Shown here: piece after piece, positions 1 to 50,286 of the stretch
How positions within the stretch are numbered: the first letter of the stretch is position 1
Layout of the letters: the number at the start of each line of letters is the position of its first letter
DNA from: Acidimicrobiaceae bacterium
GTDB lineage: Bacteria > Actinomycetota > Acidimicrobiia > Acidimicrobiales > Acidimicrobiaceae
Assembly (NCBI GenBank): GCA_013044385.1
Contig: JABEUN010000036.1
Coordinates: 1 to 50,286 of the forward strand
DNA: 50,286 nt
Direction: 5' to 3'
The notes under the pieces: model-generated
Database searches by the model: none
What the model was told of the DNA's origin: nothing
The model's input: the letters and a program-made list of their open reading frames with translations, nothing else
Translations under genes and position numbers: made by a program

Positions 1-1936
1 AATAGGTAGAGGGGCATCGGGAGACGTCTACCTTGCTCAGGATAGGACACTCGGCCGGAAGGTCGCGATCAAACTCCTGCACGCCAATCTCGCCGGCGAC
101 CCGGTGTTTACCAAACGGTTCCGCGCTGAGGCGAATGCAGCGGCGGCGCTGAATCATCCGTCCATCATGAGAGTGTTCGACTGGGGTGAATCGTCGGGCA
201 CACCATATCTGGTGCTCGAGTTCCTGTCTGGCGGGTCACTTCGAGAGTACATTGCGCAGTCGGGCGTACTAGATCCACCTCAGACGGCGACACTTGCTTT
301 GCAGACAGCGCAGGGGCTTTCATACGCCCATGCAAAGGGGTATGTGCACAGGGACCTGAAGCCGGCAAATCTCCTTTTCGATGAGGAGGGGAGGGTTCGC
401 ATTGCAGATTTCGGGCTCGCACGTTCGCTGTCAGAAGCTGCTTGGACAGAGCCGGTCGGTGTCCTGATTGGGACCGCCCGCTACGCCTCCCCCGAACTTG
501 CGTTAGGTCTGGAGTCGAGTGCTGCGTCGGACATTTACTCGTTTGGCCTTGTCATCTATGAGGCCATGGTTGGACGGATTCCATTTTCGGGAGACACGAC
601 AGTCTCTATCCTGATGTCGCGGATCGGTGCGAATGTGGAGCCTCCTGAGGAGACATCGGTCCTAAGCGACCTCATCCGTAGCTGCTGCAGGGCTGAGCCG
701 TCCGAGAGGATATCTACTACAGAACTCCTTGGCGAACTCGAACGGCTTGTGCGAAGGCTGGATCCGCCAAAGCCACTATCGCTCATCCCCCAGATTGGCC
801 TAATACTTCCGGGTTCGGATCCGGAGCTTACGACCATATCCCCGGCAGATCCTTTGGTGGTCGACGGAAGTCCCAACCTTATGACCCCCTCGCTAGTTGC
901 AGCAAACGCAGGTCCGGATCTGTTTGATCTGGAGGACAGGACTGACGTCGGGGGTTCTGCACTTTCCTTAAATTCATCGGAGGAGCCCCCCACACAGGAG
1001 CGAGAGACGGCTTCAGTTGAAGCCGCAAAGACTGCCGGTGTCCGTCGTCGACGCAGATGGCGCGTTCCAGCGCTGATAGCTGCGGGCCTAGTGATCGTCC
1101 TGTTCGCTGGCGCGGTAGGTGATGGCCTGATCAAGATCTTTCCTCCAGTGAAGGTTCAGGTTCCTTCGGTTTCTGCAACCGAACTTTCCTTTGCGAAGAC
1201 CGAGCTGGTCAAGGCCGGTCTAGTCCCTGAAGTATCCTCTCGCATCTACTCGTCGACGGTCCCAGATGGTGCCGTAATCACCGAGCAACCTAGGGCGGGG
1301 ACCTATGCAGTAAAAGGGTCGGCAGTCCAGTTGGTCGTATCGCTCGGTCATGGGCCAGTCGAGATCCCCATAGTCTCGAATCTGACCGTTTCCCAGGCAG
1401 AGAGCAAACTTCGCTCGGCTGGACTCGGCTACTCCCTCACACAGGCCTACTCTGAAACGGTGCTAGCGGGTACCGTCATCTCCTACCAGCCATCTTCGGG
1501 CTCGGCTCCATACAGGTCAGTGGTTCAGCTGACAGTCTCGAAGGGTCCTGCGCTTCGGCAGATTCCTGACCTTGGCGGAATGAGTTCGCAACAGGCGACC
1601 CAGGAGCTTCAACAACTTCGGCTGGTCGCTGTCTTAGTGAATACCTATTCCGACACAGTCCCGGTCGGGACTGTGATCTCCACTTCTCCACCTGCAGGTG
1701 CCTTTGCGGCCAGGGGATCGACTGTGACGGTATCGGTGTCTCAGGGGCCCCACCTTGTGCAGGTGCCAAACGTGCTGGGAGATACGATCGCAGCAGCTAA
1801 GGCTGCCCTAGCAAATGTCGGCCTTACGGTATCTGTCATCTACGGTCCTGCTAATGCGACGAGGGCACTTGGGACCAACCCACCGGCGGCAACCACGGTA
1901 CACTACGGTACGTCTGTGAGCCTGTACGCTTTCTGA
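1..1936 (+). CDS. Ser/Thr protein kinase with four PASTA domains (PknB-like), 5' end cut off by window
   Basis: Membrane-bound sensor kinase that phosphorylates proteins on Ser/Thr; PASTA kinases of this type sense peptidoglycan fragments and control growth and division. The frame is open from base 2, so the start lies outside the window. The glycine-rich loop (GRGASGDVYLAQD) and the VAIK lysine are in the first 24 visible codons. HRDLKPAN is near base 347 and DFGLA near base 407, so the kinase core is intact. An acidic, Ser/Pro-rich linker leads to a basic stretch and one membrane helix (about bases 1050-1135). Four extracellular PASTA repeats follow, each opening with a P-x-[VILD] turn (VPSVS, IPIVS, IPDLG, VPNVL). 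The exact paralogue (PknB or another) cannot be fixed without upstream context. Confidence 0.95.
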   Translation, partial: IGRGASGDVYLAQDRTLGRKVAIKLLHANLAGDPVFTKRFRAEANAAAALNHPSIMRVFDWGESSGTPYLVLEFLSGGSLREYIAQSGVLDPPQTATLALQTAQGLSYAHAKGYVHRDLKPANLLFDEEGRVRIADFGLARSLSEAAWTEPVGVLIGTARYASPELALGLESSAASDIYSFGLVIYEAMVGRIPFSGDTTVSILMSRIGANVEPPEETSVLSDLIRSCCRAEPSERISTTELLGELERLVRRLDPPKPLSLIPQIGLILPGSDPELTTISPADPLVVDGSPNLMTPSLVAANAGPDLFDLEDRTDVGGSALSLNSSEEPPTQERETASVEAAKTAGVRRRRRWRVPALIAAGLVIVLFAGAVGDGLIKIFPPVKVQVPSVSATELSFAKTELVKAGLVPEVSSRIYSSTVPDGAVITEQPRAGTYAVKGSAVQLVVSLGHGPVEIPIVSNLTVSQAESKLRSAGLGYSLTQAYSETVLAGTVISYQPSSGSAPYRSVVQLTVSKGPALRQIPDLGGMSSQQATQELQQLRLVAVLVNTYSDTVPVGTVISTSPPAGAFAARGSTVTVSVSQGPHLVQVPNVLGDTIAAAKAALANVGLTVSVIYGPANATRALGTNPPAATTVHYGTSVSLYAF

Positions 1937-1955
1937 ACCAAATGGACACAGGGTA

Positions 1956-2366
1956 TCACTCGGTGATCTCCTTGATCAGGTTGCCTGTAGCGTCTGCGCT
2001 GCCCGTGGGTGCCATGACGGACTGCAGTGCGAGGAGCTTTGTCATGTCTCCCGTCACCTTGATGCGACCGGAGAGGAACGCTTCCATGCCCGCTTGCGGA
2101 TTCATATCTACGAATAAGGCTTTAGCCGTTAGGTAGTCGAGGGAGACCGTCACGTCAGGCGACTCGAGTTCGCCTATCTCCATGTCGAGGAACCCGGCAC
2201 TTGTATCAATGTATGTCCTGAGTTCAGCCTCTCCGAACGGCATCTCGGTCACTATCTGATTCATTCGGATTCTCGCCGCTATTGCCGGACTATCTCCTAG
2301 GTGTTCCTGGCGCAATCTCCTCGCCTCTTCAATCCACTCAGCGCTCAAAAAAGGGTGCTTTGCCAA
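1956..2366 (-). CDS. SCP2 sterol-carrier-like domain protein
   Basis: A 136-residue single-domain protein resembling the SCP2 fold, a small lipid-binding domain that presents hydrophobic ligands to enzymes. The family look comes from the pattern of a strand with 'DMEIGELESPDVTVSLDY', then 'ALFVDMNPQAGMEAFLSGRIKVTGDM' split over the middle; the G-R-I-K-V-x-G-D turn followed by a helix (KLLALQSVM) is typical. There is no signal peptide, so it is cytosolic. It is convergent with the kinase gene, 19 nt away, and divergent from the thioesterase gene, which suits a role in lipid or acyl-CoA handling. The ligand is unknown. Confidence 0.8.
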   Translation of the reverse strand: MAKHPFLSAEWIEEARRLRQEHLGDSPAIAARIRMNQIVTEMPFGEAELRTYIDTSAGFLDMEIGELESPDVTVSLDYLTAKALFVDMNPQAGMEAFLSGRIKVTGDMTKLLALQSVMAPTGSADATGNLIKEITE

Positions 2367-2525
2367 AGGGGGACTCCTCGATATCGGGATAAGTTGACCT
2401 TACGTGCTCTTCAGAAACACTTTAGGCGGTAAGTCGGGCTGGCAGCAGCAGCCCTCCCTCTGGACCCGAGCCTCCGAATGGTGCATAGATTGGGCGGAGA
2501 AACTTTGATTGCAGGGGGGGGTGCT

Positions 2526-2948
2526 TTGGATCACGCGTCACTTATAACTCTCGAGCAGGCTAATGAGGAGATTGCAAAGGCTCCATTCGTAAGCTGGTGG
2601 GATCTGTCGGTAAAATCGGTCGAACACGGTTGTGCATCGGTTCTGCTTCCATTTCGCAAGGATCTCCTCAGGCCAGGTGACGTTCTGCACGGCTCGTCAT
2701 ATGAGGTTGCCTCAGACGTAGCAATGTGGGTGGCGATCATGACAGTTGTCGGTATTGCTCCTATGGCGGTCACCATCGAGATGAAGACTTCGTTCTTCAA
2801 AGGTGCTAAAGCGAACCTGATCGCTGAAGCAAAGGTGCTCAAACTCGGACGTAGGGTGACCTTTGGACAGGCCGAGGTCTATTCAGATGGCGTGTTAGTT
2901 GCGCATTCGACACTTTCGTACGCTATGCCAGCCAACCAAGGCGGCTAG
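2526..2948 (+). CDS. PaaI-like hotdog-fold thioesterase
   Basis: Probable acyl-CoA thioesterase or related hotdog protein. The core has the family pattern: 'VKSVEHGCASVLLPF', the conserved 'LHGSSYEVASDVAMWVA' helix (H-G-x-x-x-x-x-x-D, where the family places catalytic residues) and 'MKTSFFKGAK'. The reading frame opens with ATG at 2478, but a TTG at 2526 sits a few bases after a strong AGGGGGGGG ribosome-binding sequence (2513-2521) and gives a 140-residue protein, a usual family length, so I prefer it. The gene ends in a CTAG overlap with the convergent carboxyltransferase gene. Substrate unknown; the neighbours suggest acyl-CoA metabolism. Confidence 0.8.
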   Translation: MDHASLITLEQANEEIAKAPFVSWWDLSVKSVEHGCASVLLPFRKDLLRPGDVLHGSSYEVASDVAMWVAIMTVVGIAPMAVTIEMKTSFFKGAKANLIAEAKVLKLGRRVTFGQAEVYSDGVLVAHSTLSYAMPANQGG

Positions 2949-4477
2949 AGGATCGTCGAATGGCGCCTCGGCGGCAACGAGATCATCTTCTTGGAGTAGA
3001 GGTCCAAGTAAGATGCTATGACACTCCTCATCGATGACGGGTCTATGAGTTCATCTACCACCATCTCGCCGGCGAGCTTGAAGATGTCGTAGCCCTGTCG
3101 GTACTGCTCTCTTAGTTCTTCTGTAGCGACTTTTCGTTCCTCGAGATCGGAAATCTGGGCGAGCTTGTTGAAATAGACGGCGTTGATGGCGGCTTCGGGC
3201 CCCATCACTGCTATCTCTGCTGATGGTAGGGCTATAGTGACGTCCGGATCGTAGGCGGGGCCAGACATGGCATATATGCCTGCTCCATATGACTTCCTGA
3301 CGATTACGCAGACCCTGGGCACGGTGGCAGAGGATGTTGCATATATGAACTTCCTGCCTCGTTTGAGGATCGACGCCCGTTCAACTTGTGTTCCTACCAT
3401 GAACCCCGGGGTATCTACCAGATATACAAGTGGAATTTGGTAGGCATCGCAAAGCCACACAAACTCTGCCCCTTTATCAGAGGAATCTGGGAAAAGCGCG
3501 CCACCTTTGAATGCGGGATTGTTGGCCACTATGCCGACGACCCGACCCTTCATCCTGGCGAATCCAACTACCAACTCCTTTGCAAAGCCGGCTTTGAGTT
3601 CAAGGAAACTGTCAGCGTCGACTATCGCGCTGATCAACCGGTGAATGGAGTAGGGGCGATTTGCGTCGTTGGGAATTATGTCGTCGATCTCATCAGGTGG
3701 AGTACTTGGTTCCACCGATGGGTAGCTTGGCGGTAGCTCGTCGCAGCTCTGTGGGAGGTAGCTAAGTACTTTGCGCGCCAGATCTGCTGCCTCTGTCTCA
3801 GACGATGCGACAAGGTGGCAGGAACCGCTGATCTCGGAGTGCATCTTTGCACCACCCAGTTCCTCTGGCGTTACCTTTTGGCCGATCACCATCTCCACCA
3901 TTCTCGGCGAAGCTATGGCCATCGAAGAGTCGTCCATCATGATCAAGACGTCGCAAAAGACCGGCGTATATGCGGTTCCGGCAAAACATGTTCCGTAAAG
4001 TACGCCGATCTGTGGTACTGACCCGGACATTATTGAATGGAGGTAGAAGAGTTGGCCGCCACCTCTTTTGTCGACGTGGTGTCCGCCGGTCTCATCTATC
4101 CTTGCGCCAGAGGAGTCGATCAGGTAGAGGATTGGGCGTCTGGCTCGGATGGCGGCCTCCTGTGCGCGCACAAGTTTTTCGGCATGGTACGATCCGATCG
4201 AGCCAGCTTTGACCGTGTAGTCCGATGCCGTGAAAAAGATCGTGCGACCCTCAATATTCGCGGAACCGGTCACGACACCATCGGCGGCGAGTTCGGAGTC
4301 CCAATTTCTGGCGAAGCTTCCATATTCGGTGTTAATCTGCCCGTTGTCGAAGAACAGCTTTAATCGGTCCCGGACGAACAACTTGTTCGCGTCTGTTTGA
4401 CGAGCATGACCTTTTTCTGGGCCACCCCGTTCAATGCGAAGCTTCTCGGCTCGGACCCGCTCCTGTCTCGCTCCCAA
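2945..4477 (-). CDS. Acyl-CoA carboxylase, carboxyltransferase (beta) subunit
   Basis: Transfers CO2 from carboxybiotin to an acyl-CoA (propionyl-CoA carboxylase/AccD type). The 510-residue length fits the family. The N-terminal lobe carries 'LIDSSGARIDE' and the C-terminal lobe 'NNPAFKGGALFPDSSDKGAEF' in two parts, 'LVDTPGFMVG' and 'KSYGAGIYAMSG', the acyl-CoA and biotin pocket signatures of these enzymes. Start is TTG at 4477 with AGGAAG nine bases before it. It lies downstream of a biotin carrier gene and an acyl-CoA dehydrogenase gene on the same strand, suggesting branched-chain or odd-chain acyl-CoA breakdown. No biotin carboxylase gene lies in the window. The acyl substrate cannot be read from the sequence. 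Confidence 0.9.
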   Translation of the reverse strand: MGARQERVRAEKLRIERGGPEKGHARQTDANKLFVRDRLKLFFDNGQINTEYGSFARNWDSELAADGVVTGSANIEGRTIFFTASDYTVKAGSIGSYHAEKLVRAQEAAIRARRPILYLIDSSGARIDETGGHHVDKRGGGQLFYLHSIMSGSVPQIGVLYGTCFAGTAYTPVFCDVLIMMDDSSMAIASPRMVEMVIGQKVTPEELGGAKMHSEISGSCHLVASSETEAADLARKVLSYLPQSCDELPPSYPSVEPSTPPDEIDDIIPNDANRPYSIHRLISAIVDADSFLELKAGFAKELVVGFARMKGRVVGIVANNPAFKGGALFPDSSDKGAEFVWLCDAYQIPLVYLVDTPGFMVGTQVERASILKRGRKFIYATSSATVPRVCVIVRKSYGAGIYAMSGPAYDPDVTIALPSAEIAVMGPEAAINAVYFNKLAQISDLEERKVATEELREQYRQGYDIFKLAGEMVVDELIDPSSMRSVIASYLDLYSKKMISLPPRRHSTIL

Positions 4478-4696
4478 TGTCGGTACTTCCTATCTACTCG
4501 GTTATGGCTAGGTTGAGTTAGGCGATTCGTCATTCGCCGCATGGCAAATTACCGCTGGTTGATGATCATGGCGGGTCGGTGAACAGCCCATTGCGCGCAT
4601 TGGTTGGAGAGGATGGATGTAAACCAGGGGGCAAATCACCTAGCTTGCCGACAACACACCTCGGTGCATTCTCCTTACTCCGGTTTCCTGACATAC

Positions 4697-4909
4697 TTAC
4701 TCGACAACCGCGATCGTAGAACCTTCCTCTATGAAGTCCCCTTCGGCGACCAGGTAGCTTTTTAGGACTCCACTCGCATCGGATTCGACGGGGATTTCGA
4801 GTTTCATGGATTCGATTAGTGCAAGTTGCTGGCCCGACTCCACTGGGGAGCCGATCTGCGCCAGCAGCTTCACTATCGTCCCAGTCATGGGGGACTTCAC
4901 ATCTGACAA
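4697..4909 (-). CDS. Stand-alone biotin carboxyl carrier protein
   Basis: A 70-residue biotinyl domain that would carry carboxybiotin between a biotin carboxylase and the carboxyltransferase encoded just downstream. It has the hammerhead-fold layout: 'VKSPMTGTIVKLLAQIGSPV', then the biotinylation turn E-S-M-K-L (lysine near residue 36), then 'DASGVLKSYLVAEGDFIEEGS'. The usual A/E-M-K-M motif is close to this. A good ribosome-binding site (AAGGAGA) lies about 10 bases before the ATG. Of the two flanking genes, it is 219 nt from the carboxyltransferase and 71 nt from the acyl-CoA dehydrogenase. A lipoyl domain is less likely because the motif is MKL, not DKA. Confidence 0.9.
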   Translation of the reverse strand: MSDVKSPMTGTIVKLLAQIGSPVESGQQLALIESMKLEIPVESDASGVLKSYLVAEGDFIEEGSTIAVVE

Positions 4910-4980
4910 GTGATCTCCTTCGGATTGGCTGATTGTCTACACCGGTCTGGCTGCGGGGATCGACCCGAGCCGGTGCCTCG

Positions 4981-6201
4981 CTAATAAGATCGCGGTAGTC
5001 CGAGCTCATGCTCGGCTATGAAATTGAGAATCATCTCATTGTTGATAGGCGCCGTTTTGGACAGGCGTGCTGGTGCAAGCATCTGTATGAGTCCATAGTC
5101 CTTGACGAAACCATTTCCGCCATGTGTCTGAATGGCCCGGTCTGCGGCCTCGAATCCGACCTCCGATGCCAGATACTTCGCCATGTTGGCGTAGGTGCCA
5201 ACTACCTGACCCGGTGCGTGATTGTCGAAAGCGTGAGCGGCTTGATAGGTCAGTAATCTCGCTGCCTCCTGTTGGATTCTCAGCTTTGCTAGTGGATGTT
5301 GGACAGCCTGGTAGCTTCCGATCGGACTGTCCTTGAAGACCACTCGCTGTGTTGCATATGAGACGGACTTTCTGAGGAAGTAGTCGATCAAGCCGACGCT
5401 GAAAGAAGCTGCGACAATTCGTTCAGGGTTTAGTGCCTCAAAGAGGACCTGTGCTCCGAGGTCCTCCTCACCGATCCGCATGGTGTCGTCAACCTCGACG
5501 TTTTCAAAGAACAGTTGAAACTGCTGGTAACCTTCGATTCCCACCGTATCCATCTGGTTCTTTGTCAGACCCGCCGCTCCGGTACCGACCAGGAAGAGGC
5601 TCATTCCGAAGGATTTGGGTAACTTGGCCTCAGTGACCCTGCGGTAGCTAGTGGTTCTAGCCACTACTAGTAGATAGTCGGCTCGGTTGACCCCAGTTAT
5701 CCAGGCCTTTGTGCCATTTAGTAGGTAGCGCCCCTCGCCTATTGGCTTGGCATCGAGGGCGATTTTGAAAGAGTTGGTTCCGGCGTCGGGCTCGGTGATG
5801 GCGAATGCCATTTTGGCTTTTCCCTCGGCTATCTTAGGCAGCCACGTCCTTTTTTGTTCCTCCGTTCCTCCCCTCAGAATCGCCATAGTGTCCATAGTCG
5901 TGAGCAGGGCCATCGTGTTTGACAGACCCCAAGCAGCGAATCTCTCCATTGCGAGTACCATTCCGAACAGCCCAAGGCCGCTTCCTCCGAACTCCTCAGG
6001 TATGAGGGCACCGTAGAGGCCGAGCTTTACCATGGCCTCACTGAGCTCGTCCGGATAGGCATTGTCGTCAGATATTTGCCTCAGGAGACTCTCTTTTCGG
6101 TCTCCGAGTCCATTTAGGTATCCTTCGACGGATTCAATGACGGCCAGATGCTCCTCGGCGAATGAGAACCCATTGACTGTCGCAGTGGAACCAGCACCCA
6201 T
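4981..6201 (-). CDS. Acyl-CoA dehydrogenase (IVD-like catalytic Glu placement)
   Basis: FAD enzyme that introduces the alpha-beta double bond in an acyl-CoA, passing electrons to ETF. Seen: 'AFAITEPDAGTN' and 'GTKAWITG' (FAD/substrate contacts), 'GSYQAVQHPLAKL' and 'IQTHGGNGFVKDYG'. The usual C-terminal catalytic Glu (in 'YEGT') is replaced by 'TAPINNEM', but a Glu sits in 'LNPERIVAA', where isovaleryl- and long-chain enzymes keep their catalytic base. This hints at a branched-chain substrate (inference). I start it at ATG 6201, which follows GGGGGA; the frame itself is open to 6264. It lies upstream of a biotin carrier and carboxyltransferase on the same strand. Confidence 0.88.
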   Translation of the reverse strand: MGAGSTATVNGFSFAEEHLAVIESVEGYLNGLGDRKESLLRQISDDNAYPDELSEAMVKLGLYGALIPEEFGGSGLGLFGMVLAMERFAAWGLSNTMALLTTMDTMAILRGGTEEQKRTWLPKIAEGKAKMAFAITEPDAGTNSFKIALDAKPIGEGRYLLNGTKAWITGVNRADYLLVVARTTSYRRVTEAKLPKSFGMSLFLVGTGAAGLTKNQMDTVGIEGYQQFQLFFENVEVDDTMRIGEEDLGAQVLFEALNPERIVAASFSVGLIDYFLRKSVSYATQRVVFKDSPIGSYQAVQHPLAKLRIQQEAARLLTYQAAHAFDNHAPGQVVGTYANMAKYLASEVGFEAADRAIQTHGGNGFVKDYGLIQMLAPARLSKTAPINNEMILNFIAEHELGLPRSY

Positions 6202-6692
6202 TATTCCCCCGATGGTTTGATGTCCATCGCGAAGATAACACAATCTGCCGTCAGATTTGATCACCCCATCACAGAGGCATTGAGATGACGCGATCCCCGT
6301 TCAGCTGAGCGCATTTGGTCGGGATCGAAGCCAAGAAGAGTCTGAATCCCTTAGGCGTTTGGCTGATTCGGCATGATTCGATCCGATCTATTGAGACGTA
6401 CTGCATTTGCAAGGTTGGTACTACAAAATCGGACCAAGGCAGCCAAATTTTGGCGACTTGGGGTACTAACGCGGACTTTCGGGCGAAGTGTTTGGTTATA
6501 GCTGATCCAACAGAGTCGGACAGGGTCGACCATCTTTATCGATCTGCGATCCACCGAGGTTCTGCGACAGGAGGTTTCGTGATCTACTCCAACGGGACAG
6601 GTGTCAAATTGTGCGAGGGAGTCGGCGTCGTGGTCTCAGCGACGATGGAGAGCTCCGAACCGCCTCAACCCACTTAGCCTTGGCGGGAGCGG
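6202..6692. other. Intergenic stretch without a convincing gene
   Basis: About 490 nt between the acyl-CoA dehydrogenase (which starts at 6201 and runs left) and the 3' end of the sortase gene. One plus-strand frame of 120 codons (6315-6677) crosses it, but its protein matches no family I know and has no clear ribosome-binding site. The promoter of the acyl-CoA dehydrogenase should lie near its left end; I cannot assign hexamers with confidence. No terminator hairpin is evident after the sortase. Confidence 0.5.
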
Positions 6693-7436
6693 CTATGCAA
6701 CCGGCGAGAAGGTGGCAATAACATTGGAATCCCAATGTCCCGTAGACGGATTGAAGGTTCCTCCACAGGTGACGATGACCAGCTTGGGAGAACCCGCTGG
6801 CGAATAGAGGTCGTTTGCGTACTTTGCGAGTGAAGTCTTAAGCAACACGGTAAGCGACGTAGCGGAATAGGCAATTGATTGGCCACTTGGCCCGTACACA
6901 TAGGCCAACGTCCCCTGCTTCAGCCCCCATAGCTTCTTGGCCGGCCCGTTTCCGTATATCGCCGAGTCGTCGTGACCGGCCAGAAGCACGGCCCCAACTG
7001 ACGAGCCGGGACTTGCACCACCCGTCCACCACGCCCACTTGTTTAGATTCGACGGAATTATCAACGAGCCACTTGGGTCCGTTTCGGGGATAAGTGGCAC
7101 CTGTATGTCCATAGACGGAATCTTGATCAAGACCGGTTGAAACACGGAGTTCGACTGTGGACGCTGCTTCAAGGTGAACCCATTGCTCGGAGTGATTGTT
7201 GGTCGAGAGTTGGTCGAAGTAGCAATGGTCAGGTTGAAAGGAGCTAAGTTCGGACCAGGCGAAGGGTTGAACATACCGAGGGCGCCCGCTCCTCCTAAGC
7301 CAGCCAAGGCCAAGCCAACGACGATCACGCCGACTCGGACTGCTCTTACGGCCTTTTTGTGAACGCTAGATTCGATATCGCTGGAACGCCCCTTCGAATT
7401 GGAGCGTAAAGCCCTCCTGTGAAGCGCTTTTGCCAT
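6693..7436 (-). CDS. Sortase, class E/F type
   Basis: Membrane-anchored transpeptidase that cuts a sorting motif and attaches or joins surface proteins outside the membrane. The 247-residue protein has a basic N-terminus, one membrane helix (about residues 33-54), a low-complexity linker, then the sortase beta-barrel: 'IKIPSMDIQVPLIP', catalytic His155 in 'LLAGHDDSAIYG' and catalytic Cys224 in 'VIVTCGGTF'. The stretch after the Cys reads 'GHWDSNVIATF', with Asp where many sortases have the third catalytic residue, Arg. It is divergent from the redox operon, with 352 nt between them. No LPxTG-type substrate protein is visible in the window. Confidence 0.88.
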   Translation of the reverse strand: MAKALHRRALRSNSKGRSSDIESSVHKKAVRAVRVGVIVVGLALAGLGGAGALGMFNPSPGPNLAPFNLTIATSTNSRPTITPSNGFTLKQRPQSNSVFQPVLIKIPSMDIQVPLIPETDPSGSLIIPSNLNKWAWWTGGASPGSSVGAVLLAGHDDSAIYGNGPAKKLWGLKQGTLAYVYGPSGQSIAYSATSLTVLLKTSLAKYANDLYSPAGSPKLVIVTCGGTFNPSTGHWDSNVIATFSPVA

Positions 7437-7788
7437 AGAACTCTCCGTTTCGAAGCCCGACGCGGCGACTGAAGTTTGGGCCCAGCTCCCTCACATATCG
7501 AACGGCCAACCATCGGTTATCAACGCTACTGAATTTTTGACCCGACCTCATTCTAGCCCTCGACCTATGACTTGGGAATTGCAAGCGTTGAGCTTGAGAC
7601 ATGAGGTGCGTCTTGGCCCGGCACTTGGCTGGTTTTCTCGCAACTACAATTATGAGGTCGAGACCCAAGCTCCTCTGCAAAAGCATTCAGTCGGGTCACA
7701 GCAGCGTACCCCGATAATGTATGCATCACTTTTCGAGCAGAAGGTTGTCCCTGTGAAGCATTCCACCAAATTTCGTGACGAATCAGTT
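7437..7788. other. Divergent intergenic region between sortase and redox operon
   Basis: This 352-nt stretch should hold both divergent promoters. The plus-strand frame that ends at 8073 is open back to 7537, but the residues before Met at 7789 are not protein-like for a membrane anchor, so I treat them as untranslated. A TTGACC resembling a -35 lies near 7537, without a convincing -10 at normal spacing. No repeat or RNA gene was recognised. Confidence 0.4.
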
Positions 7789-8073
7789 ATGAAGTCAAAG
7801 AGGATCTCCAAGTTTCTCTGGGTTGGAGCGCTCGGATCTGTCGTGGTCGTGTCCGGTCTTGCGGAGAAGGTGTACCCTGGTAAGGTCGCCCCCTCAAGCC
7901 CAGCTCAGACGACTAATTCGGCATCGACGACTGGCACCTCAGGCTATAACGTCACCAGTTCCACGCTTGCTCCCCCTCCCGCCAGCGCTACGGCTCCATC
8001 GGGGCTGTCGGCAACTTCAGGTTCTTCGTCGTCTGGATCAGCCGCAGCCGCCGCTCCGACGGCCGGCTCGTGA
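7789..8073 (+). CDS. Small membrane-anchored Ser/Ala/Thr/Pro-rich protein; looks like an FMN-binding protein that lost its domain
   Basis: A 94-residue protein: basic start (MKSKRISK), one hydrophobic helix (about residues 9-27), then about 65 residues made mostly of Ser, Ala, Thr, Pro and Gly, ending 'SAAAAAPTAGS'. It is the first gene of the operon and its stop overlaps the ApbE start. In related actinobacterial clusters, as I recall them, this place is held by an FMN-binding protein built as anchor, Ser-rich linker and FMN domain with an S-G-A-T flavinylation motif. Here the anchor and linker are present, but the domain and motif are absent. It may be a remnant, or a real small surface or scaffold protein. 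Start chosen at ATG 7789 because the hydrophobic segment follows directly; no strong ribosome site is seen. Confidence 0.65.
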   Translation: MKSKRISKFLWVGALGSVVVVSGLAEKVYPGKVAPSSPAQTTNSASTTGTSGYNVTSSTLAPPPASATAPSGLSATSGSSSSGSAAAAAPTAGS

Positions 8074-9077
8074 TGAGGCAGGTCCTATTCCGTCAGGACA
8101 CGCTCGGGACGAGTTGTTTTCTGACCTCCCGAGTAGAAGGGGTTGATTTCGAACGTCGTTTTATCGCTGCATGCGAGACCTTCTCGGAGCGACTTTTCGA
8201 GTTAGACCAGGTCGCGAGCCGGTTTCGCCAGGACTCCGAGGTGATGAGGCTGAGTGCTGAAAACACGGGAGAGCCGGTAAGTGTCTCAGAACTGCTTTTC
8301 GATCTTGTCGAGGCGGCGATGCGGGCCGCAACGATTACAGGTGGTTACCTCGACCCTACGGTCGGCAACAGTATGGTCGGCCTCGGATACTCCAAGGACT
8401 TCGAGCTGGTAAGGAGGGACAGTGCTGATGGGATGCACTTTCGAGTTGTGCTGCCAAGCGGGTATCGAACTTTAGTGCTGGACCGAGTAACTCGGTCTAT
8501 CTCGGTTCCCCCCGGGACAATTCTGGACCTGGGAGCCACTGCGAAGGCATTTGTGGCCGACAGGATCTGCGCCGAGTTGGAGCATTTGTACTCGTTGACC
8601 TGCCTCGTGAATCTCGGTGGCGATATCTCTTGTAGTTATGTGGGCCAAGAGGTTCCTTGGATGGTCAATCTGACCTCCGATGGTTCGCTGGATCCGACCA
8701 GCGATGGAATGCTTTTCGGGATAGCAGGGGGTGGGTTGGCCACTTCGTCGGTTCGTAGCCGGAACTGGTTGGCAGGTGGCACTCCTCATCACCACATAAT
8801 CGATCCCACAAGCGGAGAGTCAGCTGTGGTGGATTTTGAATCGATTACGGTACTGGCCGGCTCGGCTTTGGATGCGAACATAGCATCTTGCGGAGCTATG
8901 GCTATGGGTCACAGAGGAATTATTTGGTTGCGAGGAACGGGTCTGCCTGCAGTGGTTAAGCGCACGAACAGAACTCAGATGGACGGGATTGCACGCCCGT
9001 GGAATGGGAGTGAACTGGAGTTCATCGGCGACTGGCCCGAGGAGCTGGTGCAGCTTAGCGGTGGTGTGGCGTGCTAG
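8070..9077 (+). CDS. apbE: FAD:protein FMN transferase (ApbE family)
   Basis: Uses FAD to attach FMN covalently to a Thr/Ser of a target flavoprotein. Family features: 'DQVASRFRQDSEVMRLS' near residues 46-62, 'TGGYLDPTVG' near 90, 'ILDLGATAKAFVAD' near 150, 'VNLGGDIS' near 180 and the signature 'HHIIDPTSG' near 245, followed by 'SALDANIAS', where the Mg-binding Asp is expected. No signal peptide or lipobox is seen, so it probably acts in the cytosol. GTG at 8070 or ATG at 8073 can start it, both overlapping the upstream stop; its own end overlaps the next gene by 7 nt. Its acceptor protein is not evident in the operon. Confidence 0.92.
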   Translation: MMRQVLFRQDTLGTSCFLTSRVEGVDFERRFIAACETFSERLFELDQVASRFRQDSEVMRLSAENTGEPVSVSELLFDLVEAAMRAATITGGYLDPTVGNSMVGLGYSKDFELVRRDSADGMHFRVVLPSGYRTLVLDRVTRSISVPPGTILDLGATAKAFVADRICAELEHLYSLTCLVNLGGDISCSYVGQEVPWMVNLTSDGSLDPTSDGMLFGIAGGGLATSSVRSRNWLAGGTPHHHIIDPTSGESAVVDFESITVLAGSALDANIASCGAMAMGHRGIIWLRGTGLPAVVKRTNRTQMDGIARPWNGSELEFIGDWPEELVQLSGGVAC

Positions 9078-10168
9078 CTGTCGCCTCGATCAGTCCTCTT
9101 TGGTATCTCTCACGTGGCGCCGGATTTGTCGGATTGGCGCTACTTGGAATAATCAGTGTTCTTGGGGTCATGACTGCCTCGCAGCTGAAATTGAGTGACC
9201 GATCGGCCAGGTTCGTCACCACCGAAGTCCATCGCAACCTATCACTTTTGGCAGTAGTCGTGTTGGTGCTCCACGTCGGGGCCGCGATACTCGATCCCTT
9301 CGCTCATCTCAAGCTGGCAGACGCATTCATCCCATTCACCGCCGCATATCGCTCGCTTTGGGTCGGCTTAGGAGCTGTAGCGATCGACCTCGGCATAGCG
9401 GTCTTGGTGACCTCCTTGATCAGGGTGAAGATGAGCCAGAAGTCATGGAAGCTCACCCACCTAGCCGCGTATCCGATCTTCTTCCTCTCAATAGTCCATG
9501 GTCTTGGAACCGGTACCGATTCCCGATTCTGGTTGGGCAAGCTGTTCTACGTCGTGGTCGGACTTATGTTCCTGCTCTCTGCATGGTTGCGGATCCTGAA
9601 CTCACAGCGAAACATAGGAAGGTTCAAGAATTACGCGTCCATATCGGCGGTCGTAGCGCCCGTACTGGTTGTCGCCTTCGCCTTTGTCGGACCACTCCAG
9701 ATCACTTGGTCTAAAAGGGCAAACGCCGGATTGTCGGGCGTCCTTTCGAACAGCGCTGCGTCTTTATCAGCGGTCAAGACGGGCAGCACTTTGCCAACAG
9801 CAAAGGCATCGTCCATCGATATGCCGGCGAATTTCACCTCCAGCTGGTCCGGACAGATCTCTGAGTCCTCCCAGAACAACCAGGGGGAGCTGGCTCTAAG
9901 ACTCATGGGACCCCTCGATTCACTGAAGGGGTACAAACTGATTGTGACGCTCATAGGGTTTCCATCCGAAGGTGGGCTGTCGATGTCCTCCTCGATCGTC
10001 GAAGTCGTGTCCAACTCTGGTCAAGCCGTTTATAACGGGACAGTCACCGGCCTAAATGGCGGAAGCATCCAATTTCAAGCTACAAACCTCAGCGGCAAGG
10101 TGGAGCACTTTCAAGCCAACGTGAATCCTGGTCAGTCCAGCTTCACCGGCACTGTGACGAGAATCTAA
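9071..10168 (+). CDS. Ferric-reductase-like transmembrane cytochrome b with extracytoplasmic C-terminal domain
   Basis: A 365-residue integral membrane protein. The first 220 residues hold about six or seven helices of the ferric-reductase-like (FRD/NOX) type. Two His pairs spaced for bis-heme b binding are visible: 'HRNLSLLAVVVLVLH' in one helix and 'HLAAYPIFFLSIVH' in another. The last 140 residues after the final helix form a Ser/Gly-rich beta domain (for example 'TSSWSGQISESSQNN', 'NGTVTGLNGGSIQF', 'SSFTGTVTRI') likely outside the membrane. There is no FAD/NAD(P) reductase domain, so electrons must come from a partner, probably the NuoF-like protein and ferredoxin encoded next. GTG start inside the ApbE gene end; the coupling implies co-expression. 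Confidence 0.85.
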   Translation: MLAVASISPLWYLSRGAGFVGLALLGIISVLGVMTASQLKLSDRSARFVTTEVHRNLSLLAVVVLVLHVGAAILDPFAHLKLADAFIPFTAAYRSLWVGLGAVAIDLGIAVLVTSLIRVKMSQKSWKLTHLAAYPIFFLSIVHGLGTGTDSRFWLGKLFYVVVGLMFLLSAWLRILNSQRNIGRFKNYASISAVVAPVLVVAFAFVGPLQITWSKRANAGLSGVLSNSAASLSAVKTGSTLPTAKASSIDMPANFTSSWSGQISESSQNNQGELALRLMGPLDSLKGYKLIVTLIGFPSEGGLSMSSSIVEVVSNSGQAVYNGTVTGLNGGSIQFQATNLSGKVEHFQANVNPGQSSFTGTVTRI

Positions 10169-10199
10169 TTACAAGGTCTGAGAAGACAAGGGATTGAGA

Positions 10200-11513
10200 A
10201 TGGGCAGTATGGAGATGACAGAGTTTTCGAGTTGGCCCGGCTTGGTCGTGCCCGACCGAACCTCGGATGCCGCCTCGATCCGGAGAATGACACTACGCAC
10301 GCTGTCACTGGAGGAGCATGGCCGGGTGAGGGGGGCTGTTCGACCTCCCAAGGTGACCTACCAGGAGCTGGTGCGATTGGTCGAGACAGCTGGGCTTTCA
10401 GGCAGGGGCGGAGCGGGGTTTCCGACGGTGCGGAAGTTGACCTCTATGGCACAGTACCGAGGCAAAGTCGTGGTGGTGGCGAACGGTTCGGAGTCTGAGC
10501 CGCTAGCTCACAAGGATGAAACTTTGATGATTCATCAGCCCCACCTCGTGCTCGAGGGGGTAGCGATTGTTGCCGATGCCCTCCAGGCAACAGCGGCGTT
10601 TATGGTGGCAAAGACTAAGAACCAGCTGGTTGTGGATTCAGTCGAAACTGCGCTCAAGGAGAGGAGACGGGCCAGGCTGGACCGGGTACCTGTCCAGCCC
10701 CGTATCGCGGACCCTGGTTACACCTCTGGCGTTGAGACTTCGGTAATCCAACAGCTAAATGGCAAGGGCGCCAAACCGGCATACTTCCCGGTCCGCCCGA
10801 TCACTAGGGGGGTTGCTAAGCGTCCCACCTTCGTCTCCAATGTGGAGACATTTGCTGCGATAGCTTTGATAGCCCGTATGGGGGCTGAGGCCTTCGCGAG
10901 GATGGGCACAAGCGAGGCACCAGGCACGCAACTTTTGACAGTAAGCGACCCAGACGGGCATTACCAGATTCTGGAGGTGAGGGGTTCGACGCCCTTTACT
11001 GAGGTCGTCAGTTTCACGGGTATCGACATGTTGAGAGTCTCTACCGTGCTTTTAGGTGGATACTTTGGTCAACTTATTGCACCCGGCGTAGCCCTCGGAT
11101 TGAGAGTGGCGCCGGCGGAGATGAAAAGGCAGGGGATGAGTATCGGCGCTGGCGTCGTAGCCTTCTCGTCTGCCTGCCCGGTGGCGGAGGCATCTGCTAT
11201 CTGCTCATACCTGGCCACCCAATCCGCCGGACAGTGTGGACCGTGTTTCAACGGTCTACCTGCAATTGCTAAGGAACTCGGGAGGTTGGCTCAGGGAGCC
11301 ACCTTGCAAAGAGGTGTTGCCGAGATAGGTCGTCTCGGTGACCAAATCATCGGCAGGGGTGGGTGCGCGATGCCAGATGGAGCCGTCTTAATCGCTAGAT
11401 CTCTGTTTAGGAACTTTCCCAATGAGGTTGCATTGCACGAAAAGGGCCAGTGTACGGCGGTGAAGATGCGTCCTGTATTCGTGGCTCCCGAATACGCCAA
11501 AGTCGCGTCATGA
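10200..11513 (+). CDS. NuoF-like NADH dehydrogenase flavoprotein subunit
   Basis: Resembles the NADH/FMN subunit of complex I (NuoF, also RnfC-related). 'GLSGRGGAGFPT' is the glycine loop for FMN/NADH, followed by 'VVANGSESEPLAHKDE', which replaces the NuoF 'CNADEGEPGT' segment. The SLBB region ('LEVRGSTPFTEVV') and the C-terminal cluster domain are present. There, 'AGQCGPC' and 'RGGCAMPDG' give three Cys of the usual four; the first NuoF Cys is Ala. Likely role: move electrons between NAD(P)H, the ferredoxin and the membrane cytochrome. Start ATG 10200 follows AAGGGA at about six bases; TTG 10194 is too close to it. The stop overlaps the ferredoxin start. Confidence 0.85.
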   Translation: MGSMEMTEFSSWPGLVVPDRTSDAASIRRMTLRTLSLEEHGRVRGAVRPPKVTYQELVRLVETAGLSGRGGAGFPTVRKLTSMAQYRGKVVVVANGSESEPLAHKDETLMIHQPHLVLEGVAIVADALQATAAFMVAKTKNQLVVDSVETALKERRRARLDRVPVQPRIADPGYTSGVETSVIQQLNGKGAKPAYFPVRPITRGVAKRPTFVSNVETFAAIALIARMGAEAFARMGTSEAPGTQLLTVSDPDGHYQILEVRGSTPFTEVVSFTGIDMLRVSTVLLGGYFGQLIAPGVALGLRVAPAEMKRQGMSIGAGVVAFSSACPVAEASAICSYLATQSAGQCGPCFNGLPAIAKELGRLAQGATLQRGVAEIGRLGDQIIGRGGCAMPDGAVLIARSLFRNFPNEVALHEKGQCTAVKMRPVFVAPEYAKVAS

Positions 11514-11737
11514 GTCGATCAATAGGGAAGATCTCTATAAACCCAATCGCGTGTGATGGTCATGGTATATGTGGCGAGCTTCTTCCGGAGCTTATCCAGC
11601 TAGATGAGTGGGGCTATCCTAAGGTGACGAAGAATGATCTGCCACTTGATCTGCTTGAGCATGCCCGCAGGGCAGAACGACTCTGTCCGACGTTGGCGTT
11701 CATGGTCCTACTTGCCGAGCCGGCGACCCAGAGGTGA
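11510..11737 (+). CDS. Small ferredoxin, probably [3Fe-4S] type
   Basis: A 75-residue electron carrier. It has C-D-G-H-G-I-C near residues 15-21 and a lone Cys in 'RLCPTLAF' near residue 59. This C-x5-C...C-P pattern, with Gly/His in the middle position, matches the three-Cys ferredoxins of actinobacteria that serve P450s and reductases. ATG 11510 overlaps the NuoF-like stop (ATGA), so the two are translationally coupled, which makes this the likely redox partner of that flavoprotein. It ends two bases from the convergent membrane protein gene. Confidence 0.88.
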   Translation: MSRSIGKISINPIACDGHGICGELLPELIQLDEWGYPKVTKNDLPLDLLEHARRAERLCPTLAFMVLLAEPATQR

Positions 11738-11738
11738 T

Positions 11739-12206
11739 TCAGCGGTCGCGTGACCTAAGACGGTCGGTCTGAGACCCGAATTGCGCCAACTTTCGAGCGA
11801 GTACGGCGTGACCGATTCTGTTCGGACGTGTGAGACTGTGTCCGATCGGGAGTACAATCTGCTCCTCTTTAGGAGTGACAATTGCCAAGTTATATCCCAC
11901 CCGTCCCCGGCGAGTGGCCAGGAGCGATATCTCTTCGAATCTGACTGTCCTAGCACGAAAGGCCCAGCCCTTTTGGAAACGTACCCCTCCAGGAACAAAC
12001 TCGACGGTTTTCGAGACGGTGTTGCTGAGGATGAACGCGGCGAAGGCGAATCCTGCATAGGCACCTAGTCGTGGCGAGCCGAGCAGGGTTGCCAGTCCGG
12101 TGAATAGCAGAATAAACCCAAGCAGTGCCCCCGCTACATCGTGGGAGACGTCGCGGTGGAACTCGGATTGCAACGGTGTGCAGAGTGGTCCTGAATCGGT
12201 TCTCAT
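11739..12206 (-). CDS. Two-helix membrane protein with PH-like domain (function unknown)
   Basis: A 155-residue protein with two hydrophobic helices (about residues 24-42 and 47-64), followed by a beta-rich segment 'VEFVPGGVRFQKGWAFR' and 'FEEISLLATRRG'. This strand pattern resembles small bacterial PH-like (DUF304/bPH2-type) membrane proteins, but the match is by general look only. It stands alone on the minus strand, convergent with the ferredoxin. I cannot assign a function. Confidence 0.6.
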   Translation of the reverse strand: MRTDSGPLCTPLQSEFHRDVSHDVAGALLGFILLFTGLATLLGSPRLGAYAGFAFAAFILSNTVSKTVEFVPGGVRFQKGWAFRARTVRFEEISLLATRRGRVGYNLAIVTPKEEQIVLPIGHSLTRPNRIGHAVLARKLAQFGSQTDRLRSRDR

Positions 12207-12266
12207 CTAGTCCTTCACCCACTCGCCTCCGGCGCCGACTTGAGCCCGAAGCCGACGACGGTGGTT

Positions 12267-12304
12267 CCGACCAGGTTCCAACAGAATTGTTGGAACCTGG
12301 TCGG
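12267..12304. repeat. Perfect 17-bp inverted repeat with 4-nt loop
   Basis: CCGACCAGGTTCCAACA (12267-12283), loop GAAT, then its exact reverse complement (12288-12304). It lies in the space between two divergent genes. Neither strand has a T-tract after it, so it is not an ordinary intrinsic terminator. It could be a regulatory hairpin, a large operator or a remnant of a small repeat element. I saw no second copy in the window. Confidence 0.9.
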
Positions 12305-12317
12305 CAGTCTATAGAGC

Positions 12318-12331
12318 TAGTTGTACAACTA
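12318..12331. promoter_or_regulatory. Palindromic operator candidate TAGTTGTACAACTA
   Basis: A perfect 14-bp palindrome 72 bases before the hydrolase start at 12404 and 13 bases after the long hairpin. Its length and symmetry fit the site of a dimeric regulator (GntR- or TetR-like). No regulator gene is adjacent, so the assignment is inference. Confidence 0.4.
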
Positions 12332-12403
12332 CAAGGACCCGGTTCAGTGTGGCGGTCACGCTGCATATGATTCAGCAGGAAAGTCGAAGCATCTGTAGAT
12401 GGG

Positions 12404-13174
12404 GTGGTAGTGATGGGCATCGGTTTTGCTGAAGGTGGGAGTTTTCCAGGAAGCGCCGTTTCAATCATTGTGATCCACGGTTTCAGTGGCTCGCCTGCAA
12501 GCTTTGTGCCGCAGGTCGAGGCTTTCTTGGATAAAGGTTGGCGTGTGGAGGTTCCACTTTTACCGGGGCACGGCACCACTCCTGAGGACCTTGCAACCAC
12601 TAGATATGCAGACTGGTGGAGAGTTGCGGAGACGAGCGTAAAGTCGGTGCTTGCTGAGGGTCTCCCGACCTACGTAATGGGGTTGTCAATGGGCGGCACC
12701 CTGACGCTGCAGGCGGCAGGAACTTTCCCAAGCCTGTCTGGTGTTTTGGTTGTGAACCCGGCTATCGAGCGACCAGCCGACAGCTTCATGGAATTGGGAC
12801 GGATGATGGTCGAACAGGGGGAGGATTACCTTCCTGGGGTCGGATCTGATATCGCCAAACCGGGTGTTATTGAGCCATCTTACGACCGGACACCAATAGC
12901 GGCCGCCCTGTCCCTCTTTGACGCAGTAGAAGGTGTTTCGACTCTGATCAGAAGTACCTCCGTTCCGGCGATCCTCTTCTCTTCAAAAAACGACCACGTC
13001 GTACCGCCATCAGCCAGTGACTTCCTTGTCGACAATTATGGCGGAACCATCGAGAGAATCTGGATGGATAGGTCATTCCACGTGGCAACCATCGATTTTG
13101 ATGCGGAATTGATCACACAAAGAGCGATCTCGTGGATCGAAGAGCATCTCGGCTCCGCGAAGGTGCACGCATAA
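12404..13174 (+). CDS. Alpha/beta hydrolase (carboxylesterase / monoacylglycerol lipase-like)
   Basis: Serine hydrolase of the Est30/monoacylglycerol lipase kind, probably cleaving short or medium acyl esters. The oxyanion segment is 'IVIHGFSGSPAS', the nucleophile elbow is G-L-S-M-G-G near residue 91, the Asp is in 'SSKNDHVVPP' and the His in 'DRSFHVATIDFD', so the triad is complete. 256 residues, no signal peptide. GTG 12404 and ATG 12413 are both possible starts. The substrate is not evident, and it is not obviously in an operon with gatC, which begins 82 nt later. Confidence 0.88.
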   Translation: MVVMGIGFAEGGSFPGSAVSIIVIHGFSGSPASFVPQVEAFLDKGWRVEVPLLPGHGTTPEDLATTRYADWWRVAETSVKSVLAEGLPTYVMGLSMGGTLTLQAAGTFPSLSGVLVVNPAIERPADSFMELGRMMVEQGEDYLPGVGSDIAKPGVIEPSYDRTPIAAALSLFDAVEGVSTLIRSTSVPAILFSSKNDHVVPPSASDFLVDNYGGTIERIWMDRSFHVATIDFDAELITQRAISWIEEHLGSAKVHA

Positions 13175-13256
13175 GCGGTGAGATAATCGGTGAACAGTAT
13201 GCAGCTAAGTGCTCCTACACGTAGATGCGGAGGATTTCGGCTTTAGGATCAGTGTC

Positions 13257-13556
13257 ATGTCAGGCAAAATCTCTCCTATGGAAGTGGCACATGTGGCAAT
13301 GCTTGCGCGCCTCGAGTTGACAGATCAGGAGGCTGAACTCTATGCCGAACAGCTCTCCTCGGTGCTGGACCACGCTTCCGATATCGAATCATTGGACCTC
13401 GGGGATACTCCGCCGACGGCGCACCCATTGGGAATGGTAAACGTAGTCCGGCAAGATCTACCCCGATCCAGTTTGACCAGTGAGTCGGTCCTACGATGTG
13501 CGCCGGATCAGGCCGAGAACATGTTCTCCGTACCGCCAGTCCTCGGAGCTGACTGA
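13257..13556 (+). CDS. gatC: Asp/Glu-tRNA amidotransferase subunit C
   Basis: Small clamp subunit of the GatCAB complex that converts Glu-tRNA(Gln) and Asp-tRNA(Asn) to the amidated forms. 99 residues from ATG 13257, the usual family length, with the typical opening 'VAHVAMLARLELTDQEAE' and the Pro-rich tail 'TPPTAHPLG'. The frame is open further upstream, but those residues do not belong to the family. The stop overlaps the gatA start (TGATG), which couples the two. Confidence 0.93.
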   Translation: MSGKISPMEVAHVAMLARLELTDQEAELYAEQLSSVLDHASDIESLDLGDTPPTAHPLGMVNVVRQDLPRSSLTSESVLRCAPDQAENMFSVPPVLGAD

Positions 13557-15046
13557 TGGGAGGATCATTGGGAAAATCTGCGTCTGAGATAGCAGAACTC
13601 GTAGCATCAGGAAGACGTTCGGCGGTCGAGTTCGCAGAAGAGGCACTCGACGCGATTGAGAGATCTAACGGCATACTCAACGCGTTTTTATCGGTGAATC
13701 GAGATCTGACTCTTGAGGCGGCGGGTCGTATCGACGCAATGGTTGCTGCTGGTGAGAAGGTGGGCCGACTTGCCGGAGTCCCAGTTGCGCTGAAAGACAA
13801 TATGTGCCAGATCGGTTTTGACACGACCTGCGCGTCGAAGATTCTCAACGGCTGGTCCCCACCTTACAGCGCCACAGTTGTCCAAAAGATGATTGCCGAG
13901 GGGGCTGTTACGGTCGGAAAGACCAATCTCGATGAGTTTGCAATGGGCTCTTCGACCGAGAACTCTGCATTCGGCCCAACTAGGAATCCGATAGATCTTG
14001 AGCGTGTGCCGGGTGGGTCATCGGGTGGCTCGGCCGCCGCAGTTGCGGCATCTATTGTCCCGCTAGCCCTTGGCTCAGATACCGGTGGATCGATTAGGCA
14101 GCCTGCCTCGCTTACAGGTGTCGTTGGAGTGAAACCGACCTATGGAGTTGTCTCCAGATATGGCCTAGTTGCCTTCGCATCCTCTTTGGACCAGATCGGT
14201 CCATTCAGTCGCACAGTTGGTGATTCAGCCTTGGCACTGGAGGTCATCAGCGGGTGGGACAATATGGATTCCACTTCATATGACGGAGCAAAATTTAGTC
14301 TGGTCAGCCAGCAAGGAGTACCGATGGACGGGGTCCGCATAGGAATCGTAAAGGAGTTCATGGACGGTTGTGACGAGGAGGTCTTAGCAGCCGTGCGAGC
14401 CGCCGCTGAACAGCTTTCCAAGGCCGGTGCGAAGGTGGATGAGGTCTCAATCCCCGAAACGAAGTTGGGCCTGTCCGCCTACTACATAATTGCACCGGCT
14501 GAGGCCTCATCCAACCTGGCCAGATTTGACGGAGTCCGTTTCGGCTTGAGGGTTGAGGGCAGTGATATAGCTGAAACGAACGTGAAGACCAGGACTGCAG
14601 GATTCGGCGATGAGGTAAAGCGTCGCATAATGCTCGGTACTTATGCACTTTCCTCTGGGTACTATGACGCGTACTATGGCAAGGCTCAGCAGGTAAAGAC
14701 CATGATAAAGCGCGGCTTCGAGCGAGCTTACCGAGACTTCGACGCACTCATCTCACCAGTTTCTCCTACGACAGCGTTCCGCTTCGGCGAGAGGGCCTCT
14801 AACCCACTCGCTATGTATCTATCTGACGTTTGCACTATTCCCTCCAACCTCGCGGGACACCCAGCTATGTCTGTACCGTTTTCGGCGGACTCTTCAGGAC
14901 TGCCGATCGGGATTCAGGTACTTGCGCCGGCCCTAGGAGAGGAACTCATGTTCAGAATTGCATTCTCGATAGAACGTTCATCTGGAGGCGGTGGATTTGG
15001 CTCGCTGGATCCCGCACTTGAGGAGGTCATGACCGGTGGTCGATAG
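13556..15046 (+). CDS. gatA: Asp/Glu-tRNA amidotransferase subunit A
   Basis: Glutaminase subunit of GatCAB; releases ammonia from glutamine for the transamidation. Amidase-signature triad visible: Lys80 in 'PVALKDNM', then 'GGSSGGSAAAVAA' and 'GSDTGGSIRQPA', which carry the two serines. 496 residues, close to the family norm. It overlaps gatC by one base and gatB by 11. Confidence 0.97.
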   Translation: MGGSLGKSASEIAELVASGRRSAVEFAEEALDAIERSNGILNAFLSVNRDLTLEAAGRIDAMVAAGEKVGRLAGVPVALKDNMCQIGFDTTCASKILNGWSPPYSATVVQKMIAEGAVTVGKTNLDEFAMGSSTENSAFGPTRNPIDLERVPGGSSGGSAAAVAASIVPLALGSDTGGSIRQPASLTGVVGVKPTYGVVSRYGLVAFASSLDQIGPFSRTVGDSALALEVISGWDNMDSTSYDGAKFSLVSQQGVPMDGVRIGIVKEFMDGCDEEVLAAVRAAAEQLSKAGAKVDEVSIPETKLGLSAYYIIAPAEASSNLARFDGVRFGLRVEGSDIAETNVKTRTAGFGDEVKRRIMLGTYALSSGYYDAYYGKAQQVKTMIKRGFERAYRDFDALISPVSPTTAFRFGERASNPLAMYLSDVCTIPSNLAGHPAMSVPFSADSSGLPIGIQVLAPALGEELMFRIAFSIERSSGGGGFGSLDPALEEVMTGGR

Positions 15047-16511
15047 CGAAACGAACCAGTCGCCGTCGGCGCCTTCTTTCCTTCCCGAAGGTTGGGAGAT
15101 TGTGTGCGGCCTCGAGGTACATACCGAGCTTAAGACCAGGACCAAGCTCTTTTGTGGCTGCTTGAATGAGTTTGGGTCCTATCCAAACACGAACATCTGC
15201 CCGGTTTGCCTTGGTCTGCCTGGCGCTCTGCCGGTTTTGAATGGTGAAGCGCTCGAAATCGCGGCCAGGATCGGCCTGGCACTCAATGCGACGGTGCAGG
15301 CGTCCATCTTCCACCGGAAGAACTACTTCTACCCTGACATGCCCAAGGATTTCCAGATCAGCCAGTACGACATTCCGCTGAATGCAGATGGCTATCTGAT
15401 TCTTCCCTCTGGAGTTCGCATAGGAATCGTCAGGGCACACATGGAAGAGGACACTGGCAAGATCACCCACCTTGGTGGCTCCTCGGGGAGAATCCATGGG
15501 GCCGAAAGAGCGTTGATCGACTACAACAGGTCTGGCGTGCCCCTTGTCGAGATCGTGTCTGCTCCAGATATCGCCTCGCCAGACGAGGCAAGGCAGTACG
15601 TTACGGAACTCCGGGCCATCTTAATTGCGATCGGAGCGTCGGACGGGAAGATGGAGGAGGGCTCACTTAGGGTTGATGCCAACGTCTCGGTGCGTCCGAT
15701 TGGTGAGTCGGAATTTCGTACGCGGTGCGAGATCAAGAACCTTAATTCGCTGAGATCGCTGGTCAGGGCTATCACCTATGAGGCACAACGACAGGTTGAG
15801 GTGTACACTGCGGCTGGCGAAGTGCTGCAGCAGACTCGCCACTGGGACGAGGATCGTTCGATCACTGTGGCCTTGCGCACCAAAGAGGAGGCGGAGGACT
15901 ATAGGTACTTTCCGGAGCCGGACCTTGTACCGCTCGAGCCGACGGAAAGTTGGATCGGCGGGCTGAGAGAGTCGCTCCCGGAGCTTCCGCGACAGAGACG
16001 GTTGAGGCTTTGCGATCTAGTCGGTTTGGACAGCGCCAATGACCAGATCGAGACGGCTATCTTGCCCGAGCTTTACGGATTCGTTGATGCTGCACTCAAC
16101 GCAGGTGTCGATCCTAAGCTCGTGGTTGCCAGGGCGTCGAACGAATTAGCCAGCCTTCTTCCGATACCAGATGGGTACGAGCTCGAATGGTTCAGCGATC
16201 TTTGCCGAATGGAGATGGAGCGCAAGCTCAGCTCGACTCAGGCCAAGGCGGTTCTTCAGGAGTCCGTAAAGAGCCTTACCCCACCCGCTGTGGTACGTGA
16301 CAGGTTGGGTATCACACAGCTAGATGATGACGAATTGATGATTCAGATCAAGAGTATTGTCGAGGAGAACTCGGATGAGTGGACGAGGCTCAAAGCGGGC
16401 GAGATGCAGCTGAAAGGGTTCTTCATCGGACAGATTATGAAGAAGACCGGCGGCAAGGCGGACGGCAAAATAGCCGCAAAGATGCTAGCGGTGCTGCTGT
16501 CAGAAGATTAG
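15036..16511 (+). CDS. gatB: Asp/Glu-tRNA amidotransferase subunit B
   Basis: Kinase/transamidase subunit that activates the misacylated tRNA and takes up ammonia from GatA. The opening 'WEIVCGLEVHTELKT', the zinc-type Cys pairs in 'LFCGCLNE' and 'NICPVCLGLPG', 'NYFYPDMPKDFQISQYD' and the C-terminal YqeY-like helices (to 'GKIAAKMLAVLL') are all present. 491 residues. GTG start inside the gatA end. Presence of gatCAB suggests the indirect route for Gln- and/or Asn-tRNA. Confidence 0.97.
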   Translation: MVDSETNQSPSAPSFLPEGWEIVCGLEVHTELKTRTKLFCGCLNEFGSYPNTNICPVCLGLPGALPVLNGEALEIAARIGLALNATVQASIFHRKNYFYPDMPKDFQISQYDIPLNADGYLILPSGVRIGIVRAHMEEDTGKITHLGGSSGRIHGAERALIDYNRSGVPLVEIVSAPDIASPDEARQYVTELRAILIAIGASDGKMEEGSLRVDANVSVRPIGESEFRTRCEIKNLNSLRSLVRAITYEAQRQVEVYTAAGEVLQQTRHWDEDRSITVALRTKEEAEDYRYFPEPDLVPLEPTESWIGGLRESLPELPRQRRLRLCDLVGLDSANDQIETAILPELYGFVDAALNAGVDPKLVVARASNELASLLPIPDGYELEWFSDLCRMEMERKLSSTQAKAVLQESVKSLTPPAVVRDRLGITQLDDDELMIQIKSIVEENSDEWTRLKAGEMQLKGFFIGQIMKKTGGKADGKIAAKMLAVLLSED

Positions 16512-16594
16512 CCAGGTGGGCTTTGGCTCAGCGGCGGATGACAATTTTTTGAGGCGTTCTAGGCGTGGTCTTAGGTCGTCAGAGCGAACTGTAG

Positions 16595-18301
16595 ATGGGA
16601 GTTGAAGTGGCAGAAGAGCGGAGCCTATCGGACATGAGGCCCAGGAGCAAAGAGGTTACTGAAGGTTTCAGGCGTGCCCCTGCGCGGGCCATGCTCCGAG
16701 CGGTGGGTATGCAGGACGGCGACTTTTCGAAACCGCAGATCGCTGTGGCGTCATCACATAACGAAGTGACTCCTTGCAACTTACCATTGGGTGCGTTGGC
16801 AAGGGCCGCCAAGCAGGGTGTGCTTGAGGCCGGCGGCTTTCCACTCGAGTTCACCACCATAGCGGTATCCGATGGGATTTCAATGGGCCACGAGGGGATG
16901 CGCGCCTCGTTGGCGTCCAGGGAGATTATTGCCGACTCGGTGGAGGCGATGATGCACGCGGAGCGCTTTGACGGCGTAGTCACACTTGCAGGGTGCGACA
17001 AATCTTTGCCGGGCATGCTAATGGCGGCTGCCCGATTAGATCTGCCGTCGGTTTTTCTCTATGGCGGCACAATTTTGCCAGGACATGTGGATGGTCGTGC
17101 AATTGACATAGTCGATGTCTTCGAAGCAGTGGGAGCCTACGCCACCGGCGGACTTACGTCCGAGGAGCTTTCATTGATCGAAAAGAACGCTTGTCCGACC
17201 ATCGGAAGCTGCGCGGGTATGTTCACAGCCAACACGATGGCTTCAGTAGGAGAGGCACTTGGCATGTCACTTCTGGGGTCGGCCTCTGCGCCAGCAGTCG
17301 ATTCCCGCAGGTCCGATTTCGCAGTCGAGGCCGGCCGCGCCGTAGTAAATCTGCTATCCAAAGGGATCACTTCACGACAGATAATGACCAAGCAGGCGTT
17401 CGAAAATGCAATATCGGTCGTAATGGCTCTCGGTGGATCGACAAATGCGGTTCTCCACCTTCTAGCTATCGCATATGAGGCGAGAGTGGAGCTCGAGCTA
17501 GACGATTTCAACAGGATCGCCAAGCGTGTTCCGCATCTGGCAGATACCAAGCCCCACGGCAAATTCCATATGACCGACATTGATGCAATTGGTGGCGTAC
17601 CCGTAGTTTTGGCGGAGTTGGCAGAGCGCGGCTTGTTGCATACCGACGTCATGACCGTTTCTGGGCTCAGCATGGGCGATAATCTTTCGGCGTTGAAACC
17701 CCCGAAGCCAGATGGAGTGGTAATCCACAACTTCGACAATCCGATCAATAAGATCGGTGGCATCGCCGTTCTTACTGGGTCGCTAGCACCAAAGGGGTCT
17801 GTCGTCAAGGTAGCCGGAATCGACGCAGATTATTTCGAGGGTGTGGCCCGGGTTTTTGACGGAGAGCAGGCGGCTCTTGACGCGATTCTTGCGGACGAAA
17901 TCAAGCCGAATACGGTCGTCGTCATACGCTATGAGGGCCCCAAGGGTGGACCTGGCATGCGGGAGATGCTCGCTGTTACGGGTGCGATGAAGGGTGCGGG
18001 TAGAGGGTCGGACAGTGCTCTAGTCACCGACGGTAGATTCTCCGGCGGAACCCATGGACTCTGCATCGGACACGTGGCGCCCGAGGCGATTGACAATGGC
18101 CCGATTGCTCTGGTCAGAGATGGTGACCGAATTGTCGTCGACGTCAAGGCGAATCTCATCGATTTGAAGGTGAGCGAGGCCGAATTGGCGGAAAGGGCGC
18201 AATCAGTCAACCATCCTGCTCCCCTCTACACCTCTGGATTCCTGGCCAAGTATGCACGTTTGGTTAAAGGAGCAGAAATTGGAGCCGTTACGGAGGCTTA
18301 G
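16595..18301 (+). CDS. ilvD: Dihydroxy-acid dehydratase
   Basis: Fe-S enzyme for the third common step of valine/isoleucine synthesis, dehydrating 2,3-dihydroxy acids to 2-oxo acids. Cluster Cys motifs '[11 protein letters not shown]' and '[14 protein letters not shown]' are present, along with '[14 protein letters not shown]' and '[20 protein letters not shown]'. 568 residues, as expected. It stands 31 nt before the BCAA leader peptide, so readthrough into ilvBNC would pass the attenuator. Confidence 0.97.
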
Positions 18302-18318
18302 GTTGGAGTTGTTCGGAC

Positions 18319-18324
18319 TATATT
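18319..18324 (+). promoter_or_regulatory. Candidate -10 box (TATATT) for the ilv leader
   Basis: TATATT ends seven bases before the leader ATG at 18332. At normal spacing, transcription would begin at or next to that ATG, giving a leaderless leader peptide, as is common in actinobacteria. No good -35 is seen. Confidence 0.45.
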
Positions 18325-18331
18325 CTGCACT

Positions 18332-18373
18332 ATGGCATTTTCGGCCCGACTGATTGTAGTACTTGGTATGTAG
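18332..18373 (+). CDS. ilvL: Branched-chain amino acid leader peptide (attenuator ORF)
   Basis: Thirteen codons, MAFSARLIVVLGM, then TAG. Residues 7-11 are Leu-Ile-Val-Val-Leu in a row, all products of the pathway encoded downstream. This is the classic content of a transcription attenuation leader: scarce charged tRNA for these amino acids would stall the ribosome on the run. The stop codon lies inside the first hairpin, and a strong terminator follows 30 bases later. No ribosome-binding sequence precedes it, consistent with leaderless translation. Symbol by analogy with other ilv leaders. Confidence 0.8.
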   Translation: MAFSARLIVVLGM

Positions 18374-18401
18374 CGTGGCGGAGTTCACTCCGGTGCGCTA
18401 C
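18370..18401 (+). promoter_or_regulatory. ilv attenuator, first hairpin
   Basis: GTAGCG (18370-18375) pairs with CGCTAC (18396-18401), and inside it CGGAG (18379-18383) pairs with CTCCG (18388-18392) around a TTCA loop. The 5' arm contains the leader stop codon. GGAGTTC (18380-18386) can also pair, six of seven bases, with GACCTCC (18404-18410) of the terminator, a possible antiterminator when a ribosome stalls upstream. The alternative pairing is inference. Confidence 0.7.
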
Positions 18402-18402
18402 G

Positions 18403-18432
18403 AGACCTCCCCTTGGGGAGGTCTTTTGTTTT
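18403..18432 (+). terminator. Intrinsic terminator of the ilv attenuator
   Basis: GACCTCCC and GGGAGGTC form an 8-bp stem, closed by CTTG (18412-18415), and TTTTGTTTT follows directly (18424-18432). An A-T pair can extend the base. It lies between the leader peptide and ilvB on the plus strand. Confidence 0.9.
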
Positions 18433-18606
18433 ATCCGAGTGATTCCAATTGTCCAAGCTGCAGAACTCAGACTCCCGGGTTCGGAATGACTGTCGCTGGT
18501 AATCAGTGGGTGGGAGCTCTCTGAGTAGCCATGGCGAGTGTCGAGGTGTTTTGGCCGCAGATCGGCGCCAACTAGGGCGTCGATCCTAGAACTGGGGAGT
18601 CGTAGC

Positions 18607-20325
18607 GTGAGACTTACTGGAGCTCAGGCGCTAATCAAGAGCCTGGAAATGCAAGGTGTCGAGGTCATTTTTGGCCTGCCAGGAGGAGCTATCCTTCCGG
18701 TGTATGACCCGTTGCTCGACTCGTCGATACGGCACATACTTGTACGGCATGAGCAGGGTGCAGGACATGCTGCAGAGGGATACGCCCATGTGACTGGAAG
18801 GCCCGGAGTGGCGATGGTCACTTCTGGACCTGCTGCAACGAATGTGGTTACAGCCCTTGCCGACGCCTACATGGACTCGATCCCCCTTGTGATGATCACT
18901 GGCCAAGTGGCTACGTCCTCTATTGGAACAGACGCCTTTCAAGAGGCAGATACAACCGGTATTACCATGAGCGTCACCAAACACAACTGGCTGATCACCA
19001 CTGCAGCAGACATACCGAGAGTGATTCGAGAAGCTTTCCATGTGGCTACCACCGGCAGGCCGGGCCCAGTTCTGGTCGACTTGCCAAAGGACGTGTCCAA
19101 TCAGATGATGGATTGGTATTGGCCCGATTCGGTCGACCTGCCCGGCTACAAACCTACGATCAAGGGCCACCCAAAGATGATCAGCTCGGCCGCAAAGATG
19201 ATACTCGAGGCAAGAAGGCCGATCATATACGCTGGAGGAGGGATAATCAGATCCGGTGCCTCGAAGCAGTTGCTTGAGTTGGCCGAACTGACCGGGATAC
19301 CGGTTGTCACCACCCTGATGGGTAGGGGGTGCTTCCCTGATCGTCACCCGCTCTGTCTGGGGATGCCCGGTATGCACGGCAACTACACCGCGGTCACCTC
19401 GATGCAGAAGGCGGATCTTCTCATCACACTCGGCGCCCGGTTTGATGATCGTGTCACCGGGAAAGTGGACGGTTTCGCTCCTTATGCAAAAGTGATCCAT
19501 GTGGACATAGACCCGGCCGAACTTGGCAAGATCCGAAATCCCGATGTCCCGATCGTCGGAGATCTCAAGCAGGTCATAGCTGAGATGGTGAAGGAACTGA
19601 AGAAGTCCAAGGTCGAACTTCCGGACCTGTTGCGGCCTTGGCTCGCACAGTTGAGGCAGTGGCAGGAGCAGTTCCCACTCAAATATGACCAGGAGTTTGA
19701 GGGCGGTCCAATCAAGCCGCAGTACGTCGTGGAGCGTCTCAGGGAGCTGACCCCTCTCGACGCGATAGTCGTCTCTGGCGTTGGCCAACATCAGATGTGG
19801 GCCTCTCAATTCTGGAAGTTTGATCATCCGAATACCTGGGTAAATTCAGGCGGCCTTGGCACAATGGGCTTTGCCATACCTGCGGCGATCGGTGCGAAGG
19901 TCGGACATCCAGACAAGGTCGTCTGGGCGATCGACGGTGACGGGTGCTTCCAGATGACAGCGCAGGAACTCGTTACGGCAACGGCCGAGAGGATTCCGAT
20001 AAAAGTGGCGATACTCAACAACGCATACCTAGGTATGGTGAGACAGTGGCAGGAGATGTTCTATTCTGAGCGCTACTCCGAGGTTTACCTTTCTCCGGAC
20101 CTACCTGACTATGTGAAGTGGGCAGAAGCCATGGGATGTGTCGGTATGCGGGTCGACGATCCGGGTCAGGTTGATGTCGCTATAGAGAAGGCCAACCAGA
20201 TCGTGGATCGTCCCGTCGTAATAGATTTTCGTACCGATACGTGGGAGAAGGTCTTCCCGATGGTTCCGTCGGGCGCTAGTAACGACGAGATCGTGGTCGG
20301 TCCGCAGAATGAGGGGGAGCAGTGA
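18607..20325 (+). CDS. ilvB: Acetolactate synthase, large (catalytic) subunit
   Basis: ThDP/FAD enzyme that condenses pyruvate with pyruvate or 2-oxobutyrate, the first committed step to Val/Leu/Ile. '[13 protein letters not shown]', the catalytic Glu in '[14 protein letters not shown]', '[19 protein letters not shown]' and the ThDP site GDG...NN ('DGDGCFQM', '[13 protein letters not shown]') are all present. I start at GTG 18607 because GGGGAG (18594-18599) precedes it by seven bases and the protein then begins '[19 protein letters not shown]', as in the family. The stop overlaps the ilvN start (GTGA). It is expected to be under the upstream attenuator. Confidence 0.97.
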
Positions 20326-20903
20326 GTTCGACTAACCACGGCCTTGTGCCAATTGGTTCCATTCGTGGGGTCCCAAGGGCTCGACATCATGTGCTATCGG
20401 TGCTGGTGGAGAACAAAGCCGGCGTGCTCGCAAGGGTTGCCCAACTATTCTCCCGACGGGCGTACAACATCTTTTCTTTGGCGGTAGCGCCCACAGAGGA
20501 CGAACGCTTCTCAAGGATCACCATTGTGGTCGACGTGGACTCATCACCGCTCGAACAGATTACAAAACAGCTTCACAAACTTATTAATGTGATCAAAATC
20601 TCCGAGATAGACCCCGTGGAGGCTGTCGAATACGAACTTCTCCTGGCGAGTGTCGAGGTGACCACGGAACAGAGATCAAATCTTGTCGAGCTGGCCACCA
20701 TCTTCGGAGCCAAGATAGTGGATGTCGGTTTCGACCGCCTGACAGTGATGCTCGCGGATCCGCCTGATAAGTTGGACGACTTTGAGGATCTGTTGAGGCA
20801 GTTTAAGATTGTCGAAGTGCAGCGGACTGGTAGGGTTGCTCTGGCAAAGTTGGACAGGGTACCACCTAATCGCGCAAGATCCCAGAGAGGAAAGGCTTCT
20901 TAG
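20322..20903 (+). CDS. ilvN: Acetolactate synthase, small (regulatory) subunit
   Basis: Regulatory partner of IlvB that confers valine feedback. An N-terminal ACT domain is clear ('[20 protein letters not shown]', then '[15 protein letters not shown]'), followed by the C-terminal ALS_ss domain. 193 residues. GTG start overlaps the ilvB stop; its stop touches the ilvC ATG. Also called ilvH in some genomes. Confidence 0.95.
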
Positions 20904-21929
20904 ATGGCGAAGATGTATTACGAGGTAGATGCCGATCCGAGCCTCGTTCTTGGCAAGAAGGTGCTGATAATTGGATACGGTTCGCAGGGCCACGCACACG
21001 CCCTGAACCTCGCCGATTCCGGCGTTGACGTTACGGTCGGCCTCCGGGAGAATTCTCCGTCGACAGACAAGGCCAAGGCCGCAGGTCTCAAGGTCAGCAC
21101 GGTTGCTGAGGCCGCTAAGACCGCAGACCTGATCATGTTCTTGTCGCCAGATACGGTTCAGAAGAAGATCTACGAAGCTGAGGTAGCACCGCAACTTCGT
21201 CCAGGTGTCGCTATTGCATTTGCCCATGGTTTCAACGTCCGCTTCGGACAGATCGCTGCACCCGCTGACGTCGACGTGATCATGATCGCTCCAAAGGGTC
21301 CAGGTCACCTGCTCAGAAGGACATACCAGGAGGGCGGGGGAATTCCGTCCCTGATAGCGGTGGAGCAGGATGCAACCGGGATTGCTCACTCCATCGCCCT
21401 GTCGTACGCCCATGCGATCGGTTCTACCAAGGCCGGAGTTCTCGACACGACCTTCTCCGAAGAGACCGAGACCGACCTCTTCGGTGAGCAAGTTGTCCTG
21501 TGTGGAGGTTTGGCGTCACTGGTCCAAGCCGGGTTCGAGACATTAGTTGAAGCCGGTTACCAACCGGAGTCGGCATATTTCGAATGCCTCCATGAACTCA
21601 AGTTGATTGTCGACTTGCTTTATGAAGAGGGACTGTCGGGAATGTGGTTCTCGGTTTCGGAGACTGCTGAGTACGGAGGGTTGACTCGTGGGCCGAGAAT
21701 TGTCACCTCTGAGACCAAGACCGAGATGAAGAAGGTTCTCGAGGAGATTCAGACTGGCAAGTTTGCCGATGAGTGGATCGCCGAGAACGAGGCCGGACAA
21801 CCGCATTTCAATGCGTTGAGGAAGCAAGCTAACGATCACCCGATCGAAGATGTCGGCAGGCAGTTGCGAGCCATGATGCCGTTCTTGTCGACCGGAAAGC
21901 CTGGCATCCGCGACATTTCCGGAGGCTGA
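20904..21929 (+). CDS. ilvC: Ketol-acid reductoisomerase, class I
   Basis: Isomerises and reduces acetolactate (or acetohydroxybutyrate) to the dihydroxy acid. The N-terminal Rossmann site '[18 protein letters not shown]' and the nearby '[12 protein letters not shown]' loop, with Arg and Ser that favour NADPH, are visible. So are '[15 protein letters not shown]' and the Mg-binding knotted domain ('[12 protein letters not shown]', '[12 protein letters not shown]'). 341 residues, the short class I form. It begins directly after ilvN, completing ilvBNC. Confidence 0.97.
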
Positions 21930-22081
21930 TCCAAATATCGGACCCATTCTCGGACCTAAATGCGGCGAGGCGAACCCATTTCAGCCATAGAGTCGAGCCG
22001 CTTCAAGCGATATATAGAGCGTACTTAGCCGCTGCATCTCTCGGTGTAGCGGCTGCGTTCGTTGCTAGTGCCACCACTTCG

Positions 22082-23509
22082 ATGGCTGCAAATGTCGCCG
22101 ACAGAAGGCTGGTTGGGTCTTATTTGGTACCTGTGGCTACGACTCTGTGGCTCCTTTCGATGCTTTTTGGCATACGCAGTGGCCAAAGAGGGGGCCCACT
22201 CAGTCTTCAGGGATCTGAGATACGTATGGTTCTACTTTCGCCATACCCACGCGAGAGGCTGTTTCGATCAAAACTTCTGCGTACATTGCGACATTGGCTG
22301 TTCATGGGCTTGGTGTTCGGTGGACTCGTTGGAATCTCGATCGCGCACCTCCTTGGCTCAACTAGGGGTGGCCAAGGTAGTCTCGCCGGTGCACTATACG
22401 GGGCACTTGTCGCACTGACGTATTGTTGTTCTGCGGCGGTGGCGTCGGGGGCTCAGCTCTCCAAAATGGTTGGCGCCCTCGTTGGCATTCTGATTCTGGC
22501 GGCGGCGGTCGTCGCTCCGTTCGACTCCGCACACCATATTGCCGGGTTTCTGCCTGGCGGACTCATGTTGATGGGAGACTTCGGGGCGACAGTTTCCGGC
22601 TCCACTATCTCTTACGCCATAGCACTGGCACTCGGAGTCGTTCTAATTCTCTCTGCCATCTTTTTGGTGCCGGGCGTGGACCCTGAAATGCTTGAGCGTA
22701 GAACTCGGCTAATAGGTCTGATCCGTTACGCAGCAACATTCAGGGACTTCCGCTCTGTGGTACTGATACGTCGCGCGCTTATAGGCGACAAGGTCCATGC
22801 ACACAAACAGATCACAAAACCGTTCGAACAACATCTCATGACTAGATTTCCGGCCTTCTGGAGGGCGATTGTTCCAATGCTCAGGTGGAGCTGGATTCGG
22901 GTCGCAAGGGTCGCAGGATTGCTCGCCATCACGCTGCTTTCAGCCCGCTATGCAGTTACAACATCGGAGCTATTTGTAGTCCCAGGAGTCGTCTGTTCCT
23001 GGCTGGTGGGGCTTGAATTGACAGACGCATTGGGCCAGGACGCTGACACCTCTGAGATCCTCTCACTCAGTGGTACCAGTAGGGGGCCGTTCCAAAGGGT
23101 CCTCGCCTTGGCTCCTTCGGTGGTGGCGATACTGCTCGCCATTCCAACCTTGGTCCTCGTGCTGATTCTCCCTGACGGTGTGAGGGGGATAGGTATCGTA
23201 GGAATAGTACTGATACCCATTCTGGCCTCGGGACTCGTAGGTGCAGCGGTTTCTGTCGTCCGGGAAGCTGGATCTAGTTCTCAGATTGCATTCTCCATGT
23301 CGCCAGATACGGTTCAGATTGTTGTGCTTGTTATTGAGCTCCTCCCACTGATTCTCGCCGGCGCAGGCTTCATTCCGGTTGTGGAGGCTCACGGCAAGAT
23401 TGGGTCCACCGTGAATCTCTACTCGACACTAATCTCATCAGGTACGTTCTCGCTGGTAGTACCACTCGCAGGTTCGGCCTGGATCGCTAGGAGGACCAGC
23501 GCACAATGA
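22082..23509 (+). CDS. Multi-spanning membrane protein, probable ABC exporter permease
   Basis: A 475-residue hydrophobic protein with about ten or more predicted helices, whose stop overlaps the start of an ABC ATPase gene by four bases, so it is most likely the membrane part of that transporter. No substrate signature is visible. ATG 22082 has no ribosome-binding site. The frame continues open upstream to 21833 and, from 21938, reads as credible protein ('SDPFSDLNAARRTH', then a hydrophobic stretch 'AAASLGVAAAFVAS'), but holds no ATG, GTG or TTG. The true start may be an unusual codon near the ilvC stop (for example CTG 21926). Confidence 0.7.
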   Translation: MAANVADRRLVGSYLVPVATTLWLLSMLFGIRSGQRGGPLSLQGSEIRMVLLSPYPRERLFRSKLLRTLRHWLFMGLVFGGLVGISIAHLLGSTRGGQGSLAGALYGALVALTYCCSAAVASGAQLSKMVGALVGILILAAAVVAPFDSAHHIAGFLPGGLMLMGDFGATVSGSTISYAIALALGVVLILSAIFLVPGVDPEMLERRTRLIGLIRYAATFRDFRSVVLIRRALIGDKVHAHKQITKPFEQHLMTRFPAFWRAIVPMLRWSWIRVARVAGLLAITLLSARYAVTTSELFVVPGVVCSWLVGLELTDALGQDADTSEILSLSGTSRGPFQRVLALAPSVVAILLAIPTLVLVLILPDGVRGIGIVGIVLIPILASGLVGAAVSVVREAGSSSQIAFSMSPDTVQIVVLVIELLPLILAGAGFIPVVEAHGKIGSTVNLYSTLISSGTFSLVVPLAGSAWIARRTSAQ

Positions 23510-24216
23510 CATCCAAGAGTACCGGTTCGTCGGAGAGGCCACTTGGGCGGACCGCCGCAATAGCCATGAGTGGTGTCACAAAGGCATTCGACGATACTCC
23601 TGCGGTAACAGACGTGGAGTTTTCCATTTACCCTGGAGAGGTTGTCCTACTCGTAGGACATAACGGTTCAGGCAAAACCACGCTTCTTCGCATTATTTCT
23701 GGACTTGCCAAGGCGGATCGGGGCTCCATTCTGATCTACGGCGCGAAACCTGGGTCTCTCGATGCTCGTAGTGTTCTATCAGTGGCCTTCGATACTCCGG
23801 CGCTATATGACGATCTGACCACGTTCGAACATCTGAAGTTCTCTGCGACACTTTCACTCGCTGACGACGCTGAACAGAGGGCGAATCGACTGCTAGAGGT
23901 CTTTGGGTTAACCAGCGTGGCTGATCGATTTCCGGCGACCTTCTCAAGAGGGATGAAGCAAAAAGTATCACTTGGAATGGCGTTTGCTCGGCCGCACAAG
24001 GTCATGATGATAGATGAGCCGTTCGTGGGACTGGATCAGTCCGGGAAGCTAGCTCTGGTCAATCTGATCTCCGAGGAGGCCCGAAAAGGCATCGCATTCC
24101 TCGTTGCATCCCACTCCACTGACCTAGTAGAGGTGGCTTCGAGGAGCATTGCGATTTCGTCGGGTGAACTCGTGTTCGACGGTGATCCGGTCAAAGGCAG
24201 AGATTACCTCTCCTAA
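23506..24216 (+). CDS. ABC transporter ATP-binding protein
   Basis: ATPase of an ABC exporter. Walker A 'GHNGSGKTT', a signature-like 'FSRGMKQKVSLGMAF' (F-S-R-G-M replaces LSGGQ), Walker B 'VMMIDEPFVGLD' and the switch His in 'VASHSTDLVE'. 236 residues, single domain. The SRGM signature is common in DrrA/CcmA-type exporters. It overlaps the permease gene, so the two form a unit; substrate unknown. Confidence 0.93.
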   Translation: MTSKSTGSSERPLGRTAAIAMSGVTKAFDDTPAVTDVEFSIYPGEVVLLVGHNGSGKTTLLRIISGLAKADRGSILIYGAKPGSLDARSVLSVAFDTPALYDDLTTFEHLKFSATLSLADDAEQRANRLLEVFGLTSVADRFPATFSRGMKQKVSLGMAFARPHKVMMIDEPFVGLDQSGKLALVNLISEEARKGIAFLVASHSTDLVEVASRSIAISSGELVFDGDPVKGRDYLS

Positions 24217-24303
24217 AGTCGACGGTCGATGAAGCTAGTTGGCGGATGTGGTTACCTAATCCCCGGCGTATTGCTCCGGCTCTCCTGGTTACACACGGGT
24301 GCC

Positions 24304-26952
24304 TCAGGAGACGATGTTGGCTCGCAGCAAGCTGACCCTGCCGGTCCCGACAGTCCCTTCGGACAAAGCGATGCTCCCTTGTACCGCACAGGCTCTGGCT
24401 AGGTCTTCCATGGCTGTGCCGATACTTTCTAGGTAGTCGGGTTCGACCAGCAGTTCGACTTGTGTCAACGGGGTCTTGACTGACACCTTCGCCTCGGTCT
24501 TGACACGCCGCAGAAGCGAGAGGACTTCGGAAGTGATGTCGAGCAGATTGTCGCTACTGTGCGATGAATTCGTGTCGAGACCCACGCCTAATAGGGCAGC
24601 TATCCTTTGTGCCTCCCGCAGCGGTTCCCCCGGTAGTGGCCAAGAGGTGGCGTGGATCGATTCTGCAGACCACCAGCTCCATGCTTCTTCAGTTGCGTAG
24701 GGGAGGTAAGGGGCTATGAGCCTAAGCAGGATTGACGTGCCGGTCAGGAGTGCTATGCGTGCTGAAATAGATTCGGAATCAGAAGCTATGTGGAGATTCG
24801 ACTCGGTCCCACCACCGTAGGCCCTCAGCTTGACGAGTTCTATGAAGTCGTCACAAAAAGTCCAGAACAGCTTCTCAATCAGTTCGATGCCCCTGGTGTG
24901 GTCGTACTCGTCCAGAGCTTCGGTGGCCTGCTTTATGAGAAGGTCTAGCTCGCTTAGCAGGGCTAAATCGATAGGTTCAAGCTGAACTGGCCCCAGACCG
25001 TCTTCCAAGCTGAGATCCTGAGAGGCGATTGAGAAGACGAACTTGGCCGAATTCAGGATCTTGATGGCTAGCCGTCGACCGACCTTCATCTGGCCAGGAT
25101 CCGCTGCGGTGTCGACTCCTGGCCTACTCCCGGCAGACCAGTACCTCAATGCGTCTGCGCCGTACTCCTCGGCGAGAGGCATGGGGGTTACAACGTTACC
25201 CTTGGTTTTTGACATCTTCTTTCTGTCGGGATCGAGTACGAAGCCTGATATCATCGCCGTTTTCCACGGCGATACGCCGTGCTCGAGCTCGGACCTTAGC
25301 ACCGTATAAAACAGCCAGGTCCTGATGATATCCTGACCTTGGGGACGCAGATCCATAGGGAAGAGTCGAGCAAAGTCCTCGTCGTTTCTGAGCCAGCCGG
25401 TGGCGATCTGTGGCGTTAGGGAAGATGTCGCCCATGTGTCCATGACGTCTGGATCAGCGGTGAAGCCATTGGGTTTGTCTCGCTGGGTCTCGCTGTAACC
25501 TGGTGGCGTTGAAATCTGAGGGTCGATCGGTAGCATCGATTCATCGGGAAGTATCGGTGAACTAAAGTCTGGATTGCCGTCGGCATCGGTTGGATACCAG
25601 ATCGGAATCGGAATGCCGAAGTACCGCTGTCGAGAGATGTTCCAATCCGAGTTAAGCCCCTCCACCCAGTTCTCGTATCTGACCCGCATAAATTCGGGGA
25701 CCCAGTTCAAGCCTTGGCCGAGCTGGACGAGCCTCTCCTTCTTGTCCATGGTGCTGATGAACCACTGTCTTGAAGTGACGATCTCGAGCGGACGTTCACC
25801 CTTTTCGTAATACTTGACCGGGTGGGTTATCGGTTTTGGTTCACCTATTAGGTCGCCCGACTCTTCCAGCAGTTCAACTATCCGTTTTCTGGCACCGTTT
25901 GCCGCTTTTCTTGCGATTTCGTGATAGTTGGCGTTCGCCTTTTCGACGTCGCTAGACAGCCAGCCCTCTGATCCGAAGGGGATCTCGGAAGCGAACCTGC
26001 CGTCTCGGCCCATGAGTGGCCGTGTAGGTAGTGAAAGTTCTCTCCACCAAGTGACATCGGTCAGGTCTCCAAATGTGCAGACCATGGCGATGCCACTTCC
26101 CTTGTCGGGGTCGGCAAGTGGGTGCGGGTGTATTTCGACGGGAACTTCGAACAGCGGCGTCCGAACGGTCTTGCCAAATAGCGACTTGTACCGCACATCA
26201 TCGGGATGGGCAACGAGGCCGACGCAGGCAGGGATGAGTTCAGGCCGAGTCGTTTCAATCTCAACGAAATTACCGTCGTCGGCGCTAAATCTAACGCGAT
26301 GGTAGGCGCCGGGGGCCGCGCGGTCCTCAAGCTCGGCCTGGGAGATTGCCGTTCTGAAGTCGACGTCCCACAATGTCGGTGATTCGTGGGAGTATGCCTG
26401 GCCTACTCTGACCATCCGCAAGAAGGATGCTTGGGATATCAACTGAGATCGATGTCCAATGGTGGTATATGTCTTTGACCAGTCCACCGAGAGTCCGATT
26501 GTCCTCCAGAGGTTCTCGAATACCTTCTCGTCCTCTTCGGTCAATCTCTGGCAAAGTTCGATGAAGTTGCGACGAGAGATTGGTATCTGCTCTTTGCCCG
26601 GGTTGGCAGGGGGGGTAAAGTCTGGTTGATAGGGAAGTTCAGGTTCACAGCGAACTCCAAAGTAGTTCTGCACCCTCCTCTCGGTCGGTACTCCGTTGTC
26701 ATCCCATCCGATCGGGTAGAAGACGTCATATCCGGCCATCCTCTTGAAGCGGGCGATGATGTCGGTGTGGGTGTAGGACAGCACGTGCCCGATGTGCAAG
26801 GTACCTGACACCGTCGGAGGAGGCGTGTCGATCGAGTAGACCGACTTAGATAGATCTCCTTGATATCTATATGTGCCGTCTGACTCCCAGCGCTCAGCCC
26901 ATTTTGCCTCTAATCCGGCAAGGCTGGGCCGTTCGGGTACTGAGAAGCGCAT
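24304..26952 (-). CDS. valS: Valyl-tRNA synthetase
   Basis: Class I synthetase that charges tRNA(Val), with an editing domain. HIGH motif in 'GTLHIGHVLSYTH', the 'IGWDDNGVPTERRVQNYFG' segment, 'ISRQRYFGIPIP' and the KMSKS equivalent 'KKMSKTKGNVV' mark it. From ATG 26952 it is 882 residues; AAAGGA lies eight bases before that ATG and 'VPERPSLAGLEAKWAERW' is a normal ValS start. The frame is open to 27069, but the extra residues do not look like the family. It is divergent from cysS with 240 nt between. Confidence 0.96.
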   Translation of the reverse strand: MRFSVPERPSLAGLEAKWAERWESDGTYRYQGDLSKSVYSIDTPPPTVSGTLHIGHVLSYTHTDIIARFKRMAGYDVFYPIGWDDNGVPTERRVQNYFGVRCEPELPYQPDFTPPANPGKEQIPISRRNFIELCQRLTEEDEKVFENLWRTIGLSVDWSKTYTTIGHRSQLISQASFLRMVRVGQAYSHESPTLWDVDFRTAISQAELEDRAAPGAYHRVRFSADDGNFVEIETTRPELIPACVGLVAHPDDVRYKSLFGKTVRTPLFEVPVEIHPHPLADPDKGSGIAMVCTFGDLTDVTWWRELSLPTRPLMGRDGRFASEIPFGSEGWLSSDVEKANANYHEIARKAANGARKRIVELLEESGDLIGEPKPITHPVKYYEKGERPLEIVTSRQWFISTMDKKERLVQLGQGLNWVPEFMRVRYENWVEGLNSDWNISRQRYFGIPIPIWYPTDADGNPDFSSPILPDESMLPIDPQISTPPGYSETQRDKPNGFTADPDVMDTWATSSLTPQIATGWLRNDEDFARLFPMDLRPQGQDIIRTWLFYTVLRSELEHGVSPWKTAMISGFVLDPDRKKMSKTKGNVVTPMPLAEEYGADALRYWSAGSRPGVDTAADPGQMKVGRRLAIKILNSAKFVFSIASQDLSLEDGLGPVQLEPIDLALLSELDLLIKQATEALDEYDHTRGIELIEKLFWTFCDDFIELVKLRAYGGGTESNLHIASDSESISARIALLTGTSILLRLIAPYLPYATEEAWSWWSAESIHATSWPLPGEPLREAQRIAALLGVGLDTNSSHSSDNLLDITSEVLSLLRRVKTEAKVSVKTPLTQVELLVEPDYLESIGTAMEDLARACAVQGSIALSEGTVGTGRVSLLRANIVS

Positions 26953-27177
26953 TTTCTGAAGTCCTTTGTCTGTATTTGTCAATCGAGGGTTCCATGCGAA
27001 CTGTGAGCCGGAAGGCGAGGCCAGAGTATCGAGCGCCGGTCCAACGGTTGCCCTCAGCTTCCTCTTCATCCATGCAGGAGTGCCGTCATTCCAGCATAGG
27101 CAGGTTGGATTTTGGTGCTAACGGAAAGCGTCACCTTTGCGATCAAGGTCATAGTTTGTGCGATTCGGGCCTTCTAC

Positions 27178-27183
27178 TAGCCT
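27178..27183 (+). promoter_or_regulatory. Candidate -10 box (TAGCCT) for cysS
   Basis: TAGCCT ends nine bases before the cysS ATG at 27193. No ribosome-binding sequence precedes the ATG, so the mRNA is probably leaderless or nearly so. Confidence 0.4.
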
Positions 27184-27192
27184 TGAGTACAT

Positions 27193-28554
27193 ATGATTCG
27201 GCTTTTTGATACCCAGTTCTCAGAGATTCGCGAGATTGAGCCAAAAGAGGCCGGGAAGTTCTCCATCTATGTCTGTGGCCCTACTGTCTATGATCGGCCC
27301 CACCTGGGCCACGGGAGATTTGTTCTGGTCTATGACATCCTCCGTCGCTTTCTTGCTTACCAAGGCTTCGACGTGAGATTCATATCCAACATCACCGATA
27401 TCGATGACAAGATTCTCGACAGAGCCAGTAAAGAGGGTATCTCTCCGAAGGAGGTCGCTGACACATATGAGCAGGTGTGGTGGGAGACCTTGGATCGACT
27501 AGGCGTGATGAGGCCGGACGAAGCACCTCACGCAACCGACTGGCTGGCTGAGATGGTCGAGTTGATCGAACTGTTGATCGAATCCGGAGCAGCTTACAGC
27601 ACTCCTGAAGGGGTATATTTCGAGGTCGAGAAGGCGCCCGGGTATGGACTTCTAGCCAGACAGGACTTAAGTGAGTTGCGGGCTGGAGCGAGGGTGGAGG
27701 TAGTCCAGACAAAACGGTCACCCTTCGATTTTGCACTTTGGAAGCTGGTCGAGTCCGACGAGTGGGGTTGGCAAAGCCCATTTGGTTACGGGCGCCCGGG
27801 CTGGCACACTGAGTGCGTCGTGATGGCTCTGGGTCTTCTCGGTGAAGGATTCGACCTCCATGGCGGAGGACTTGATCTCTGCTTTCCTCACCATGAAAAC
27901 GAGCGGATCCAAGCAGTTGCCTCTGGACGGGAGTTTGCCCGCCACTGGATGCACAACGGGTTTGTGATGGTTGGTGACGAGAAGATGTCCAAGAGCCTAG
28001 GAAACTTCGAGACACTGGAAAATCTGCTCGAGAGGTTCGATTCCCGCTCTTACCGCCTCCTAGTTCTCAGGTCCCACTACCGGTCGCCAATGGACGTAAC
28101 GCCCGAAAACTCCGAGGACGCTGAGCGCGCTCTCGAGCGTATCGATGCATTTGCCCGGCGATTTACAGACCTCTGCGAACGGAATCACACTGTCGGAGCA
28201 GATGAAGGTGCGATGAGTCGATTCGTGGCAGCTATGTCGGAAGACCTGAATACCCCGGTAGCTCTGAGTTATGCATTTGAAGCAATTACCGGGGCCAATG
28301 GGTCCATGGATCGGGGCCAGCGCGATAAAGCAGTTGCCTATGCTAAAGCCGCTCTGGCACAACTGGAGATACTCGGACTCGTCGTTGAGTCGAAGATCGA
28401 TGTGCCCGCCGATGTAGTGGCGCTTGCGGAGTTGAGGGTGGCGGCTAGACGGGCAAAGGATTATGCGCTGGCTGACAACTACCGACAGGAGATACTCGAT
28501 CTCGGCTACGTCGTCGAGGATGCAGGGTCTGGTTTCGGGTTCCGACGAGCCTGA
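27193..28554 (+). CDS. cysS: Cysteinyl-tRNA synthetase
   Basis: Class I synthetase that charges tRNA(Cys). Zinc ligands: Cys28 in 'YVCGPTVYD', the Cys in 'GWHTECVVM' and His/Glu in 'FPHHENE'. HIGH box 'HLGHGR' at residues 37-42; '[10 protein letters not shown]' is the KMSKS loop. 453 residues including the C-terminal DALR/anticodon region ('[16 protein letters not shown]'), which argues against the shorter mycothiol ligase MshC. ATG 27193 lacks a Shine-Dalgarno sequence. Confidence 0.95.
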
Positions 28555-28591
28555 GAATCTTCGAAATATTGTATTGCAAGAAGGAACTAAG

Positions 28592-28605
28592 TTACTGACT
28601 GGTAA
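28592..28605. promoter_or_regulatory. Operator candidate TTAC-N6-GTAA before acyl-CoA dehydrogenase
   Basis: TTACTGACTGGTAA is a hyphenated palindrome 46 bases before the gene start at 28651 and overlaps a TAATAT (28603-28608) that could be a -10. Such sites suit TetR-type repressors of fatty-acid genes. No regulator gene is next to it. Confidence 0.4.
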
Positions 28606-28650
28606 TATATAACTCGGAAGCGCTTTAGTGCTCTTGAGAGGGGTACCGAG

Positions 28651-29865
28651 ATGGCCGAATTTTCTATGGCCCTTACTGAGGATCAACTTCAGATCCAGAA
28701 GTGGGTCCACGACTTTGCCGAGAATGTCATAAGACCGGCCGCGCACGAATGGGATGAGCGCGAAGAGACACCTTGGCCCATAATCCAAGAAGCAGCCAAG
28801 GTGGGACTTTACTCTTTTGATTTCATCGCAAATGCGTACTCCGACAAGTCCGGTCTTTTGATGCCAATAGTGAATGAGGAGATGTCTTGGGGCGATGCTG
28901 GTATTGCTCTGGCGATCTTCGGTACATCACTGGCTGTCGCAGGTATTTTTGCAAACGGTACTTCAGAGCAGGTGGGAGAGTGGATTCCGCAATGCTTCGG
29001 CACTCAAGAAGACCCTAAGGTCGCTGCGTTCGCAGTGACGGAGCCCGACGCCGGTTCCGATGTCAGCTCCTTGAAGACTAGGGCCGTTTACGACGAGAAG
29101 TCCGACACCTGGACACTGAACGGGACTAAAACCTGGATAACCAATGGAGGCATAGCGGGCGTGCACGTGGTTGTTGCCAGCGTCGATCCATCGTTGGGAT
29201 CCAGAGGGCAGGCGAGCTTCGTGGTCCCGCCCAACACACCTGGACTTTCGCAGGGTCAGAAGTTCAAGAAGATGGGAATCAGGGCGTCCCATACCGCCGA
29301 GGTTGTACTTGCAGATGTGAAAGTGCCTGGCTCCTGCCTACTAGGAGGCAAGGACCGCCTCGATGAGCGGTTGGCTAGGGTACGCGAAGGCAAGCGATCC
29401 TCCTCCCAGGCAGCGATGGCAACCTTCGAGGCGTCAAGGCCGATAGTCGGATCTCAGGCGATTGGTATTGCCCGAGCGGCATACGAGTATTCGCTGAACT
29501 ATGCGAAGGAGAGGCAGCAGTTTGGTAGGGCGATCATCGAGAATCAGGCGATCGCATTCAAGCTAGCCGACATGGCCACTCGGATCGAGGCATCCAGACT
29601 TCTCGTCTATAGGGCTGCGTGGATGGCGGCCAATCGGATCCCATTCACGCAAGGCGAGGGATCCATGTCCAAGGTCTTCGCTGGCGAGACTGCCGTCAAG
29701 GTCACTGAGGAGGCTATTCAGATACTTGGGGGCTATGGCTACGTCAGGGAGTATCCAGTGGAGAGGTGGCACAGGGACTCCAAGATCTACACAATCTTCG
29801 AAGGGACTTCGGAGATCCAAAGACTTATCATTGCGCGCTCCATTTCGGGAGTCCATATCAGATAG
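28651..29865 (+). CDS. Acyl-CoA dehydrogenase
   Basis: FAD-dependent acyl-CoA oxidation enzyme, 404 residues. 'AAFAVTEPDAGSDVSSL', 'GTKTWITNGG', 'ERQQFGRAIIENQAIAFKLA', 'GGYGYVREYPVERW' and 'YTIFEGTSEIQR' are present; the Glu of F-E-G-T is the usual catalytic base of short/medium-chain enzymes, unlike in the other acyl-CoA dehydrogenase of this window. A GAGAGGGG ribosome-binding site precedes ATG 28651. Monocistronic by spacing; the operator candidate lies in its promoter. Chain-length preference cannot be read. Confidence 0.93.
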   Translation: MAEFSMALTEDQLQIQKWVHDFAENVIRPAAHEWDEREETPWPIIQEAAKVGLYSFDFIANAYSDKSGLLMPIVNEEMSWGDAGIALAIFGTSLAVAGIFANGTSEQVGEWIPQCFGTQEDPKVAAFAVTEPDAGSDVSSLKTRAVYDEKSDTWTLNGTKTWITNGGIAGVHVVVASVDPSLGSRGQASFVVPPNTPGLSQGQKFKKMGIRASHTAEVVLADVKVPGSCLLGGKDRLDERLARVREGKRSSSQAAMATFEASRPIVGSQAIGIARAAYEYSLNYAKERQQFGRAIIENQAIAFKLADMATRIEASRLLVYRAAWMAANRIPFTQGEGSMSKVFAGETAVKVTEEAIQILGGYGYVREYPVERWHRDSKIYTIFEGTSEIQRLIIARSISGVHIR

Positions 29866-30156
29866 TGGAGGCAAGAGTCAACAGTTCATGCGGCAGTCAT
29901 CTTTTCGATGCAGCCAAAGAACGTACGTGCTGCTGCTGCGTCAGATGGCGCGAGTCGTGTTGTGCGAGGAGCATTTGACCATGGGGAAGTTGTCCGTTGA
30001 AATGTCACTTCCAAATTCAAATACTCATCTTTAGAGATAGAGAATTGCATATCGATTGGCTCTTTGTCTCACGATCGCTTGCGGAGTTGAGGGTTCGATA
30101 AGTCTCTGCCTGCTCCGGAATGAAACAAGTCTGAGAGCTGCGGTGTTCGGAATCAT

Positions 30157-30750
30157 ATGACCCAAGTTGATATCCCAACTCCGGTAGCTTCGATCAGCCG
30201 TGAACCGAAGAGTCGGTTTGGATGGCTAGCTCCTGTAGTGGTTGTGGTGCTTGTCGACAGGTTGACTAAGACCGTGGCGCTCCACATGGCCGGATCTGGG
30301 CGCTCGACGATGGTTCCCCGACTTCTCGATCTAGTCATTTTCCGAAATCCGGGGGCTTCTCGGGGCCTTCTTGCAAACCACCCAATTGTTCTGGTGCTAC
30401 TCGAAATGCTTGCCGTGGCCATCACCGTGTATCTGGCCCACCGGTTTCGTGGAGGGCTAGGTGGTTTCGGATTCGCAATGATCGCCGGTGGCGGAATCGG
30501 TAATCTGGCGGACCGATTCATCTATGCGGGATTTAAACCGACGTTCCACCTAGGTCAGGTGGTCGATTGGATCTCTTGGCACGGTTCGCGGACTGTCTTT
30601 AACCTTTCGGACGTTGCGATCCAATTGGGATTGGTACTTATCGGCATCTCGATTGTTGCCAACGCAGTGCGAGGCCGAAACCACAAGCGTAGGGTCGACC
30701 GTACGTCAATCCGGAGTTCGACGAGCGCTTCACTTGGAGTGTCGGCTTGA
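30157..30750 (+). CDS. lspA: Lipoprotein signal peptidase (signal peptidase II)
   Basis: Aspartyl membrane protease that cleaves lipoprotein signal peptides after lipidation. Four membrane helices; conserved 'VDRLTK', 'FRNPGASRGLL' (N-x-G-A-x-x-G), 'GGGIGNLADRF' and 'VVDWISW', then 'FNLSDVAI' carry the catalytic Asp pair (in the NLADR and NLSD motifs). 197 residues, with a basic C-terminal tail. PstS, encoded downstream, is one likely substrate class (it has a lipobox). Confidence 0.93.
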   Translation: MTQVDIPTPVASISREPKSRFGWLAPVVVVVLVDRLTKTVALHMAGSGRSTMVPRLLDLVIFRNPGASRGLLANHPIVLVLLEMLAVAITVYLAHRFRGGLGGFGFAMIAGGGIGNLADRFIYAGFKPTFHLGQVVDWISWHGSRTVFNLSDVAIQLGLVLIGISIVANAVRGRNHKRRVDRTSIRSSTSASLGVSA

Positions 30751-31657
30751 CGGAGACCTTTGAAGGGCTTGCCTACTCTCTATAGACGTATGAGTCATGT
30801 TCAATCGGTTTGAGTGCTGATGCTCCTTGTTGAAGTGGTTGAAGTGTCTGCGTGATTGTTCCGAGTCTGCTGCTGTGATGCAATCGAATAGTGCAAACCC
30901 AAAACCGACCGCTCATCCGTCTTGAAGCTACGGTGATGGAATCGGGCCTCGTTGCGGCCCGAATAGGAGTGACTTCAGGTAGGAAAGGAGCCGACAGGTT
31001 GAAAGGTTGCTACATATGGCTCTAAATTGGTCGATCTGGTGGCGCCCAATGGCAATGAGACCGCCGCGGTAGATCCAAGTTGCTATTCCTAGCCGTTTTC
31101 AAGAAGACAACCCAAGGCCATAACATTTCTCCCTAGGTCTCCCCTAGCCGAACCTCGCTCGGGGTGCGGCGTCGTGGGGGGCTTTTATTCCACTGGATCG
31201 ACCTCTGTGAACTGCTTTTTGTCGCTTCGAACTGCTGGGGGTTGTCTGGATCTCCTGCTTTGGGTATAGATGCTCAAGAGGTTCCGCTATGTTTTCGACT
31301 CAACCCGCTTGTACAGACCGCAAGGTTGCAGAAGCAGACAGTTATGTTTGGTTGCACAGCTGAATGGGGGTGGTGGATCAATTCTGGTGCCTGATGACTC
31401 GTGACTGGATTCGCATTTCACCTCTGCGGCGATGACCCGGATATGAGCAACGCTGTTGTCCAGCCAAGTCATTTAAGGGTATCTACCGAAAGGTAACTCG
31501 AAAGATCAGAGCTTTTCATTGGATTGAAGGTGAGGAGGTTGTATGGCTCTTCGCGCTCCACTGGCATGCCGTAGCCCCGATAGTTGGGCGCACCCGTAGG
31601 GATCGTCATATTTTGGCCGGTTCGCGTAAACTTCATACGCTGGTAGTCGGCGTTATG
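30751..31657. other. About 900 nt without a convincing protein gene; possible structured RNA
   Basis: Open frames here are short and unlike any protein family. Between about 30900 and 31190 there are several local hairpins: TCGGGCC/GGCCCGA (30942-30948 with 30956-30962), CCGT/ACGG just before it, and GTGGCG with CGCCGC near 31040-31068. Then comes a GC-rich fold with GGGGGGCTTTTATT (31176-31189) that could act as a terminator. I checked for RNase P, tmRNA, SRP RNA and common riboswitch cores and recognised none. A small frame with a strong ribosome site is at 31543-31599. Confidence 0.35.
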
Positions 31658-32629
31658 TCAGCTGTTCTCGCTGTGTCGTTGTGTCCTGGCGACTATGACC
31701 CTGGCAAGTACGATCAGAAAAACTACTCCCAAAATGAGCAGGAACGCTGCATCGTATGAGAGTTGGACGGCGGACTTGGACGGCTGATTGAAGAAGGTCC
31801 AGACGGCATAGGTGAGGTATCCGAGGGGGGAGTGAGTAATGGTCAACTTGGGTAGACCAGCAGAGAAGCCCGCAGTATAAAGTAACGGAGCCGTTTCTCC
31901 GATCGCTATTGCAATCGCTACTATCAGGCCCGTAGTGATGCCGGGCAGGGCGCTTTTAAGGGAGATTTTTCTAAGTATGTAACCCTCCGAGAGGCCAAGT
32001 GCTTCGCCCCCCTCGGTATATCCTGACGGGACTTGGCGGAGGGCCACCTCGGTCGTCTTCGCGATGTAAGGGATAACCATGATGGAAAGGGTGATGAGAC
32101 CGGCACCCAGACTGAAGCCCCAGTGGAAGTGCACAGCCAGCGCCAGATAGCCAACATAGCCGAAGACAATGGAGGGTATCCCGGCAAGTAATTCTGAGGC
32201 GCTCCGCAGCAGGTTGCCACTTCTTGGTGGTGCGTAGTTCGAAAGATATAGCCCAGACAGCATGCCTATGGTTCCCGCAAGTATCAAAATTCCGACCACG
32301 ATCGTCAAAGTACCGAGAATCTCATTCTTGAGTCCGCCGGCTAGACCTTCAGTAGGGGTGGTAAGAACCGAGAGCTTGAAGTGTGGCAGAGCTTGGATTG
32401 TCACGTGGCCGACGATTAGTACGGCGGGGAAGATAATTGCAAGAAGGGTCAGATATGCGACGGCCCATGCCAATTTTGCTTTGGTTTTGCGTGATGCTGT
32501 GCTTGGAGCATCGGAACCTTTTATCAGCTTGTCGAGATGCTCAAAGCCTAATTCGGGATTGCTAGGTGTCTCGGTCGGTGATTCCAATTCAGACACCTCT
32601 TCCGACTGGAAGCGCTGTAGTGGCCACAC
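31658..32629 (-). CDS. pstA: Phosphate ABC transporter permease
   Basis: One of the two membrane subunits of the high-affinity phosphate importer PstSCAB. 323 residues with a hydrophilic N-terminus of about 50 residues, six helices, '[15 protein letters not shown]' and the ATPase-contact (EAA) loop '[19 protein letters not shown]'. It overlaps the pstC end by 41 nt if started at GTG 32629; GTG 32596 is an alternative start close to the pstC stop. It is the last gene of the pst block. Confidence 0.93.
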
Positions 32630-33692
32630 GCTTTACCAGGACCCTTGCTCCGATATTCGTCAGGAGAGTGATCAGCATGAGCACCAGTCCTGCCTCGGCG
32701 AGCGTCTTGACGTAGAACCCGGTTCCATCGGATAACGCGGAGTCCAGTTGGGTCACGATCGACGCTGCGATGGTTGAAAAAGTTGAATAGACGTTTGTGG
32801 GTGTGGCGCCGAGAATCGAGCCAGAGATCATCGCAACGGCCATCGTCTCACCAAGGGCACGTGCTAACCCGAGCACCGAGGCACCGACTATTCCGGTCGA
32901 GACCCAAGGCAGCACGATCTTCCTCGTGCTTTCCCAGTCGGTCATTCCAAGTGCGGTTCCCCCCTCCTCGGTCAGGCTCGGGACTTGTCGGATCAGATCG
33001 CGAGCTGTAGCTGCAATGATCGGGATGATCATCACCGCAAGAACCATTCCAGAAGTGAGAAGTCCCTCGCCGTGCCCGACGTCCCCACGGAAGAATCTGA
33101 ACGGGAAGGCATTCGGGAGGTGGTTGGCAATCAATGGATAGAAGTCACGTGAAAGGATTGGGCCTAGCGTCAAAGTTCCCCAGAGCCCGTAAACCACACT
33201 TGGAATTCCCGCAAGCGTTTCGAGGAAGAATCCGATCCCCTTTGACCAGAATGGGGGTAGCTTCTTCACGACAATCAGCGCAGCGCCGATCGAAACTGGG
33301 ACGGCTATGACGATGGCGATCGCTGACGATTCGATTGTTCCCACGATCAGCGGCCAGACGCCAAAGCTTGACCCTTGCGGATGCAGGACTCCGGCGGTCT
33401 TGACAGGCAAGGCGTAGGTCCCCCCGGGCCGCCAATTGGTGGAAGTGAGGAAGCTCCAGCCATTCACCTTGATGGCGGGAAGTGCCTCGGAGAGCAAGAC
33501 CAAAAGGACGACGATCAACGCCAGAAATGGAATGACCGATGCCATCGAACTCACGACTTTGAGGCCGTGTATCGATATCCCCCTGCGCTTTTTTGGTCGC
33601 AGTACAGTTCTAGACAGTCCGTCTCCGGATTCTGGGAGAACGATCGAGTTCATCTTGATTCCATTTACGAACTGTCTCAACAATCCACTCAA
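32589..33692 (-). CDS. pstC: Phosphate ABC transporter permease
   Basis: Second membrane subunit of the phosphate importer. 367 residues, six main helices, '[15 protein letters not shown]' and the EAA loop '[20 protein letters not shown]'. It follows pstS with 69 nt between and overlaps pstA, in one transcription unit. Confidence 0.94.
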
Positions 33693-33761
33693 GGACGGCT
33701 CGAAGGGTGTGAGGAGAAAACCTTCCCCACGCCCTTCGAGTACCGACCGCCTTTTAGTTAG

Positions 33762-34943
33762 CTAGCTACCGATCTTTGCGATCTGGGTTAGGGATAGGGT
33801 TGCGACCGCTGATGGCAGCGGCTGGAAGTTGACCTGTCCCAGGTAGGTCGCTGAATTGCCGTACTGAGGATCCAGTGCCCAAGCGAGTAGGGACTTGATT
33901 GCCTGGGCCTTGTTCGGATCAGCTTGCTTGGAGTTCACGATGGCATACTCGTAGTTGATGATCGGGTAACCATCTTGAGCAGGGCCATAGACCAGCGATA
34001 GCGTCTCATTTGCAGGAGTCTGTGAGGTAAGACCAGCAGCTTCGGCGTTGATGGTCGTGGCATTGAGTGGCTCATAGTTACCCGAAGCGTTTTGAAGCAG
34101 TGCCTCTCCAAGCTTCGCAGTCTGGGTCTGAGCACGGAATGACACTCCGATGTAGGCGATGCAGCCGGGAGTTGCGGCACACCCAGATACCATTCCGCCA
34201 TTTCCAGTCTCGGCGAGGGCGCCCGGCACGGCTGGGAATGACACCGTGGTGCCGAATCCAGGTCCGTTGGCTGAACCCCACCCGCTTGGGTCTGACTTAG
34301 ACAGGTACTGCGTGAAGATGAAAGTGTCGCCCGAACCATCAGACCTGTGAAGCGGGACGATCTTAGTGGATGGAAGTGTCACCCCTGGGTTCGCAGCGGC
34401 GATGGCCGAGGCGTTCCAAGTCGTGATCTTCCCCTGGTAGATAGCTGAGAGTATCTGGCCGTTTAGCTTTAGCGGAGTGGTAACTCCTGGAAGGTTGTAG
34501 TTGATCATCTGCGCGGAGATCGCCAGGGGGATGTTCAGCAGGGTTGGCGTCTGGCTAAGCAAGGTCGGTGACAGATAGGCGTCAGATGCGCCGATGTCCA
34601 CGGTACCCGAGGCTGCGTCCGCAATTCCTGTTCCAGATCCTGTTCCAGCTGTAGTAATCGTGATATTCGAATACTGCTTCGAGTAGGCTGGTGACCATAG
34701 GTTAAACAGCGGATAAAGAAGCGTACTACCGGTCTCTTGAAGGGCGACGTTTCCTGAAGGTGGGGTCTCGAGCGATGCGAAGCTGGGGCCAGCCGTGGTG
34801 CTTGGTGAAGACGTTGTTTGGCTGGAGGCTTGGCTCGTCGTCGGCGATGTAGTGGTTGACGACGACGAGCTTGAGCCGCATCCGGCCAGTGCAACGCCCA
34901 ATATTGAAGTGGCGGCCAGGGCCAGTGGGCGTCTAAACGACAT
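33762..34943 (-). CDS. pstS: Phosphate-binding lipoprotein
   Basis: Extracellular phosphate receptor of the Pst importer. Signal peptide with lipobox L-A-G-C (Cys near residue 22), a Ser/Thr linker of about 30 residues, then the binding fold: 'QETGSTLLYPLFNLW', 'TAGTGSGTGIADA', 'DIGASDAYLS' and 'LHRSDGSGDTFIFTQYL' carry the Ser/Thr/Arg/Asp ligands for phosphate. 393 residues. ATG preceded by AAGGAGG. Confidence 0.95.
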   Translation of the reverse strand: MSFRRPLALAATSILGVALAGCGSSSSSSTTTSPTTSQASSQTTSSPSTTAGPSFASLETPPSGNVALQETGSTLLYPLFNLWSPAYSKQYSNITITTAGTGSGTGIADAASGTVDIGASDAYLSPTLLSQTPTLLNIPLAISAQMINYNLPGVTTPLKLNGQILSAIYQGKITTWNASAIAAANPGVTLPSTKIVPLHRSDGSGDTFIFTQYLSKSDPSGWGSANGPGFGTTVSFPAVPGALAETGNGGMVSGCAATPGCIAYIGVSFRAQTQTAKLGEALLQNASGNYEPLNATTINAEAAGLTSQTPANETLSLVYGPAQDGYPIINYEYAIVNSKQADPNKAQAIKSLLAWALDPQYGNSATYLGQVNFQPLPSAVATLSLTQIAKIGS

Positions 34944-35012
34944 GGGGACGATCCCTCCTTGTAACTTTCTTGCGATACTTTCGCGACATTGAATTAGTTA
35001 GGTTAATTAAGC

Positions 35013-35879
35013 TCAGCCCATTGCGCCAGAGACGTATCTCTGCGTATCTGGCTGTTGTGGATTCGCGAAGATCTGGGTGGTGAGTCCGTACTCCATCAAT
35101 CTTCCTTGGAAGAAGAATGCCGTATTGTGGCTTAGCCTCTTTGCCTGAGCAAGATTGTGCGTTACCACGACGAACGTCACGGCTGGCGCAAGTCTTGCAA
35201 TGAGGCTTTCGACTAACTCGATGGAGAACGGGTCCAGCGCAGAGGTGGGTTCATCCAGAAGGAGCACTTCTGGCCTGACGGCTAGTGCTCTGGCGAGGCA
35301 AAGCAGTTGCTGTTGACCCCCGGAGAGTCGGAACGGCGAATCGTTGAGTCTATCGCTGACCGCTTTCCAGAGGCCTACCTCCTTGAGGAGAGTCTCGGTT
35401 ATCTGGTCAAAGTCACTCTTTCTTGCGAGTTTGTGAGCTTTCACCCCTACTAAGACGTTCTCCCTAATTGACATCGGGAACGGATTGGGCCGTTGAAACA
35501 GCATTCCAACCCGCCTCCTGAGCTGGAGAAGGTCGACCTGACTGTCCCAGATGCTCGTTCCGTCGAGTTTCACCTCTCCGGCTCTTTTGTAACCCCTCAC
35601 CTTGTCGTTCATTCTGTTGAGTGAACGGAGGAAAGTGGTCTTTCCAGATCCGGAAGGACCTATCAGGGCGGTAATCGACCCGCGAGGAAACTCGAGATTG
35701 ATGTCCTCGAGGATCATCGTGGAGCCGAATCCAAGGTCTAGAGAATCCGTTCTGATGACCGGGTTTGCCACTGCGGTGACGTTCGGTGCCTCGCCGGAGG
35801 TCATCAGCGCATCACTTTGGATCGACGCAGCATGCTCCACCGGTTCGATCATCCTTGGCCACATCCTTATGAGATCCAC
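35013..35879 (-). CDS. pstB: Phosphate ABC transporter ATPase
   Basis: ATPase of the phosphate importer. Walker A 'GPSGSGKTTFLRSLNRMND' (the S-x-N-R-M-N-D extension is typical of PstB), 'MLFQRPNPFPMSIRENV', signature 'RLSGGQQQLLCLARAL', Walker B 'VLLLDEPTSALDP', switch 'VVTHNLAQAKRLS'. 288 residues with an N-terminal extension of about 40 residues; GTG 35879, ATG 35864 or ATG 35852 could start it. It is the first gene of the block, which is unusual, and sits behind the PHO box. No phoU is seen. Confidence 0.94.
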   Translation of the reverse strand: MDLIRMWPRMIEPVEHAASIQSDALMTSGEAPNVTAVANPVIRTDSLDLGFGSTMILEDINLEFPRGSITALIGPSGSGKTTFLRSLNRMNDKVRGYKRAGEVKLDGTSIWDSQVDLLQLRRRVGMLFQRPNPFPMSIRENVLVGVKAHKLARKSDFDQITETLLKEVGLWKAVSDRLNDSPFRLSGGQQQLLCLARALAVRPEVLLLDEPTSALDPFSIELVESLIARLAPAVTFVVVTHNLAQAKRLSHNTAFFFQGRLMEYGLTTQIFANPQQPDTQRYVSGAMG

Positions 35880-35910
35880 CCTCGCAGACCACGCGACCGG
35901 CCTGAGCGGG

Positions 35911-35916
35911 ATGCTA
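35911..35916 (-). promoter_or_regulatory. Candidate -10 box (TAGCAT) of the pst operon
   Basis: TAGCAT on the minus strand, 26 nt after the PHO repeats. The matching -35 position reads GGTAAC, a poor match, as expected for an activator-dependent promoter. Confidence 0.35.
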
Positions 35917-35942
35917 CTTGCACCAGATGAGAAGTTACCTAT

Positions 35943-35975
35943 TTCAGGTGAATTATGGGTAAACGGAGAGTAAAT
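35943..35975 (-). promoter_or_regulatory. PHO box: three 11-bp direct repeats upstream of pstB
   Basis: Read on the minus strand: ATTTACTCTCC, GTTTACCCATA, ATTCACCTGAA, head to tail with an exact 11-bp period. The 7-base cores (ATTTACT, GTTTACC, ATTCACC) match the GTTCACC-like units bound by actinobacterial PhoP/RegX3 response regulators. The box lies 64-96 bases before the pstB start and about 26 nt before a TAGCAT -10, the place for an activator. Phosphate-starvation induction is inferred. Confidence 0.7.
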
Positions 35976-36219
35976 AGATCAGGTACGAAGATCAACATAT
36001 GCGATATCCAAACAAAGGTTCTGGGGTTCTCGGATTGTCAATTTCGCTAGTCCTCTAGATCGGTTCGGGAGCCACTACAATGGTTTGCAAGTCAACTACA
36101 GATCTTCCGCTTTATTCGTTTCGATCCGGCTCGGCGCTAGCTAGTTTCGGTCAGATTCTTCGACTTAGGCATGGCGGAAGGGTTCAGTCGATTGTGTCAC
36201 ATCCAAAAAGGGAGGTTCG

Positions 36220-37383
36220 GTGGCCGAGGTAGAGATCGGAATCGGTAAGTCAGGTAGACGAGCCTATGGCTTCGACGATATTGCGATCGTTCCCTCAAGG
36301 AGAACACGTGACCCTGAGGATGTCGATATCACGTGGGAAATTGATGCGTTCAAGTTCGACCTACCGCTTATGGCATCGGCAATGGACGGAGTGGTCAGTC
36401 CGGCCACAGCCATCGAGATCGGCAGGCTAGGTGGAGTCGGTGTTCTAAATCTTGAGGGACTTTGGACCCGGTACGAGGATCCAGAACCGATGCTGGCTGA
36501 GATAGCTGAACTGGATCCTGAGAAGGTTACGACTCGGATGCAGGAGATCTATTCTGTTCCGATCCAACCCGAACTAGTCACGGAACGGATTCGGGAGATC
36601 AAAGCCGCCGGCGTTGTCACTTGTGCCTCGGTGACGCCGCAGAAGACTATGCAGTTGATCAAAGCTATTACCGATGCCGAGCTCGACATGTTGGTGATCC
36701 AAGGAACGGTGGTCTCGGCCGAGCATGTGTCCAAGACGGTCGAGCCACTGAATCTGAAGAAGTTCATCCGAGAGCTCGAGATCCCAGTCATTGTGGGTGG
36801 ATGCGCGTCATATCAGGCGGCTCTCCATCTGATGCGTACTGGGGCGGTGGGCATACTGGTTGGAGTAGGGCCGGGTAATGCTTGTACGACCCGTGGCGTA
36901 CTGGGTCTAGGAGTGCCCCAGGCGACTGCGATCGCCGATGCCGCCGGAGCAAGGATGCGACACCTCGATGAAACTGGTGTCTACGTGCATGTGATCGCCG
37001 ACGGCGGAATGAGCCGCGGTGGAGATGTGGCAAAGGCGATCGCCTGTGGAGCCGACGCAGTGATGGTGGGTTCGCCACTAGCGGCTGCATATGAGGCGCC
37101 GGGTAGGGGATACCACTGGGGAATGGCAACTTTCCACCCAACGCTTCCAAGAGGTACACGGGTCAAGACTGTGAAGCGAGGTTCGATAGAGGAGATACTC
37201 GTCGGCCCAGCTCATGAGAATGCTGGCCGTCTCAACCTGTTCGGTGCACTTCGGACGTCGATGGCCACATGCGGCTATGAGACCGTCAAGGAGTTCCAAA
37301 AGGCTGAAGTGATGGTTGCTCCGGCTCTGCAGACCGAGGGCAAAGCTCTCCAGCAGTCGCAGCATGTCGGCATGGGCCACTAA
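36220..37383 (+). CDS. guaB3: GuaB3-family IMP dehydrogenase-related protein (probable GMP reductase)
   Basis: TIM-barrel nucleotide oxidoreductase of 387 residues with no CBS pair. Catalytic Cys loop '[15 protein letters not shown]', '[11 protein letters not shown]' at the start of the barrel, '[20 protein letters not shown]' for the phosphate site. The shorter, CBS-less form with this N-terminus ('[18 protein letters not shown]') is the GuaB3 group. Such proteins are annotated as IMP dehydrogenases, but cyanobacterial GuaB3 has been reported to reduce GMP to IMP. Start GTG 36220 follows AGGGAGG. guaA lies nine bases after its stop, so it acts in guanine nucleotide balance. Confidence 0.92.
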
Positions 37384-37392
37384 AGCCAGACG

Positions 37393-38937
37393 GTGACGAA
37401 GGCAAAATCATCCAGAGTTTTGGTGGTCGATTTCGGGGCACAGTACGCGCAGCTGATAGCGAGGCGGGTGCGTGAGGCTCATGTGTATTCCGAGATTGTT
37501 CCCCACACGATCACCGCAGCAGAGGTTGCAGATAACCCGCCAAAAGCGATAATCCTTTCCGGTGGACCGAAATCGGTCAATCAGGAAGGTGCACCTGGTC
37601 TCGACCCAGCGATCTACGGATTGGGGGTTCCAATACTCGGCATCTGCTATGGTGCCCAGCTTCTTGCAAGAGATCTTGGCGGACGTGTCGAGCGGAACGG
37701 GTCGGGAGAGTATGGACGAACCGAGTTGTTCCGCTATGAATCTGACAGCTTGCTCGCTACGACACCAAGGCAGCAGCAGGTATGGATGAGCCACTTCGAC
37801 GCCATTTCGGAAGCCCCAGTCGGCGCGGTTGTCACTTCAAAGACCGATGTGTGCAAGGTTGCGAGCTTTGAAGATCTGGACCGAAGGATATGCGGTGTTC
37901 AGTACCATCCGGAGGTGAGCCATACCGAGAACGGGCGCACCGTTCTAGCGAACTTTCTTTTCGGTGTTGCAAGATGCGAACCGACATGGACCAACTTCTC
38001 AATAATTGAGGAGTCGATCGCACAGATAAGGTCCACAGTGGGGTCCGAGAGGGTCATATGCGCACTTTCAGGCGGCGTAGATTCATCGGTGGCTGCAGCC
38101 CTAGTGCACGAGGCCATTGGCGACCAACTCACGTGCGTCTACGTCGATACCGGATTGATGAGGGCTAATGAGTCTGAAGCGGTTGTAGCAACCTTCCGAG
38201 ACAGATTTTCGATCCACCTGATCGCGGTGAATGCGGCAGATAAGTTTTTCGAAGTACTTAGTGGAGTGGTCGATCCAGAGGTGAAGAGGAAGGCCATCGG
38301 TGAAGCTTTCATCCGCGTCTTTGAGGAGATCAGGCCGAGTCTGGCTGGGGCCAAATTCCTTGTCCAAGGGACGCTCTATCCGGACGTGATCGAGTCTGGC
38401 ACAAAGGACGCTGCCAAGATCAAGTCGCACCATAATGTCGGTGGCCTGCCCGACGACATGGAGTTTGACTTAATAGAGCCGCTGAGACTGCTCTTCAAGG
38501 ACGAGGTTAGGGCTATCGGCGAGGAGTTGGGCCTACCTGAGAAGATGGTTTGGCGCCAACCATTCCCTGGCCCAGGATTGGCGGTGAGGATTGTTGGCGA
38601 GGTAACGCCGCAGGCTGCTGAGACGCTGAGGTGTGCCGATCAGATCGTATCTGAGGAGATCGAATCAGCGGGCCTTACGAGGCAACTCTGGCAGAGTTTC
38701 GCCATCCTTCCCACCGGGGTAAAGACGGTTGGAGTCATGGGCGACGAGAGAACATACGCCAATCCGATAGTTCTCAGGGCAGTCGAGTCGGACGACGCGA
38801 TGACGGCTGATTGGGCGAGACTCCCATACGACCTTCTCGCTAGAATTTCCCAGCGGATTGTTGCCGAGGTCCCGGGTGTAAATAGGGTGGTTTACGATAT
38901 CACCTCCAAGCCGCCCGGCACGATCGAGTGGGAGTGA
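37393..38937 (+). CDS. guaA: GMP synthase (glutamine-hydrolysing)
   Basis: Converts XMP to GMP with glutamine and ATP. The class I amidotransferase domain shows '[15 protein letters not shown]' (Cys nucleophile) and 'QYHPEVSHT' (His, Glu). The ATP pyrophosphatase P-loop is '[15 protein letters not shown]', and the dimer domain ends '[13 protein letters not shown]' as in the family. 514 residues. GTG start nine bases after guaB3; its end overlaps the possible helicase start. Confidence 0.97.
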
Positions 38938-41150
38938 CTGGACCTAGTATCGAATCTATGGACAGTGGTGGTCACCTGCTGGTAGATCTTAACGAGGCTC
39001 AGAAGCTTGCGGTGACCCACGAAGGCGGCCCGGTGTTAGTGGTTGCTGGAGCGGGATCCGGCAAGACCAGGGTGTTGACTCGTAGGCTCAGTTACCTCGT
39101 CGCCAACGGCGTACACCCCCTTTCCATCCTTGCCATCACCTTCACCAACAAAGCGGCGGCAGAGATGCGTGCTCGTGTCGCTTCGACCCTCGAGCAAACC
39201 TATGGGCACATGTGGGTGTCTACTTTTCACTCGGCCAGCGTGCGAATGTTGCGGTCCTTTGCCACCGAACTCGGTTACCACCCTGGATTCTCGATATATG
39301 ACAGCCAAGACTCCCAGAGACTGCTTTCTCAGGTGATTACCGGAATGGGTCTAGACGTAAAGCGGTTTCCGCCCAAAGGTGTTGCCTCACAGATATCGGC
39401 CTTCAAGTCCGAGATGGTCTCACCCGAGGAGTTGGGCCAATCTGGGTCGGCTAGCTATGAGGCCGCCATAACCAAGGTATATCTTGAGTATCAGCAGAGA
39501 TTACTTCGAAATAATGCCATGGACTTCGATGATCTTCTACTAAATGTGGTTAGGTTATTCAGGCGGTCTCCAGAAGTACTTGGCTACTTTAGACAGCGGT
39601 TCTCTCATGTACTTGTCGATGAGTATCAGGATACAAATCGGGTCCAGAACGAGGTCGTTCTTCTGCTTACCGAGGAGTCCAGGAACGCCTTCGCCGTCGG
39701 CGATGCCGATCAGTCGATCTACCGCTTCAGAGGTGCTGACGTCGGGAACATCCTTGAGTTTGAAAAGGCATTTCCAGATGCAACCGTGATTCTCCTCGAG
39801 CAGAACTACCGGTCGACTTCTGTAATCCTCTCGGCGGCAAACGGGGTGATCTCCAACAACTCTTTTAGGATTCCGAAACAGTTGTGGACCGAAAAGACGG
39901 GGGGAGACCTCATCAGCGTTACTGAGGTTCCCACTGATCGGGACGAAGCAAAAATGATATCAGAGCAGGTTCTCCTCGAAGTGCGTGACAACCATCGCTC
40001 CTATGGCGATTTGGCTGTCTTTTATCGGGCAAACGCGCAGAGCCGACTTCTGGAGGAGGAACTGGTCAAGTCACAGATCCCTTACAAGGTCGTTGGCGGG
40101 ACGCGGTTCTACGACCGAAAAGAGGTCAAGGACGCACTTGCTTACCTGCGCTTAGTGGTCAATCCGGCCGACGAAGTCTCGCTAAGGAGGGTGATCAACG
40201 TTCCGAAGCGAGGTGTTGGCGAAACTACAGTTGCCAAACTCGCCGAATTCACCAGAGATATGGGCCTGACAATGCTCGAGGCACTCGGCAGTCCTAGGGC
40301 ATTTGGAGCTTCAGCGAAGGCGTCGGCTGAACTCCTCAAGTTTAAAGAGTTACTGGCGGCCATAGCTGAGAAAGCCGAAGCCGGCGTGTCTCCGAACCGG
40401 ATCTGCATCTACCTTCTGTCCGAGAGCGGGCTCAGAGCTGAGATATCGGCGGAGAGGACCCATGAGTCAGAGTCACGACTTGAGAACCTTGACGAACTCG
40501 TGAGAGTGGCGGAGACCTACGAAACGCTAGGCGAGTTCCTTGAGGAGTCGGCCCTTTACTCTAGTTCCGACGTCGACACAGATGACTCGGCTGTGACCTT
40601 GATGACACTACATGCCGCCAAAGGACTCGAGTTTCCAGTCGTATTCATCACCGGCCTTGAGGATGGAGTATTCCCTCACTTCAGATCGATGGTGGATTCT
40701 GAGAGTCTGGAGGAGGAGCGCCGGCTCATATATGTTGGTATCACCAGAGCAATGCAGAAGCTCTACCTCAGTTATGCTTCACAACGTGGTGGTGAATATA
40801 ATGGACAGTATAATCCACCGTCCAGATTCCTTTCCGAACTCCCATCAGACCTTGTGATCGGCAATATGGCCGGTCGCCGCAAGGGCGTTGGTGATTCGGC
40901 GAGCCAGTACCGGAATTGGTCGACGTATTCGGAACGTACTTCGACGATTCGGAGTGGATACAGTCGACCCGACCCGAAGCTTCCGACCTTCAAGGTAGGC
41001 GATGACGTGTTCCATAAGAAGTTCGGCGAAGGTACCATAGTTGGCAGCACCGGATTCGGGTCATCGACCGAGGTGGAAGTCAGGTTTGAGGGATTTGGTA
41101 CGAAGCGATTGATCTTGGCAGAGGCGAACCTGAAAAAGCTGAATCGTTAG
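38928..41150 (+). CDS. pcrA: UvrD/PcrA-type superfamily 1 DNA helicase
   Basis: ATP-driven 3'-5' helicase for repair and replication restart. Motifs in order: '[14 protein letters not shown]', '[11 protein letters not shown]', '[10 protein letters not shown]', '[15 protein letters not shown]', 'NYRSTSVIL', '[16 protein letters not shown]' and '[13 protein letters not shown]'. The C-terminus has a Tudor-like tail ('[17 protein letters not shown]') seen in PcrA, where it contacts RNA polymerase. 740 residues from GTG 38928; GTG 38934 (GTGA overlap with guaA) and ATG 38958 are alternatives. Confidence 0.95.
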
Positions 41151-41254
41151 TCACGACTGTTGGTCACAGATAGATTGGTCGTTCAGGTGATTCCTATAGT
41201 TCTAGCTGATTCAGGTCGATCGCAAGGGATACCGGAAGTTTAGGTAGCCGAGAG

Positions 41255-42805
41255 GTGAGGCCGGGAGTGTTGGAATTTTCCACAGTTGAGTCGAATCATT
41301 GGATGCTGGGTCAACGACCCAAAGTCGAGACTCTTGGACAGTTGATGGACGTCCTTGCCATCCAGTACGGAGATCGAGTACTTGTCGATGAGTACGGTGG
41401 AACAGCACTGACGTACATCCAAGCCGCTGAACTAGTCGAACGAATCTCGAATTCTGTGGCAGAGGTCGTGAATCCGAATGACAGAGTGGTGTTACACCTT
41501 CCTAATGGCTACCACCTCTTCCTTGCTTGCCTCGGCGTTGCCAGAGCAGGGGCCGTCGCCGTACCGATCAACGATCAGCTGACAGATATAGAGGTTGAGC
41601 GGATAGTCGCTGAGTGCGAGCCTGCTCTGGTTGTGACCGCCATCGAGCAGATTGTCGGCGAGCTAGGTGAACCGATCGCATACGTGGACCAATCAGACAC
41701 TGCGGCAGTTTTCTACACCTCCGGTACTACCGGTCGTCCGAAAGGGGTGGAACTCAGCCACAAAGCGCTGCTGTCTAGGCTGACGCCGTTGACGATGCTC
41801 AGCGGTTTGGGTGGAGTTGAAGCCGTATATGGACTACCTCTTTCCCACCTGATGGGCTTCATATTCGCCTTGTCGATGTCGATGGCAGGAGTAAAAGTGA
41901 ACTTTTTTCCCCGCTTCGATGCGGAGGCGGTTCTCGATGCAATTGAAAGTAGACGCCCACAGCTCTTTGTCGGCGTACCTACGATGTTCAGGATGTTGCT
42001 CGAAGCGGGCGCTGATTCGAAAGACCTGCACTCAATTCGTGTCTGGTTCTCTTCGGCAGATGCCATGCCCCAAGATCTCGCTCGGAGATTCCAGGATTTC
42101 GGAGCCATGTTTACCTTCCCAAACGGCGTTTCCTTCGGCTCGGCTGCGTTCATCGAGGGCTATGGAATGGTTGAGCTGGGCGGAGCTGTTGCAGCGAAGG
42201 TGCTGCCACCCCTTCCGTTCAAGATCGGACTTGTGCCTGAACAGATACGCCAATTAGGTGATTCAATTGGTGTTGGCCTACCTTTCGGTGGTGCAACTCT
42301 CAAGGTCGCCGGTTCGAACGGTGCAGAGGTGGTCCCCGGTGTCGTGGGCGAGTTGTGGGTGAAGAGTCCAGGATCGTTGAAGGGCTATTTTAGGGACAGG
42401 GTTGCTACAGATAGGATCCTCGACGGTGATGGATGGGTCCGGACTGGAGATTTAGCTAGGCGTGGACCTTGCGGCCTGATCTACTTCGTTGGCAGGGAGA
42501 AGGACGTTATCAAGTCAGGCGGCTATTCGATCTATGCTCGCGAGGTCGAAGAGGTCTTGGAAGAGCATCCTTTGGTTATGGAGGCCTCCGTAGTTGGGCT
42601 CGAAGATAGAAAACTTGGCGAGGTTCCTGCGGCGGTTGTAAGGATTGTGCAGGGGTCGGATCTGGATGAGGCTCGGCTGCTGGATTGGTGCAAGGACAGG
42701 CTTGCGCACTATAAGACGCCAAGAAAGATCAGAATCGTGGCTGAACTCCCCAGAACCGAGACGGCGAAGGTGCGAAGAGGACAACTCCGGTCGTTATTCG
42801 AGTAA
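41255..42805 (+). CDS. Acyl-CoA synthetase / AMP-binding ligase
   Basis: Adenylate-forming enzyme that activates a carboxylic acid, most likely to the CoA thioester. 'FYTSGTTGRPKGVELSH' is the P-loop, 'GYGMVELGG' the A5 motif, 'GWVRTGDLARR' A7, 'GREKDVIKSGGYSIYARE' A8, and 'PRTETAKVRR' gives the A10 Lys. About 516 residues from GTG 41255; GTG 41267 is also possible. The acid is not evident. It stands 104 nt after pcrA, upstream of the B12-binding protein. Confidence 0.9.
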   Translation: MRPGVLEFSTVESNHWMLGQRPKVETLGQLMDVLAIQYGDRVLVDEYGGTALTYIQAAELVERISNSVAEVVNPNDRVVLHLPNGYHLFLACLGVARAGAVAVPINDQLTDIEVERIVAECEPALVVTAIEQIVGELGEPIAYVDQSDTAAVFYTSGTTGRPKGVELSHKALLSRLTPLTMLSGLGGVEAVYGLPLSHLMGFIFALSMSMAGVKVNFFPRFDAEAVLDAIESRRPQLFVGVPTMFRMLLEAGADSKDLHSIRVWFSSADAMPQDLARRFQDFGAMFTFPNGVSFGSAAFIEGYGMVELGGAVAAKVLPPLPFKIGLVPEQIRQLGDSIGVGLPFGGATLKVAGSNGAEVVPGVVGELWVKSPGSLKGYFRDRVATDRILDGDGWVRTGDLARRGPCGLIYFVGREKDVIKSGGYSIYAREVEEVLEEHPLVMEASVVGLEDRKLGEVPAAVVRIVQGSDLDEARLLDWCKDRLAHYKTPRKIRIVAELPRTETAKVRRGQLRSLFE

Positions 42806-42949
42806 TCATCCGACCCAACTGAAACTCGCTTTTTTGTAGCTGAGTCGGGCGACACCGTAGTGGTGACGGCTTCCCTTCAGACGGCCCTGATCAGGAATTA
42901 TGTGGGCAGGTTTCAACCTTTGCGGATTCTGTGGCTAGTATTTGGATCC

Positions 42950-43366
42950 GTGGAACGTCCTTATCGTGTCGTCGTAGCAAAACCGGGCCTTGACGGCCAC
43001 GATCGTGGGGCGAAGGTGATAGCAAGAGCACTGAGAGACGCAGGTTTTGAAGTGATCTACACCGGCTTACATCAGACCCCCGAGCAGGTTGTACAGACTG
43101 TGGTTCAGGAGGACGCCGACGCAGTCGGCCTCTCGCTTCTGTCCGGTGCCCACCTCACGCTGATTCCTAGAATTATCGATGGTCTGAAGGGTGAAGGTGT
43201 CGGAGATGTCCTCGTCGTGGTGGGTGGGATTATACCCGAGGCCGACATTCCAAAACTGAAGGAGATGGGAGTGGCAGAGGTGTTCACGCCGGGCGCGCCG
43301 CTTCCACAGATTTCTGAATGGCTTGAGCACGCACTTGATGCGCGGGAGCCGAATCTGAATAGTTGA
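42950..43366 (+). CDS. Stand-alone cobalamin-binding protein (methylmalonyl-CoA mutase C-terminal domain type)
   Basis: Carries adenosylcobalamin for a two-part acyl-CoA mutase. The base-off signature D-x-H-x-x-G is in 'KPGLDGHDRGAKV', with 'SLLSGAHLTLIP' and 'VVVGGIIPEADI' as the other B12 contacts. 138 residues from GTG 42950, the family's usual start ('ERPYRVVVAKPG'); the frame is open to 42860, but the extra part looks untranslated. The catalytic partner is not in the window. It is next to sucCD, which fits methylmalonyl/succinyl-CoA metabolism. Confidence 0.9.
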   Translation: MERPYRVVVAKPGLDGHDRGAKVIARALRDAGFEVIYTGLHQTPEQVVQTVVQEDADAVGLSLLSGAHLTLIPRIIDGLKGEGVGDVLVVVGGIIPEADIPKLKEMGVAEVFTPGAPLPQISEWLEHALDAREPNLNS

Positions 43367-43459
43367 GTCAACTTGATGCCGACTGAGCAGGTCGTTTCGA
43401 CCTATCAGGCTTTGGTATCTGCGCTACGTATTTATTGACCAAGTGAAAGGCAACAGGAG

Positions 43460-44614
43460 TTGGATCTGTTTGAATATCAGGGGAAGCAGTACTTTGCGCG
43501 TTACGGGATTGCGACCTCGCCCGGCGGCGTCGCCGACACGGTTGATGAGGCGGTACGACAGGCCGTCAAGGCGGGTTTCCCCGCTGTCGTAAAGGCGCAG
43601 GTGCAGGTCGGCGGCCGTGGTAAGGCCGGAGGAATCAAACTCGTCAACGACGAAGCTGAAGCCAGAGCTGCCGCTCAATCGATACTGGGACTTGACATTA
43701 AAGGTCATGTGGTAAAGCGACTCTGGGTCGAACACGCCTCAGATATCAAGAAAGAGTACTACGCGAGTTTCACGCTGGACAGGGATGCAAAGCTGCACCT
43801 CTGTATGTTGTCAGCTCAAGGTGGCGTGGAGATTGAAGAGGTAGCCGCCACAGATCCTGATGCGATTGCCCGTCTCCACGTAAATCCGATTGATGGACTG
43901 GACCGTAAGGACGCAGTTGACCTTGCAAAAGCGGCGAAGATCGATGACGAGGCGGTCGAGGGCGTGGCAGACATGCTTCTGAAGCTCTACGAGGTCTATT
44001 CCAAAGGCGATGCCGATCTCGCCGAGATCAATCCATTGATCCTTACACCTGATGGTCGGATACATGCACTTGATGCGAAGGTCACACTCGATGACGCAGC
44101 GTCCTTTAGGCATCCGGAGTGGAAGGAGTACGAGGGTACTGCGGAGTTAGATGGTCGTGAGAGACTTGCGGCGGAGAAGCACCTCAATTACATCGGACTG
44201 GATGGCACCGTGGGTATTATTGCCAACGGTGCGGGCCTTGCCATGTCTACTCTCGATGTCGTGAATCAGGTCGGCGGTTCTGCAGCAAACTTTCTGGACC
44301 TCGGCGGTGGTGCTGGTGCTGACGTGATGTCGGCGGCACTTGAGGTCATCAACACCGACGATAGGGTCGCAGCGGTGCTCGTCAATATCTTCGGTGGAAT
44401 CACTCGATGCGACGAGGTAGCAAAGGGGATAGTGACAGCGCTTTCGACCGTCGAAATGAGGAGTCCAATAGTGATAAGGCTCGACGGAACCAATGCGGAT
44501 GAAGGCCGGAAGATCCTTTCAGACGCCAGCTTCAGTGGCGTTATCATCGAATCGACCATGATCGGCGCGGCAAAGCGTGCCGTTGAGATCGCCAGTAAGG
44601 GAGCTTCCAATTGA
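43460..44614 (+). CDS. sucC: Succinyl-CoA synthetase, beta subunit
   Basis: ADP/GDP-forming TCA enzyme subunit with the ATP-grasp fold. 'DLFEYQGKQYFARYGI', 'VVKAQVQVGGRGKAGGIK', 'AEINPLILTPDG' and 'VNIFGGITRCDEVAKG' are family marks. 384 residues. TTG start 43460; GAAAGG lies ten bases upstream. The stop overlaps the sucD start (TTGA). Confidence 0.96.
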   Translation: MDLFEYQGKQYFARYGIATSPGGVADTVDEAVRQAVKAGFPAVVKAQVQVGGRGKAGGIKLVNDEAEARAAAQSILGLDIKGHVVKRLWVEHASDIKKEYYASFTLDRDAKLHLCMLSAQGGVEIEEVAATDPDAIARLHVNPIDGLDRKDAVDLAKAAKIDDEAVEGVADMLLKLYEVYSKGDADLAEINPLILTPDGRIHALDAKVTLDDAASFRHPEWKEYEGTAELDGRERLAAEKHLNYIGLDGTVGIIANGAGLAMSTLDVVNQVGGSAANFLDLGGGAGADVMSAALEVINTDDRVAAVLVNIFGGITRCDEVAKGIVTALSTVEMRSPIVIRLDGTNADEGRKILSDASFSGVIIESTMIGAAKRAVEIASKGASN

Positions 44615-45495
44615 GTATCTTTGTAGATGAGAACACCAAGGTGGTCGTTCAAGGGCTGACCGGCTCTCAAGGGCGGTTCCACGGCCTCAGAAACAAGGCC
44701 TATGGTACCAAGGTCGTTGGTGGTGTTACTCCCGGCAAGGGAGGCACTGATGTTGAAGGTGTTCCAGTTTTTGATTCGGTTCAAGATGCTGTGGCTGCTA
44801 CTGGTGCGACTGCCTCATTCATAGTCGTACCTCCCCGATTTGCTCCTGAAGCGATTCTCGAGGCAGCGGCGGCAGGAATCAGCTTCATCGTCTGTATCAC
44901 AGAGTTCATCCCGGCTAAGGATGAGGCTATGTTCTATAACATCCTTCGGAGGGACTATCCGGGCACGAGACTTCTCGGACCGAACTGCCCTGGAATCCTT
45001 GCACCTGGTAAGTGCAACATCGGTATAACTTCAGGCGATATTGCACTCGCTGGCGGGCCCGTCGGCATCGTTAGCCGCTCAGGAACCCTCACATATCAGG
45101 CGCTAAACGAGCTTTCACTCAAAGGTGTCGGACAAACAACTTGTGTTGGCATCGGAGGCGACCCGGTCCCCGGGACCAACTTCATTGACTGCCTCGCCGC
45201 ATTCGAAGCCGATCCAGAGACTAAGGCAGTGCTGATGTTCGGTGAGATAGGTGGATCCGAGGAGGAGAAGGCGGCCGCATTTATTAAAGAGAATCTAACC
45301 AAGCCGGTTGTCAGCTACATCGCTGGCGTCACGGCTCCCGCTGGCAAGAAGATGGGCCATGCCGGTGCGATTGTCTCTGGAAATGCTGGAACCGCTCAGG
45401 CGAAAATGGAAGCACTCACCGACGCTGGTGTACATGTTGCTAGGAATCCAACTGAGGCTGGCGAGATCATGGTCGATCTGGTCAGACACCTTTAA
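44611..45495 (+). CDS. sucD: Succinyl-CoA synthetase, alpha subunit
   Basis: CoA-binding subunit that carries the phospho-His intermediate. 'VQGLTGSQGRFHGLRNKAYG' is the CoA site, 'GPNCPGILAPGKCNIG' and 'GIVSRSGTLTYQ' follow, and the phosphorylated His is in 'GKKMGHAGAIVSG'. 294 residues. TTG start overlaps sucC, so the two subunits are coupled. Confidence 0.97.
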   Translation: MSIFVDENTKVVVQGLTGSQGRFHGLRNKAYGTKVVGGVTPGKGGTDVEGVPVFDSVQDAVAATGATASFIVVPPRFAPEAILEAAAAGISFIVCITEFIPAKDEAMFYNILRRDYPGTRLLGPNCPGILAPGKCNIGITSGDIALAGGPVGIVSRSGTLTYQALNELSLKGVGQTTCVGIGGDPVPGTNFIDCLAAFEADPETKAVLMFGEIGGSEEEKAAAFIKENLTKPVVSYIAGVTAPAGKKMGHAGAIVSGNAGTAQAKMEALTDAGVHVARNPTEAGEIMVDLVRHL

Positions 45496-45667
45496 AGGAT
45501 TCCTGGTCGCAATCGATATGGGTTGACGGGTGGGGTGACGAAATTCCGATCCCCCTCCGTTTCCCATCTGAGTTTGTGCCGACCGAACTATCTTGTTGTA
45601 GTGGTCATCGACGGAACCACTTCCGTTCAGAGTGCACCCATCAAACCAAGGAAGGGTTCGGTAACCT

Positions 45668-46267
45668 GTGCCGCGTAATGGATCGATGAGACTCGCAGTT
45701 TTGGTATCAGGGTCGGGAACTATTCTTGAAGCGATCCTGAAGCATGGAATTTCGGTCGATCTCGTACTGTCTGACCGCCCCTGTCGAGCACTTTCCGTTG
45801 CCCGGGATGCCGGTATTGTCGACCTTCTCGTAGAGAGGAACGACTGGACTTCAACTTTTGACCGGGAGTTCTACACGGCGACTTTGACCAAGGTGCTGAA
45901 GCAGGAAGAGATCGATGTAATAGCGATGGCGGGTTTTGGCACGGTCCTCGCCTCTGACATACATGAGGGCTTCCCACTTCGGATACTAAACACCCATCCG
46001 TCACTCCTACCCGCCTTTCCGGGCTGGCACGCAGTCAGCAAGGCCCTCTCCTATGGAGTTAAGCTCACTGGTTGTACAGTGCATCTTGCGACCCTCGAGG
46101 TGGATGCCGGACCGATCCTTGCTCAGGAGGCCGTCCCCGTGATGCCGGGAGACACCGAGGACACACTTCACGAACGTATCAAGGAGACTGAGCGGATTCT
46201 GTACCCAAAGACAATCAAAGAGTTTCTCGATTCACTCGGTGGATCGGCACAGACGGAACCTTCGTAG
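45668..46267 (+). CDS. purN: Phosphoribosylglycinamide formyltransferase
   Basis: Transfers formyl from 10-formyl-THF to GAR in purine synthesis. 'LAVLVSGSGTILEAIL' is the nucleotide site, 'ILNTHPSLLPAFPG' carries the catalytic Asn and His, and 'LEVDAGPILAQE' the Asp. 199 residues from GTG 45668; ATG 45686 gives the more usual start 'RLAVLVSGSGT'. AGGAAGGG lies upstream of the GTG. Followed by purH. Confidence 0.95.
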   Translation: MPRNGSMRLAVLVSGSGTILEAILKHGISVDLVLSDRPCRALSVARDAGIVDLLVERNDWTSTFDREFYTATLTKVLKQEEIDVIAMAGFGTVLASDIHEGFPLRILNTHPSLLPAFPGWHAVSKALSYGVKLTGCTVHLATLEVDAGPILAQEAVPVMPGDTEDTLHERIKETERILYPKTIKEFLDSLGGSAQTEPS

Positions 46268-46287
46268 ACCCGGACAACCGTTCACAG

Positions 46288-46306
46288 TTACCCGAGTTCT
46301 GGGTAA
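46288..46306. promoter_or_regulatory. Inverted repeat TTACCC-N7-GGGTAA upstream of purH
   Basis: Perfect 6-bp arms around GAGTTCT, followed seven bases later by TAGCCT (46313-46318), a good actinobacterial -10. The repeat covers the -35 position, so it could be an operator for purH-folD-metF. Confidence 0.4.
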
Positions 46307-46354
46307 TTTGACTAGCCTAGGTACCGCTTTCCCGTTCGATCACAGGTGGTTTTC

Positions 46355-47854
46355 TTGCGAGCTCTGATTTCGCTTTATGACAAGGCTGGACTTGTCGAGT
46401 TTGCTTCGGGACTGGTGGAACTGGGAGTCGAGATCCTCTCCTCCGGCGGAACCTCAGCCAAGCTCGCTGAGGCCGGTATTCCTCATGTGAGCACGGACGA
46501 ATTAACCGGTTTCACCGAGATGCTTTCAGGCAGGGTCAAAACACTGCACCCAGCGATACATGCGGGGATTCTTGCGGATCGATCCAAGCCAGAGCACCTC
46601 GCAGATCTTGCAGATGCCGAGATTGGCCAGATCGATATCGTGGTTGTGAACCTGTACCCTTTCACCTCCGATCCAAGCGTTGAACTTATCGATGTGGGTG
46701 GACCGACGATGATTAGGGCGGCAGCCAAGAACCACTTTTCGGTCGCTTCGGTCGTTGACCCCTTGGACTACCCGCTCGTCCTCGACGAGATCCGAGATTT
46801 TGGGGAGGTTAGGGCCTCTACGAGGAGATCTCTGGCATACAAGGCGTTCAGGGTCGTTTCGGATTATGATTCGGCCATCGCATCCTGGCTAGCAACCGAG
46901 GAGCCTGTGCCTGGGTATCCGATCCGACTAAACGTCGGTCTCAACAAGATAAGGGACCTGCGTTATGGTGAGAACCCTCACCAGAGTGGAGCCCTCTATT
47001 CAGCGGGCGCCTCGGTGTGGAGTGGTGCCGAGTGGATCTCAGGTTTGCAACCTTCTTATCTGAACATATTCGATGCAGACGCCGCTTGGCGCCTACTTTG
47101 GGACCTTCCAAAGGGTCGACCTGCCTGTGTGATAGTGAAGCACGCCAATCCATGTGGGGTAGCGATAGCAGACACTGTCGTGGATGCGTATCAAGCGGCC
47201 TTCGATTGTGACCCGATATCGGCTTTCGGTGGCATCGTGGCACTGTCGCACACAGTCGATCTCGCGTTGGCTACGACGATAGCTGGAAGACCCAAGGCCG
47301 ATGTGATTGTGGCGCCTGGATTCGACCAGGACGCTGTTGATCTATTGGCGTCCAAGAGGAAGAATACGAGACTCCTCCGGCTCGGAATGACAAGTGCTCC
47401 TGAACTGCAGATCAGGTCTCTTACAGATGCGTACCTCGTCCAGAGTCAGGACCAGATCGATTCACCCGACAGCTGGCAGCTTGTTGCCGGTGAAAAGGCT
47501 GATCAAGGGATGATGGACGACTTAGTTATGGCCTGGACAACTTGTGCAAGAACGACTTCAAATTCGATCGTCATTGTCAAGTCGAACAGGGCAGTTGGTG
47601 TGGGGGCCGGTCAGCAGAATCGCGTGGATTCCGCCAAGATAGCCGCAAGCAAGGCGGCCGCACTTGCAATGGGGGCAGCCGCGGCTTCCGATGCTTTCTT
47701 TCCATTTCCGGATGGACTCGAGACCCTCTCTCAGGCGGGTGTCCGGGCCGTTGTTGCGCCATCTGGCTCGATCAGGGATCAGGAGATCATCGAGGTGGCC
47801 GAGGCCTTGGGAATCACGCTCTATTTCACCACCTCTAGACACTTCAGGCACTGA
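46355..47854 (+). CDS. purH: Bifunctional AICAR formyltransferase / IMP cyclohydrolase
   Basis: Last two steps to IMP. The N-terminal cyclohydrolase (MGS-like) domain shows 'ILSSGGTSAKLAEAG' and 'RVKTLHPAIHAGIL'; the transformylase domain shows 'LRYGENPHQSG', 'VKHANPCGVAIA' (catalytic Lys-His) and 'SDAFFPFPDG'. 499 residues from TTG 46355, which follows AGGTGG by five bases and gives the typical 'RALISLYDKAGLVEFA'. The frame opens earlier at 46346. folD begins two bases after the stop. Confidence 0.96.
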   Translation: MRALISLYDKAGLVEFASGLVELGVEILSSGGTSAKLAEAGIPHVSTDELTGFTEMLSGRVKTLHPAIHAGILADRSKPEHLADLADAEIGQIDIVVVNLYPFTSDPSVELIDVGGPTMIRAAAKNHFSVASVVDPLDYPLVLDEIRDFGEVRASTRRSLAYKAFRVVSDYDSAIASWLATEEPVPGYPIRLNVGLNKIRDLRYGENPHQSGALYSAGASVWSGAEWISGLQPSYLNIFDADAAWRLLWDLPKGRPACVIVKHANPCGVAIADTVVDAYQAAFDCDPISAFGGIVALSHTVDLALATTIAGRPKADVIVAPGFDQDAVDLLASKRKNTRLLRLGMTSAPELQIRSLTDAYLVQSQDQIDSPDSWQLVAGEKADQGMMDDLVMAWTTCARTTSNSIVIVKSNRAVGVGAGQQNRVDSAKIAASKAAALAMGAAAASDAFFPFPDGLETLSQAGVRAVVAPSGSIRDQEIIEVAEALGITLYFTTSRHFRH

Positions 47855-47855
47855 T

Positions 47856-48716
47856 ATGACTGCGAATATCCTTGACGGTGAGTTCGTCGCGGCCACGGTC
47901 AGGAACCGTGTGGCAACCGAGGTGGCAGAGTTGGCACGTCGGGGCAAAAACGTTGGACTTGGGACCATCCTTGTGGGTGAGGATGAGGCCAGTGCCAGAT
48001 ACGTCGAGATGAAACATCGCGACTGCGCAGAGGTCGGTATCTCGTCAGCTCACCTACACCTGGGGCAGGGTGTGAGTACTGCAGAGGTTCTCGAGGCAGT
48101 CCAGGAGTTCAATGCTAGGCCCGACGTGGATGCATATCTGGTCCAGTTGCCACTTCCTAATGGTGTAGATGAACAGGTAGTACTCTCGGCGGTCGAACCG
48201 TCTAAAGATGTGGACGGGCTACATCCGTTCAACCTTGGCCTGTTGGTTATGGGTAGACCTGGACCCCTTCCCTGCACCCCGGCCGGAATTGTAGAACTTC
48301 TGACGCACTTTGGGATCGACCCATCAGGCAAGCACGTGGCAATTCTTGGGCGGGGCCTTACTATAGGTCGACCCCTGGCACTACTGCTCGCGCTGAAGAG
48401 ACCAAAATGCAACGCAGCCGTGTCGGTCGTCCACACTGGAATTGCCAATCCCGAGCTGATAGTCAGAACAGCAGATATTGTCATCTCAGCTGCTGGCTCA
48501 CCCGGCGTGGTCAAAGCCTCCTGGATCAAGCCTGGCGCAGTCGTCGTCGGAGCTGGAACATCCTGGGAGGGACGACGGATCGTTTCCGACCTCGATGATG
48601 AAGTTGCATCTGTCGCATCCTGGGTGACTCCCAGATTGGGTGGAGTTGGTCCGATGACAAGGGCGATGTTGTTGGTGAATGCCCTTGAGGCGGCGAAGAG
48701 GAATCTGGGCAGTTGA
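47856..48716 (+). CDS. folD: Methylene-THF dehydrogenase / methenyl-THF cyclohydrolase
   Basis: Interconverts 5,10-methylene-, methenyl- and 10-formyl-THF, supplying the formyl donor used by PurN and PurH. Catalytic Lys in 'ARYVEMKHRDC', 'VQLPLPNGV', 'LPCTPAGIVELL', 'GRGLTIGRPLALLL' and 'GGVGPMTRAMLL'. 286 residues from ATG 47856, one base after the purH stop; the frame is open into purH, but that part is not FolD. The stop overlaps metF. Confidence 0.96.
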   Translation: MTANILDGEFVAATVRNRVATEVAELARRGKNVGLGTILVGEDEASARYVEMKHRDCAEVGISSAHLHLGQGVSTAEVLEAVQEFNARPDVDAYLVQLPLPNGVDEQVVLSAVEPSKDVDGLHPFNLGLLVMGRPGPLPCTPAGIVELLTHFGIDPSGKHVAILGRGLTIGRPLALLLALKRPKCNAAVSVVHTGIANPELIVRTADIVISAAGSPGVVKASWIKPGAVVVGAGTSWEGRRIVSDLDDEVASVASWVTPRLGGVGPMTRAMLLVNALEAAKRNLGS

Positions 48717-49588
48717 CATCCATACTCCAGAGGATCCGGTCTCCCGAACCCACCTTTTCGATAGAGCTGTGGCCGGCAAGAACTGTCGAGGCCACAGTTC
48801 GGCTTAATGCGGCGCTCCCGGTCATTACGTCGCTCGAGCCCACATTCATGTCGATCACCTATGGCGCCGGGGGATCCACCCGAGACAGAACACATAGTCT
48901 CGTCGTGCGAATCGTCCATGAAACTGGACTTGATGCTGTTGCGCACCTGACGTGTGCCTCCCACACGAGACAGGAACTCGAATGGATCCTGGACAGGTAT
49001 AGACGTGCGGGCGTAAGTACAATTCTTGCCCTTCGAGGCGATCCACCGCTTGACGGTCAGTCAGAGTTGAAGGACGGTGAACTCAAGCATGCAGTCGAAC
49101 TCGTGAGACTTGCCAGGCAGACAGGGGACTTCACCGTTGCTGTCGCGGCACATCCCGAGGGACACCCGAACGCATCCTCCAGAGCTGAGGATGAGGGGCA
49201 TTTCGTGGCCAAATTGGAGGAGGCGGACTTTGCCATCAGCCAGTTTTTCTTCACCGAGGACGTCTATTTGGACTTCGTGGAAAGAGTAAGGGCCAAAGGA
49301 GCAACTAAACCGATACTTCCCGGCATAATGGCACCCAAATCAGTGAACGGACTCTTCAAGATGTCCGAACTATCCGGCGCAAGTATTCCAGCGCCGATGC
49401 GGGCCGAGTTTCTCAGGTTCGCTGACGATCCAGTTTCGATTCGCCGACTGGGAGTCGATGTGGCAATCTCGTTGGCAAGAGGCCTGCTTGAAGCTGGGGT
49501 ACCTGGAGTGCACATCTACTCGATGAACTCACTCGAATCGACAGTGGAGATCCACGAAGGAATTGCCGACCTGCTGGTGGTTGAGTAG
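48713..49588 (+). CDS. metF: Methylenetetrahydrofolate reductase
   Basis: FAD enzyme reducing methylene-THF to methyl-THF for methionine synthesis. 'FSIELWPAR' carries the catalytic Glu, then 'SITYGAGGSTRDRT', 'ALRGDPPL' (FAD-contact Asp), 'AHPEGHPNA', 'ISQFFFTEDVYLDFV' and 'GVPGVHIYSMNS'. 291 residues. TTG start overlaps the folD stop (TTGA), so folate carbon can be sent to either purines or methionine from one operon. Confidence 0.93.
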   Translation: MTSILQRIRSPEPTFSIELWPARTVEATVRLNAALPVITSLEPTFMSITYGAGGSTRDRTHSLVVRIVHETGLDAVAHLTCASHTRQELEWILDRYRRAGVSTILALRGDPPLDGQSELKDGELKHAVELVRLARQTGDFTVAVAAHPEGHPNASSRAEDEGHFVAKLEEADFAISQFFFTEDVYLDFVERVRAKGATKPILPGIMAPKSVNGLFKMSELSGASIPAPMRAEFLRFADDPVSIRRLGVDVAISLARGLLEAGVPGVHIYSMNSLESTVEIHEGIADLLVVE

Positions 49589-49610
49589 CTGTCGAACAGC
49601 GAAAGATCGT

Positions 49611-49640
49611 CCATTAGCCTCTCGACTTTTCGACTAATGG
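49611..49640. other. Inverted repeat between convergent metF and lysE-like genes
   Basis: CCATTAG (49611-49617) and CTAATGG (49634-49640) flank a TCGA-CTTT-TCGA core, giving a two-part stem. It overlaps the last codons of the exporter gene. There is no T-tract on either side, so a bidirectional terminator is possible but not shown. Confidence 0.3.
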
Positions 49641-50275
49641 TAGCCACGGCTAACAAAAAGCAAAAGAATACCAAGCGTGGCGATGACCGCACCGCCGATC
49701 CTCGAAAGTTGGACGAGCCGATGCGGATTCGTTGACAACCACCACCTGACCTTTCCTGCAAGTATTCCCCAAGCGCTGTCCGAGACAAGGGCTGTCACAG
49801 CAAAGATTGAGCAGAGAAGCAGTATCTGGAGTGGAACGTCGGTGGATCCTGTGGCGAAGCCGGGTACAACCGCAGCGAGGAAGATCGCAGATTTCGGGTT
49901 ACTCACGCCGACGATAAGGCCCTCCCGAACCAGCCTAATTCTCGATTGACCCTCAACTTTGATGGACTGCTGTGTAGCTGCAAGATTCGCCTTGGTCGCG
50001 GTTTTAAGTCCCAGATATACGAGGTAGGCGGCTCCGACGAGGCGAAATGCGTCAAAAGCCAAGGTGGAGTGCTCCACCAGTGTTCCTACCCCGAAAGCGA
50101 CCAGAATCCCCTGAATAGCGATTCCCATCGTGTTTCCTACAACAGTCAGGACTGCACCGAGCGGTCCGAAGATGATGCCGCGAGAGACAGTGAACAGAAC
50201 GCTTGGCCCAGGAACGACGATCAGGATCGTTGAAAGCAGTAGAAAGGTGAAGAGGTGTGACCCATTAACCACCAA
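49634..50275 (-). CDS. LysE/RhtB-family amino acid exporter
   Basis: Small inner-membrane exporter, 213 residues with about six helices. 'LIVVPGPSVLFTVSRGIIFGP' in two halves is the family's N-terminal signature (P-G-P), and 'GLIVGVSNPKSAIFLAAVVPGF' (N-P-K) is the second. TTG 50275 or GTG 50272 can start it, but the frame is open to the window edge, so the true start may lie outside. Substrate unknown. Convergent with metF. Confidence 0.88.
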   Translation of the reverse strand: MVVNGSHLFTFLLLSTILIVVPGPSVLFTVSRGIIFGPLGAVLTVVGNTMGIAIQGILVAFGVGTLVEHSTLAFDAFRLVGAAYLVYLGLKTATKANLAATQQSIKVEGQSRIRLVREGLIVGVSNPKSAIFLAAVVPGFATGSTDVPLQILLLCSIFAVTALVSDSAWGILAGKVRWWLSTNPHRLVQLSRIGGAVIATLGILLLFVSRGYH

Positions 50276-50286
50276 GACGAGTCTAG

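Follow-up and report, generated by a model that had tools for sequence, protein, structure and literature searches.

The gap between ilvD and ilvB in the actinobacterial DNA studied here very probably contains a ribosome-mediated transcription attenuator that controls ilvBNC. Through this element the organism would switch its branched-chain amino acid (BCAA) operon by sensing the supply of leucine, isoleucine and valine, which we also regard as very probable. The analysed stretch (50,286 nucleotides, hereafter the window) belongs to an uncultured Acidimicrobiia-type actinobacterium. The genes of the locus and the parts of the element are the following:

16595-18301, forward strand: ilvD, dihydroxy-acid dehydratase, the upstream gene (NCBIfam TIGR00110, 721.8 bits, cut-off 618)
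18319-18324, forward strand: TATATT, a -10-like hexamer 7 nt 5' of the leader ATG
18332-18373, forward strand: leader ORF MAFSARLIVVLGM of 13 codons (ATG at 18332, TAG at 18371-18373), probably leaderless; homologous leaders lie 5' of ilvB in relatives
18350-18364, forward strand: control codons CTG ATT GTA GTA CTT (Leu-Ile-Val-Val-Leu), read directly
18370-18401, forward strand: hairpin P1 with the stop codon within its 5' base (from folding and covariation; in the model, a ribosome at the stop codon occludes it)
18402-18432, forward strand: intrinsic terminator with a stem at 18402-18425, then TTTTGTTTT at 18424-18432 (from folding and covariation)
18353-18430, forward strand: match to R2, a covariance model of 81 positions built from relatives (51.7 bits, E 1.7e-10; 7.9e-10 in the whole genome)
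18607-20325, forward strand: ilvB, acetolactate synthase large subunit, GTG start (NCBIfam NF005860, 925.1 bits, cut-off 881)
20322-20903, forward strand: ilvN, acetolactate synthase small subunit (NCBIfam NF008864, 192 bits, cut-off 119)
20904-21929, forward strand: ilvC, ketol-acid reductoisomerase (NCBIfam NF004017, 543.8 bits, cut-off 336)

Direct reading of the window confirmed to the base what the original prediction had described, namely the placement in the ilvD-ilvB gap, the 13-codon ORF, the TATATT hexamer, P1 and the terminator. The run of five consecutive Leu/Ile/Val codons and the stop codon inside a hairpin are present as well, and this architecture is conserved in the relatives. 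P1 continues into the terminator stem with no gap between them (18401/18402). By folding, the 105-nt RNA of the element reached -43.6 kcal/mol (z = -4.0), a value equalled by none of 200 shuffles, and among the terminator-like sites in positions 16000-22500 the terminator of the element is the strongest. At the leader site no -35 consensus, nor a sigma-70 promoter by consensus, was recognisable.

Relatives of IlvB, in which the element was followed, came from 60 whole genomes belonging to the same family and order and from 80 named contigs, which with few exceptions are Acidimicrobiia or Actinomycetota metagenome bins. An element of the same architecture could be assigned at 106 of the 108 ilvB loci with enough upstream sequence; 86 of these elements were non-redundant and 84 were usable for statistics, the loci being interrelated and mostly from metagenome bins, so that the counts are not independent. 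A typical element begins with a -10-like hexamer, an ATG or GTG and 8-20 codons ending in ..CTC GTA GTA..; next come a GCGCACG/CGTGCGC hairpin that has the stop codon at its base, (C)GACCTCCC..GGGAGGTCG and finally T-rich DNA. In the leader of the same genus, MANFASEIVVLPS, the IVVL is kept and the remainder is changed. A first covariance model (R1) comprised the terminator only and was replaced by R2, which was built from 58 elements with P1 added by hand. R2 found matches in 236 of 296 genomes of the class and in 84 of 296 genomes sampled throughout the phylum, the window's own class included. The conservation of the LIV-rich run and the hairpins upstream of ilvB in related genomes, on which the original prediction had been made to depend, is therefore present. 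The element in the window is real, and its class-wide recurrence before ilvB is far more than chance would give. Since 29 of 81 elements precede an ilvB without an ilvD immediately 5' of it in the stretch examined, the element goes with ilvB.

The two hairpins are conserved as structures. In 91 distinct aligned elements 93% of the cells pair. Two-sided changes occur at 13 of 17 pairs and amount to 137 cells, where shuffles gave 36 and slid controls 9-29. Because R2 guided the alignment, the pair counts lean to that structure, which the slid and shuffled controls offset in part. The core of P1 covaries at all seven of its pairs, while in the terminator stem 98% of the cells are paired and two-sided changes were seen at 4 of 8 pairs. 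The terminator that had been claimed to follow the hairpin is present, strong and conserved with covariation. P1 alone had a mean z of -4.5 over the 84 elements and lay below -1 sd in every one of them. P1 takes in one or more bases of the stop codon in 80/84 elements, and the distance from P1 to the terminator is 0-6 nt (median 2). The P1 loops of these elements are rich in C (45% C, 17% G). When the ribosome was modelled as covering 13 nt from the A-site codon, a P1 of at least 6 bp was calculated for 83 of 84 elements with the ribosome at the first GTA and for 6 of 84 with the ribosome at the stop codon. According to this model the formation of P1 would be set by the position of the ribosome.

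The start of the leader was analysed with start codons chosen by an unbiased rule. A hexamer nAnnnT was found 6-9 nt 5' of the leader start in 76 of the 84 elements, whereas the shuffles gave an expectation of 16.5. With the stricter NANN[AC]T a sharp peak was seen at the same 6-9 nt. SD-like motifs precede only seven of the 84 leaders, compared to 65 of the 84 ilvB genes. In S. lividans the distance from the TAnnnT -10 element to the transcript start is 4-9 nt (PMC8079986). Since the spacing found here matches that distance, the leader is expected throughout the class to be translated directly from the 5' end or from a point no more than about three bases away. The leaderless start, which had been called probable, is therefore well supported by hexamer spacing and by the scarcity of SD-like motifs. 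At the level of sequence, the leader, its control codons, the promoter spacing, P1 and the terminator can be considered established.

The codon content of the leaders points to the signal that is sensed. GTA occurs in all 84 ilvB leaders, usually 3-5 codons 5' of the stop, and it accounts for 155 of the 243 Val codons there, compared to 165 of 3685 (4.5%) in the ilvB genes that follow these leaders. This enrichment is not circular, because the leader stop codon was selected by LIV content and not by GTA. An invariant codon that is otherwise rare for Val suggests that sensing may proceed via one isoacceptor tRNA.

R2 also detects second elements in genomes, beyond those before ilvB, and their control codons vary with the operon. 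Before ilvB the control residues are mostly Val and Leu. In five leuA leaders all 18 control residues are Leu, in eight cimA leaders there are 25 Ile, 2 Val and 1 Leu among 28, and in ten leuB leaders 22 Ile, 16 Val and 2 Leu, i.e. 38 of 40 are Val or Ile; each of these ten stands before leuB-ilvE-cimA, which represents the route to isoleucine via citramalate. In the window's own genome there are three elements with codons matched to their operons. The second one (G000:C88:14776-14853, minus strand; L124, L173) precedes leuB-ilvE-cimA with the leader MKNFTPHSAVVVAIG. The third one precedes leuA (G000:C88, L172 about 500-612) with the leader MVVTAASLLLLT, and it has TATATT 7 nt before the ATG, a stop codon in a hairpin and the terminator AACCTCCT..AGGAGGTTTTTTG; it was spotted by reading upstream of leuA, as R2 did not report it even at E 5. 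The codons are likely to be read by ribosomes, because such a match between codons and pathway would otherwise be hard to explain.

From these data the following mechanism can be proposed. Transcription would start at or next to the leader ATG, as the conserved spacing suggests, and a ribosome would load at this 5' end, with no Shine-Dalgarno sequence involved. If charged Leu, Ile and Val tRNAs are plentiful, above all the tRNA reading GTA, the ribosome would reach the stop codon and cover the 5' arm of P1; with P1 blocked the terminator would form and transcription would stop. If charged tRNA is scarce, the ribosome would halt at the Leu-Ile-Val-Val-Leu codons, and P1 might then form right behind the RNA polymerase, 0-6 nt from the terminator, with read-through to ilvBNC as the result. 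We infer this polarity (P1 formed, read-through; P1 blocked, termination) by analogy with M. tuberculosis and C. glutamicum. In M. tuberculosis ilvB1 a ribosome at the stop codon leads to termination and the change of LVVI to AAAA abolishes induction (PMC13236596), while in C. glutamicum ilvBNC the function of the terminator was shown experimentally (PMC11857589).

Some observations speak against attenuation by the leader ribosome: there is no conserved antiterminator, the terminator is predicted in all ribosome states, no -35 box was recognised, and one genome (L019/L039) keeps the terminator with no recognisable BCAA leader. Furthermore, mutations of candidate control codons of S. coelicolor ilvB are reported to have had no effect (PMC1262725).

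The first of these points concerns the one part of the original prediction that was not upheld, the designation of the attenuator as complete, with an antiterminator formed by GGAGTTC (18380-18386) and GACCTCC (18404-18410). This pairing does not rise above the shuffles, is missing from the folds predicted for any ribosome position and has no conserved equivalent. Accepting it would make the element a classical three-hairpin attenuator, where GGAGTTC:GACCTCC forms upon ribosome stalling as a mutually exclusive antiterminator, and we judge this to be unlikely. It could be argued in its favour that both segments are present and 6 of 7 bases can pair, that the closest relatives keep by inspection a 5-bp GGGTC:GACCT (L003), that the antiterminator of C. 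glutamicum overlaps its terminator by three nt (PMC11857589), and that a comparable overlap, in which an extended P1 captures three nt of the terminator arm (GGU with ACC), appears in the window, though only without a ribosome or with the ribosome at the first Leu. However, the energy of the pairing in the window is only 0.9 sd better than that of shuffles (z -0.9), and its GGAGT part is already within P1. Pairing of this type had a mean z of 0.08 across the 84 elements, and in the window folds it is absent from the predicted optimum at every ribosome position. With the ribosome at the first GTA, at least 3 nt of the terminator arm are paired upstream in only two of the 84 elements.

Other antiterminators were tried on the 84 elements and rejected: the 3' terminator arm with the P1 loop (as in ilvB-II), the leader with either arm, and the 3' arm of P1 with the region beyond gave mean z values from -0.14 to 0.78. 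P1 or the leader against either terminator arm had a mean z about 0 or positive and no conserved antiterminator emerged, where it should be considered that the shuffles preserve the C-richness of the P1 loops and a composition-driven pairing with a G-rich arm would escape the test, as might overlaps of 3 nt, pseudoknots and kinetic effects. The prediction that the terminator forms in all ribosome states comes from energy models, which ignore kinetics and pseudoknots. It is possible, and we propose it tentatively, that the BCAA attenuators of Acidimicrobiia have no competing antiterminator at all: the ribosome might decide about P1 only, and P1 itself might block or spoil termination, e.g. by keeping the terminator hairpin from closing inside the RNA exit channel. 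A single module would then serve three or four operons, and its control codons would differ from pathway to pathway.

A constitutive terminator accompanied by an untranslated or irrelevant short ORF, which merely lowers the expression of ilvBNC or ends the ilvD transcripts, would agree with a strong terminator predicted in every state and with the S. coelicolor report mentioned above. It is nevertheless very improbable: the leader codons are conserved and matched to the downstream pathway in four kinds of operon, GTA is invariant, the stop codon lies inside P1 in nearly all elements, and elements were found with no ilvD directly upstream. Still less credible is a ligand-binding riboswitch or a T-box (e.g. 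sensing ppGpp or tRNA) in place of leader translation; ppGpp riboswitches do govern ilvB genes of some bacteria, as cited in PMC10272879, but the element has a simple structure of two hairpins whose loops vary, and the primary sequence is conserved in the codons and stems. Moreover, no family of Rfam release 15, with its riboswitch, T-box and leader families, matched the window at the gathering score, and at a permissive score 18250-18620 gave sub-threshold matches only (at most 24 bits, where the cut-off is 55).

In the ilv, leu and trp attenuators of proteobacteria control codons in a leader and a terminator before the first gene are found, as here. Those leaders are preceded by a Shine-Dalgarno sequence and have clear competing hairpins, whereas the present leader appears to be leaderless and has no conserved competing hairpin. 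The mechanism is of a known kind, since actinobacterial ilvB leader-peptide attenuators have been shown experimentally in Corynebacterium and Mycobacterium. Leader peptides and terminators before ilvB are known in Corynebacterium, Mycobacterium and Streptomyces (PMC1262725, PMC10272879), leaderless ones included (PMC8079986).

The ilvB1NC attenuator of M. tuberculosis likewise has a BCAA-rich uORF followed by a stop codon and an intrinsic terminator before ilvB, its control codons LVVI include GUA as here, and termination is allowed when a ribosome that has reached the stop codon masks RNA; there, however, the uORF lies inside a 166-nt 5' UTR and an antiterminator was predicted, while the ORF described here is predicted to be leaderless and no antiterminator is conserved (PMC13236596). 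The ilvB-II motif, to which the C. glutamicum ilvBNC attenuator corresponds, is a Corynebacterium-specific consensus and was compared by its described architecture only: it shares a hairpin containing the uORF, with an adjacent terminator upstream of ilvBNC, and resembles our elements in a start codon 1 nt from the transcript start, a BCAA leader of 15-17 residues and conserved control codons CUU and GUA (PMC10272879, PMC11857589). In C. glutamicum an antiterminator via a 3-nt hairpin overlap was proposed (PMC11857589), whereas P1 of the window starts at the stop codon, so that all the control codons lie before it. The Streptomyces leaders ilvL, leuL etc. (PMC8079986) and the predictions of Seliverstov et al. 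2005 (PMC1262725) likewise comprise short leaderless leaders before ilvB, leuA and others, and the -10 TAnnnT stands 4-9 nt before the start, like here (PMC8079986). The Streptomyces leuA leader has no terminator, unlike the leuA element found in this study.

In Acidimicrobiia the element is apparently undescribed: a literature search with most subscription journals outside its coverage found no paper on attenuators of the class, the titles on cimA leader peptides included none of apparent relevance, and none of the papers found describes the leuB-ilvE-cimA elements. What this study adds is the class-wide set, the matched codons before leuA and leuB-ilvE-cimA, the invariant GTA and the lack of a conserved antiterminator. 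A testable set of leaderless attenuators thus becomes available throughout a largely uncultured group. It also touches an old puzzle, that actinobacterial ilvB leaders resemble attenuators, yet no clear antiterminator could be recognised in them and the codon mutants in Streptomyces were reported to be silent. The comparative set shows what selection acts on, namely P1, its register with the stop codon and its closeness to the terminator.

Two deviations were observed among the relatives. In the genome with L019/L039, which is of the same family, the terminator is kept but a BCAA leader in frame was not assignable; the frame of its ilvB has a TAG within the matched stretch, so decay or an assembly error is possible. 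Seven Acidimicrobiales loci (L075, L076, L083, L090, L103, L104, L111), several apparently from marine bins, are not matched by R2 at E 0.01 and carry a variant with a TAA stop, a short GCGGG hairpin and a GGTCCCC..GGGGACC terminator, in which the CTC GTA GTA codons are retained.
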